A stretch of 42,508 bases of DNA, from the NCBI RefSeq assembly GCF_900095385.1, contig NZ_FMID01000045.1, positions 1 through 42,508 of the forward strand, in the 5' to 3' direction. Each line of letters begins with the position of its first letter. Within the stretch, counting starts at the first letter, position 1. Of the stretch, positions 1-42,508 are shown piece by piece. The stretch comes from Methanoculleus chikugoensis (GTDB taxonomy: Archaea; Halobacteriota; Methanomicrobia; Methanomicrobiales; Methanoculleaceae). The translations under genes and the position numbers were made by a program. The notes under the pieces are model-generated. The model worked only from the letters and a program-made list of their open reading frames with translations, was not told where the DNA came from and did no database searches.

Positions 1-1
1 T

Positions 2-346
2 AATGAGGTTCAAAAGACTCACGTGTATAAAATCGGTTTTGATAGTTGCTGTGTTTCAGGTTTAGCGAATTATACAGAAATACCTCCACTATTTTTTGAA
101 GGGTGCGACGCCGGGCGATTCTCAATGTTCATCTCTGAGGATTTACAGGCATACCCCTGTTCATTTATGATTCAAACCCATCAGGGATATGACTTGAAAA
201 CTGGCACGGTGTTAGATGCTTGGAAAAATGGTCCAGAATTTAGAAAGATCCGAAATAGAGAATGGAACATTAAATGTAATAGTTGTTCAAAGAGAGACAT
301 TTGCTTGGGTGGATGTCCATGCTGGGAAGATATAAACCTTTGTTAG
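2..346 (+). CDS. C-terminal part of a radical SAM protein with SPASM domain (partial)
   Basis: The reading frame is open to the left edge of the window, so the true start lies outside; a GTG at 23 exists but is probably internal. The visible 115 residues look like a SPASM or twitch domain, which binds auxiliary iron-sulfur clusters in radical SAM enzymes that modify peptides or proteins. Cysteines occur as GCDAGR, then YPCSF, then CNSCSKRDICLGGCPC, the usual SPASM order of a leading CxAG-like element followed by a dense CxxC...C...C cluster near the end. The gene is visibly AT-richer than the DNA from about 560 onward, which suggests transfer. The radical SAM core and any substrate peptide would be upstream and cannot be seen, so the substrate is unknown. 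Domain call fairly sure; function unknown. Confidence 0.7.
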   Translation, partial: NEVQKTHVYKIGFDSCCVSGLANYTEIPPLFFEGCDAGRFSMFISEDLQAYPCSFMIQTHQGYDLKTGTVLDAWKNGPEFRKIRNREWNIKCNSCSKRDICLGGCPCWEDINLC

Positions 347-526
347 GGCGGCCTCACGTGACTAACACCTGCAAGACACCCCAAAAAGGAGAGACCAACT
401 CCCGCCAGCACGACAACGACATTCCCCTACCCCGACGTAATGCCCGACGCCATAAACCTGACCATAAGAAGGGGAACGCCGTGCAACGGACAAAGTTGTG
501 CCTAGACCTAAACAAAACTTAAACTA

Positions 527-1018
527 TCAAAACCCCTCTCCCTTCCTCAGTTTAACCAGAACCCCGCCCCCGCGCTCTAAAACGACAATCCTCTCCATGA
601 TCTCCTCCCGCAGCCCCCCCGGGAGCCTTGCCGCCTGCCACTCCCGCTCCGCAGCAACACCAGCCACGGCGTTCGCCGGGTCCGCCGCCGCGACGGCTTT
701 AAGGGCATAGTACGCCGCCCCGTAGGCGTGCTGGGGGACGTGAGCGGTCGCCACCGCCTGGCCCGCGGCCCGGGCGGCAAACTGGGCCGCGCTCCCCCCA
801 TCTGCATCGCGGGCGGCGGCATGAGCACCGAGAGAGGCCCCCCGGATCTCGGCCATCCGGAATACGCCCGTCCGGACCCAGGTGCGACATACCTCGATGG
901 CTCTGCGCGGCCGGTCGTCCTCCGGGCGGGCCTCCTCAAAGAGCGGGAGGACCCGCTCGGCGCAGTCCGCGGCCCAGGTGGCCATTATTATCTGGTCATG
1001 TCTGCTGTATTTTTTCAT
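527..1018 (-). CDS. Imm-5-like putative immunity protein
   Basis: A 163-residue, alanine-rich, probably all-helical protein. The N-terminal pattern (WAADCAERVLPLFEEARPEDDRPRRAIEV) matches what I know of the Imm-5-like family, small proteins first predicted as immunity proteins of polymorphic toxin systems. The family is common in actinobacteria and scattered in methanogens, and most members have no demonstrated function. The middle segment, with repeated Ala and AA pairs, also fits that family. No signal peptide or membrane segment is seen. It sits between a radical SAM/SPASM fragment and a Fic gene on the same strand, with no obvious toxin partner in view. The Fic gene ends at 1063, 45 bases upstream of this start, so co-transcription with fic is plausible. 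The name should not be read as proof of immunity function. Confidence 0.6.
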   Translation of the reverse strand: MKKYSRHDQIIMATWAADCAERVLPLFEEARPEDDRPRRAIEVCRTWVRTGVFRMAEIRGASLGAHAAARDADGGSAAQFAARAAGQAVATAHVPQHAYGAAYYALKAVAAADPANAVAGVAAEREWQAARLPGGLREEIMERIVVLERGGGVLVKLRKGEGF

Positions 1019-1062
1019 GGTACATCAACCAGAGAAGGCCTCTCTCCCGGGGAGAGGCTGCA

Positions 1063-2220
1063 CTATATCCGCGTGCCTTCCTCGATAATCCTGACGTAGT
1101 CCACAAACATATACTGTTTATATCGCTCTTTTCCGGTGATCTCTTCGAGGATACCGATACTCTCGAATCGCCCTACGAGTTTGGTTGCGGCCTGGCGGCT
1201 GATTCGTAACTCCTCCATCGCCTGCCCTATCGTGATGATGGGGCGATCAAAGAGCGTATCGATCAGTTTTACCGCATAAACGCCGCCGATATTGTTCTCC
1301 AGTAACTTCTCGATCAGTGTCTCCTTGAGCTGGATAATTCTCTTCGCCGTCTCGATGGAGTTGTTGGAGACAGATATGACACCCCGGAGGAAGAACTCAA
1401 ACCACGCCTCCCAGTTCCCCTCGTATCGGATACCGTTGAGGAGTATATAATACTCCTCGCGATTCTTCTTCAGGTAATAACTGAGATAGAGCAGCGGCCT
1501 CGCCAGAACACCCCTGGAACAGAGATAAAACGTGATCATCAACCTGCCCATTCTTCCGTTGCCGTCCAGATACGGATGGATCGTCTCCAGTTGAGCGTGG
1601 ATGAGAGCGGCCTTTATCAGTGTCGGCGTCTTATCGCTGCTCTGGATAAACCGTTCCAGATCCTGCATGAGCCCCGGAACCTGCTCCGGCGGCGGCGGGA
1701 CAAACACCGCGTCCTGAATTGTCCCTCCCGGCAGACCGATCCAGTTCTGAACGTGCCGCAACCGGCCCGGAAGTGTATGCGAGCCTCGTATCCCCTGGAT
1801 CAGAAAACGGTGAATCTCGTTCATCAGATCGAGAGAAAGTGGTGAAAAATCCAGTTTCTCTATGCCGTGGTGGAGTGCCTTTATGTAATTCAGCACTTCC
1901 TGTATCTCGTTGATGTCGTCTCTGGGCCGGATGTGCGCCTCGAACTCAAGAATACCCTGGAGAGAGGCCTGCGTGCCCTCGATCTGAGAACTCAGCAGGG
2001 CCTCTTTCCTGATATACATCGCTACGAAGAGATCCGGATTTGGAAGCACCTGAGTAACCCCGTCAAGGCGAGCCAGGGCGCTGTTGGCTTTCGATAACAG
2101 ATACAGGAGCCCCTCATCGAGGAAGAGATCTTCCGGGGGTAAGGGATGCGGAATGAACGCATCGTATCCGCCTTCCTGACGCATGAAAACCCCTGCCCTA
2201 TTATCGGGATACCGCTCCAT
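1063..2220 (-). CDS. Fic/DOC family AMP-transferase, class II, with C-terminal winged helix
   Basis: Fic proteins transfer AMP (or another phosphate-containing group) from a nucleotide to a hydroxyl side chain of a target protein. The catalytic motif HPYLDGNGRMGR is intact, with His at about residue 215 and the GNGR phosphate-binding loop. An inhibitory motif of the [S/T]xxxE[G/N] type (SSQIEG, residues 77-82) lies before the core, which defines class II, self-inhibited enzymes. The N-terminus (RAGVFMRQEGGYDAFIPHPLPP) fits the Fic N-terminal domain, which supports the start at 2220 rather than the Met at 2184. The last about 80 residues contain a helix-turn-helix-like stretch (TIGQAMEELRISRQAATKLVGRF), a likely winged helix. 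With 385 residues it is full length. The array of palindromes at 2258-2399 lies directly upstream, suggesting control by a dimeric DNA-binding protein, possibly Fic itself. Its target protein is unknown. Confidence 0.9.
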   Translation of the reverse strand: MERYPDNRAGVFMRQEGGYDAFIPHPLPPEDLFLDEGLLYLLSKANSALARLDGVTQVLPNPDLFVAMYIRKEALLSSQIEGTQASLQGILEFEAHIRPRDDINEIQEVLNYIKALHHGIEKLDFSPLSLDLMNEIHRFLIQGIRGSHTLPGRLRHVQNWIGLPGGTIQDAVFVPPPPEQVPGLMQDLERFIQSSDKTPTLIKAALIHAQLETIHPYLDGNGRMGRLMITFYLCSRGVLARPLLYLSYYLKKNREEYYILLNGIRYEGNWEAWFEFFLRGVISVSNNSIETAKRIIQLKETLIEKLLENNIGGVYAVKLIDTLFDRPIITIGQAMEELRISRQAATKLVGRFESIGILEEITGKERYKQYMFVDYVRIIEEGTRI

Positions 2221-2257
2221 ACAGCATAATTCGATTTACGACAATATGAGTTGCCCT

Positions 2258-2399
2258 GTAAGTCAACTTATGTTGACTTACACGAGGTTGCCGTCTCTAA
2301 GTCAACCGGGCGGAACTTACCGATCACACGGGAGCGTAAGTCAACCTGTGTTGACATGGCGGCGGTGCCCTCCTTCTAAGTCAACTTTTGTTGACTTAG
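2258..2399. repeat. Array of four phased 24-bp palindromes upstream of fic
   Basis: Four copies of a 10-4-10 inverted repeat with arms GTAAGTCAAC and GTTGACTTAC start at 2258, 2297, 2336 and 2376, so the spacing is 39, 39 and 40 bases. Copy 1 (2258-2281, spacer TTAT) and copy 4 (2376-2399, spacer TTTT, outermost base pair changed) have perfect arms. Copy 3 (2336-2359) keeps the inner GTCAAC/GTTGAC, and copy 2 (2297-2320) has an intact left arm but a degenerate right arm. The sequences between copies are unrelated. The array begins 38 bases upstream of the fic start. This looks like a cooperative operator for a dimeric regulator; the regulator itself is not identified. Confidence 0.85.
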
Positions 2400-2603
2400 A
2401 GCGAACCCCGGATCCGGCATCTCCACCATACCGGCAAAAACCCTGACACAAACGATCGACGGCATGCACCGCCGTGAACCACCCCGCGCTCCCGGGCGGG
2501 GCCTTCCCTCTCCTCCCCACCCCGGAGGATTAAACTGCTTCCGGTGCTGTCCTCATCGGATTAATGCCTGGGGAGAGCCAACACCATACAGGGACAGGAG
2601 AGC

Positions 2604-2876
2604 ATGAGCAAGACTATCATTACCGTCGTCGGGAAGGATACCGTCGGCATTATTGCGAAGGTCTGCACGTATCTTGCCGAGAACCAGGTCAACGTCGAGG
2701 ATATCTCGCAGACGATCGTCCAGGGCTACTTCAATATGATGATGATCGTCGATACCGGCGGATCGACAAAACCGTATGCCGAGATGGTGACCGAACTCGA
2801 TGAACTCGGCGAGGAGATCGGTGTCCGGATCCGGTGCCAGCGAGAGGACATCTTCACGAAGATGCACCGTATCTGA
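2604..2876 (+). CDS. ACT domain protein (UPF0237 type)
   Basis: A 90-residue single ACT domain of the UPF0237 kind, beginning with the typical strand and glycine turn [14 protein letters not shown] and continuing with [24 protein letters not shown] domains bind amino acids or other small ligands and usually regulate a partner enzyme. The start is supported by GGAG at 2595-2598 a few bases upstream. The stop is only 8 bases before the start of the UPF0210 gene, and these two families are neighbours in many bacteria and archaea, so the ACT protein probably senses a ligand for its partner. The ligand is unknown. It has the usual length for the family and no oddities. Confidence 0.9.
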
Positions 2877-2884
2877 GGGATTCC

Positions 2885-4249
2885 ATGATCAATATTCTCG
2901 AGGTGAACGAGACCAACAAGATGATCGAGCAGGAGAAGCTCGACGTGCGGACCATCACGCTCGGCATCAGCCTTCTCGACTGCTGCGACGCCGATCTCGA
3001 CACCCTGAACCGGAACATCTACGAAAAGATCACGGGGCTCGCAAAAGACCTCGTCTCGACCGGGAGGGAGATCGAGCTCGAGTACGGGATCCCGATCGTG
3101 AACAAGCGAATTGCCGTGACCCCCATCGCGCTGGTTGCCGGGCGGGCCTGCAGATCCCTGGAGGATTTTGTAGAGGTTGCAAAGACGCTTGACCGGGCCG
3201 CACGGGATACGGGGGTCAACTTCATCGGGGGATATTCAGCCATCGTCTCAAAGGGGATGACCCCGAACGAAGAAGCCCTCATCCGCTCGATCCCGGCGGC
3301 TCTCGCCGCGACCGAGAGGGTCTGCAGCTCGGTGAACGTCGGCTCGACGAAGACCGGGATCAACATGGATGCCGTCAAACTGATGGGTGAGATCGTGCGA
3401 GAGACGGCCGAGGCGACGAAGGAGAAAAACTCCATCGGCTGTACGAAACTCGTCGTCCTCTGCAACGCCCCCGACGACAACCCGTTCATGGCCGGGGCGT
3501 TCCACGGCGTCTCCGAGGCGGACGCGGTCATCAACGTGGGCGTGAGCGGCCCGGGGGTCATCAAGCACGCGCTCGAGGGAGTCCGGGGAGCAAACTTCGA
3601 GGTCCTCTGCGAGACGGTCAAGCGGACGGCCTTCAAGGTCACCCGTGCAGGGCAGCTTGTCGCCCAGGAGGCCTCGGAGAGACTCGGAATCCCGTTCGGG
3701 ATCGTCGACCTCTCTCTCGCGCCCACGCCCTCCGTCGGGGACAGCGTCGCCGGGATCCTGGAGGAGATGGGGCTCGAGTCGGTCGGTGCGCCGGGGACGA
3801 CGGCCGCACTCGCCCTCCTAAACGACCAGGTGAAGAAAGGCGGGATCATGGCGAGTTCGTTTGTCGGCGGGCTCTCGGGCGCATTCATCCCCGTCAGCGA
3901 GGACCAGGGGATGATCGATGCGGTGAACCGCGGCGCCCTTACCATCGAGAAACTCGAGGCGATGACCTGCGTATGCTCGGTCGGGCTCGATATGATCGCG
4001 ATCCCGGGCGACACCCCCGCGTCGACGATATCGGGTATCATCGCGGACGAGGCCGCGATCGGGATGATCAACCACAAAACGACCGCCGTTCGGCTGATCC
4101 CGGTGATAGGAAAGGATGTCGGCGAGACCGTCGAGTTCGGCGGCCTCCTGGGCCACGCACCGGTTCAGAGCATAAACCGGTTCGGCTGCGCCGACTTCAT
4201 CAACCGCGGCGGCCGGATCCCCGCACCGATCCACAGTTTCAAGAACTGA
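2885..4249 (+). CDS. UPF0210 / DUF711 family (PFL-like fold) protein
   Basis: A 454-residue protein of the UPF0210 family, close to the usual length of about 450. Members have a fold related to pyruvate formate-lyase and anaerobic ribonucleotide reductase, but their reaction is not established. I place the start at the ATG at 2885 ([30 protein letters not shown]), because the family begins this way and a GAGGGA precedes it; a longer frame from 2834 would overlap the ACT gene. Glycine-rich conserved stretches are visible ([41 protein letters not shown], ending [12 protein letters not shown]). It is translationally close-coupled to the upstream ACT gene. A run of T follows at 4268-4275 as a likely terminator. 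Family assignment is firm; function unknown. Confidence 0.92.
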
Positions 4250-4267
4250 GCCGGCGGGGAGTTCGTC

Positions 4268-4275
4268 TTTTTTTT
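4268..4275 (+). terminator. T-run terminator after the ACT-UPF0210 pair
   Basis: Eight consecutive T on the plus strand, 19 bases after the UPF0210 stop codon, in the gap before the convergent flavoprotein gene. Archaeal termination commonly uses U-runs without a stable hairpin, so this is a plausible stop for the two-gene transcript. It would not serve the opposite strand, where it is an A-run. Confidence 0.5.
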
Positions 4276-4299
4276 GATCCCGGCGGTCTGGGGTTCCCC

Positions 4300-4893
4300 T
4301 CAGGTCCCGGAGAGCGCCGCCGCAAGGTCCCGGTCGCACCGGTACGCCTGCTCGAGCACCTCCCTCTTCTTCCCGACGATCCCCGGCTCGAGACAGTTGA
4401 GGACCGGGAGCCGGGCAACCACCTCATAGCCGAGCGGCCGGAGAGGCAGGGAGAGCGCCTCCAGCGCGACGCCGAGGTCGGCGGGGTCCGCCTGCTCGCC
4501 CACCGCAAAGACCACGGCCTTGCGCTCCCGATCCGCAAGGCGACTGGAGTAGCCCCGGGGACGCTCGTCGGTGAAGTCGTAGAAGGCGTAGAGCCGGTCG
4601 ATGAAGGCCTTCATCTGGCTGGTGACGTTGTAGTGGTAGACGGGCGAGCCGAGAACGAGTGCATCCGCGTCCACGATCCGGGGATAAAGCAGTGTCATGC
4701 CGTCGTTGAACCGGGTGCAGGTCTGGTCGCGCCTGCACCGCTCGCAGCCGACGCAGCCTGCAATAACATACTCGGAGAGACTGACCGCGCTCGCCTCGCC
4801 GCCCGCATCGGAGACTCCGCGGAGAACCTCCGCGAGGAGCCGGGCGGTGTTCCCCCGCGCCCTCGGACTCCCGCTGATCCCGAGCACCTTCAT
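4300..4893 (-). CDS. Iron-sulfur flavoprotein (Isf-like, flavodoxin-fold NAD(P)H:FMN reductase family)
   Basis: A 197-residue flavodoxin-like protein. The start (MKVLGISGSPRARGNTARLL) is the FMN-phosphate-binding loop of the NADPH-dependent FMN reductase family, and LGSPVYHYNVTSQMKAFIDR is the second conserved flavin-contact segment. Between them lies a compact cysteine motif, C47-x2-C50-x2-C53-x5-C59, matching the CX2CX2CX4-7C motif that binds the 4Fe-4S cluster in the Isf proteins of methanogens. Isf dimers pass electrons between ferredoxin and FMN and have been linked to oxidative-stress defence. The gene is divergent from the DUF523 gene (4995) with about 100 bases between starts, and convergent with UPF0210. 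The physiological electron acceptor cannot be told from sequence. Confidence 0.88.
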   Translation of the reverse strand: MKVLGISGSPRARGNTARLLAEVLRGVSDAGGEASAVSLSEYVIAGCVGCERCRRDQTCTRFNDGMTLLYPRIVDADALVLGSPVYHYNVTSQMKAFIDRLYAFYDFTDERPRGYSSRLADRERKAVVFAVGEQADPADLGVALEALSLPLRPLGYEVVARLPVLNCLEPGIVGKKREVLEQAYRCDRDLAAALSGT

Positions 4894-4994
4894 GATCGTA
4901 TCTCTTTTGGGCGGGTGAATAAGGGTTCCGGATACGGTTCAGCAGGTATACCCGCTCCCACCACCAGAAGGATTCATATGCATCCCGCCGTATC

Positions 4995-6008
4995 ATGGGC
5001 GCCATGACCCGGGATTACCCGCGCCCCCGCCTCGTCGTCAGCCGCTGCATCGAGTTCGACCCGTGCCGCTACGACGGCTCGAAGATACCCTCCCCCACGG
5101 TGGCACGCCTGCGGGAGTATGCCGACTGCATCCCGGTCTGCCCGGAAGTCGAGATCGGGCTCGGGATCCCCCGCTCAACCGTCAGGATCGTCCGGACAGG
5201 CGGCTCGGATCGCCTCGTGCAGCCGGCCACCGCGCGGGATGTTACAGAGGAGATGTCTGCCTTCGCAGCCGCGTTCCTCGACGCACTCCCCGCTGTCGAC
5301 GGGTTTATCCTCAAAGGAGGCTCGCCCACCTCCGGAACCCGGAACGTGCGGGTGTACCCGTCGACGGAGAAGTCCGCGGCGATAGCAAAGACCGCGGGCT
5401 TCTTCGCCCGCGAGGTGCTGAAGCGGTACCCGGAACTCCCCGTGGAAGACGAACTGCGCCTGAACAATCAACGGATCCGCGACCACTTCCTCTCCGCGGT
5501 CTTTACCCTGGCGGCGTTCCGGGGCGTCGAGGAGACCCGGAACCCCCATGCCCTCGTGCAGTTCCACGCGGAGAACAAACTCCTTCTGCTCGCCTGCAGC
5601 CAGAAAGTGTTGCAGGAGATGGGCCGTCTTGTCGCAAACCGGGCAGCGGTTGAGCCGGGAGCGCTGTATGAACAATACCGCCGGATGCTCTCTATCGCGC
5701 TCGCACGGGCTCCCCGGTATACCGGCAACGTCAACGTCCTCCAGCACGCCCTGGGATACTTCAGCGACCGCATCTCAGACGAGGAGAAGGCATACGGCAT
5801 CGGACTGATCGAGCGCTACAGGCACGGCCGCGCCACGCTGGCCGAACCCCGCGGCCTGCTCCGGTCGTGGGCGATCCGGTTCCGGGAGCCGTACCTGATG
5901 GACCAGTCGTTCTTCGCCCCGTACCCCGTCGAACTCGTGGATCTGCCGGGAGACGCCACCGATCGCGGACGGGATCTCTGGGATGCCGGAGAAGACCCGC
6001 CACCGTAA
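4995..6008 (+). CDS. DUF523-DUF1722 fusion protein (YbgA-like)
   Basis: A 337-residue two-domain protein. The N-terminal part (LVVSRCIEFDPCRYDG, then CIPVCPEVEIGLGIPRSTVRIV, then VDGFILKGGSPTSG) is DUF523, with conserved cysteines at the start and in the VCPE motif. The C-terminal part, from about residue 165 (LRDHFLSAVF-like segment, LVQFHAENKLLLLACS, then a YF..R.S..EK element), is DUF1722. The fusion is widespread, sometimes near DNA photolyase genes, but no reaction is proven. A second ATG at 5004 (MTRDYPRPRL) is an equally good start, and neither has a clear Shine-Dalgarno sequence. AT-rich DNA around 4970-4980 may be the promoter of a leaderless message. Domain call is secure; role unknown. 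Confidence 0.88.
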   Translation: MGAMTRDYPRPRLVVSRCIEFDPCRYDGSKIPSPTVARLREYADCIPVCPEVEIGLGIPRSTVRIVRTGGSDRLVQPATARDVTEEMSAFAAAFLDALPAVDGFILKGGSPTSGTRNVRVYPSTEKSAAIAKTAGFFAREVLKRYPELPVEDELRLNNQRIRDHFLSAVFTLAAFRGVEETRNPHALVQFHAENKLLLLACSQKVLQEMGRLVANRAAVEPGALYEQYRRMLSIALARAPRYTGNVNVLQHALGYFSDRISDEEKAYGIGLIERYRHGRATLAEPRGLLRSWAIRFREPYLMDQSFFAPYPVELVDLPGDATDRGRDLWDAGEDPPP

Positions 6009-6065
6009 CCGCATCCCCGCTGCCGCGAGCGAGCGCTTATAATATTCCGGGCGAGAGGAACAGTT

Positions 6066-6905
6066 ATGCATCGGATCATCGACTGGAACGAGCTCTGGAA
6101 GGCGATATACGCAAGTTCTCCCGAACGCGTCGAGAAAGGCCACGATCCAGCCGCTCACTGGAACAAACGCGCCGCCGCCTACCGCCGGGCCACCCGTGAC
6201 GAGAAACGGGCGACCGAGCAGGAACTCGCGATCCTGGATGTGCGGCCGGGCGAGACCGTGCTCGATGTAGGTGCCGGAACGGGGAGGCTGGCCGTGCCGA
6301 TTGCCCGGACCGCCGCCCACGTCACCGCCCTCGACCCCTCGGAGGGCATGCTCGCCGTCCTCCGGGAGCAGATGGCCGCCACGGGGCGCACGAACTACTC
6401 CACGGTTACGATGCGCTGGGAAGACACGGTGATCGGCAGAGATGTTGAACCCCATGACGTCGTCGTCGCGGCGTTCTCGCTCGGGTTCTACGACCTCGCC
6501 GCCGCCCTCGAAAAACTCGACGCCGCGGCCCGCCGGGCGGTCTACCTCTTCTGGCACGTGGGCGAGTGGCGGGATCCCGACGAGATGGCGCTCTACCGGG
6601 CGGTATTCGGGGAAGAAGCGACCATGCGGAAGGGCTACCCGGACTACATCTACCCCGTCAACATCCTCCACGACGCCGGGATCTACCCGAACGTCCGGAT
6701 CTATCACGCCGCCTGGGACGCGGTCTACGACTCCGTCGAAGAGGCCGCCCGGGCCTGGGCGGCGATGCACAACCCCGGGATGGAGGATCTCTCACCGGTC
6801 AGGGACTACTTCGCCCGGGTGCTCCGCGCGACCGGGTCCGGGAAGTACGTCGAGACGACGGTGCGGCCGACCGCAGCGGTCTGGTGGGAGAAGACGGACG
6901 GTTAG
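6066..6905 (+). CDS. Class I SAM-dependent methyltransferase
   Basis: A 279-residue protein with a Rossmann-type methyltransferase core. Motif I is ETVLDVGAGTGRLAVPIA (about residues 62-79), followed by the acidic end of strand 2 (VTALDPSEGMLAVL), which should hold the ribose of S-adenosylmethionine, and motif IV-like VEPHDVVVAAFSLGFYDL. The N-terminus includes AAHWNKRAAAYRR, common in small-molecule methyltransferases of methanogens. The start is supported by GAGAGG upstream of 6066. An inverted repeat AGGGGT-ACA-ACCCCT spans the stop codon (6904-6918). The upstream gene is DUF523-DUF1722 in the same direction, 57 bases away. The substrate cannot be inferred; it may be a metal-related or tetrapyrrole compound, but that is only a guess. 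Confidence 0.85.
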   Translation: MHRIIDWNELWKAIYASSPERVEKGHDPAAHWNKRAAAYRRATRDEKRATEQELAILDVRPGETVLDVGAGTGRLAVPIARTAAHVTALDPSEGMLAVLREQMAATGRTNYSTVTMRWEDTVIGRDVEPHDVVVAAFSLGFYDLAAALEKLDAAARRAVYLFWHVGEWRDPDEMALYRAVFGEEATMRKGYPDYIYPVNILHDAGIYPNVRIYHAAWDAVYDSVEEAARAWAAMHNPGMEDLSPVRDYFARVLRATGSGKYVETTVRPTAAVWWEKTDG

Positions 6906-6954
6906 GGGTACAACCCCTCCACCGCAGCCGCACGGCAGGCGCCTCTCAAGAAAA

Positions 6955-7013
6955 ACAATACCCCTATTGTGATTATGGAGTTCCCTGTACCTGACGTCGA
7001 GAACCAATATACC
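6955..7013 (+). promoter_or_regulatory. Promoter and possible operator of the pst operon
   Basis: A perfect 16-base palindrome, ACAATA-CCCC-TATTGT (6955-6970), lies 66 bases before the pstS start. A TATA-like AATATACC (7006-7013) is centred about 26 bases before the pstS ATG, so the message may be leaderless or nearly so; no Shine-Dalgarno sequence is seen before 7036. The palindrome is upstream of the TATA box and could bind an activator of the phosphate-starvation response. The binding protein is unknown. Confidence 0.45.
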
Positions 7014-7035
7014 CCATGGTAATCTCGTTCATACC

Positions 7036-7887
7036 ATGACAGGAAAGAGTCTGTCTGGTACGACCACGGTTGCCGTCGCCGGCATCCTCGTGGTTCTTCT
7101 AATGATGGCAGGGTGTCTCGGCAACGATCAAACGGCCGCACCGGAGCGGATCACGGTAACGGGGTCGACCACCGTCCTGCCCATCGCCGAACAGGCGAGA
7201 GAAGCGTTCGAGGCAAAAGAAGCCTCCGCGGAGATCATGGTGAGCGGAGGAGGCTCGAGCGTCGGGGTCAAGGCCGCCGGCGAGGGCACTGCAGATATCG
7301 GCATGTCCTCACGGGACCTCAAACCCGAAGAGACCGCAGGTTACCCGGACCTCGTCAAGCACCACATTGCCGATGACGCGATCCTCCTCATCGTCAACCC
7401 GGAAAACAGTGTCGAGAGCCTCACGCTTGATGAGGTGCGGGGCATCTACAACGGCACCTACACGAACTGGAACCAGGTCGGCGGATCTGAGGCGCAGATC
7501 GTCGTTGTGGGAAGAGACAGTGCATCGGGGACACGGGAGTTCTTCTCCGAGTTCGTCATGGATGCGGAGGACTTCACCAGGACCCAGGAGGAGTTCAACT
7601 CGAACGGCGGGATCCAGCAGAAAGTCTCCCAGACTCCGGGCGCGTTCGGCTACGTCGGCCTCGGCTACACCGAAGGCGTGAAGCCGCTCGCGCTGGATGT
7701 CGGCGGGACCAGCGTTCGCCCCACGCTCCAGAACATCAAGGACGGGACGTATCCCATCAGCCGGCCGCTCTACATGCTGACGAACGGAGAGCCCGAGGGG
7801 CTTGCGCAGCGGTACATCGAGTTCATCCTGAGCGCCGAGGGGCAGGAGATCGTAGCGAGCGAGGATTACATCCCGGTGCGGGGATGA
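7036..7887 (+). CDS. pstS: Phosphate ABC transporter, phosphate-binding lipoprotein PstS
   Basis: A 283-residue secreted binding protein. The first 27 residues are a lipoprotein signal peptide with the lipobox MAGC (Cys27), so the mature protein would be lipid-anchored outside the membrane. The mature part starts with ITVTGSTTVLPIAE, the phosphate-contact loop of the PstS family, followed by VSGGGSSVGVKAAGEGTADIGMSSR and GRDSASGTREFF, which also line the phosphate site. It delivers phosphate to the fused permease encoded next. A GGGG/CCCC hairpin followed by seven T (7890-7911) comes right after its stop, which would let pstS be expressed in excess over the membrane components, as is common for binding proteins. 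Assignment is firm. Confidence 0.95.
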   Translation: MTGKSLSGTTTVAVAGILVVLLMMAGCLGNDQTAAPERITVTGSTTVLPIAEQAREAFEAKEASAEIMVSGGGSSVGVKAAGEGTADIGMSSRDLKPEETAGYPDLVKHHIADDAILLIVNPENSVESLTLDEVRGIYNGTYTNWNQVGGSEAQIVVVGRDSASGTREFFSEFVMDAEDFTRTQEEFNSNGGIQQKVSQTPGAFGYVGLGYTEGVKPLALDVGGTSVRPTLQNIKDGTYPISRPLYMLTNGEPEGLAQRYIEFILSAEGQEIVASEDYIPVRG

Positions 7888-7889
7888 AC

Positions 7890-7911
7890 GGGGCAGCGTC
7901 CCCATTTTTTT
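7890..7911 (+). terminator. Hairpin plus T-run between pstS and pstCA
   Basis: GGGG, a six-base loop CAGCGT, CCCC, A, then seven T, starting three bases after the pstS stop. It probably causes partial termination so that pstS mRNA is more abundant than the distal pst genes. Inference from sequence only. Confidence 0.5.
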
Positions 7912-7932
7912 GAGTGCTACGGCGGAGTGCTG

Positions 7933-9876
7933 ATGGCAAAAGGTTTCAGTATACGGGCCCGGTGCCGGAACTTCGGGTGGCCGCGAGATCGCGGAACGAG
8001 CGAGATCGGCAGGCCGGTCATTGGAGCGGAGAGGCGTTTTGTCGATAGGGCCGTCGGAAAACTGCTCTTTTGTGCCGCGCTGGCCGCGATCGTTGCAGTC
8101 TTCTTCATCATCGTCTTCTTGCTCCGCGACGGCTACCAGATCGTTCTCGAGACGGGTCTCTGGGACTTCCTCGCCGGTGCGGAATGGAACCCGACCGGCC
8201 GGAACCCGGCCTACGGGGTGTTTCCGCTCATCACCGGCACGCTCCAGGTGATGGCGCTCGCGATGGTCATCGCCGTCCCGCTCAGCATCGGGAGCGCCGT
8301 CTTCATCGCAGAGATCGCCTCTCCGGGGATGAAATCGATCATAAAACCCGCTATCGAGCTGCTGGCCGGCATTCCCTCCGTCGTCTACGGGTTCTTCGGC
8401 CTGATCCTTCTGACCGACTGGATACGCGTTGCATTCGACCAGCCGTCAGGGTCGAGCTGGCTTGCGGGCTCGATCCTCCTCGCGATCATGGCCATACCGA
8501 CGATCACGAGCGTCGCCGAGGACGCCATCAGTTCGGTCCCGAGAGAGTTCAAAGAGGGCAGCCTTGCTCTCGGGGCAACACACTGGCAGACGATCCGGAG
8601 GGTGATCGTGCCCGGTGCGCTCTCCGGTATCAGCGCAGCGATCATCCTCGGGATGGGGCGCGCCATCGGCGAGACGATGGCGGTGCTCATGGTCACGGGG
8701 AACGCCGCCGTCATCCCGGACCCGATCTACGACGTCTTCTCCCCCGTGCGGACGCTGACCGGGACGCTGGGCATCGAGATGGGCGAGGTCGCGTTCGGAA
8801 GCACGCATTACCATGCGCTCTTCGGTGTTGCGGTGGTCCTGCTCTTCATCACGCTCGCGATCAACAGCGCGGCACGGGTCATCACCACCCGGATACAGGG
8901 AACACAGGGTACGGCACGGCCCATCCCGTCCGGGCGGGTGACGGCCGCGATCCGGCGCTCCACGCCATATCGGGCGCTTACCGCGGCGGCCTCACGCATA
9001 ACCCACGCCGCATCGGCGCCGTTCGGAAGGCTTCTCCCCCCGAGGACCTCGCAGCGATGCGCGTTCCTCCTGATATCGCTCTCGGTCGCGATCGTGATCG
9101 CGGCTCTCGGGGTGATCCTCTTCGAGATCGTCGTCAACGGGGCCGGAGCGATCTCCTGGGAGTTCCTGACCGGGTCGCCGAGAGATCTCGGGAGAGCGGG
9201 GGGGATATTCCCCGCGATCGTCGGGACGTTCTACCTCGTGGGAGGAGCCCTCGCCGTCGCCCTTCCGCTCGGGATCGCGACGGCCGTCTATCTCGTCGAG
9301 TACACGGCCGAGACCCCGCTGACGCGGAGCATCCGGGCCGCGGTGGACCTGCTGAACGGAACGCCGTCCATCGTCTTCGGGCTCTTCGGGTTCGCGTTCC
9401 TGGTGCTCTTCATGGGTTTCGGGGTCTCGCTGATCGCCGGACAGATCACCCTCGGCCTGATGATTCTTCCCACGATCATCCGGACGACCGAAGAGGCGCT
9501 CCGGTCGATCCCCGGCTCCCTCCGGGAGGGAAGTTACGCTCTCGGAGCGACGAAGTGGCAGACGATCTCGCGGGTGGTCCTGCCCCCGGCACTCCCCGGG
9601 ATCCTCACCGGAGCGATCCTCTCCATCGGGCGCGCTGCAGGCGAGACGGCACCCATCATGTTCACGGCAGCGATCTTCAGCAGCAGATTCCTGCCGTCGT
9701 CGCTCACAGAACCGGTGATGGCGCTTCCATACCACCTCTTCGTCCTCACCACGACCGTTCCGGGGGCGGCCACGCAGAGTTACGGGACCGCGTTCGTGCT
9801 CCTGCTGCTGGTCCTCACGATCTATCTCGCCGCGATCCTCGTTCGGCGGCGATACCGTCGGGAAACGGTGATGTAA
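7933..9876 (+). CDS. pstCA: Fused phosphate ABC transporter permease, PstC-PstA
   Basis: One uninterrupted frame of 647 codons holds two complete permease domains. The first half (about residues 35-320) is PstC-like, with PLSIGSAVFIAEIASP, ELLAGIPSVVYGFFG and the EAA-type loop EGSLALGATHWQTIRRVIVPGALSGI. The second half (about 375-640) is PstA-like, with PLGIATAVYLVEYTAE, DLLNGTPSIVFGLFG and a second EAA loop EGSYALGATKWQTISRVVLPPALPGI. A basic linker of about 60 residues joins them (residues near 315-375). Each half shows about six hydrophobic segments. I prefer the ATG at 7933 to the GTG at 7927 because GGCGGAG (7921-7926 region) precedes it. It ends immediately before pstB. PstC and PstA are normally separate proteins that pair as a heterodimer; here they would be made in equal amounts. 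Confidence 0.92.
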   Translation: MAKGFSIRARCRNFGWPRDRGTSEIGRPVIGAERRFVDRAVGKLLFCAALAAIVAVFFIIVFLLRDGYQIVLETGLWDFLAGAEWNPTGRNPAYGVFPLITGTLQVMALAMVIAVPLSIGSAVFIAEIASPGMKSIIKPAIELLAGIPSVVYGFFGLILLTDWIRVAFDQPSGSSWLAGSILLAIMAIPTITSVAEDAISSVPREFKEGSLALGATHWQTIRRVIVPGALSGISAAIILGMGRAIGETMAVLMVTGNAAVIPDPIYDVFSPVRTLTGTLGIEMGEVAFGSTHYHALFGVAVVLLFITLAINSAARVITTRIQGTQGTARPIPSGRVTAAIRRSTPYRALTAAASRITHAASAPFGRLLPPRTSQRCAFLLISLSVAIVIAALGVILFEIVVNGAGAISWEFLTGSPRDLGRAGGIFPAIVGTFYLVGGALAVALPLGIATAVYLVEYTAETPLTRSIRAAVDLLNGTPSIVFGLFGFAFLVLFMGFGVSLIAGQITLGLMILPTIIRTTEEALRSIPGSLREGSYALGATKWQTISRVVLPPALPGILTGAILSIGRAAGETAPIMFTAAIFSSRFLPSSLTEPVMALPYHLFVLTTTVPGAATQSYGTAFVLLLLVLTIYLAAILVRRRYRRETVM

Positions 9877-10638
9877 ATGACTGGATCCACGATCCTCGAG
9901 ACAACGAACCTCAACCTCTGGTACGGGCAGAAGCAGGCCCTCATCGATATCTCGCTCCATGTCCCGAAGAACAGGGTCACGGCGCTGATCGGGCCGTCGG
10001 GATGCGGGAAATCGACCCTGCTCCGGTGCTTCAACCGGATGAACGACCTCATCGACTCCTCCAGGATCACCGGAGAGATCCTCTTCAACGGGAGCGATAT
10101 CCACGACCCCCGTGCGGACGTATATGCGATCCGCGAGAAGATCGGCATGGTTTTCCAGAAGCCCAACCCGTTCCCGAAGAGCATCTACGAGAACGTCGCT
10201 TACGGCTCCCGCATTCATGGGGTGGGCGATAAGAAGGAACTCGACCGCATCGTCGAGGAGAGCCTGAAAGGGGCCGCGCTCTGGGACGAAGTGAAGGACC
10301 GCCTCCACGAACCCGCGCACTCCCTCTCGGGCGGGCAGCAGCAGAGACTCTGCATCGCGCGATCCCTTGCGGTCGGGCCGGAGGTGATCCTGATGGACGA
10401 GCCCTGCTCCGCCCTCGACCCCATCGCCACGGCGAAGATCGAGGACCTCATCATCCGGCTTGCCCGGGACTACACCGTCGTCATCGTCACGCACAACATG
10501 CAGCAGGCGGCGCGGGCCAGCGACTACACCGGGTTCATGTACCTGGGAAGACTGGTGGAGTTCGACAAAACCACGAAGATCTTCGAAGATCCCGGTGAAG
10601 AACTGACGGAGAACTACATCACCGGGCGGTTCGGGTAG
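9877..10638 (+). CDS. pstB: Phosphate ABC transporter ATP-binding protein PstB
   Basis: A 253-residue ATPase of the PstB family that powers phosphate import through the fused permease. Visible motifs are Walker [10 protein letters not shown] (residues 39-47), the PstB-typical segment [13 protein letters not shown]-loop [23 protein letters not shown] signature LSGGQQQR (about residue 150), Walker B VILMDEP (about 169-175) and the switch His in [15 protein letters not shown]. The start ATG directly follows the TAA of pstCA with no gap, so translation is probably coupled. Length and motif order are normal. Confidence 0.97.
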
Positions 10639-10647
10639 GGAGAGCCA

Positions 10648-11298
10648 ATGGTAACGAAATTTCATACAGAAATTGCGTCCCTGAAAGGGGACGTCCTCGC
10701 GATGGGCCGCCTCGCACAGGGTATGCTCCGGCAGTCGATGGTAGCGTTAAAGGCGCAGGACGTGACGCTCGCCGAGACGATCGGCGAGGAGAAGCAGAAA
10801 CTCGCGGATTACGATGATGAGATCGAGCAGAAATGCCTGCGACTCATCGCCCTCAACCAGCCGATGGCAAAAGACCTCCGGACGATCGCAGCCTCGATGA
10901 AGGTGATCGCGAACCTCTACCGCATCGGCCGCTACGGGAAAGACATCACCATCGTTGTACCCGATCTCGCCGGGGCGCCGCACGTGGGAAACCTCGTCAG
11001 CCTCCCCCACATGGGAGAGGTCGTCGACGGGATGATAACGGATGTGATGGTCGCGTTCGAGCGTGAAGACCTCAGTGTGATAGCCGATATCCAGAGCCGG
11101 GAGGAGGTCGTCGACGCCCTCAGGTACTCCATATTCCGCGAGTGCCTCACCTACATGATGGAGGACCCGAAGAACATCACGAGGTGCACGAACTACGTCA
11201 TGATTGCCCGGTACCTCGAACGTTGCGGGGACCACGCGTGCAAGATCGCGGAGAAGGTGCACTACATGGTGACGGGCGACCGGATTGAGATCCGGTGA
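10648..11298 (+). CDS. phoU: Phosphate uptake regulator PhoU
   Basis: A 216-residue all-helical protein with two PhoU repeats, each a three-helix bundle with the metal-binding E/D-rich pattern; visible in DYDDEIEQKCLRLIALNQPMAKDLRTIAASMKVIANLYRIGRYGKDI and again in NITRCTNYVMIARYLERCGDHACKIAEKVHYM. PhoU adjusts phosphate transport by acting on the Pst ATPase and, in bacteria, on the sensor kinase. There is no extra DNA-binding domain, unlike some archaeal PhoU-like regulators. It lies nine bases after pstB, with GGAGAG as ribosome-binding site, and closes the operon. Confidence 0.95.
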   Translation: MVTKFHTEIASLKGDVLAMGRLAQGMLRQSMVALKAQDVTLAETIGEEKQKLADYDDEIEQKCLRLIALNQPMAKDLRTIAASMKVIANLYRIGRYGKDITIVVPDLAGAPHVGNLVSLPHMGEVVDGMITDVMVAFEREDLSVIADIQSREEVVDALRYSIFRECLTYMMEDPKNITRCTNYVMIARYLERCGDHACKIAEKVHYMVTGDRIEIR

Positions 11299-11384
11299 TA
11301 CGGCAACGTCCCCTTTACCCCCCGAGGATAGAGATGCAGCACGGGCGGGTGAACGACCGGTGACCGCCGGAGATTCCCAAGTGG

Positions 11385-11392
11385 TTTTATAC
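11385..11392 (+). promoter_or_regulatory. TATA box of the RNB exoribonuclease gene
   Basis: TTTTATAC centred about 27 bases upstream of the ATG at 11416. With the usual archaeal distance from TATA box to start of transcription, the message would begin at or just before the start codon, so translation is probably leaderless. Position-based inference. Confidence 0.55.
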
Positions 11393-11415
11393 CCGCAAAC
11401 GAATCTCTCAGAGAG

Positions 11416-12882
11416 ATGCAGAACGAGCAGCCCGTGAACCTGAAGGGCATCGCGTGGACGGCGATGCAGCAGTACGGCTTCATCCCGGCCTTCCGGCCGG
11501 CCGTCCTCCGGGAGGTCGACGCTCTCGCCGAAGGCGCCTTCCCGGATACCCCCGGCGACCCCCTTGATCTCCGGTCGCTCCTCTGGTCCTCGATAGACAA
11601 CCACGACTCAGAGGATCTCGACCAGATCGAGGTCTGCGAAAAGGGATCGGACGGTGAGATCCGGGTCCGGGTCGCGATTGCGGACGTCGACTCCCGCGTC
11701 CCGAAAGGATCGGAGACCGACCGGCACGCCGCCCATAACGGGACATCGGTCTACACCGGTGTTGTGACCTTCCCGATGCTCCCCGACCGCCTCTCGGCGG
11801 GCATCACCTCGCTCCTGCCCGGCCGGGACCGGATGGCGATCGTCATCGAGTACACCGTTCGTCCGGACGGGAGCACGATACCCGGCGACATCTACCGGGC
11901 GACCGTCAGGAACCACGCGAAACTCGTCTACGAGGAGGTCGGCGACTGGCTGGAGGGGAGTGGCCCCGTCCCGGAGGCGGTCAGGGAGACGCCGGGGCTT
12001 GCAGAGCAGGTCCTCCTCCAGCACGAGGCCGCGATGCGCATGAAGAAGCGGCGGACGGAACAGGGAGCGCTCGCCCTCGAGACGATCGAGGCCGAACCGC
12101 TCGTTGAGGAGAACCGGGTCATGGCGCTCGTCGTCCAGGAGCAGAACTTCGCCCGGTGCCTCATCGAGGAGTTCATGGTCGCGGCGAACGGCAGCATAAC
12201 GGCGTTTCTCGCCGCCGCCGATCTTCCCATGATCCACCGGGTCGTTCGCACCCCGAAGAACTGGGACGGGATCGTGAGAGAGGCCGCAGAGCGCGGTGAG
12301 ACCCTGCCCGACCGGCCGGACGCAGAAGCGCTCACCCGGTTCCTTATCCGGCAGAAGGCGGCCGACCCCGACCGCTTCCCCGACCTCTCGCTCACGATCG
12401 TGAAACTGATGGGCGCGGGGGAGTACGTGGCGTTCCGGCCGGGAGACGAGCCGGTCGGCCACTTCGCCCTCGCGGTCACCGACTACACCCACGGCACCGC
12501 CCCGAACCGGCGCTACGTCGATATCGTCATCCAGCGGCTGATTAAATCGGTCATCGACGGGGATGAATGCCCGTATACCTGCGAAGAGCTCGACGACCTT
12601 GCCGCACGGCTCACCGACCGGGAGAAGGCGTCGCAGAAGGTTGAGCGCTACGTCCGGAAGGCCGCGGCCGCCGTCCTCCTCCGGGAGCGGATCGGCGAGA
12701 CGTTTGAAGCGTTCGTCACCGGCGCCTCCGAGAAGGGAACCTACGTCCGGCTGATCGATCCGCCGGCCGAAGGAAGGGTCGTGCTGGGCGAGCAGGGGCT
12801 CCGGGTCGGCCAGCGGGTGCGCGTCCGCTTGCTCGCGACGGACCCTTACAAAGGTTTCGTCGATTTCGGGCGCACCCGGTGA
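11416..12882 (+). CDS. RNB-domain exoribonuclease (RNase II/R family)
   Basis: A 488-residue 3'-to-5' exoribonuclease-like protein. The RNB domain fills most of the chain, beginning with the metal-binding motif SIDNHDSEDLDQIE (residues 59-72). Further family marks are VAIADVDSRV, TFPMLPDRLSAGITSLLPG, ARCLIEEFMVAANGSI and HFALAVTDYTHGTAPNRRYVDIVIQR. The C-terminal 80 residues (FEAFVTGASEKGTYVRL..GQRVRVRLLATD) form a short S1-like RNA-binding domain. There is almost no N-terminal cold-shock region, so it is shorter than bacterial RNase II or R. In E. coli RNase II four aspartates hold the metals (D201, D207, D209, D210); here D61, D67 and D69 match but the fourth is Gln70. I recall the same DLDQ form in a subfamily of active relatives, so this need not mean loss of activity. 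It stands alone with its own promoter. Confidence 0.9.
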   Translation: MQNEQPVNLKGIAWTAMQQYGFIPAFRPAVLREVDALAEGAFPDTPGDPLDLRSLLWSSIDNHDSEDLDQIEVCEKGSDGEIRVRVAIADVDSRVPKGSETDRHAAHNGTSVYTGVVTFPMLPDRLSAGITSLLPGRDRMAIVIEYTVRPDGSTIPGDIYRATVRNHAKLVYEEVGDWLEGSGPVPEAVRETPGLAEQVLLQHEAAMRMKKRRTEQGALALETIEAEPLVEENRVMALVVQEQNFARCLIEEFMVAANGSITAFLAAADLPMIHRVVRTPKNWDGIVREAAERGETLPDRPDAEALTRFLIRQKAADPDRFPDLSLTIVKLMGAGEYVAFRPGDEPVGHFALAVTDYTHGTAPNRRYVDIVIQRLIKSVIDGDECPYTCEELDDLAARLTDREKASQKVERYVRKAAAAVLLRERIGETFEAFVTGASEKGTYVRLIDPPAEGRVVLGEQGLRVGQRVRVRLLATDPYKGFVDFGRTR

Positions 12883-13078
12883 GAGAGGAACGGAGACGGG
12901 TACCCACGAGAACGTACCGTCTCCGGTTCGTTGAAACCGGGAAATCCTCCTGGTTCATAGTGAAGATGCAAAGAACGTTAAGATCTTGAAAGAAGAAAAG
13001 AAGGGCGGCCTTGCGTTCATCCCGGGCTTTCAGCCGCGAGAATTCCCGCTCTGCCGCCTTCATCCCTGGGGTGGATCC

Positions 13079-13420
13079 TCAGAGAAGCCCCAGGATACCA
13101 ATGACGATCGCGATGACACCGATGATCGTCTGGAAGCCGCCCAGCCACTTACCGAACTTCTCGAGATACACACCGAGACCCGGGACTACGTGGAACGCAC
13201 CGGTCAGGAGGATGGCCCCCACCAGGAAGGCAACTATACCCTGCAGTGAGAAGATCCCCAGTAGTCCGAGGATCATCATGACGATCCCTATGATGACCTG
13301 GAAACCGCCCAGGAACTTGCCTGCCTTCTCAAGGAAGCCCCCGAGCACGGGCAGGGCCCCTATAATTCCTGCACATAATACCAATCCACCGATTATGTTC
13401 ATTATCGCGGTTATTGCCAC
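13079..13420 (-). CDS. Small membrane protein with internal duplication
   Basis: A 113-residue, very hydrophobic protein that I cannot assign to a characterised family. It consists of two similar halves: GFLEKAGKFLGGFQVIIGIVMM-like in the first and VYLEKFGKWLGGFQTIIGVIAI-like in the second, each with a short amphipathic segment (LEK.GK.LGGFQ) between transmembrane stretches. About four membrane segments are likely. The GTG start at 13420 is well supported by the strong GGAGGTGA at 13425-13432 and a TATA box near 13460. No neighbouring gene shares its strand closely, so it is probably monocistronic. Short glycine-rich membrane proteins like this sometimes occur as hypothetical proteins in methanogens; the function is unknown. 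Confidence 0.8.
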   Translation of the reverse strand: MAITAIMNIIGGLVLCAGIIGALPVLGGFLEKAGKFLGGFQVIIGIVMMILGLLGIFSLQGIVAFLVGAILLTGAFHVVPGLGVYLEKFGKWLGGFQTIIGVIAIVIGILGLL

Positions 13421-13424
13421 AATT

Positions 13425-13468
13425 TCACCTCCATTGCATTACGTTACAAAGTTGGATTATAAATATAC
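13425..13468 (-). promoter_or_regulatory. TATA box and strong ribosome-binding site of the duplicated membrane protein
   Basis: Read on the minus strand, TATATTTATAA (13456-13467 region) is followed about 25 bases later by GGAGGTGA (13425-13432), which is nearly a full complement to the end of 16S rRNA and lies four bases before the GTG start. This decides the start codon and suggests strong translation. Confidence 0.6.
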
Positions 13469-13562
13469 CTCTGATACATTAAGTTAATTCAGTTAACATT
13501 TGGCATTAATTTAGAATATACCGCCGTTTCTGGACAGGATATGCCTGCTAACGTGTCAACTA

Positions 13563-13606
13563 CCCCGCCCTTCAGGGCGGGGCTTGAGACTCTATCGTGT
13601 CGATAG
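13563..13606 (-). mobile_element. Right end of an IS200/IS605-type element (TnpB omega-RNA 3' hairpins)
   Basis: Two perfect hairpins follow each other: CCCCGCCC-TTCA-GGGCGGGG (13563-13582 as read on plus) and CTATCG-TGT-CGATAG (13592-13606). On the minus strand the first reads as the ending typical of many archaeal IS200/IS605 elements, a GC-rich stem then GGTAGTTGA. The stop codon of the TnpB remnant lies in the second stem. In intact elements this end folds into the 3' part of the guide-like omega RNA, with the guide lying just beyond the right end, here at about 13540-13556. No left end or TnpA gene is seen. Confidence 0.65.
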
Positions 13607-13783
13607 TTCTCGTATGGGTGGTTGACTGCACCCCTGCACCTCCAGGGTATACCTGTAGGTGCGTGCTCTGGACTCGATGTTCCGAGCACCGATAAGATCA
13701 GCATGGAGGGAGTGCCCGCAGAAAACCGACATTGCACATGACTCCTCCCCCTTCGCACCGGGAGCATCCAGGGACATTTCAGC
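13592..13783 (-). pseudogene. Remnant of IS605-type TnpB (C-terminal zinc finger and RuvC-III part)
   Basis: An open stretch of about 63 codons, without a convincing start, encodes the tail of a TnpB RNA-guided nuclease. The recognisable part is FCGHSLHADLIGARNIESRA, the second half of the TnpB zinc finger followed by the HADxxGARNI segment, whose Asp corresponds to the third RuvC catalytic acid. After it comes the short tail (YRYTLEVQGCSQPP) that precedes the right end in such elements. The upstream coding part (about 300 codons) is missing: a stop is met at 13784-13786 and the DNA beyond shows no TnpB similarity that I can recognise. The first CxxC pair of the zinc finger is also damaged (ESCAMSVFC). 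It is therefore a decayed element, although the RNA-forming end is well kept. Confidence 0.7.
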
Positions 13784-13961
13784 TCAGCTCTGCCATCTCG
13801 CGATGCAGGCCGGAGCGGACCAGATCCGAGAACATCCCGGCGACAGGCGGTCCTGTACCGGGAACACTTCGTCGATCTGTTTCCGGGAAGCAGGGAACGC
13901 CATATCCTCTGCCGGGCGGAAGGAGATCCCTAAACCCACGGGAAGATGCCTGTAGAGAGTC

Positions 13962-14003
13962 CCGCCGGAGCGGGAAAGCCCCGGATGCGAATCTGCAAAA
14001 AAA
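13962..14003 (-). terminator. Terminator of the MscS gene
   Basis: On the minus strand a run of seven T (13997-14003) starts 10 bases after the MscS stop, followed further on by a small hairpin CCCGC-CGGA-GCGGG (13961-13974). The T-run alone is enough for an archaeal terminator; the hairpin is beyond it and may be incidental. The DNA between 13784 and 13996 shows no gene I can support. Confidence 0.45.
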
Positions 14004-14013
14004 TAGGAGAGAT

Positions 14014-14835
14014 CTATTGGGCCCGGTCCAGGTGGACGTCCACCTGCGGGAAGGCTATCTCGATGCCGGCCTCTCTGAACGCCCGGACGACGTCGCGATT
14101 CAGGTCCCACTGCACGCCCCACATATCGGACGTCTTCGTCCACGCCCGGAGAGCGAGGTTCACCGAAGAGTCGGCGAGTTCGGTGACGACGACCACGGGT
14201 TCCGGCGACGGGAGCACGCCCTCGTGGGCCGCCATCAGGTCGGTGGCGACCCGGATTGCCTTATCAAGGTCGCTGTCGTAGGCGGCCCTGACCTTGACCT
14301 CGACACGGCGGGTCTCCATCCGGGTGGAGTTGATCACCGGGCTCCCCCAGACGAGGGAGTTCGGGATGGTGATGTAGGTGTTGTCGGGCTTCAGCAACTC
14401 GGTCGCCATGATGCCGACCGAAGTGACCGTCCCGGATATGCCGTTAACCTCAACGAGCTCGTCCTTGTCGATGGGGCGGAAGGCCGCCAGCCAGACTCCG
14501 GCGGCGAGGTTGGTGACGGTGTCCTGCAGGCCGAAACCGAGGATGAGCCCGATCACCGCCGAGAGCCCGAGCACCACGGAGGAGATGTCGAACCCGATCG
14601 TCGCGATGACGATGAGGGCGAGGATCACGTAGAGCAGGATCGAGAAAAATCTGATCAGGAACTCGACGACCAGGCCGGGCAGTTTCGAGGCCCGGGAGAG
14701 CATCTTTTTGAAGACGGACGTGAGAATTTTCACCACGATCCATCCGATGATCGCGACAAGCACGGCGAGAACGACGCTTTCGAGCGTGATGTCGGAGAGC
14801 GGAACGGTGACGTTGAGAATTTCTGCGATCTCCAT
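14014..14835 (-). CDS. MscS-family mechanosensitive ion channel
   Basis: A small-conductance mechanosensitive channel of about 273 residues that would open under membrane tension to release solutes after osmotic downshock. Three hydrophobic segments occupy the first 130 residues; the third is the pore helix, glycine/alanine-rich (GLSAVIGLILGFGLQDTVTN), followed by the family signature LAAGVWLAAFRPIDKDELVEVNGISGTV. The beta domain includes IPNSLVWGSPVINSTR, and the C-terminal alpha/beta domain reaches the end. I take the ATG at 14835 (MEIAEILN); an in-frame GTG at 14850 is an alternative, and neither has a clear ribosome-binding site. Length is normal for MscS. Confidence 0.93.
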   Translation of the reverse strand: MEIAEILNVTVPLSDITLESVVLAVLVAIIGWIVVKILTSVFKKMLSRASKLPGLVVEFLIRFFSILLYVILALIVIATIGFDISSVVLGLSAVIGLILGFGLQDTVTNLAAGVWLAAFRPIDKDELVEVNGISGTVTSVGIMATELLKPDNTYITIPNSLVWGSPVINSTRMETRRVEVKVRAAYDSDLDKAIRVATDLMAAHEGVLPSPEPVVVVTELADSSVNLALRAWTKTSDMWGVQWDLNRDVVRAFREAGIEIAFPQVDVHLDRAQ

Positions 14836-15023
14836 GCATGAAGGTTGCACGGGAGTTCAGATATACCGGACCCCCGGATGGAGAAAAAGAAGGCGCCGAG
14901 CACCGTTGCAGCCGCGAGCGGACAGCTGGGGGAGAGGGAGGAATGCGATTGACCCGCATCCGAAAAAAAGATAACGGGCATAGGCCCGCCGTGGAGACAC
15001 CGCTTCTCCTTTAGCAGCCGGGT

Positions 15024-15716
15024 TCAGTAACCGAGCGGCTGGCGGATCAGGACGAGGGTTACCCGTCCATCAGTGTCCTCTTTATCGAGGACCACGTGCT
15101 TGCCGATGTAACTCCCGACGCCGTAGGTGCGCTGTACACGCTGGTTCTCGAGGGGCAGGCAGTACTCCCGGCACCGCCGGAACCCCTCGTCGACGGTCGG
15201 CACGATCTTGTTCGTCCCGGAGACGAGGACGAGATGGGCCGCCGCGTGAGGCCACGCCCCCATCCGGCTCCCGGTCTTGTCGCACCCGACGATCTCGCCT
15301 GATTCGGCGATCGCCTGCACCCCGGAGAGGAAGTAATCCGCGGCGACGCTTTTGCGGCGGAGCGCGTGCCGCTTCTCGGTGTCGTTCTCGGCGGTGACGA
15401 CCGCGTGATAGTCCCGCCATCCCTTCGGGTTCTCTTTGAGCACCCGGTCAAACCCCATCTCGACCAGAGTCGTCGAGTAGCCGTTCATGACCTCCGCCCC
15501 CTCGGGCAGCAGGTCGACAACGGCCCGGAGCGCGTCCTCCGCCGAGTCCACGAGGATTACCCTGACGTTCCGGGCCTCGATCGCCTCGACCGTTTTTCTG
15601 AGCGTCGCTTCATCCGGCGTTCGGTTCCACCGCTCCACATCGACTCCGGCATCAGCCATCAGGTTGGCCGCACTGTGCTCTGTGACCTTCTCCATCTGCT
15701 GGATAACATTCGCCAT
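15024..15716 (-). CDS. LUD domain protein (LutC/YkgG-like)
   Basis: A 230-residue LUD-domain protein. In bacteria, proteins of this family (LutB/LutC) take part in iron-sulfur-dependent L-lactate oxidation; stand-alone LUD proteins such as this one have no known reaction. Typical segments are LPEGAEVMNGYSTTLVEMG, AVTAENDTEKRHALRRKSVAADYFLSGVQAIAESGEIV and SGTNKIVPTVDEGFRRCREYCLP. The start is fixed by the near-perfect GAGGTGATC (15720-15728) four bases upstream of the ATG. No lactate-utilisation partner (LutA, LutB) is adjacent; the gene is divergent from a Cache lipoprotein gene with about 120 bases between starts. Confidence 0.87.
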   Translation of the reverse strand: MANVIQQMEKVTEHSAANLMADAGVDVERWNRTPDEATLRKTVEAIEARNVRVILVDSAEDALRAVVDLLPEGAEVMNGYSTTLVEMGFDRVLKENPKGWRDYHAVVTAENDTEKRHALRRKSVAADYFLSGVQAIAESGEIVGCDKTGSRMGAWPHAAAHLVLVSGTNKIVPTVDEGFRRCREYCLPLENQRVQRTYGVGSYIGKHVVLDKEDTDGRVTLVLIRQPLGY

Positions 15717-15836
15717 TCGATCACCTCACGGTCGGGGGGATGTGATCCCACATATACCTCTCGATGTCGGGGTCGCATCGCTTTCCCGGCGAAGAAGATT
15801 CCGGCATCTTTTTTCTATTCCAGCACACACGGGAGT

Positions 15837-16379
15837 GTGAAGAGAGTCTACCTCGCCTTTTTAGTCCCGATTCTGGTGTTCGGTGCCGGGTGCAGCGCCC
15901 CTGCCGGAACGGAGACCGCAGAAGAGAATATGATCCGCGCGGATCTTGCGGGCTTCGCCCGGGAGGCCGCCGCCTACGCAGAGACCGCCGGAGAAGACAC
16001 AGCACTTGCCGAGTTCAACGACGAAGCGGGCAGGTTCACAGAGGGAGCCCTCTACGTCTACGCTTACGACTATAACGGGACGCTCCTCGCCCACCCCCAC
16101 TTGCAGGACTCGATCGGGACGAGCCTGATCGAGCGGCAGGACCCGTACGCGATGAAGAACATCCGGGCGCTCTGTGATACTGCAGAGCCGGGAGGAGGAT
16201 TCATCGTCTTCATCCGGCCGAACCCCGCCCAGGAGAACCATGACGAGCTCAAGATCGGCTACGTCGTCGACGACACCTGGTGGGTCGGGGGTCGACCTCT
16301 CGGAGATCACCGGGGAGAGTGGATCGCTCCCCTCCCCGGCACCCTGAAAGTCCGTTCTAACGGTCGAAACCGCCTGTAA
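15837..16379 (+). CDS. Secreted lipoprotein with Cache-type sensor domain
   Basis: About 180 residues starting at a GTG. The N-terminus VKRVYLAFLVPILVFGAGCSAP is a lipoprotein signal peptide with lipobox GAGC. The mature part has an all-helical lead (EENMIRADLAGFAREAAAYAETAG) and then a single-Cache-like beta sheet with YVYAYDYNGTLLAHPH, IGTSLIERQDPYAMKNIRALCDTAEPGGGFIVFI and IGYVVDDTWWVGGRP. Cache domains bind small molecules outside the cell; without an attached kinase or methyl-accepting domain it may be a free-standing binding protein. The GGGAG just before the GTG is too close to be a good ribosome-binding site, so the start is not certain; the frame is open far upstream, but no other start fits a signal peptide. 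Confidence 0.72.
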   Translation: MKRVYLAFLVPILVFGAGCSAPAGTETAEENMIRADLAGFAREAAAYAETAGEDTALAEFNDEAGRFTEGALYVYAYDYNGTLLAHPHLQDSIGTSLIERQDPYAMKNIRALCDTAEPGGGFIVFIRPNPAQENHDELKIGYVVDDTWWVGGRPLGDHRGEWIAPLPGTLKVRSNGRNRL

Positions 16380-16384
16380 AAAGG

Positions 16385-16678
16385 TCAGGGGGCCTGACCG
16401 GCCCCCACCTCCTCGCTATCCCATACGAGGGTGCTCTTCATCTCGGTCATGATCACCCTCGAACCCGGGGGAACCCGGATCGCGTCGCCGATGTCTTCAG
16501 GTGTTTGTGCCCAGACGACCTGGTGTTTGACATCCCCGTCGGGCAGCAGCACCACGACGCTGTAGGTGTTCATGCCCTCCTCGGGAGCGCCTTCCTCCTC
16601 TCCCGGGGTGACGCGGTAGCAGGTAAACGTGACCGGTCCCGCTCCTTCCGCCATCATCTCTTCTGCTTCGCCTCTCAT
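16385..16678 (-). CDS. Hypothetical protein, 97 residues
   Basis: I do not recognise this protein. It is acidic, soluble and has a beta-strand-rich middle (GPVTFTCYRVTPGE, NTYSVVVLLPDGDVKHQVVWAQTPEDI, GSRVIMTEMKSTLVWD). Codon use and base composition match the neighbours, which supports it as a real gene. It is convergent with the Cache lipoprotein gene, with only a few bases between the two stops. Methionines at residues 8 and 9 are possible alternative starts. The gap to the next gene on its strand, glutamine synthetase, is about 170 bases, so it may be read separately or as the last gene of that unit. Confidence 0.6.
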   Translation of the reverse strand: MRGEAEEMMAEGAGPVTFTCYRVTPGEEEGAPEEGMNTYSVVVLLPDGDVKHQVVWAQTPEDIGDAIRVPPGSRVIMTEMKSTLVWDSEEVGAGQAP

Positions 16679-16845
16679 ACGCGTTCCTCATCACCCGGGT
16701 GAGCACCGGGAAACCCGCCCTCACGTCCGGGAGCCACCTCCTCTGGTGCCCTCCTGATAATAAGTTTGTCCCGTGCCGGGGCTCCGGGATGAGAGTGGCG
16801 GCCGGGTTAACGCCGCCGGTTGCCGAAAAAAGTATTCTTCTCTTC

Positions 16846-18351
16846 TCACGCGACGTGGATGTACCGGTCGACCAGTTCCCGGATCGCGTCGTTGTTGCCG
16901 TAGAGCCTCTCGCTCAGCCCCCGGTCGTCGAAGGCCTTCAGGGTAGAGATCCTGCTCTCGATCATCCCCGCCGGGAAGATCCCGTTCGACTCGAAGATCG
17001 CACGCTTCGCCTCGAGTGCCTCGGCAGACTCGACGCAGGAGGCGGGAAGCTGCTTGAACGTCGCGAGCCGCTCCCTGAACTCGGGGCGGAAGATGTTCCC
17101 GCTGACATAGAGTCTCTCGGCCGCCTCGAGCGCGCCGGGCATCTCGATCCCGCGGAGCGCCGCCACGATGAGCCCGGCGACGATCAGGTAAGGATCGGCC
17201 GATCCGTCGGCGACCCGGTACTCGAACGTCTGCTTTGAGGGGCGGTTCGGCCGATGACCGTTCTCGCCGGGGTTCGCGTCGCGGGTCATGCCGTCCGCAC
17301 CGACCCAGCCGAGAGGCACCCGGACGACGACCGAGCGGTTGCGGTCGCCCCAGCAGACCGTCGTCGGCGCCTCCTGGTGGGGGACGAGACGGAGGTAGGA
17401 GGTCGGGATGGTGTTCCCGAAGGCCGTCAGGGCGTCGGAGGCGTCGAGGATGCCGGCGATCATCTTCCGGGCGAGCGGGCTCAGTCTGCCCTCCTCGACC
17501 AGCACATTTCTGCCGTCCTTCTCGACGAGCATGTGGAAGTGCATTCCGCTCCCGGCCTTGCCGACGGTGATCTTCGGGGCGAAACTGATCTCGACGCCGT
17601 ACTGGTTGCCGAGCATCCGCAAGACCCACTTCGCGACGATCAACTGCTCGACCGCCTGCTCCACCGGCATCGGTAGGAACTCGATCTCGTGCTGCTCGTA
17701 GTAAGTGTCGTCGTTGTAGAAGCATCCCACCTCGGAGTGACCATACTTGATCCTGCCTCCGGCGCGGGCGATCAGCCGCATCGCCTCATCCCGGAGATCC
17801 GCGAACTTGACGAAGGGTTCGGCCGAGTGGTAGCCCTTCTGGTCGCGGCCGGGGTAGAGGTCGTCCCGTGGGCTGACGACGTAGTACTCGAGTTCTCCAA
17901 GGGTCTTGAAGGTGTATCCGGTCCGGCGGGTGAACTCCTCGTCCGCCTTTCGGAGCACGTATTCGGGCGCGCTCTCAAGCGGTTTCCCGTCGCTGTCGTA
18001 GAACGAGCAGAGGAACTCGAGTGTCGGCACCTCGGCGAACGGGCTCACGAACGCCGTGCGATACCGGGGGATGACATAGAGATCGCTGCTCCCCGCCTCG
18101 ATGAACGAGAAGAGGTTGCTGCCGTCGACGCGTTCGCCGTCCGAGAGGATGGTATCGAGGTGCTCCTTTGAAGAGATGACAAAATTGAGAGTCTTGAGTT
18201 TGCCGTCCTCGGCGGCGTAACGGAAGTTGATCATCTCAATCCCGTTCGTCTCGCAAAACCGCATTATGTCCTCTTTCGTAAAATTCGCCGGATCCTTCTT
18301 GAGAAAACGTACCAGCTCGTTGGGGTTCATCAGGATCTCAGAATCATTCAT
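16846..18351 (-). CDS. glnA: Glutamine synthetase
   Basis: A 501-residue glutamine synthetase, which joins ammonia to glutamate using ATP. The N-terminal beta-grasp domain is followed by the catalytic domain with VGKAGSGMHFHMLV (the His/Met segment near the ATP and ammonium site), SYLRLVPHQEAPTTVCWGDRNRSVVVRVP (glutamate binding) and FEYRVADGSADPYLIVAGLIVAALRGIE. The start at 18351 (MNDSEILMNPNELVRFLKK) is favoured by a TATA box about 29 bases upstream; the longer frame to 18501 lies in promoter DNA. It is slightly longer than typical class I-alpha enzymes, and I see no clear adenylylation loop. No nitrogen-regulatory neighbours such as amtB or glnK are adjacent, so it may be a second or divergent paralogue in this genome. 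Confidence 0.88.
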   Translation of the reverse strand: MNDSEILMNPNELVRFLKKDPANFTKEDIMRFCETNGIEMINFRYAAEDGKLKTLNFVISSKEHLDTILSDGERVDGSNLFSFIEAGSSDLYVIPRYRTAFVSPFAEVPTLEFLCSFYDSDGKPLESAPEYVLRKADEEFTRRTGYTFKTLGELEYYVVSPRDDLYPGRDQKGYHSAEPFVKFADLRDEAMRLIARAGGRIKYGHSEVGCFYNDDTYYEQHEIEFLPMPVEQAVEQLIVAKWVLRMLGNQYGVEISFAPKITVGKAGSGMHFHMLVEKDGRNVLVEEGRLSPLARKMIAGILDASDALTAFGNTIPTSYLRLVPHQEAPTTVCWGDRNRSVVVRVPLGWVGADGMTRDANPGENGHRPNRPSKQTFEYRVADGSADPYLIVAGLIVAALRGIEMPGALEAAERLYVSGNIFRPEFRERLATFKQLPASCVESAEALEAKRAIFESNGIFPAGMIESRISTLKAFDDRGLSERLYGNNDAIRELVDRYIHVA

Positions 18352-18375
18352 ATTTTTTAAACGTTGGCTTTGACC

Positions 18376-18385
18376 GTATAAAAAT
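18376..18385 (-). promoter_or_regulatory. TATA box of the glutamine synthetase gene
   Basis: On the minus strand ATTTTTATAC is centred about 29 bases before the ATG at 18351. Transcription would start within a few bases of the start codon, and no ribosome-binding site is visible, so the message is probably leaderless. Confidence 0.55.
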
Positions 18386-18549
18386 GAGTCTTCGCCTCTC
18401 CGCATCCGGTTCGGCGAGGACACCGTGCATCCGGATATACGCTGGATAAAGAGCCGGATCGAGGATGACAGCAGCCTCGCAGGGGTTGAAAACAGCAGCA
18501 CAATCAGCTCACACCACCCGCGCGACGGATAACGGCTCCGTTCCGATCG

Positions 18550-19551
18550 CTAGCCCGCTCCGTCCAGCCTTCCTGAGAGATCCCACACCACCCGCGGGGC
18601 CTCCGGAATGGCGTTGCCGGCACCCTCTCCCCGGAACCCCGCCACCTCCGCGAGCACCGCAAGACCGAGCCGGGCGTTCCTCTTCGCGTAGTCAAACGAT
18701 ACCCGGTCGACGGTGTCGTCCGGGGTATGGGCCGGGCCGTGCCCCTCGCAGTGGGTTGTCACGGCCGGGTAACCCCGGTCACGGAAGGATACGTGATCCG
18801 AGGTGCAGGAATGGACGTTCTCGGTCAGGGTGAAGTTCGTGGAGTAGAGGGTGTTATAGTCCGCCATGAGTGCCGCGATATCCTCGGAACGCTCGTCGTA
18901 GGCGATATCGAGCACGGAGCGGTCAAGGGGATCGTAGCAGGACGAGTCGTAGTTGAGATAGAGCACGATCGGGGACGCCGCACCGGCGGCGTACTCGATG
19001 CTGCCGAGACGGCCGACCTCTTCTCCGTTCCAGAACGCGAACTGCACCGTCCGGTCGAACGAGTGCCCGCTCATAATCCGGGCGAGTTCCAGGACGATCG
19101 CGACGCCGCAACCGTTGTCGGTGGCCCCGGGCGCGCGGGCGGGGTCGAACGACTTGCTGTCGTAGTGCGCCCCCACCACCACGACTTCGTCGGAGGCGTC
19201 GCCCCCGGGGAGCGTGGCGACGATGGTATTGTGTTCGCCGTCTCCGGACTCCACCTCGAGCCCGGGGATGGCCGCAAGCCTCGCGGAGAGGTACTCACCC
19301 GCCTCCCGGTTTCCCTCGGTACCGTATACCCGGGTCGAGAAGTTCTGCAGGTCGTAGGTCGTGTTCCGGAGTTCGGATTCGTCGACCTCTGCGAGCATCG
19401 CGGCGATCCCCGGGTCGTACTCTCCCCCGGGCATCCCGGTGGCGGCTGCAAGGTGAACTGCCATGCCGGTGAGGAGGAGAACGCAGAACGGTACCACGGG
19501 GAAGCGGGCATGCCGTCGGGTATGCTTTCCGTGCACTGAATCCAGTTCCAT
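18550..19551 (-). CDS. Secreted M28-family zinc aminopeptidase
   Basis: A 333-residue protein with a basic start and a hydrophobic signal segment (PVVPFCVLLLTGMAVHLAAA, residues about 19-38), so it should act outside the membrane. The metal-binding and catalytic residues of the M28 family are all visible in order: GAHYDS (His and nearby Asp), GATDNGCGVA (bridging Asp), WNGEEVGRLGS (the catalytic and metal-binding Glu pair), YDSSCYD (Asp region) and HTPDDT (second metal His). This fits a di-zinc aminopeptidase that trims peptides. A TATA-like box on the minus strand near 19593 would start transcription about 15 bases before the ATG. Alternative start: GTG in frame a few codons downstream. Confidence 0.9.
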   Translation of the reverse strand: MELDSVHGKHTRRHARFPVVPFCVLLLTGMAVHLAAATGMPGGEYDPGIAAMLAEVDESELRNTTYDLQNFSTRVYGTEGNREAGEYLSARLAAIPGLEVESGDGEHNTIVATLPGGDASDEVVVVGAHYDSKSFDPARAPGATDNGCGVAIVLELARIMSGHSFDRTVQFAFWNGEEVGRLGSIEYAAGAASPIVLYLNYDSSCYDPLDRSVLDIAYDERSEDIAALMADYNTLYSTNFTLTENVHSCTSDHVSFRDRGYPAVTTHCEGHGPAHTPDDTVDRVSFDYAKRNARLGLAVLAEVAGFRGEGAGNAIPEAPRVVWDLSGRLDGAG

Positions 19552-19589
19552 GCATGATCACGTAGAACATGCCGAAAGGAGAGCGAGAG

Positions 19590-19715
19590 ATATATACTTT
19601 CTCCCGGGTAGACGGGGAATTGCAATCGGAGAACAGGGTCACCCCAGACAGGAATTGCCGGAATACGCCCCGGATACCCTTCATGGGAGACGCGGTTTCC
19701 GGGGCCAGGTATATA
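19590..19715. promoter_or_regulatory. Divergent TATA boxes between the M28 and DUF61 genes
   Basis: TATATA at 19590-19596 read on the minus strand serves the peptidase gene, and GGTATATAT at 19708-19715 on the plus strand serves the DUF61 gene, giving it a leader of about 40 bases with AGGTG at 19763-19767 as ribosome-binding site. Both are assigned by position only. Confidence 0.45.
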
Positions 19716-19775
19716 TCGCATGGCAAAGAGAGGGTTTTCTCACAGACCCGGAGACGGATCGCGATAGGTGCATTC

Positions 19776-20207
19776 ATGCCCGACCGACCATCAGCAAGCG
19801 ACGAGTCGACCCTCTTACGATGGATGCGGCTTGAGATCGGCAGGATCAACGACGGGATCGTCTCGGAGCGAAAGCGCCTCTCCCGGCTCCTCGCGGAAGA
19901 GCACCCGTCGTCCGTCACGAAGGGCGGGAGCCGCTACGACTTTGACCGGGACGTCCTTCTTCACCTCGAGCGGGCACTCCCGGGCGAGTTGCAGAGACGG
20001 CTCCGGCTCCCGATCCTCTTCTACTTCGACTCGACGGTTCCGGACAGTTTCTTCCTCGCGGACGAGGCCGCGGTGCAGGCGCTCCAGCACCTCGGGGAGA
20101 TCAGTACCCTTAGGAGGATGCAGGGCGGGAGGCTCTGGATCGCAAAACCCCTCGTCTACGCCGTCATGAACCGGTACCCGACGGTCATGCAGGTTGTGAT
20201 GGGGTAG
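19776..20207 (+). CDS. UPF0216 / DUF61 family protein
   Basis: A 143-residue archaeal protein of the DUF61 (UPF0216) family. Family features are the N-terminal helix WMRLEIGRINDGIVSERKRLSRLL, the conserved YDFDRDVLLHLERALP and the RLRLPILFY segment. The start at 19776 is preferred to the far upstream ATG at 19569, because AGGTG precedes it and the family begins at this point; the 69 extra codons would include non-conserved sequence that spans the TATA box. Its end overlaps the convergent small membrane protein gene by 23 bases. Function is unknown in the whole family; it is restricted to archaea, which supports the archaeal origin of this DNA. Confidence 0.85.
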   Translation: MPDRPSASDESTLLRWMRLEIGRINDGIVSERKRLSRLLAEEHPSSVTKGGSRYDFDRDVLLHLERALPGELQRRLRLPILFYFDSTVPDSFFLADEAAVQALQHLGEISTLRRMQGGRLWIAKPLVYAVMNRYPTVMQVVMG

Positions 20208-20451
20208 GGGAACCGTCCCCCACGGAAAAGAGGATGAACGTCTCCCCGGCACCCGACAGGATACCCGCTGCCTGGTGGCCGACGATCGGATACGCGGCCG
20301 CTGAGACGCCCGGCGGCAGATCACCGGCATACCGGGCCTCGGTGATCGGCGGGACCCCGGGAGACGACCGATCCTGTGTTCCAACGACGATACAGGCTAT
20401 CAACCCGCCGACAACCAGTGCCTGAATGACGACGGTCAATATTGTGGCCAT
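20185..20451 (-). CDS. Small single-pass membrane protein, hypothetical
   Basis: An 88-residue protein with one N-terminal hydrophobic segment (ILTVVIQALVVGGLIACIVVG) followed by a polar part containing VSAAAYPIVGHQAAGILSGAGETFILFSVGDG, which would lie outside if the N-terminus is inside. I do not recognise a family. Support comes from the sensible membrane segment, the base composition, and an AT-rich TATA-like ATTTAAATA near 20500 on the minus strand. There is no clear ribosome-binding site. It is convergent with, and overlaps by 23 bases, the DUF61 gene. Confidence 0.55.
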   Translation of the reverse strand: MATILTVVIQALVVGGLIACIVVGTQDRSSPGVPPITEARYAGDLPPGVSAAAYPIVGHQAAGILSGAGETFILFSVGDGSPTPSQPA

Positions 20452-20615
20452 CTGTTGCTGGGAGATTCTATCACCCCGCGTGCCGGAAGTGGGGATTCTA
20501 TTTAAATCTTGGTATTTTTATGGCACCAGATAGTATATATTGCTAAATATATGTTGTATGGTAGCGAAGGAGCGGCAACCGGGCATTCGGTGACCCGGGC
20601 GGTACACGCACGGTG

Positions 20616-21215
20616 TCAGCCGGAACGGCCCGGAGACTTGCCGGAATCGCCCTTCTTCGCGACCGTCCTCCGGAACCGATCGAACACCGGGCGGGTGACC
20701 TCGTCCATCTGCCGGTCGAAGTAGTCCACCCATTCCGCGACGAGGGCAAGCTGCTCCTGCTGCGCGGAGAGGCGGCCTTCAAGGTCGTCGACGGCCTTCC
20801 GGAACCGCTCGCCCTCCTCGGCCCTCAGTTCGCGCTCCTGCTCGAGTTCCTCGACCAGACGGGCGATCCGCCGCTCCTGCCGGGCCAGCGTATCCCGCAT
20901 CACCCCGAACTCGATCACCACCTCGGACGGGAGCGGGGCGGCTGTCCGGCCGATCTCTTCCGCGGGTTCTTCAGGTGGGGCCCGATCTTTTCCCGATCTA
21001 ACCTCGTCGGCTATCTCCTCAGGCGAAAGCCCTCGCCCGGAGAGGTCCGCGAGTTCCCGGACGATCGCCACAGCCTTCTGCGGGAAGAGCCGGGCCCGCC
21101 CGATCGTCCGATAGGTAAAAAGGCTGTCGTAGGTCCGGATGAGCGCCCGGACATCCTGCTCCGAAATCCCGGTGAGGTGCGCGATATCACCGATCTTCAG
21201 TTCCTTCTCGTGCAT
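20616..21215 (-). CDS. MerR-like DNA-binding protein with long coiled coil
   Basis: About 199 residues. The N-terminal 70 residues are a MerR-type helix-turn-helix: LKIGDIAHLTGISEQDVRALIRTYDSLFTYRTIGRARLFPQKAVAIVREL, with the HTH around GDIAHLTGISEQDVR and the wing near IGRARLF. After a proline-rich linker, residues about 100-170 form a coiled coil rich in Glu, Arg and Leu (LARQERRIARLVEELEQERELRAEEGERF). Such proteins act as dimeric regulators or as chromosome-associated factors. The start at 21215 is supported by GGAGG about 10 bases upstream. No metal- or drug-binding cysteines are seen in the C-terminal part. It is divergent from the YgjP-type gene, so both may share a control region (21216-21337). 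Confidence 0.75.
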   Translation of the reverse strand: MHEKELKIGDIAHLTGISEQDVRALIRTYDSLFTYRTIGRARLFPQKAVAIVRELADLSGRGLSPEEIADEVRSGKDRAPPEEPAEEIGRTAAPLPSEVVIEFGVMRDTLARQERRIARLVEELEQERELRAEEGERFRKAVDDLEGRLSAQQEQLALVAEWVDYFDRQMDEVTRPVFDRFRRTVAKKGDSGKSPGRSG

Positions 21216-21337
21216 GCTGCCATCCTCCGCGCCCGCCTGCATCCCGGGACGGGAGCCCTACGTAATTCTTTGTCGTCATCAGGTATAGGTACATGCCGGA
21301 TCACGTTTTTTCCCGCCGGCGCCCCAGTACTGGTATC

Positions 21338-22021
21338 ATGAACCGGGGAGAGAGGGAGAGCGGCGCGGGCAGAGCGACCATTGTTCTGAAGGCGGTACGA
21401 TCCGCCCACCTCCAGGTGCGGCCGGACGGAACCCTGCGCGTGGTCGCCCCCCCGTCGTTCGACGTCGAGGGGTTCCTGCAGCGCAACGCGGCCTGGATAG
21501 AGAAGCGGCGGCGGGAACTCGACCGGCTGGCCGCCGAAGGACGCGGGCGGGAAGACCTGCTCCTCCTGCACGGGCGGTTCTGCCGCGTGGTTCCGGGCGC
21601 GCGGTTCGCAGTCGACGAGGCCGCGGGAACCGTCGCCTCCCCGTCCGTTCCCGCTCTCCGGCGAGGACTCTCCCGGATGCTGAAGAAGGAGGTGCTCGAC
21701 CGGCTGGAGGCCTGCCCGGACCTTGCCGGCCGGCGGCAGGGGCGGATCGCAGTGAAGATGCAGAAGACGCGGTGGGGGAGCTGCTCGGCGCTCGGCAACG
21801 TAAACGTCAACCTGCGCGTCGTAGCCCTCCCGGCGACGCTACGGGAGTACGTCGTCGTCCACGAGGCCGCCCACCTCCGCGAGCAGAACCATTCGAAACG
21901 GTTCTGGCGTCTCGTCGGCGAGCATTACCCCGATTATCGGGCGGCGGAAGCCGAACTCCGTCGCTACTGGATCATCCTCGAGCGGAACAGGGTATGGGGG
22001 ACGCTCGGGGAGACGCGGTGA
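21338..22021 (+). CDS. YgjP/DUF45-type zinc metallopeptidase
   Basis: About 227 residues of the YgjP (DUF45, SprT-related) family. The hallmark segment KTRWGSCSALGNVNVNLRVVALP is followed by the zinc motif VVHEAAHLREQNHSKRFW (HExxH with a third His eight residues on) and ends with the usual tail. The N-terminal domain contains LQVRPDGTLRVVAPPSFDVEGFLQRNAAWIEKRRRE, also typical. An ATG at 21293 would add 15 residues that do not fit the family, so I prefer 21338, although neither has a good ribosome-binding site. In bacteria, YgjP-like proteins are associated with restriction-modification neighbourhoods and stress, but the substrate is unknown. Confidence 0.87.
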   Translation: MNRGERESGAGRATIVLKAVRSAHLQVRPDGTLRVVAPPSFDVEGFLQRNAAWIEKRRRELDRLAAEGRGREDLLLLHGRFCRVVPGARFAVDEAAGTVASPSVPALRRGLSRMLKKEVLDRLEACPDLAGRRQGRIAVKMQKTRWGSCSALGNVNVNLRVVALPATLREYVVVHEAAHLREQNHSKRFWRLVGEHYPDYRAAEAELRRYWIILERNRVWGTLGETR

Positions 22022-22028
22022 AAAGGTC

Positions 22029-23585
22029 TCAGGAGTACTTCCGCCAGAACGTGGAGAGTCTCCTCGACTCGCCCCATCGTTCGTCGAGCTGGTCGATGAT
22101 CCCGTTGATCCGCTGCACCTGCAACCGGATCTTCTCCCTCGTCTCGATATCGTCGAGCAGTTCGGCACGCCCCATGATCGCCTGGAGCGGGTTCCTTATA
22201 TGATCGGCCAGCAGGGCGAACTGTTCCATGTTCCGCTCGATCTGAGCGTAGGCTTTTGATTTCAGGTCTTCTACCTCTCTCTGGGCGGTGACGTCTCTCG
22301 CGACGGTGACGACCCTCGCGACCTCGCCGTGATCGAAGATCGGGATCCGCATCTCCCGCAGAACCATGGCCCGGTCGCCCGACCTGATAGACCGCTCCGA
22401 CGTCAGCGGCCGGCCGGTCCGGATGACCCGGTCGTAGAGCTGCCGCGTCGCGGGGGGGAAGAACGGCACGACGGTGAAGAGATCCTTCCCGACGACGTCT
22501 GTTTCAAGTCCGAGGTCTTCGCACCAGGTGATGAAAGCGTCGTTTGCGAGAAGAACGGTGAGCTGGGTATCGACGACGGTAACGGTGTCGGTGATGGCGT
22601 CGAGGACGATCTGGTAGAGGCCCTCCGACTCCCGGAAGATATACTCGGACTGCTTCCGGTCGAGCGTTCCCGCGATGATATGGACGGCTGCAGAAAGAAG
22701 CGCCACATCCTCGTCCGAAAAACAGGCACCGTCGGCATCCAGGTCATACCCGACGAAGCCGACGACCGCTCCGTTCAGCCGCAGAGGGATCATCAGGGCC
22801 GCCGTAGCGCCGTGCCGCTCCAGGAGCTCGCGCTCTACCCTATCCGGCCGCCCGTCCACGGAGATCCCGTTCACGATCACGGTCTCGCCTTTGAGAACCC
22901 GGACGGCCCACCGGGGCGGATCGTCCTTGAGGAGGGTGCGCGACTCGCCCCGCAGCGGAACCTGCCCCGGGCGGCACCACTCGTGCGTCGCGCCGAGATG
23001 CGTCCTCGGATCGTTGAAGAGAGCGAGATAGACCCTGCAAGCCCCGCACGCGCGGCCGAGATCCTCGAACGAGTCGTCGATCGCCGGATCGATCGCCGCC
23101 GGGTCTATGAACCGGGCGGGCATCGCCGCGACGGCCCGCTCAAGGCTGCGGCAGTGGCCGGGTGCGTCTTCGGCCCCGCGTTTTGCGCCGGTTTCGATGC
23201 AGGAGAGGAGGAGCCAGACATCGGCGGTCCCGGGATCGCGGACGGTGCTGACCGATATCCGGGAGGAAAACGAGGAGGCGTCCCTCCGCCGGGCGGCAAC
23301 CGTCCCGGTCCACCGTCCGGAGGAGAGCACGCGGTCGATGCAGTCCCGCGCCTCTTCGGGGGAGAACCAGAGCCGGGTCACCGGTTTTCCAACCACCTCA
23401 GAGAGGTCGTACCCCCACATGGCGAGGAGCGAAGCGTTGGCAAAAGCGATGCACCCCTCCTGATCGACGATGCAGATCCCGGAGAGCGAGGTCTCGATCA
23501 CCCGTTGCAGCATCGCAGCGGTGATGCCGGGCGCCGTGTGGTGGGTCTCGCCGGCCTCCAGGCGACTCGTCGTATTCAAATCCAT
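22029..23585 (-). CDS. PAS-GAF-PAS sensor protein with HisKA-like end and no ATPase domain
   Basis: About 518 residues, starting at the Met of MDLNTTSRLEAG (the frame is open further up to 23648). Order of domains: PAS 1 (QRVIETSLSGICIVDQEGCIAFANASLLAMWGYDLSEVVGKP), a GAF domain (about residues 150-310, with ALMIPLRLNGAVVGFVGYDLDADGACFSDEDVALLSAAVHIIAG), PAS 2 (ITDTVTVVDTQLTVLLANDAFITWCEDLG) and a last 60 residues that resemble the dimerisation and phospho-acceptor part of a histidine kinase (FALLADHIRNPLQAIMGRAELLDD). The protein stops before any HATPase domain, so it cannot phosphorylate itself. I recall similar truncated sensors in Methanomicrobiales. No signal peptide or membrane segments are seen, so it is cytoplasmic. 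The gene ends close to the convergent YgjP-type gene. Confidence 0.85.
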   Translation of the reverse strand: MDLNTTSRLEAGETHHTAPGITAAMLQRVIETSLSGICIVDQEGCIAFANASLLAMWGYDLSEVVGKPVTRLWFSPEEARDCIDRVLSSGRWTGTVAARRRDASSFSSRISVSTVRDPGTADVWLLLSCIETGAKRGAEDAPGHCRSLERAVAAMPARFIDPAAIDPAIDDSFEDLGRACGACRVYLALFNDPRTHLGATHEWCRPGQVPLRGESRTLLKDDPPRWAVRVLKGETVIVNGISVDGRPDRVERELLERHGATAALMIPLRLNGAVVGFVGYDLDADGACFSDEDVALLSAAVHIIAGTLDRKQSEYIFRESEGLYQIVLDAITDTVTVVDTQLTVLLANDAFITWCEDLGLETDVVGKDLFTVVPFFPPATRQLYDRVIRTGRPLTSERSIRSGDRAMVLREMRIPIFDHGEVARVVTVARDVTAQREVEDLKSKAYAQIERNMEQFALLADHIRNPLQAIMGRAELLDDIETREKIRLQVQRINGIIDQLDERWGESRRLSTFWRKYS

Positions 23586-23745
23586 ACTCAGACCGTCCGG
23601 GGCGACCGACAAAAGCCGCCCTCTGGCCGTTCCGGGGGGTGGCGGCATGCGACCCCTCCGGATAGCCTGGATGATTAATCCCCGAGCCCGGTATTATATC
23701 TTTTCGTTTGCGCTGCGCTGGCTCCCACCCCATAACCCGCCGGGA

Positions 23746-24420
23746 TCAGGCGCCCGCTTCAGGCCTTCGCGAATAACTCCGGTAGGCCACGAGAAGGGCG
23801 ATGCCGATCAGGAGGAGGAGGGCAAGCGAGACCCAGAGCCCGGCTCCCGGTGGGATGAGGTGCACGACGTAGTCGATGCCGAGAGCGATGGCAAAACTGC
23901 CGATGATGCCGCCGGTGGTGATGCAGGCGAGGACCTCCGTCTTCGTCATCCCGAGCATCCTTCCGACGATAGAGCCGACGATGCTTCCCGAACCGTCAAA
24001 GGGGAGAGCCACGAAGGCGATGAGACCAACGAAGTAAAGCCGCTCAAGCCACGGCCGCCGGTCGAGGAAGGTCCGGCCTGCCGCCGTGAACCGGCTGACC
24101 CAGGGGCCGATGTAGGGGATGCGCAGGACCAGCGGAAAGTTCCAGGCCATAAAGAGCCCGCCGGCGAAGTCAAGGAACGCCAGGGTGAACGCGGCCAGCC
24201 ACCACGGAATCCCCCAGAGGATGCAGACCGGGATGATCGTCTCCCGGCCGAGCGGCGGGACGATGTAGGCGACCATCATCCCGAAGAGCAGAAACCACTG
24301 CTCCGCCGGGAGGAAGAACCATACGACGGCAAGAAAGAGCCCGCAGAGCAGGAACGGAACCGAGACCTTCAGCCCGCTTGTCGCATCGTCGTTATCGTCC
24401 CGGATACCGATCTGCCGCAT
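23746..24420 (-). CDS. COG2426-type membrane protein (putative small multidrug export family)
   Basis: A 224-residue integral membrane protein with about six hydrophobic segments, for example VPFLLCGLFLAVVWFF, EQWFLLFGMMVAYIVP, GIPWWLAAFTLAFLDFAGGLF, LYFVGLIAFVALPFDGSGS and LWVSLALLLLIGIALLVAY. Conserved features of the COG2426 family are GRETIIPVCILWGIP, DRRPWLERLYFVGLIAFVALPF and GSIVGSIVGRMLGM. The export label is historical, and the transported substrate is not known. It lies upstream of the sensor gene on the same strand with about 160 bases between them, and downstream of RibL. Confidence 0.8.
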   Translation of the reverse strand: MRQIGIRDDNDDATSGLKVSVPFLLCGLFLAVVWFFLPAEQWFLLFGMMVAYIVPPLGRETIIPVCILWGIPWWLAAFTLAFLDFAGGLFMAWNFPLVLRIPYIGPWVSRFTAAGRTFLDRRPWLERLYFVGLIAFVALPFDGSGSIVGSIVGRMLGMTKTEVLACITTGGIIGSFAIALGIDYVVHLIPPGAGLWVSLALLLLIGIALLVAYRSYSRRPEAGA

Positions 24421-24467
24421 GAATCGCCGTCACCTGAGGGTGGTTTCCCCGCGTTCCGGGGCTGGAG

Positions 24468-24917
24468 TCACTCCTCGCCGGGAGAGCCGGCGGGACCCGG
24501 AGGAGTCCGGGTATTCAGGATGCGCTCGATGATCTTCGACGAACTGGCAAGCGAGCCGGGATACCCCGGTATCCTGACGACCTCCGCATCGAGCCCGCGT
24601 TCCCGGAGTCTCTGCCGGAGATGCTCCTCGTCGAAGTGCTGGTTAAACCCGAGCGTGATGATCTCGGGCCGGATCTCCGCTATCGGCCGGAACATATCGT
24701 GGAGGTCGCCGAGGAGCGCATGGTCGACCGGCTTTAATGCCCGGACCATCCGGAGCCGCTGGTCTTCGGGGAGGATCGGCCGCGGCTTATGCTTCACGTT
24801 CGCGTCCCGCGCCACGATCACAGAGAGCTCGTCGCCGAGGTTCCGCGACTCCTCAAGGTAGTAGAGGTGTCCGGGGTGGAGGATGTCGAACGTCCCCGTT
24901 GCGACCACGCGGATCAC
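24468..24917 (-). CDS. ribL: Archaeal FAD synthase RibL
   Basis: A 149-residue nucleotidyltransferase of the archaeal FAD synthetase type, which transfers AMP from ATP to FMN to make FAD. The nucleotidylyltransferase motif HPGH is at residues 14-17 in RVVATGTFDILHPGHLYYLEESRNLGD, and the second motif near the end is SLASSSKIIERIL. Conserved ILPEDQRLRMVRALKPVDHALLGD lies between. The start is a GTG at 24917 that overlaps the TGA of the upstream JAMM gene (GTGA), showing translational coupling; the frame is open further up to 24962, but that part overlaps the JAMM gene and is not conserved. Length is normal for RibL. Confidence 0.92.
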   Translation of the reverse strand: MIRVVATGTFDILHPGHLYYLEESRNLGDELSVIVARDANVKHKPRPILPEDQRLRMVRALKPVDHALLGDLHDMFRPIAEIRPEIITLGFNQHFDEEHLRQRLRERGLDAEVVRIPGYPGSLASSSKIIERILNTRTPPGPAGSPGEE

Positions 24918-25285
24918 TCGACCACCTCGAGGCGTGTCGCGCTGCCGTCCGCCCGGTAGCACCGCCAGTCCCGCTTCCCGTAGGGGTAGCCGACGATGAT
25001 GTGATACCGGCCCACCGTGGGGAAGAACCTGAGATCCGCCGCCGACGGAGAGAGGACGCCGTTCGGGTGGCTGTGGGCGCTGCCGGCCTGGTGGGTGTCC
25101 AGCGGGAGCATATCGATGAAGAACGAGGCGCTCTCTTCCCCGACGACGGTGCCGGGAACCAGGTCGAGATCCCGGATAACGCCGTCTCGTTCCCGCAGCA
25201 CGGCAACGAATTCGTTCGGGTGGTGTTCCCGCCCGAGTTCAAAGAGCATCGAAAGCAGATCCCTGCTGATCCCGCATATGGCCAT
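24914..25285 (-). CDS. JAMM/MPN-domain metalloprotease-like protein
   Basis: About 123 residues, a single JAMM (Mov34/MPN) domain. The zinc and catalytic residues are visible: Glu25 in HHPNEFVAVL, the H71-x-H73-x10-D84 motif in SAHSHPNGVLSPSAADL. Archaeal stand-alone JAMM proteins can cleave isopeptide bonds of ubiquitin-like SAMP modifiers, or take part in sulfur transfer; which one applies is unknown here. The Met at 25285 (MAICGISRDLL) is preferred, since the family starts there; an upstream ATG at 25315 with GAGGG before it is an alternative. The stop overlaps the ribL start by four bases, so the two proteins are made together. Confidence 0.85.
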   Translation of the reverse strand: MAICGISRDLLSMLFELGREHHPNEFVAVLRERDGVIRDLDLVPGTVVGEESASFFIDMLPLDTHQAGSAHSHPNGVLSPSAADLRFFPTVGRYHIIVGYPYGKRDWRCYRADGSATRLEVVE

Positions 25286-25487
25286 TCTTCTGAATGGTTG
25301 GAGAGGAGGGGACATAAGCCCTCGCGTTGGATATCAGGGAGTGGGGGGCATGTCCAATACCAATAAAGAAGTTTGAACAATAACAAACGTAGCAGCTGGC
25401 AGACAGGGCGCAAGGGCACTGAGCACAGCGATGCGTTCGGCACCTTTCGGGGGCATAATTAATTCACCAGTTCACGGAGGTAACTGA

Positions 25488-26738
25488 ATGAGCCGGGATA
25501 ATTTAGTGACTATCAACAAACTTCGTGAAGATATAAAAGCCATGAAATTATTGAGTTTATTCTTAAAACCCGAGCTGCTGAAGAAATTGGAAGAAATGGA
25601 GCAACAAATAGACAACATGTCAGAACAAGCAACTCTATTTAATTCAAGGTTTTCCGACTACGGATGGTGCGCTTATGACAGTATGAGCGTTTCCCTAATG
25701 GAAGACGCAAATAAAACATTTGAAGAACATGGCATCGAAGCAGCGGAGCAAGTATTGATAAGATATTACAAAACAGATGTCAAAAAGATCGTTCACTGGA
25801 TAAGAAGTAGCTCAAAATCATTTGCTGTCCGCTACGACCAGATCGGCCAGTTTTTTGAGGATCATTTTGCTGAAAGATATTACGCAAGTGTTCCTTTGGC
25901 CCTAATCATAATAGATGGGGCTGTCAACGATTTTACAAAGAGTAAAGGATTTTTTGCCGAAGGGACATCAGTGGATGCATGGGACTGCCTTGTTGGATGT
26001 AGTGAGGGCTTGGCGAAGCTGAAAGATATTTTCTATCAAAAGCGGACAAAGACCAATAGCGCGATCATTACAGCACCCTACAGGAACGGCATTTTACATG
26101 GCAGGGACATTAACTATGCCAACGAGCATGTTTCCTGCAAATGTGTCGCACTCATGTTCGCTATTGCGGATTGGATGAAAATGAAAGATAGTGAGGAGGA
26201 AAGGAGGACAAAATTTGAGAAAGCCGCCAACCCTCCACCAATAATGGATTCTTTGGCTCGATTACAGGAAAATAAACAAACACGTAGAGAAATTGCCGAA
26301 TGGAAGCCCAGGGATGTTATTTTAGAGAGAGATATTCCAGCTACTGGAACTGTTGAGGATTACGATGGATACCCTTACGTTGTTGCCGTAGTAGAGATGT
26401 TCGATGCATGGAAAGAGAAAAACTACGGGAAACTATCCAACGGTTTAAGAAAGATGTTTCCGTCTACTGATTCCTTAGGTAAGCGAGCAGGTGAATGCCG
26501 TGAATTGTTTCAACATAAAGAGTTTTCTTCTTTTGAAATAATTGAGGTCGAAGAGCGAGGTTGTGCACTGTCAAAGGTGCAAGTTAAAGTTTCTTGGCTC
26601 TCCAATGGAGATATCCACAAAGAAACGCTAGCTTTCGGCTGCATTTATGAAAGTACAACTGATTCTGTAGGACTGCCGTGGAAATGTAATGGCGAATGGG
26701 TACTTGCACCGTGGGATATACGCGGGTTAACAAGTTAG
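25488..26738 (+). CDS. Unrecognised protein with HEPN-like RX4H motif, AT-rich
   Basis: A 416-residue protein that I cannot assign to a known family. The N-terminal 50 residues are helical and partly coiled coil (LLKKLEEMEQQIDNMSEQATLF). The middle, about residues 120-230, looks all-helical and contains APYRNGILHGRDINYANEHVSCK, where R199-x4-H204 matches the RX4-6H motif of HEPN ribonucleases, followed by a long helix (ALMFAIADWMKMK) as in HEPN folds. The C-terminal third is beta-rich (FEIIEVEERGCALSKVQVKVSWL), possibly a binding domain. The start is well supported by GGAGGTAA at 25477-25484. Base composition and codon use (many AAA, ATA, TTT) differ sharply from the flanking GC-rich genes, so recent transfer is likely. 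No antitoxin-like partner is seen. A role in defence is possible but unproven. Confidence 0.85.
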   Translation: MSRDNLVTINKLREDIKAMKLLSLFLKPELLKKLEEMEQQIDNMSEQATLFNSRFSDYGWCAYDSMSVSLMEDANKTFEEHGIEAAEQVLIRYYKTDVKKIVHWIRSSSKSFAVRYDQIGQFFEDHFAERYYASVPLALIIIDGAVNDFTKSKGFFAEGTSVDAWDCLVGCSEGLAKLKDIFYQKRTKTNSAIITAPYRNGILHGRDINYANEHVSCKCVALMFAIADWMKMKDSEEERRTKFEKAANPPPIMDSLARLQENKQTRREIAEWKPRDVILERDIPATGTVEDYDGYPYVVAVVEMFDAWKEKNYGKLSNGLRKMFPSTDSLGKRAGECRELFQHKEFSSFEIIEVEERGCALSKVQVKVSWLSNGDIHKETLAFGCIYESTTDSVGLPWKCNGEWVLAPWDIRGLTS

Positions 26739-26845
26739 ACTATTTACCATTGTCACGCAATTAGAAGTCGTTTTGTACTTCCGATGGTAAAGATATCTCG
26801 ACTCAGTTGAGATCTCACTATTTGTTCCAGATGACCGCAACCGAG

Positions 26846-27035
26846 GATACTCTAGGGCACGGCTTTCCACCGAATATCGCCATGACTGCCCCCGCCCTTG
26901 GGGCGGGGGAGGAGGCCGGAGGCCGGGCGGGGTGGGGTTGTAGGCTGATCCCTATATGGTGGAAACAGGGGAGGGGGAGACCCCCTCCCCGTCAGCCCCA
27001 CCCCAATGGCGATAGCCACCACGGTCCACTGCATG
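26846..27035 (-). repeat. GC-rich dispersed repeat, copy A
   Basis: About 190 bases that match, on the opposite strand, the two repeats at 40213-40570. It contains a perfect-arm GC hairpin (CCCCCGCCC...GGGCGGGGG region, 26889-26909), the block GGAGGCCGGAGGCCGGGCGG, a second hairpin (GAGGGGG-AGA-CCCCCTC, 26971-26987) and, at one end, the conserved GCGATAGCCACC...GTCCACTGCATG. No reading frame is supported in it. It lies directly behind the AT-rich gene and contrasts strongly with it in composition. Confidence 0.75.
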
Positions 27036-27330
27036 AGGACATGCCCACGAAGAAGGCCGTCCCCAGGGACAAAACCAGATCCGGCACAAACCATATCTGG
27101 ATAAGGATAAAGACCAGAATAGGGTTTCAACAGATCTCGACCCTCCGTTTTTATCGTGTCTGAAAATTGCATGGCTACAGCGTTTTTCATCCAAGATATG
27201 TTGCCCAACGTTCCCCAGAAGACACACTCGGCTACGACCAGATCATTTAACTAAAAGAAATAGTTAGACGGTATTCCCAAGAAGAGATACCGTCTTGAAA
27301 TCAAAGATTCACTACCTCATGGGGGTCACT
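27036..27330. other. Intergenic stretch with two adjacent hairpins
   Basis: No gene is supported from 26739 to 27330; 26846-27035 is the repeat. Two perfect inverted repeats lie side by side: TAACTA-AAAGAAA-TAGTTA (27248-27266) and AGACGGTAT-12 bases-ATACCGTCT (27266-27295). They follow the end of the cupredoxin-fasciclin gene, which is read from the right, and could form its terminator or protect its 3' end. The remaining sequence shows nothing I can interpret. Confidence 0.5.
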
Positions 27331-28332
27331 TCAGGGGATGACCCTTCCTTCCGGCAGGGCCTCCAGGGTTACGTTCTCAACAGAGGTCACGTTCTCCGTC
27401 GGCGTCACATTTCCCGCCGGAGTCACGTTCTCCACCGGGGTTATGTTCTCCGTTGGCGTCGGGGTCACGTTCTCTGCCGGGATGAGACCCTCCGGAACGA
27501 GAACCATATCGATGACGTGGACGATGCCGTTCTCGGCGGCAACGTCGGCAGTGACGATTGTAGCGTTCTCTACGGTGAGGTTGCCGTCGACCGCAGTGAC
27601 GTTGATCGTGTTCCCGGCAAGCGTATCAAGAGTCGTCATGTTCCCGGTGGCGTTTGCTGCCGCCATCAGGTCTTCTACGGTATAGTTCCCCTCCACTACA
27701 TGATGCATCAGCAGGGCGTCAAGCATCTCCGTATCGTTGAAGATTGCCATAAGAGTCTCGTTGCCGAGAGCCTCAAATGCGGCGTCGTCCGGGGCAAAGA
27801 CCGTGTACGGGCCGCCGCTGGTAAGCACCATCTTCGCGACGCTTGCTCTATCCAGGGCATCCGCAAAGGTGGTCAGGTTCGCCTCGCCGGCGATCAGGTC
27901 GACCAGCGTCATGTTCAACGGCTCCTCGCCCGGGGTCAGGTTCCCGGTCGGCGTCGGGGTTACGTTCTCACCCGGCTCGACCATCATCCCCTCCGGGACG
28001 ACGATCACGACCCCCTGCATGGGTGTCCGCCGCGTCGAGGCGTTGAGCGTACAGCCGTACGGATAGGTTCCCGTATCGGCAAACGTGTAGTTGAATGTCT
28101 GATTCTGCTCTATCCGCCCGGAATCGAAGAGCCCGCCCGTGCTGGTAACGGTATGGCTCACCTCATCGTAGTTTGTCCAGGTTACCGTTGTATTGCCCTC
28201 GACCGTGAGCGAGGCGGGGATGTACTCCCCGCCGCGTATATCGACGTCGGCGGTCGCCGCGAGAACCGGCAGGGCAACGAGCCCGACGGCCAGGATGGCT
28301 GCGATCCCGAGGATGATTGAATTCATTCTCAT
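27331..28332 (-). CDS. Surface protein: cupredoxin domain fused to fasciclin (FAS1) domain
   Basis: A 333-residue exported protein. Residues 1-26 are a signal peptide (NSIILGIAAILAVGLVALPVLAA). Residues about 28-112 are a plastocyanin-like cupredoxin (GGEYIPASLTVEGNTTVTWTN), with His60 in DEVSHTVTS, Cys94 in YPYGCTL and Met105 in TPMQGVVIV. The usual second His, three residues after the Cys, is Asn97, and a few extra residues separate it from the Met, so normal copper binding is doubtful. Residues about 138-285 are a FAS1 domain (DLIAGEANLTTFADALDRA, GGPYTVFAPDDAAFEAL, GIVHVIDMVLVPEGL), an adhesion module. Linker and tail carry many NVT/NLT/NIT sequons (ENVTPTPT and relatives), suggesting a glycosylated stalk. 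GGTGAG upstream supports the start at 28332. A TATA box lies at 28449-28457. Confidence 0.88.
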   Translation of the reverse strand: MRMNSIILGIAAILAVGLVALPVLAATADVDIRGGEYIPASLTVEGNTTVTWTNYDEVSHTVTSTGGLFDSGRIEQNQTFNYTFADTGTYPYGCTLNASTRRTPMQGVVIVVPEGMMVEPGENVTPTPTGNLTPGEEPLNMTLVDLIAGEANLTTFADALDRASVAKMVLTSGGPYTVFAPDDAAFEALGNETLMAIFNDTEMLDALLMHHVVEGNYTVEDLMAAANATGNMTTLDTLAGNTINVTAVDGNLTVENATIVTADVAAENGIVHVIDMVLVPEGLIPAENVTPTPTENITPVENVTPAGNVTPTENVTSVENVTLEALPEGRVIP

Positions 28333-28448
28333 GCAGTCTCACCACAGTTACGTGTCCTGGCAGGGAGAACAGCCGGGATCATCCCGGAAGAGAACCGGGA
28401 TGGTTCGGCACCGCTCGCCGCTGCCACGGGAGGGGAAATAATCGCGCA

Positions 28449-28457
28449 ATTATATAA
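28449..28457 (-). promoter_or_regulatory. TATA box of the cupredoxin-fasciclin gene
   Basis: On the minus strand CTTATATAATTG lies about 120 bases before the ATG. It is the only good TATA candidate in the gap, giving a leader of about 90 bases that includes a CCGGGAT-containing inverted repeat (around 28371-28405). Confidence 0.45.
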
Positions 28458-28536
28458 GTATTGCCATAAAAATTCGGGACCGACATCCCCGGCCGTCCTC
28501 GCACTCCGGGCACGAGGAACTCCGGGAACAGGCCGC

Positions 28537-29961
28537 TCAGAACGGCCCGTCCTGTTCGAAGCTCCTCCTCATACGGATGGCGAGTTCCGCCTTGAAGAGT
28601 TCTTTTCCGAGGTAGGCGGCGTGGTCGAGCCGGGAGAGGCTTGCGTTTGCAAGAAGCGTGTAAAAGACGTCTTCCCACCGCTTCCCCCGCACGGCACGGC
28701 CCTTATGGACGGCGACGATCGAGTCCCCCTCGATACCGATCCGGATGCAACCCAGGGGATCGTAGACGATCTCGTCCGGCATGGGACGCGCATCCTCGAT
28801 GCTCCCGTATTCCAGCGGCGGTTCGCGCCGCCGCCGTTTTTCCTTCAGGATCAGGAGATCGAGCCCCAGGTCCTTGGGGTACGGGCGATCCGTCGTGAGG
28901 GCCATCATCTCGGTTGCCCGCCGCATCTCCGCGACCGAACCCCGGGTCTTGTCGCTGTGTTCGCTCGTAAAGACGACGGCGGCCCCGACCTCGTGCGCCA
29001 TCCCCGCAAGCAGGGCATTTGCCCCCGGAGAGTCGGCGTCCAGCAGCTCCACGACGTTGCCCGCCCCGAAGAAGAGCGGACGACGAGCGTCGGCGAACCC
29101 GGCGAGCGATTCGGTGAGCCCGGAACCCGCCGGCTGAAGGAGGGGATCGGCGATCAGGCAGCGGATCCCGGCCTCCTCTGCGGCCGCAAGGTTCTCTTCA
29201 AGCGTTCGTTCACGCGGCACCACGACCGCTGCCGCCCCGGCATCCGCGACCGCCCGACCGACGGCGGGGATATTCCCCTCGTGCAGGGAGAGCACCAGGT
29301 CGGCGCGGAAGAGCGCCGCCGCGATGAGATCGGGGTCCTGGGTATCGACGGCGAGCGGCCCTTCAACCCCCGCGAGGGAGGAGAAACACCGCGCGACATC
29401 GCCGGGGGTCGCGTCGAACCCGAATCCCAGGTCGACGATATCCGCCCCGTCGGCAAAGAACCGCCGGACGTCGGCGAGGAGATCGTCGCGCCTGTGCGCA
29501 TCCATGATCTCCGCGAGCACCTTCATCCGGGAACCCCCGCCGACTTTCATGCCGCGGACGATGAACTCCGGCTCCGCTTCCGCTTCCCGGAGCGCCACCC
29601 GCCGGCAGGCCTCCTCGCGCCGGGTCTCTGCGAGGAACTCGTCGGCGGGGACGGTCTTTGAGAGGGGGGCGGTCTCCAGCACCGAGAGGACCGGCACAAG
29701 ATCGGCTGCATGCCGCGGGCCCCGGTAGACCGGGACGCCGGTCTCGCGCTCGACGTCGACAAACGACGCGGTGCACATCCCGGAGACGATCGCCATATCG
29801 TAGTTACTGCCGGCAAGCAGCCTCCGGAGTTCTCCGGGGGCAAGAAACGACGCAATTTCGCCGGTGACCACCACATCGATCTCATAGCGGTCCCTGAACC
29901 TTTCAGCCGCCGACTTCACGATACCGACCGTTGCCGATCCGGTCGGGAGGAGAATGTGCAT
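28537..29961 (-). CDS. Archaeal dihydropteroate-synthase-like protein
   Basis: About 474 residues. The C-terminal two thirds resemble dihydropteroate synthase (a TIM barrel: GADIVDLGFGFDATPGDV, PLAVDTQDPDLIAAALFRADLVLSLHEGN, AAAVVVPRERTLEENL), while the N-terminal 130 residues form an additional domain with a different fold (MHILLPTGSATVGIVKSAAERF..VSGMCTASF). This layout matches the archaeal family typified by MJ0107 (TIGR00284), found in methanogens and thought to relate to tetrahydromethanopterin metabolism, but its reaction is not settled. I use the ATG at 29961; a GTG at 29970 is possible. It is divergent from the PHP gene with only about 40 bases between starts. Confidence 0.85.
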   Translation of the reverse strand: MHILLPTGSATVGIVKSAAERFRDRYEIDVVVTGEIASFLAPGELRRLLAGSNYDMAIVSGMCTASFVDVERETGVPVYRGPRHAADLVPVLSVLETAPLSKTVPADEFLAETRREEACRRVALREAEAEPEFIVRGMKVGGGSRMKVLAEIMDAHRRDDLLADVRRFFADGADIVDLGFGFDATPGDVARCFSSLAGVEGPLAVDTQDPDLIAAALFRADLVLSLHEGNIPAVGRAVADAGAAAVVVPRERTLEENLAAAEEAGIRCLIADPLLQPAGSGLTESLAGFADARRPLFFGAGNVVELLDADSPGANALLAGMAHEVGAAVVFTSEHSDKTRGSVAEMRRATEMMALTTDRPYPKDLGLDLLILKEKRRRREPPLEYGSIEDARPMPDEIVYDPLGCIRIGIEGDSIVAVHKGRAVRGKRWEDVFYTLLANASLSRLDHAAYLGKELFKAELAIRMRRSFEQDGPF

Positions 29962-30004
29962 ACACTTCACTTATTATTCAGGGGATGACAAATAATCTGA
30001 TCTC

Positions 30005-30670
30005 ATGCTGCGGTGCGATCTGCATGTCCACACCAGGTTCTCCAAGGACGGAGAGAGCAGTGTGGAGGAAATTCTCCGGCGAGCGGAGGTGGTCGGCCTC
30101 GACGCCATCGCGATCACCGATCACGATACGGTGGAAGGTGCCCTCTACGCCCTCGAGTGCGACACCTCCGTGACCGTGATCCCGGGCACCGAGGTCTCGA
30201 CGAAGCAGGGCCATCTCCTCGCGCTCGGCGTCACGGAACCCCTCCCGGACGGGCTCGACTTCTTCGAGACCGTTACCGTCGCGCGTGTTCGGGGCGCTCT
30301 CCTCATCCTCCCGCACCCCTACCACCGCTGGCGCCACGGCGTCGGGAGGAGACTCGCAGCCGGTATCAGCGCGGTGGACGCGGTGGAGGTCTTCAACAGC
30401 CGCTACATCACCGGATCGGCGAACCGGAAAGCCGCAGTCATAGCAAAGAGGTTCGGGAAGCCCGGCGTTGCCGGGAGCGACGCCCACAACGCCCGTTACG
30501 TCGGGTTCGGGGTCACCTACGTCACGGCCGAGCCCGATGCGGCCTCCATCCTCTCCGCGATCCGGGAAGGCCGGACGATGGCGGGCGGGAGGATGACCCC
30601 GCTCCGCACTTACACCCGCCAGTCCCTCAAGGGCGCTCTCCGGAGAATCCGGCGGACGGTACATCGATGA
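30005..30670 (+). CDS. PHP-domain metal-dependent phosphoesterase
   Basis: A 221-residue PHP-domain protein. Metal-binding residues of the family are seen in order: [12 protein letters not shown] (two His), [10 protein letters not shown] (Asp, His), [16 protein letters not shown] (Glu, His), LPHPYHR (His), VEVFNSR (Glu/Asn) and [11 protein letters not shown] (Asp, His). Such stand-alone PHP proteins hydrolyse phosphodiesters or nucleotides; the substrate is not evident here. The stop overlaps the truA start by four bases (ATGA), so both are made from one message. The start lies about 25 bases after an AT-rich box (29979-29990), which would give a leaderless message. Confidence 0.9.
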
Positions 30671-31479
30671 ACCTGGCGTTCCGCTTCTCGTACTTCGGCG
30701 ACCGGTTCTTCGGTTCGCAGATGCAGCCCGATCTCCGCACCGTGGAGGGCGAGTTCATCGAGGCCTGCAGGATTCTACGGCTCTTCGGCGACTGGAGGGA
30801 GGCGGGCTTCGCCACCGCCGGCCGCACCGACCGCGGGGTGCACGCCCGGTGCCAGGTCTGTTCGTTTTTGACCGATAAGCCGGAGCTGGCGATCGAAGCA
30901 CTGAACCGGGTGCTCCCACGAGACATCTGGTGCACGGGATGGGCCGAGGCCCCGGAGGGGTTCCACCCCCGGTACAGTGCCGTATCGCGGACATACCGCT
31001 ACTACTTCTCCGCCCCTGGCGACGTCGCCGCCATGCACGAAGCGGCACAGGAGTTTCTCGGGCGGCACGACTTCTCGGCATTCGCCCGTGCCGGCGACCG
31101 GAACCCCAAGCGGAGGATCCTTGCGTCCCGGGTCTTTACAGACGGGCGGTTCGCCGTGTTCGAGGTGACGGGCGAGAGTTTCCTCTGGAACATGGTCAGG
31201 TGCATGGCGACAATGCTCGGAGAGGTGGGAAGGGGGGAGGCCGAAGCCGGGGATGTCGCACGGCTCCTCGCCGGACCGGCGGAGCGGAGAGTCGCTGCGG
31301 CGCCCCCCGAGGGGCTGATCCTCTGGGATATCGATCACAGGATCTCCTTTACGCCGCTTCCTATCGACCCAAAGAGCAGCCGGCATCTGACCGACCGCCG
31401 CCGCTACCACGCCCTCATGGCGGAGGTCTCCGCACACCTCGCACCGGGTCTCCGGCAGCCGGACACACCCGGGATATAA
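30667..31479 (+). CDS. truA: tRNA pseudouridine synthase A
   Basis: A 270-residue TruA, which makes pseudouridine at positions 38-40 of tRNA anticodon stems. The catalytic Asp55 lies in [14 protein letters not shown]. Other family segments are [25 protein letters not shown] at the start, the [18 protein letters not shown] region and the [19 protein letters not shown] segment that holds RNA. The start ATG overlaps the stop of the PHP gene. An inverted repeat TGAAGCA-CAA-TGCTTCA (31490-31506) follows its stop and may end the transcript or stabilise its end. Length is normal. Confidence 0.96.
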
Positions 31480-31896
31480 TACTTCCCAATGAAGCACAAT
31501 GCTTCAGAGGGGATCGGGAAACCGACCCACCTTATTATCGCTGTTTTGAAAGGATCAGGCCACAGGCGATGGATCTTCCGAAAGCGGTGCGGCAGGGGAA
31601 AAGAACCCCTCCGCCCATCATCCAGGACTGCTTCACTTAATCCTTCCGAAACGTGGCACTCGATAAGACCGGAGATCGCCGGAATCACGCCGTAGGAGTT
31701 CCCCCCCGCTCCCGGCGGAAGGCGGCGACCATTCTCGCCCGGGCCGAAACGTTTAACCAGTCGGGTACGATTTAGGGGCACGCAGGTAAACAATATTGCA
31801 TTTACTTTTTACATATGTTTAGTACTTTTGATTAATAATAACCTATTAATATATGCCAGAACAGTCCGGTTTCAGTACGTCAAGAGGGGAAAGTGG
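31480..31896 (+). other. Intergenic region with the promoter of the surface-glycan cluster
   Basis: No gene is supported over these 417 bases. The left part holds the 7-bp stem hairpin after truA (31490-31506). The middle has no feature I can interpret. The right part, 31795-31860, is very AT-rich, with a TATA-like TATTAATATATG (31844-31855); transcription would then begin near 31877. GAGGGGA (31884-31890) is the ribosome-binding site for the ATG at 31897. The AT-rich promoter stands out from the rest of the locus and probably drives the whole glycan operon. Confidence 0.55.
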
Positions 31897-33051
31897 ATGT
31901 ACGACAAGGATCCGGTTCGGGCGAGGCAACCCGCTCACCTCGAGGGGTGGTTCGCCGAAGAAACAACTGTGCCGTTGCCGCAGTATCTAGATGCAGAGAG
32001 AGACAGATGGATCGACCGCCATATCCCCCGGAGCATCGGGCAGGAGAGCGTGATAGACGTCCCGGCCCTCCGCTGTGAGGTCCAGGAGCAGGTCAATCCC
32101 CTGAGGACGCCCGCGGCTCCGGGGAACCGGCGGGTGGTGAGCGAGACCACCGAAGGTTCCGCCGTTGTGTCCCGGCGGGCGAGCAGGATGCGGACGCTTG
32201 CGGCGGTCCCCTGCTTCGACGAAGAGGTCGCGATCGGCTCCGTCGTCCTGCGGGCCCGGCAGCACGTCGACGAGGTCCTGGTGATAGACGACGGGTGCAC
32301 GGACAACACCGCGAAGGTTGCCCGGGATGCAGGGGCGACCGTCATCTCGCACGGGACTCAGAAGGGGAAAGGACAGGGGATCAAGAGCGCTCTTAAGTAT
32401 GCGGTCGATCACGACTACGACTGCCTGGTCTTCATGGACGGCGACGGCCAGCACGACCCCGGGGAGATACCTCTTCTGGTCGAGCAGATCCGCGCCGATG
32501 CCGCCGATCTCGTCATCGGATTTCGAACCTTCGACCAGATGCCGCTTTACCGGCGGTTCGGCCGGGCGGTGCTCGACATCGTCTCCAGCAACGGAAGTGC
32601 GATAACCGACTCGCAGTGCGGCTTTCGGGCGCTGAACAGAAAGACCATGGAATCGATGATCGGAACGCTCAGGATGGACGATTTCTCGACCGAATCGGAG
32701 ATGCTCCAGATCGCCCAGGAGAGGCGCCTGCGCATCGGGGAGACGCCGATAAACTGCAGGTACGGTGATTTCGATACATCCACAAAGAACCCGCTTTCTC
32801 ATGGAGTGGAGGTGCTCGGATCGATATTCTGGCTTGCCGTGGAGAGAAAACCACTTCTCCACATCGGCCTGCCCGGGATTGTCGCGATGTTTGCCGGGAT
32901 TTACTTCTTCCTTCAGTTCCTCCGGGGATTCAGCGAGACCGGCCTCGTCCCGATCGAACAGGGCATGCTTGCATCGCTCTTCCTGATTCCGGGGACCGTC
33001 GCACTCATGCTGGGCCTGGCGCTTGCCCTCGTTGCAAGGATGCGGAAGTGA
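31897..33051 (+). CDS. GT2 family glycosyltransferase (dolichol-phosphate sugar synthase-like) with two C-terminal membrane segments
   Basis: 384 residues starting at the ATG with GAGGGGA upstream. The first about 95 residues are a polar extension unlike the usual family start. The GT2 domain then begins (RTLAAVPCFDEEVAIGSVVLRA), with VLVIDDGCTDNTAKVARDAGA, the DxD-like metal site LVFMDGDGQHDPGEI, and the CGFRALNRKTMESM acceptor region. The last 80 residues contain two hydrophobic segments (IGLPGIVAMFAGIYFFLQFL and ASLFLIPGTVALMLGLALALVA). The pattern fits an enzyme that moves a sugar from a nucleotide to a lipid phosphate at the cytoplasmic face. It is the first gene of a six-gene unit reaching 40173. 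The sugar is unknown. Confidence 0.87.
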   Translation: MYDKDPVRARQPAHLEGWFAEETTVPLPQYLDAERDRWIDRHIPRSIGQESVIDVPALRCEVQEQVNPLRTPAAPGNRRVVSETTEGSAVVSRRASRMRTLAAVPCFDEEVAIGSVVLRARQHVDEVLVIDDGCTDNTAKVARDAGATVISHGTQKGKGQGIKSALKYAVDHDYDCLVFMDGDGQHDPGEIPLLVEQIRADAADLVIGFRTFDQMPLYRRFGRAVLDIVSSNGSAITDSQCGFRALNRKTMESMIGTLRMDDFSTESEMLQIAQERRLRIGETPINCRYGDFDTSTKNPLSHGVEVLGSIFWLAVERKPLLHIGLPGIVAMFAGIYFFLQFLRGFSETGLVPIEQGMLASLFLIPGTVALMLGLALALVARMRK

Positions 33052-33088
33052 GCGGAGTGAAGAACACGATGCAGAGGAGACGTGAAGA

Positions 33089-34168
33089 ATGATTGGAGTG
33101 GTACTCGGCACGCGGCCGGAGATCATCAAGATGTCCCCCGTCATCAGGGAATGCGAACGCAGGGGTATCGACTATTTCATCCTCCATACCGGGCAGCACT
33201 ACTCCTACGAGATGGACAGGCTCTTTTTCGAGGAACTTGAACTCCCCGACCCGGATTACAGCCTCGACGTGGGTTCCGGCACCCATGCCGGCCAGACGGC
33301 GAAGATCATGACCGGCGTCGAGGACGTCCTCGTAAAGGAGTCGCCCGACGTCGTCCTGGTGCAGGGAGACACGAACACCGTCATGGCCGGGGCTCTCGCG
33401 GCGTCGAAACTGCATATGCGGGTGGGGCATATCGAAGCGGGGCTCCGGAGTTTCAACCGCTGGATGCCGGAAGAGATCAACCGGGTGCTCACCGACCATA
33501 TCTCGGATTACCTCTTCGCCCCGACGGAGAGCGCGAGAGGGAACCTCCTCCATGAGGGGATCGCCGAGCAGAAGATCTGCGTGACCGGCAACACCGTCGT
33601 CGATGCGGTATACCAGAACCTCGGCATAGCGCAGAAGAAGAGCAACGTGTTGAAAGAACTCGACCTCGAACCCCGTGGATACTTCCTCGTCACCGCCCAC
33701 CGGCAGGAGAACGTGGACAACCGGACCCGGCTCAAAGAGATCTTAAAAGGGCTCGAAGGGGTGCAGAAGGAGTTCTCCCTCCCGGTCGTCTTCCCCGTCC
33801 ACCCGCGGACCGAGAAGCGGATCAAGGAACTCGGCATCGGCGTCGACGGGCTGAACCTCACCAAACCTTTCGGGTTCCTGGAGTTCCTGCAGCTGGAGTC
33901 GCAGGCGAAACTCGTGCTGACCGATTCCGGCGGCGTCCAGGAAGAGACCTGTGTTCTCGGCGTCCCCTGTGCCACGATGCGGTACGACACGGAGCGGCCC
34001 GAGACGCTGGACGTCGGATCGAACGTCCTGGTCGGTGCCGACTCAAGAAAGATACTCGAAGCGGTTCGTTCCATAGAATCCTGGAAATGCGGGTGGAAGA
34101 ACCCCTACGGCGATGGAATCGCCGGAAAAATGATTGTCATGGTCTGTGCAGCCGCACGGTCCCAATGA
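33089..34168 (+). CDS. wecB: UDP-N-acetylglucosamine 2-epimerase, non-hydrolysing
   Basis: A 359-residue epimerase that interconverts UDP-GlcNAc and UDP-ManNAc. Characteristic segments are GVVLGTRPEIIKMSPVIREC at the start, LHTGQHYSYEMDRLFFEEL, VLVQGDTNTVMAGALAA, GHIEAGLRSFNRWMPEEINR, TAHRQENVDNRTRL and LTDSGGVQEETCVLGVPCATMR. All belong to the GT-B-fold non-hydrolysing epimerases. A GAGGAGACGTGAAGA stretch precedes the ATG. It lies directly before the dehydrogenase gene, and together they would convert UDP-GlcNAc to UDP-ManNAcA for a surface glycan. Confidence 0.96.
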   Translation: MIGVVLGTRPEIIKMSPVIRECERRGIDYFILHTGQHYSYEMDRLFFEELELPDPDYSLDVGSGTHAGQTAKIMTGVEDVLVKESPDVVLVQGDTNTVMAGALAASKLHMRVGHIEAGLRSFNRWMPEEINRVLTDHISDYLFAPTESARGNLLHEGIAEQKICVTGNTVVDAVYQNLGIAQKKSNVLKELDLEPRGYFLVTAHRQENVDNRTRLKEILKGLEGVQKEFSLPVVFPVHPRTEKRIKELGIGVDGLNLTKPFGFLEFLQLESQAKLVLTDSGGVQEETCVLGVPCATMRYDTERPETLDVGSNVLVGADSRKILEAVRSIESWKCGWKNPYGDGIAGKMIVMVCAAARSQ

Positions 34169-34187
34169 CTGCCCGAGGAGAATGCAC

Positions 34188-35561
34188 ATGAAGATCTGTG
34201 TACTGGGATTAGGATACATAGGACTGCCGACTGCACTGTTGTTTGCGGCTCACGGGGCGGATGTTGTAGGCGTCGACGTGAAGCAGAGCGTGGTGGATTG
34301 CCTGAACCGCGGGAGCCTGCCGTTTGCAGAACCGGGGCTCGACGACCTGTACCGCGAGGCTCAAAGCCGGTTCCTCGTCAGAACCGAACCGGAGGCCGCG
34401 GACGTCTTCCTGATTGCCGTGCCGACACCCCTGGATCCGGCAACGAAAGTCTCCAACCTCGCCTACGTCAAGAGCGCCGCCGACATGATCGCTCCCCATC
34501 TTCGCAGAGGGAATCTGGTCGTTCTCGAATCGACCGTCCCCCCCGGAACCAGCGAACGGGTCATCATCCCGAGACTCGAGAAGAGCGGCGTTGCCGCCGG
34601 AGACTTCCTCTACGCCCACTGCCCCGAGCGGGCGATACCGGGGCGGACCCTCTCCGAGATGACGGGCAACAACCGCATCATCGGCGGCTACGACCGGGAC
34701 TCCACCGACCGGGCGACCGCGATCTACCGGACCTTCGTCCGCGGGCAGATATACCAGACCGATGCGAGGACGGCGGAGTTCGTCAAGTTGATGGAGAACA
34801 CCTGCCGCGACGTGAACATCGCGCTCGCAAACGAGTTCGCCCAGCTCGCGGAAGAGTGCGGAATCAACGTCTGGGAGGCCATCACCCTCGCAAACAAACA
34901 TCCCCGGGTCACCGTCCTCAACCCCGGCCCGGGTGTCGGAGGGCACTGCATCGCCGTCGACCCCTGGTTCCTGACCGAGAACTCGACCCGGTGCAGGATG
35001 GTCTCGACCGCACGGGAGATCAACGACTCCATGCCGAACTACGTGCTGCATATCGCACGCGGCCTGCTCGCCGGCATCCGGGACCCGACGATCAGCATCC
35101 TCGGCGTCGCCTACAAGGGCAACGTCGGCGATACCCGGGAGAGCCCGGCGTTCAAGTTTCTCCAGCTCGCCGAGAACGAAGGATATGCCGTCCGGTGCCA
35201 CGACCCGTATGCGGCGGAGTTCGCGCATCCTCTCATGGATCTCCCGGAAGCGACTGCAGGGAGCGACTGTATCGTCATTCTCACCGATCACGACTGCTTC
35301 CGGAGACTCGATCCGGCAACGCTCCAGGTGAGGACGAAACTCGTCATAGATGCCCGGAATATCCTCGACCACGAGAAGTGGACCGACCGGGGCTTTGCCG
35401 TGCGCGTGCTCGGCGACGGCTCATCGGTGCAGCAGACGGTTCCGGGTGAGATCGCGGTCCCGACAGGGCTGTACCCTGCAAGCGCTGCGCGACCGATTGC
35501 ACCGCCATCGCCGCCGTCCATATCCCTGCTCTCTCCGAACGGGCGGGAGGGCTTCCTTTAG
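34188..35561 (+). CDS. wecC: UDP-N-acetyl-D-mannosamine dehydrogenase (nucleotide-sugar dehydrogenase)
   Basis: 457 residues of the UDP-glucose/UDP-ManNAc dehydrogenase family, which oxidises C6 of the sugar with two NAD+. The NAD-binding start is KICVLGLGYIGLPTALLFA; further motifs are VLESTVPPGTSERVI, HCPERAIPG, VKLMENTCRDVNIALANE, and GVGGHCIAVDPWFL with the catalytic Cys. The pairing with wecB and the VPPGTSE/PERAIPG forms favour the UDP-ManNAc branch over UDP-glucose. The ATG at 34188 is chosen because the NAD-binding strand starts there and GAGGAG precedes it. The last 40 residues after the usual end (VQQTVPGEIAVPTG...) are a proline- and serine-rich tail. Confidence 0.92.
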   Translation: MKICVLGLGYIGLPTALLFAAHGADVVGVDVKQSVVDCLNRGSLPFAEPGLDDLYREAQSRFLVRTEPEAADVFLIAVPTPLDPATKVSNLAYVKSAADMIAPHLRRGNLVVLESTVPPGTSERVIIPRLEKSGVAAGDFLYAHCPERAIPGRTLSEMTGNNRIIGGYDRDSTDRATAIYRTFVRGQIYQTDARTAEFVKLMENTCRDVNIALANEFAQLAEECGINVWEAITLANKHPRVTVLNPGPGVGGHCIAVDPWFLTENSTRCRMVSTAREINDSMPNYVLHIARGLLAGIRDPTISILGVAYKGNVGDTRESPAFKFLQLAENEGYAVRCHDPYAAEFAHPLMDLPEATAGSDCIVILTDHDCFRRLDPATLQVRTKLVIDARNILDHEKWTDRGFAVRVLGDGSSVQQTVPGEIAVPTGLYPASAARPIAPPSPPSISLLSPNGREGFL

Positions 35562-35636
35562 TCCTCCCGTTCAGGTTTCGCAGGGCAGGGTTCGCCACCA
35601 TCCCCCACGACCCATTCAGATACTACGAGGAGTTGC

Positions 35637-36845
35637 ATGAAACAGGTATGCATCGTATCGCAACACTTTCCGCCGGAGAAATCGGGAAACGCGTCACGCA
35701 TCTACGACACCGCCGCGCACCTTGCAAAACTGGGTATCGGCGTGACCGTGCTTGCGCCGCACCCCACGTTCCCCACCGGCTCGTTCCCCCGTACGTGGAA
35801 GCGCTCTGACGTGCAGGAGGTCGACGGGATCCGGGTCGTCCGCCTCTGGACCTGGCAGCCGGGTTCCGGGGATCCGGGGTTTGCAAGCAGGATGGCCTAC
35901 TACCTCTCCTTTCCGGTCCACGCCGCACTCTGGCTCCTCTTCACCCGGAGCCGGTTCGACGCAATCATGACGTCGGCGCCGCCGCTCTTCACCGGGATCC
36001 CGGGGTACGTCCTGAAACGGGCGTCACGGGTGAAGTGGATCCTCGATATCCGCGACCTCTGGATCGATGCATCGATAGGCCTCGGGTTCCTCAGGGAAGG
36101 AAGCCTCTACGAGAGGCTGAGCCGGAGGTTCGAACAGGCGTGTCTTGACCGGGCGGATCTCGTCGGGGTCACGACGGAGGAACTCGGGCGGAGGATCTCG
36201 TCGCGCTACCGGGTTACCGCTCCCATAGAACTGCTGCCGAACGGCGTCAATACCGAGTTCTTCCGCCCCACAGACGGCGAAAAGAAGCGGCAGATCATCT
36301 ACGCCGGCAACGTCGGGCACGCCCAGGATCTCGACAAGGTGGCTCTCGCCGTCAAGTCGATGAACGGCACCTACAACCTGAAGTTCGTCATCGTCGGGGA
36401 CGGCGACACGCGGAAGAGCCTCGAAGGGCTGGTGAAGGCGGAGAGCCTGACCGACTCCGTCATCTTCACGGGCATCCTTCCGCGCGAGGAGATCCCGCGG
36501 CTGCTCTCCGAATCGCTTGTGGGGGTGGCGCCCTTAAAGAGGCTCGCGAACCTCGAATACGCGGCTCCCACCAAGGCCTACGAGTACATGGCCTGCGGGA
36601 TACCCTTCGTCGGCTGCGGAAACGGCGAGATCGCCCATCTCGCGAAGGAGTCGGGTGCGGGGGTCATCGCCGAGAACACGCCCGAGGCGATCGCCGCGAC
36701 GCTCTCGAAACTCCTCGACGACCCCGAGAAGATGGAGGAGATGGGACGCCGGGGCCGGGAGTACGTCGCAAAGCACTACGACCGGCGATCGGTCGCCCTG
36801 AAACTGAAGCACTATATCGAGAGGATGGCATGGACGGGCGCGTAA
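35637..36845 (+). CDS. GT4 family glycosyltransferase (WbuB-like)
   Basis: A 402-residue GT-B-fold glycosyltransferase. The N-terminal half has VSQHFPPEKSGNASRIYDTAAHLAKLG and VKWILDIRDLWIDASIGLGF; the C-terminal half has LLPNGVNTEFFRPTDGEKKRQIIYAGNVGHAQ, the conserved Glu-containing APTKAYEYMACGIPFVGCGNGEIAHLAKESGAG, and the usual terminal helix. This resembles enzymes for capsule or O-antigen side chains such as WbuB (often a fucosamine or related amino-sugar transferase). No membrane segment is evident, although the hydrophobic patch YYLSFPVHAALWLLF could bind the membrane. It overlaps the next gene by 16 bases. Confidence 0.92.
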   Translation: MKQVCIVSQHFPPEKSGNASRIYDTAAHLAKLGIGVTVLAPHPTFPTGSFPRTWKRSDVQEVDGIRVVRLWTWQPGSGDPGFASRMAYYLSFPVHAALWLLFTRSRFDAIMTSAPPLFTGIPGYVLKRASRVKWILDIRDLWIDASIGLGFLREGSLYERLSRRFEQACLDRADLVGVTTEELGRRISSRYRVTAPIELLPNGVNTEFFRPTDGEKKRQIIYAGNVGHAQDLDKVALAVKSMNGTYNLKFVIVGDGDTRKSLEGLVKAESLTDSVIFTGILPREEIPRLLSESLVGVAPLKRLANLEYAAPTKAYEYMACGIPFVGCGNGEIAHLAKESGAGVIAENTPEAIAATLSKLLDDPEKMEEMGRRGREYVAKHYDRRSVALKLKHYIERMAWTGA

Positions 36846-38029
36846 GATCGCTTCTCTCCCGGGTTGCCGAAGAGGTCCGGGCGCTTGCCGTCGTCGACGG
36901 CGAGACCGCATACATCCGCGATCCGGTCTTTCCGGTCATCCGCAACCGCGTTCACGCCGAAGTCGCAAAAACGATGCTCCGTCTGGGGGGCGACCCACTC
37001 GTGGGCCCGATCCTGAACTATGCCGTAAGGTGTCAGAACCCGGACGGGTCCTGGAACGAGGTTCACGTCAACTACAACAAGCCTTCGGCCTTGATCACGG
37101 CGTTCATCGGCGACGCGCTCCTGGAGGCGGCGGATCGGTACCCGCACGAAGAAGAACTCCGAAAAGCCCGGGACTACGTCCTCGCCGCCGAGAGGAGCCC
37201 GGGGTGTTTCCTGAAGTCCCGGGGCTACACCGCCGACCACCTGAACGTCGACGCCTCCTGCGGGGCGTTCCTCGCCCGGTACGCGGAGCGCTACGACGAT
37301 GAGGAAGCCCGTGCGGCTGCGTTGCGGGCGGCGGAGAACGTCGTCCGCCACCAGCGCCCCGACGGCGTCTACCCCTACGCGGTCGATAAGGGAACCTATC
37401 CTTTCATCTTCAACCTCCCCTGCGTGCACTACCAGGGGGTGACAGCCTACTACCTCGCAAAGGCAAACGACGTCCTGTGCGACGAGCGTATCGACGAGAG
37501 TATCGGAAATGGTGTCCGGTGGCTCGCGGCCGCCCAGCGCCCCGACGGGCGGTTCGACTGGTCGAAGAGCGGCCTCTCCTTCGCCTACTGCCTCTCCGGG
37601 GCGTATGCATTTGGCCTGGCCTCGTTCGTCTACGCCTCGCGGACTGACGGGCGGTACCGGGAGCACGCCGACCGCTGCCTCGAACGGCTCGAACGGCTCG
37701 AACGGGACGTACAGGGGCTCGCCCCCCGGTGGGAGCCCGGCTCCTGGCCCGGTCTCGTCCCGTCCTTCGCCACGGCAGCGAAGGCGGCGTCGCTCGGGGA
37801 CTACCCGTTGCGGCACCGGGCGTTCCGGTTCGGCTACGGCGTGTACCGCGAGATCGCCCGGCGGCGATACGGCAGAACCGCGGAGACGCGGTCGTTCGAG
37901 GCACTCTGCCGGCTCCTCCGGATCCGGTCGTCGACCGTGGAACCGTCGAATAACTTCCCCGATCTCTTCATGACCTCGGAGGTGCTCGACTGTCTCAGCC
38001 AGTCGGGCGTATGGGAGAACCACGCATGA
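36830..38029 (+). CDS. Alpha/alpha-toroid-like protein of the glycan cluster, function unknown
   Basis: A 399-residue soluble protein. Repeated motifs such as CQNPDGSWNE, HQRPDGVYPYA and AAQRPDGRFDW, spaced through the chain with paired helices between (LNVDASCGAFLARYAERYDDEE, VTAYYLAKANDV), indicate an (alpha/alpha)6 toroid, as in polysaccharide lyases, glycoside hydrolases and terpene cyclases. There is no DxDD or other clear cyclase motif and no signal peptide. It is overlapped by the GT4 stop on one side and shares an ATGA with the two-domain oxidoreductase on the other, so it is made together with glycan enzymes. I expect a role in modifying or processing the sugar chain or its lipid, but I cannot name the reaction. 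Confidence 0.8.
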   Translation: MDGRVRSLLSRVAEEVRALAVVDGETAYIRDPVFPVIRNRVHAEVAKTMLRLGGDPLVGPILNYAVRCQNPDGSWNEVHVNYNKPSALITAFIGDALLEAADRYPHEEELRKARDYVLAAERSPGCFLKSRGYTADHLNVDASCGAFLARYAERYDDEEARAAALRAAENVVRHQRPDGVYPYAVDKGTYPFIFNLPCVHYQGVTAYYLAKANDVLCDERIDESIGNGVRWLAAAQRPDGRFDWSKSGLSFAYCLSGAYAFGLASFVYASRTDGRYREHADRCLERLERLERDVQGLAPRWEPGSWPGLVPSFATAAKAASLGDYPLRHRAFRFGYGVYREIARRRYGRTAETRSFEALCRLLRIRSSTVEPSNNFPDLFMTSEVLDCLSQSGVWENHA

Positions 38030-40173
38030 AACAGGTATTGCTCGACCTGCAGTCAGGGTCCATCCAGGTGGAGAACGTTCCCGTTCCCGCCGTCACGAGG
38101 GGGGTCGTCGTCGAGAACGCCTACTCCCTCATCAGCGCCGGCACCGAGTCGTCGCTGATCAATCTCGCACAGCAGTCGCTCGTGGGGAAGGCGAAGGCAC
38201 GCCCCGACGACGTGAAGAAAGTCATCCAGAAGATCGGGACGGACGGCCCCCTCCCGGCCTACCGGCAGGCGATGAGCCGTCTTGCAAAACCCGAACCGCT
38301 CGGCTACAGCTCTGCGGGGACGGTGGTGACGACGGCGTCCGACGAGTTCGAGGTCGGCGACCGCGTCGCCTGCGCCGGAGCCGGGTATGCGGTGCATGCG
38401 GAATACGTCTCGGTTCCAAAGAATCTCTGCGTCAGGATCCCCGACGGCGTCGAGTTCCGGGAGGCGGCGTTCACGACCGTGGGAGCGATCGCGATGCACG
38501 GGGTCAGGAACGCGAACGTCACGGTGGGCGAGAACGTCGCGGTGATCGGGCTCGGGCTGATCGGGCTTCTCACCGTCCAGATCCTCAAAGCCGCGGGGTG
38601 CCGGGTGATCGGGATCGACATCGACCCCGAGAAACTCGCGCTCGCGGCGGATCTCGGCGCTGACGTCGTCTCGAGCTACGACGGCCTCTTCGAGAGGGTG
38701 CGGGCGTTCTCGCCGTTCGGTGCGGACGCGGTCGTCATCACCGCGGCCACCCGGTCAAGCGCACCCATCGAGGCTGCCGGCCGCCTAGTCCGGAGCCAGG
38801 GCAGGGTCGTGGTCGTCGGGAACGTCGGCATGGACGTGCCCCGGGACGTCTTCTACGAGAAAGAGGCGGAGGTCGTCGTCTCCCGCTCATACGGCCCCGG
38901 CCGCTACGACAGGAACTACGAGGAGCGGGGGATCGACTACCCGATCTACGTCCGGTGGACGGAGAAGAGGAACATGGAGGCGTTCCTCGAACTGGTGCGG
39001 CAGAAGAAGATCGACCTCGACCGCCTGATCACCCACACCTTCCCGCTCGACGAGGCGCCGGGGGCCTACGACCTCATCAACTCCGGAAAGGAACGGTTCA
39101 TCGGTGTTCTCCTGCAGTACAGCCCGAACGGTTCGGGCGCCTCCGGCACCGTCGTCCGCTTCCCACAACCCGGCGCACGGAGGCGCAAGGCTCCGGCCGC
39201 AGCCCGGACGCTCGGGTGTATCGGTGCCGGAGTTCACGCCCAGAGCGCCCTCTACCCGCACCTCTCCGCCCTCCCGGTGAACCTCGGGGGGCTCGCGACC
39301 GCTACGGGACTCTCGGCGCAGACGGTCGCGAAGAAGTACGGCTTTTCCTACTGCACCACCGACTACCGGAGGATCCTCGACGACCCCGACATCGACGCAG
39401 TGATGATCGCGACGAGGAACGATCTCCACGCGCCGATGGCAATCGAGGCGCTGCGTGCCGGAAAAGACGTCTTCGTCGAGAAGCCGCTCGCGACCGATAT
39501 CGAGAGCCTCCGCCGCATCGTCGAGGCCAGAAACGAGTCCGGGCAGCGGCTGATGGTCGGGTTCAACCGCCGCCACTCCCCGCTTGCGGTGAGGATGAAG
39601 GGGTTCTTCGCAAACCGTCCAACCCCCGCCGTCCTGCACTACCGGGTCAACGCCGGGCAGATCCCGCCCGAGCACTGGGTGCACGACGACGAGCAGGGCG
39701 GCGGGATGCTGATCTCGGAGTGCTGCCACTTCATCGACTTCATGCAGTACATCACCGGGGCGCGGCCGGTTCAGGTCGTCGCCCGGGCGATCGAGCCGAC
39801 CGGGACGCTCCGGAAGTACGACAACTTCCAGGCGACCCTGACGTTCGACGACGGGTCGCTCGGCACCGTCACCTACACGACGCTCGGCGACCGCTCCTAC
39901 CCCAAAGAGACGGTCGAGGTCTTCGCCGGCAACGCCGTCGGGAGGATCACCGACTTCCGCGACCTCGAACTCCGGCGCGAGGGGAGGGCATCGCGGGAGA
40001 AGCGGTGGCTCACCCAGGAGAAGGGGTTTGCCGAGGAACTCCTGGCGTTCGTGAAGGGCGAGGAGCCGGACTTCGCCGGAAGCGTCGCGACGACGCTGGC
40101 AACATTTGCGGCATGGGAGTCGATCGACACCGGGGCGGCGCGGGAGATTGATATCGGACGGGTCGGGTTGTGA
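38026..40173 (+). CDS. Two-domain oxidoreductase: zinc-type alcohol dehydrogenase-like plus Gfo/Idh/MocA
   Basis: About 715 residues in two parts. Residues 1-370 resemble medium-chain (zinc-type) dehydrogenases (AGTESSLINLAQQSLVGKAKARPDDVKKV, GYSSAGTVV, FTTVGAIAMHGVRNA, the NAD-binding AVIGLGLIGLLTVQILKAAG). From about residue 390 a Gfo/Idh/MocA dehydrogenase follows (LGCIGAGVHAQSALYPHLSAL, the EKPLATDIESLRRIV motif and GGGMLISECCHFIDFMQYITGARP). Fusions of this shape occur in surface-polysaccharide clusters of bacteria and archaea, often near heparinase-like genes. The likely work is oxidation and reduction of a nucleotide- or lipid-linked sugar. The ATG at 38026 overlaps the stop of the previous gene (ATGA). 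A GCGGGT/ACCCGC hairpin follows the gene at 40193-40210. Confidence 0.93.
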   Translation: MKQVLLDLQSGSIQVENVPVPAVTRGVVVENAYSLISAGTESSLINLAQQSLVGKAKARPDDVKKVIQKIGTDGPLPAYRQAMSRLAKPEPLGYSSAGTVVTTASDEFEVGDRVACAGAGYAVHAEYVSVPKNLCVRIPDGVEFREAAFTTVGAIAMHGVRNANVTVGENVAVIGLGLIGLLTVQILKAAGCRVIGIDIDPEKLALAADLGADVVSSYDGLFERVRAFSPFGADAVVITAATRSSAPIEAAGRLVRSQGRVVVVGNVGMDVPRDVFYEKEAEVVVSRSYGPGRYDRNYEERGIDYPIYVRWTEKRNMEAFLELVRQKKIDLDRLITHTFPLDEAPGAYDLINSGKERFIGVLLQYSPNGSGASGTVVRFPQPGARRRKAPAAARTLGCIGAGVHAQSALYPHLSALPVNLGGLATATGLSAQTVAKKYGFSYCTTDYRRILDDPDIDAVMIATRNDLHAPMAIEALRAGKDVFVEKPLATDIESLRRIVEARNESGQRLMVGFNRRHSPLAVRMKGFFANRPTPAVLHYRVNAGQIPPEHWVHDDEQGGGMLISECCHFIDFMQYITGARPVQVVARAIEPTGTLRKYDNFQATLTFDDGSLGTVTYTTLGDRSYPKETVEVFAGNAVGRITDFRDLELRREGRASREKRWLTQEKGFAEELLAFVKGEEPDFAGSVATTLATFAAWESIDTGAAREIDIGRVGL

Positions 40174-40212
40174 TGCGATTTTAGTGGCGAGAGCGGGTTT
40201 TTGCACCCGCCA

Positions 40213-40400
40213 CAGCGAGAGCAGTGCGTGGTGATATCGCCATCGCGGGGCGGGGGAAGTATCCGCCCTCCCCTGTCTCTACCGTGTAAGACTTTCCTGT
40301 AGCCCCCACCCCGCCCGGCCTTCGGCCTCCTCCCCCGCCCGTGGGGGGCGGGGGCAGTGCGTGGCGATACTCAGTGGGAAGCCGTATCCCGGGAGTTACC
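40213..40400 (+). repeat. GC-rich dispersed repeat, copy B
   Basis: About 188 bases, closely similar to the reverse complement of 26846-27035. Shared blocks are TATCGCCAT, CCCTCCCCTGT, CCCACCCCGCCCGGCC, GGCCTCCTCCCCCGCCC, GGGCGGGGGCAGT, and the terminal GTGGCGATA...GAAGCCGT...CCC. It contains the long GC stem CCCCCGCCC-GTG-GGGGGCGGGGG (around 40331-40353). No protein-coding frame is supported. It is followed 30 bases later by copy C in the same orientation. Confidence 0.75.
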
Positions 40401-40429
40401 TGGAAGTCAGTTCTTCATCGGGGCCTTCC

Positions 40430-40570
40430 CATGCAGTGGACCGTGGGGGTATCGCCACGGGGGAGGGGCCGACGGGGAGGGGGCCTGCCCCCTCCCCTGT
40501 CTCTACCTGATTCAAGGACACCGCTAAACCCCACCCCGCCCCGGCAACGGGCGGTGGAAAGCCGGGACGC
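40430..40570 (+). repeat. GC-rich dispersed repeat, copy C (shorter)
   Basis: About 140 bases matching the first part of copy A: CATGCAGTGGACCGTGG, then TATCGCCA, GACGGGGAGGGGG, CCCCCTCCCCTGT and AACCCCACCCCGCCC, then a shortened end GGTGGAAAGCCG. The block GGCCTCCTCCCCCGCCC present in A and B is missing, so C looks like a deletion version. A hairpin GGGAGGGGGCC-TG-CCCCCTCCCC (40475-40499 region) is prominent. The rest of 40174-40737 outside the repeats has no supported gene. Confidence 0.7.
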
Positions 40571-40674
40571 CGTTCTTCTCCAGAGTCTCCCCATACCCGC
40601 AGGTGGTGAAATCCCGGCACAACGCTCCACGAACGGTTTCTCATGCTCCGCTCCTTCGGAGCGTCACCCCATAG

Positions 40675-40699
40675 AAAAACGCCCGGGGAGAGCCCGGGC
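40675..40699 (-). terminator. Hairpin terminator of the RaSEA-like gene
   Basis: On the minus strand GCCCGGG-CTCTC-CCCGGGC is followed by GTTTTTC, a hairpin with a U-run. In addition a run of eight T (40726-40733) lies directly after the stop of the gene. Either or both could end the message. A second small hairpin, CGCTCC-TTC-GGAGCG, follows at 40647-40661. Confidence 0.6.
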
Positions 40700-40737
40700 A
40701 TCGGACGGTGGGCTCGTAACCAATACAAAAAAAACGC

Positions 40738-41946
40738 TTACAGAGACGAAATCCGGGTTTTTCTGAGAAACGCCAGATGCTCGCTGATTCGCTCCGGGAT
40801 CGTGCGGAGGTCTTCTGCCATAACAGCCTCATGCCACTCCTCCCGGCACGAGCAGTCCAGGCCGTCGAACTCCGCCGTGTCGAAACGGGAGTTGTAGCGC
40901 TGGATAGCTTCGGTGATCCCGGCATCGCACTCCCCGCAGTTCCGGGCCCAGTCGAGCGACTCGACCGAGTAGTTCCAGGGGCTGACGTAGACGTGGGCAC
41001 GGTCCCCGAACCGCTCCCGGCACTGCTGCAGGAGTTCGACGATCGTCCAGAGCCACGGCGGGCGGTAGAGGTCGTTCTTCCAGAGTTCGTGGACGACGGT
41101 GTTCTTCTCGACCGTCGTCACCTCGAGGTCGAGGTAGTCGATCCCGCGGGAGATGCAGTAGGAGATGGTCCGCAGGATGTCGTCTATCGCTTCCCCTTCG
41201 GTGAGGAACGGTGGTTTTACCAGGAGGAGCGGTTTTGTCAGCACGCCCATTCCCCGCATCCTCGAATGGAAGAGATCGAAGTTGTTGGCCGAGAACCCCT
41301 TGTTGATGCAGAGGTTCATCACCTGGGCGCTTGCAGACTCGAACCCGAACGCCACCTCGAGCTGCCGCCCGTTTAAGGCTTTCTTCATCTTTGCCACGTG
41401 CTCGTCGGGGGAATAATCGATCCTCGACTCGACGACCACCTTCTTGATGGTTCGATAGCCGTCGATATACGAGCAGATCTTCTCGATGGCGGCAACCGGC
41501 ATCTCGCGTTCGTTAAAGATATTGCCGTCGTTGTAGATCGAGACGATCGGGTAATCACCGAGATCGACGGCATCCATCACGTGTTCGAACTGCGCAATGT
41601 ATTCGTCAGCCGATACCTCCCTGCCCCGGGAGGTTGCACAGTAAAAACCGCACATGGTGCACCCCCCCGTCTTCTCGACCCACTCGCACCCCGTTGACCG
41701 GAGGAAGATGATCAGCCGCCGGATGGGCTGATCGTCGAGATGTCCAATCCGCTCCTCCCATCCGATGGGAACCGTAAAATCGAGGTCTTGCGGAGCGTTT
41801 CCATTCCGTTTGCGCAGCCCGCCGGCCAGTGCCCGGATCTCGTTTAAAATATCATTCTCCGATGAGTGACCCGTGAAGGTCTCTGCACTGCTACTGCTAT
41901 CAGGTACGGCCCTATCTAGAATAATTATCCCCCCTGTTCCGGGCAT
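40738..41946 (-). CDS. Radical SAM enzyme, RaSEA/Elp3-like (probable archaeosine synthesis)
   Basis: A 402-residue radical SAM protein. The cluster-binding cysteines are in LRSTGCEWVEKTGGCTMCGFYC (spacing C-x8-C-x2-C), an unusual form found in Elp3-related and archaeosine radical SAM proteins rather than the common CxxxCxxC. Further parts are VSIYNDGNIFNEREMP, the SAM-binding VVVESRIDYSP and VAFGFESASAQVMNLCINKGFS. This fits RaSEA, which completes archaeosine at position 15 of archaeal tRNA after ArcS attaches lysine. The partner ArcS is not next to it in this window. A start ATG at 41946 with AGGTG before it gives an N-terminal extension of about 40 residues before the conserved part; no later start fits. 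RaSEA is the best guess, other Elp3-like roles remain possible. Confidence 0.7.
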   Translation of the reverse strand: MPGTGGIIILDRAVPDSSSSAETFTGHSSENDILNEIRALAGGLRKRNGNAPQDLDFTVPIGWEERIGHLDDQPIRRLIIFLRSTGCEWVEKTGGCTMCGFYCATSRGREVSADEYIAQFEHVMDAVDLGDYPIVSIYNDGNIFNEREMPVAAIEKICSYIDGYRTIKKVVVESRIDYSPDEHVAKMKKALNGRQLEVAFGFESASAQVMNLCINKGFSANNFDLFHSRMRGMGVLTKPLLLVKPPFLTEGEAIDDILRTISYCISRGIDYLDLEVTTVEKNTVVHELWKNDLYRPPWLWTIVELLQQCRERFGDRAHVYVSPWNYSVESLDWARNCGECDAGITEAIQRYNSRFDTAEFDGLDCSCREEWHEAVMAEDLRTIPERISEHLAFLRKTRISSL

Positions 41947-42369
41947 GCACCTTCAATACCGAAGGCGCACGTTCCCGGTGACTGTCGCCTTATCTTACCA
42001 AGACATACCCCTGATAGGCTTTCGCATATTTATAGTTTATCCAATTAGCCAGATTACCGGGTCATGTTTCCGAAAAGGTATTCTTTGACGGGAAATCCGG
42101 GAAATCAGGCAGTCTGTTGAGAAGAACCGGATCCGGACGCCCGTCGTATTTCCCCCGGATGGCGATCCGTTCGTCCATAGAACCCTGATCCCGAATGGGA
42201 GAGATGACAGCATACCAATTTTTATATACGTTGTTTGGGGGTATACTATCCCGATGCGCCGGTGGAGAGCCGTCCAGGCGGATCGCCCGGAGAACAGTCA
42301 TAAAGAGCCCGGTGAAGACTGGAAAGCAGCGGGGAGAAGAGGCGGGACGACCGTGCGTTTTCGGTACAT
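41947..42369. other. Intergenic region with two promoters
   Basis: No established gene is seen here. On the minus strand CTATAAATATG (42025-42036) could drive the RaSEA-like gene with a leader of about 55 bases. On the plus strand TTTATATAC (42221-42229) points to a transcript starting near 42253, and a short frame begins there at 42254 (44 codons, MRRWRAVQADRPENS...), ending in ATGA at 42385-42388, where the next frame starts. That short frame is not conserved to my knowledge and may just be leader sequence. Confidence 0.45.
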
Positions 42370-42405
42370 ATGGCAGAAGAACGCATGAGATGGGGAACAA
42401 CGAGT

Positions 42406-42508
42406 ATGATTCGTCTGGGAGAGAGAATCTGCGGCAGGGAATCGTTCACTACAAAGGCTCTCGGGCTTCTCCCGGCCTACAGCGTCTATCGAAAGACCTA
42501 CGCCTTAC
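42406..42508 (+). CDS. Start of an unidentified gene (partial, runs off the right edge)
   Basis: The frame is open to the end of the window and begins MIRLGERICGRESFTTKALG. I do not recognise it from the 34 visible residues. Possible starts in the same frame are 42370, 42385 and 42406; the last has TGGGGA about ten bases upstream and is my preferred choice. Base composition resembles the surrounding genes, and a TATA box (42221-42229) lies in the correct direction, about 180 bases upstream. Only the existence of a gene is suggested, not its role. Confidence 0.45.
   Translation, partial: MIRLGERICGRESFTTKALGLLPAYSVYRKTYAL

Follow-up and report, generated by a model that had tools for sequence, protein, structure and literature searches.

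The fic locus and its upstream sites

The fic gene lies on the minus strand (1063..2220) of the window, the whole 42,508-nucleotide stretch of Methanoculleus chikugoensis DNA that was analysed. From its motifs, domains and fold, its 385-aa product is predicted to be a class II SoFic-type Fic AMP-transferase, and AMPylation and a toxic or anti-phage activity are predicted with it. The Fic motif HPFx(D/E)GNGRxxR is intact (HPYLDGNGRMGR, residues 215-226; Pfam Fic, 81.9 bits), and the class II N-terminal inhibitory motif (S/T)xxxE(G/N) is present as SSQIEG (residues 77-82), with a core that is invariant in the alignment. The Fic_N, Fic, HTH_13 and SoFic-like_C domains (PF13784, PF02661, PF11972 and PF21248) all score above cut-off. 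PADLOC assigns the protein to SoFic (E 3e-118), and its score of 183.7 bits with the NCBIfam equivalog ProtAdlyltaseSoFic, against a cut-off of 550, places it as related to this narrow equivalog but outside it. The best Foldseek matches of the AlphaFold2 model (mean pLDDT 91) are SoFic structures (3zcn, E 1e-18). The model has a C-terminal winged helix-turn-helix (residues 314-372, 1105..1281, minus strand; HTH_13 and SoFic-like_C in Pfam), in which the recognition helix, starting RQAATKL, spans residues 342-354 (1159..1197, minus strand). Its first residue, R342, changes with the operator among homologues (see below).

Directly 3' of fic is an Imm5-like gene encoding 163 aa (527..1018, minus strand). 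The model of its product has weak fold matches only, the best over the full length being with 7jtu_B, one chain in the structure of a T6SS cytidine deaminase toxin (Foldseek probability 0.94, E 1.2). The same genome has a second Fic protein, 35% identical to the first (L078, G000:C54:51404-52537); its matched stretch contains one in-frame TAA, and its gene lacks an operator array.

Four sites start at 2258, 2297, 2336 and 2376, at spacings of 39, 39 and 40 bp, and form an array 38-179 bp 5' of the fic start codon (2220, minus strand). The first-pass annotation described them as four phased 10-4-10 palindromes, all with arms GTAAGTCAAC / GTTGACTTAC; the starts and the period of 39-40 are correct, but only the sites at 2258 and 2376 are perfect, and the uniform arms were too strong a claim, as the sites at 2297 and 2336 are asymmetric. 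Site 1, nearest to fic (2258..2281), is the palindrome GTAAGTCAAC-TTAT-GTTGACTTAC, with 10/10 positions of the arms paired and its centre about 49 bp 5' of the start codon. Site 4, the farthest (2376..2399), reads CTAAGTCAAC-TTTT-GTTGACTTAG and also pairs at 10/10, with C/G as the outer pair. One arm is intact and the other degenerate in site 2 (2297..2320; CTAAGTCAAC-CGGG-CGGAACTTAC; 5/10 paired), and the other arm is partly degenerate in site 3 (2336..2359; GTAAGTCAAC-CTGT-GTTGACATGG; 7/10 paired). The left arm TAAGTCAAC is common to 4/4 sites. Between site 1, which adjoins it, and the start codon is a BRE/TATA-like stretch, GGGCAACTCATATTG (2242..2256, minus strand); its TTATATTG-like core is conserved in orthologues, and its spacing to the ATG suggests that the fic transcript is leaderless.

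With up to 3 mismatches allowed, the core TAAGTCAACN4GTTGACTTA has three matches in the window, all inside the array, and none in 100 dinucleotide shuffles of the window. A search of the 2.65-Mb genome found no matches beyond the same three places, and thus the sites are not scattered elsewhere in it. The half-site AAGTCAAC has 24 copies genome-wide, 6 of them in the array.

The central 4-bp loops of the palindromes are far more variable than the arms. Between orthologous palindromes, one loop is often the exact reverse complement of the other (GCAA/TTGC, ATAG/CTAT, ATAA/TTAT), with unchanged arms, as if the tip of a hairpin flips. Such loops are seen in the window (2268-2271 and 2386-2389), at L031-L035, and at the fic-less Imm5 loci L057-L068.

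Conservation of the array with fic

The phased architecture, with sites every 39-40 bp, is found in nearly all orthologues at 54-100% identity, and in most archaeal fic genes about 49-50 bp separate the centre of the nearest site from the start codon. Close orthologues (79-92% identity) in Methanoculleus, Methanocalculus and one Methanocorpusculaceae genome have 3-6 sites each, whose distances from the start codon hardly differ (-49, -88, -127/-128, -166 to -168, and in some also -208 and -247). Differences per base between genomes are 0-0.19 for the arms and higher for the linkers (0.35-0.57) and the 4-bp spacers (0.33-0.54). The neighbours of these orthologues vary (ACT/DUF711 genes, tRNA and others) while the array stays. 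Thus, the array is not an operator of the divergent ACT/DUF711 genes, because it remains with fic where a tRNA or other genes replace them. In one genome (L072, 2760-3180) fic is shortened to about its first 50 codons, and the four-site array 5' of it is still recognisable.

The reverse-complementary loops would be expected if the palindromes were RNA or DNA hairpins, that is structural or recombination sites that flip, rather than protein operators. However, arm changes are uncompensated, with TATGTCAAC facing GTTGACGTA and TAAGGTAAC facing GTTGACTTA, and an RNA hairpin is rejected for this reason. The asymmetry of site 2 (2297) is itself kept in orthologues, where a TAAGTT.CG-like arm faces GTTGACTTA, and the phasing to the start codon is constant. 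Taken with the uncompensated changes, this makes hairpins of any kind a highly improbable explanation.

Phased sites are also found before fic in archaea of the phylum, Methanomicrobiales among them (54-71% identity), in a WOR-3 bacterium (58%) and, more weakly, before homologues on bacterial plasmids (41-50%). The site sequence differs by clade, and the 40-base spacing recurs. Dyad spacings of 38-41 bp number 23, versus 1.05 in shuffles, and those of 77-81 bp number 16, versus 0.5 expected. In 35 non-redundant upstream regions, 8-mer repeats at lag 40 number 576, versus about 35 per lag in shuffles, an approximately 16-fold excess. In the relatives of 41-50% identity, the sum over lags 38-41 is 99, versus 31 in the control. 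The 13 paralogues of 30-40% identity have no lag-40 peak (62 versus 55) and no array, ruling out the array as a general trait of all Fic_N/Fic proteins. Chance, or a random repeat, is ruled out as the origin of the sites by the shuffles, the uniqueness in the genome, and the spacing and lag statistics. At the WOR-3 locus (L023), the array before fic is of GTCA type and a TATA-like region is similar to that of the archaea, beside a bacterial promoter and Shine-Dalgarno sequence; this fic gene is likely to be an old transfer between domains.

The reader of the sites

The operator changes with the first residue of the Fic recognition helix. GTCAN8TGAC sites accompany 23/25 proteins with Arg or Lys at residue 342 and none of the 38 proteins with another residue there (Gly, Ala, Pro, Ser, Thr, His, Gln, Asn, Ile or Tyr); the latter carry, for example, GTWAN8TWAC or unrelated palindromes. 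The two exceptions among the Arg/Lys proteins (L037 and L038) have one arm of GGTAAC type and the other GTTGAC. In a tree built without the winged helix, the residue class needs 3 changes and the operator class 4. Independent pairs all go in the expected direction, although there are only 2 or 3 of them, and with so few independent changes behind the association a phylogenetic sign test cannot reach significance. One genome (G032) has both a TAAGTCAAC-type fic (90% identity) and a TAAGTAAAC-type fic (61%), each with its own operator. Because the site sequence follows residue 342, and because two fic genes in one genome have their own site types, Fic itself, through its own winged helix, is the likely binder, and self-recognition is favoured over a common trans-acting factor.

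Some arrays stand apart from fic. About ten Methanoculleus genomes without this fic have two sites 40 bp apart directly 5' of the Imm5-like gene, which is kept in many such genomes (L057-L068) like an orphan immunity gene. In nine aligned fic-less genomes, the arms vary at 3/36 columns, versus 27/60 just upstream (p = 2e-4) and 30/55 downstream (p = 5e-6); they are not clearly less variable than the linker (4/18, p = 0.2). A search of one fic-less genome with the array (G003) found no Fic-domain protein, nor could a further copy of the Fic winged helix be detected there. In the tree of the Imm5-like gene, fic-bearing and fic-less genomes are intermixed, and its many weakly supported branches suggest recombination at this gene. 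Part of the site conservation may be due to a single fic-less allele that spread recently, and the arrays in these genomes may mean either that the sites have a second reader or that fic was lost recently. The Imm5-like protein is unlikely to be the binder: Imm5-like genes without any array exist (G026 and G001), array-bearing fic genes without an Imm5-like gene are common, and the modelled protein is a helical bundle with no match to an HTH-type fold.

The fic-less arrays, including the one in the genome without any Fic protein, are what would be expected if an unlinked transcription factor, and not the Fic helix, bound the array and controlled the fic-Imm5 transcription unit. However, with sites that are nearly unique in each genome, such a factor would have to be dedicated to a single target. 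Its operator would also drift along with the recognition helix of another protein, differ between the two fic genes of one genome, and accompany fic into the WOR-3 bacterium and bacterial plasmids. The lack of a detectable second winged helix in G003 also counts against it, and we consider an unlinked factor unlikely, though not negligibly so.

Binding by Fic was the proposal of the first-pass annotation, and it gains from the change of operator with recognition helix and from the separate site types in G032. The same annotation took the sites to be selected, phased, candidate protein-binding sites that belong to fic; this is borne out by their presence upstream of close orthologues, in conserved positions beside different neighbours, and by their not being scattered over the genome. 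It also raised the possibility that AMP transfer by Fic onto its own DNA-binding part may alter this regulation.

Direction of control and comparison with known Fic systems

The array is probably an autoregulatory operator of fic, at which Fic dimers would bind cooperatively and repress their own promoter. The SoFic-type protein would use its C-terminal winged helix to bind as a dimer at each 22-bp site, and dimers on adjacent sites, 39-40 bp apart, would assist each other; repression would be cooperative because of this assistance, and would keep the level of a potentially toxic AMP-transferase low. The comparison of sequences shows that the phased architecture is conserved, that it goes with fic and not with the neighbouring genes, and that the operator changes with the recognition helix; that Fic is the binder, that it binds cooperatively and that it represses instead of activating is inferred.

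At the WOR-3 locus, a perfect TTGACA-16-TATAAT promoter (12/12 with the sigma-70 consensus) ends at 2836 of L023, with the start of the first site at about 2839; thus the array overlaps the transcription start. This position directly 3' of a perfect promoter suggests that the direction of control is repression. In a Methanosarcina-like group, a further in-phase site overlaps the start codon.

An activator would fit the archaeal arrangement too, in which a site lies beside the BRE/TATA stretch. Binding immediately 5' of the BRE is common among archaeal activators, and the nearest site lies at a constant distance from the TATA-like stretch and the start codon, as it might if Fic activated its own gene, or both activated and repressed it, by recruiting TBP/TFB from that site. 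However, sites at and downstream of the transcription start in WOR-3, and over the start codon in the Methanosarcina-like group, do not fit this reading, a toxic enzyme activating its own gene would be an unstable arrangement, and the related protein CccR is a repressor (PMC9755527). Activation is thus very unlikely, and repression by Fic of its own promoter is preferred.

Three known systems bear comparison, and two of them, CccR and CbFic2, are precedents for the preferred reading. The Fic-HTH protein CccR of Yersinia pseudotuberculosis acts on AGATAATCAT-N26-ATGATAATCT to repress the promoter of its own gene (PMC9755527). Like the Fic described here, it is class II with a C-terminal HTH and has inverted repeats in its own promoter, and it is a self-repressing dimer (PMC9755527). 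However, CccR has one inverted repeat, with 10-bp boxes 26 bp apart and a 46-nt footprint, whereas the arms here are 4 bp apart, in 22-bp sites repeated every 39-40 bp, and the organisms are archaea; 10-bp boxes at 26-bp spacing were not found at the fic array. A further difference from CccR is that the archaeal protein is not known to be secreted. In the open papers found, CccR is the only Fic-HTH protein with a known DNA site.

SoFic and EcSofic (3eqx, 3zcn; PMC12249575) are the best match in both sequence and fold, and share with this Fic the N-terminal inhibitory motif, the winged-helix C-terminal domain and a gene directly downstream. In the case of EcSofic, an anti-phage toxin, the downstream gene encodes the 47-aa antitoxin AS1 (PMC12249575), whereas here it encodes the 163-aa Imm5-like protein. 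No description of a SoFic operator array was found in the open literature.

CbFic2 of Coxiella burnetii, like this Fic a class II protein with a wHTH, forms dimers on DNA of at least 20 bp, which switches it between AMPylation and deAMPylation (PMC10628234). No specific site is known for it, the studies having used random DNA and host histone H3 (PMC10628234). By analogy with DNA for CbFic2, the phased array might assemble a chain of Fic dimers that is both an off-switch and a reservoir of inactive or deAMPylating enzyme, a reading that we hold to be unlikely. Were it true, loss of the array-bound form, for example through an infection that disrupts DNA, would release active enzyme, and in fic-less relatives it would be a second factor, or Fic coming from elsewhere, that reads the arrays 5' of the Imm5-like gene.

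SoFic-type enzymes are widespread anti-phage toxins. The comparison predicts the binding place and the base-reading residue for dozens of archaeal and some bacterial members of the family. These predictions offer a ready test of how a toxin gene is kept quiet, and winged-helix specificity can be studied on operators and proteins that vary together in nature. Compact phased fic operators with helix covariation were not described in the openly accessible papers searched. Fic autorepression through inverted repeats is already known from CccR, and what is new here is the compact phased operators in archaea together with the covariation of operator and helix.
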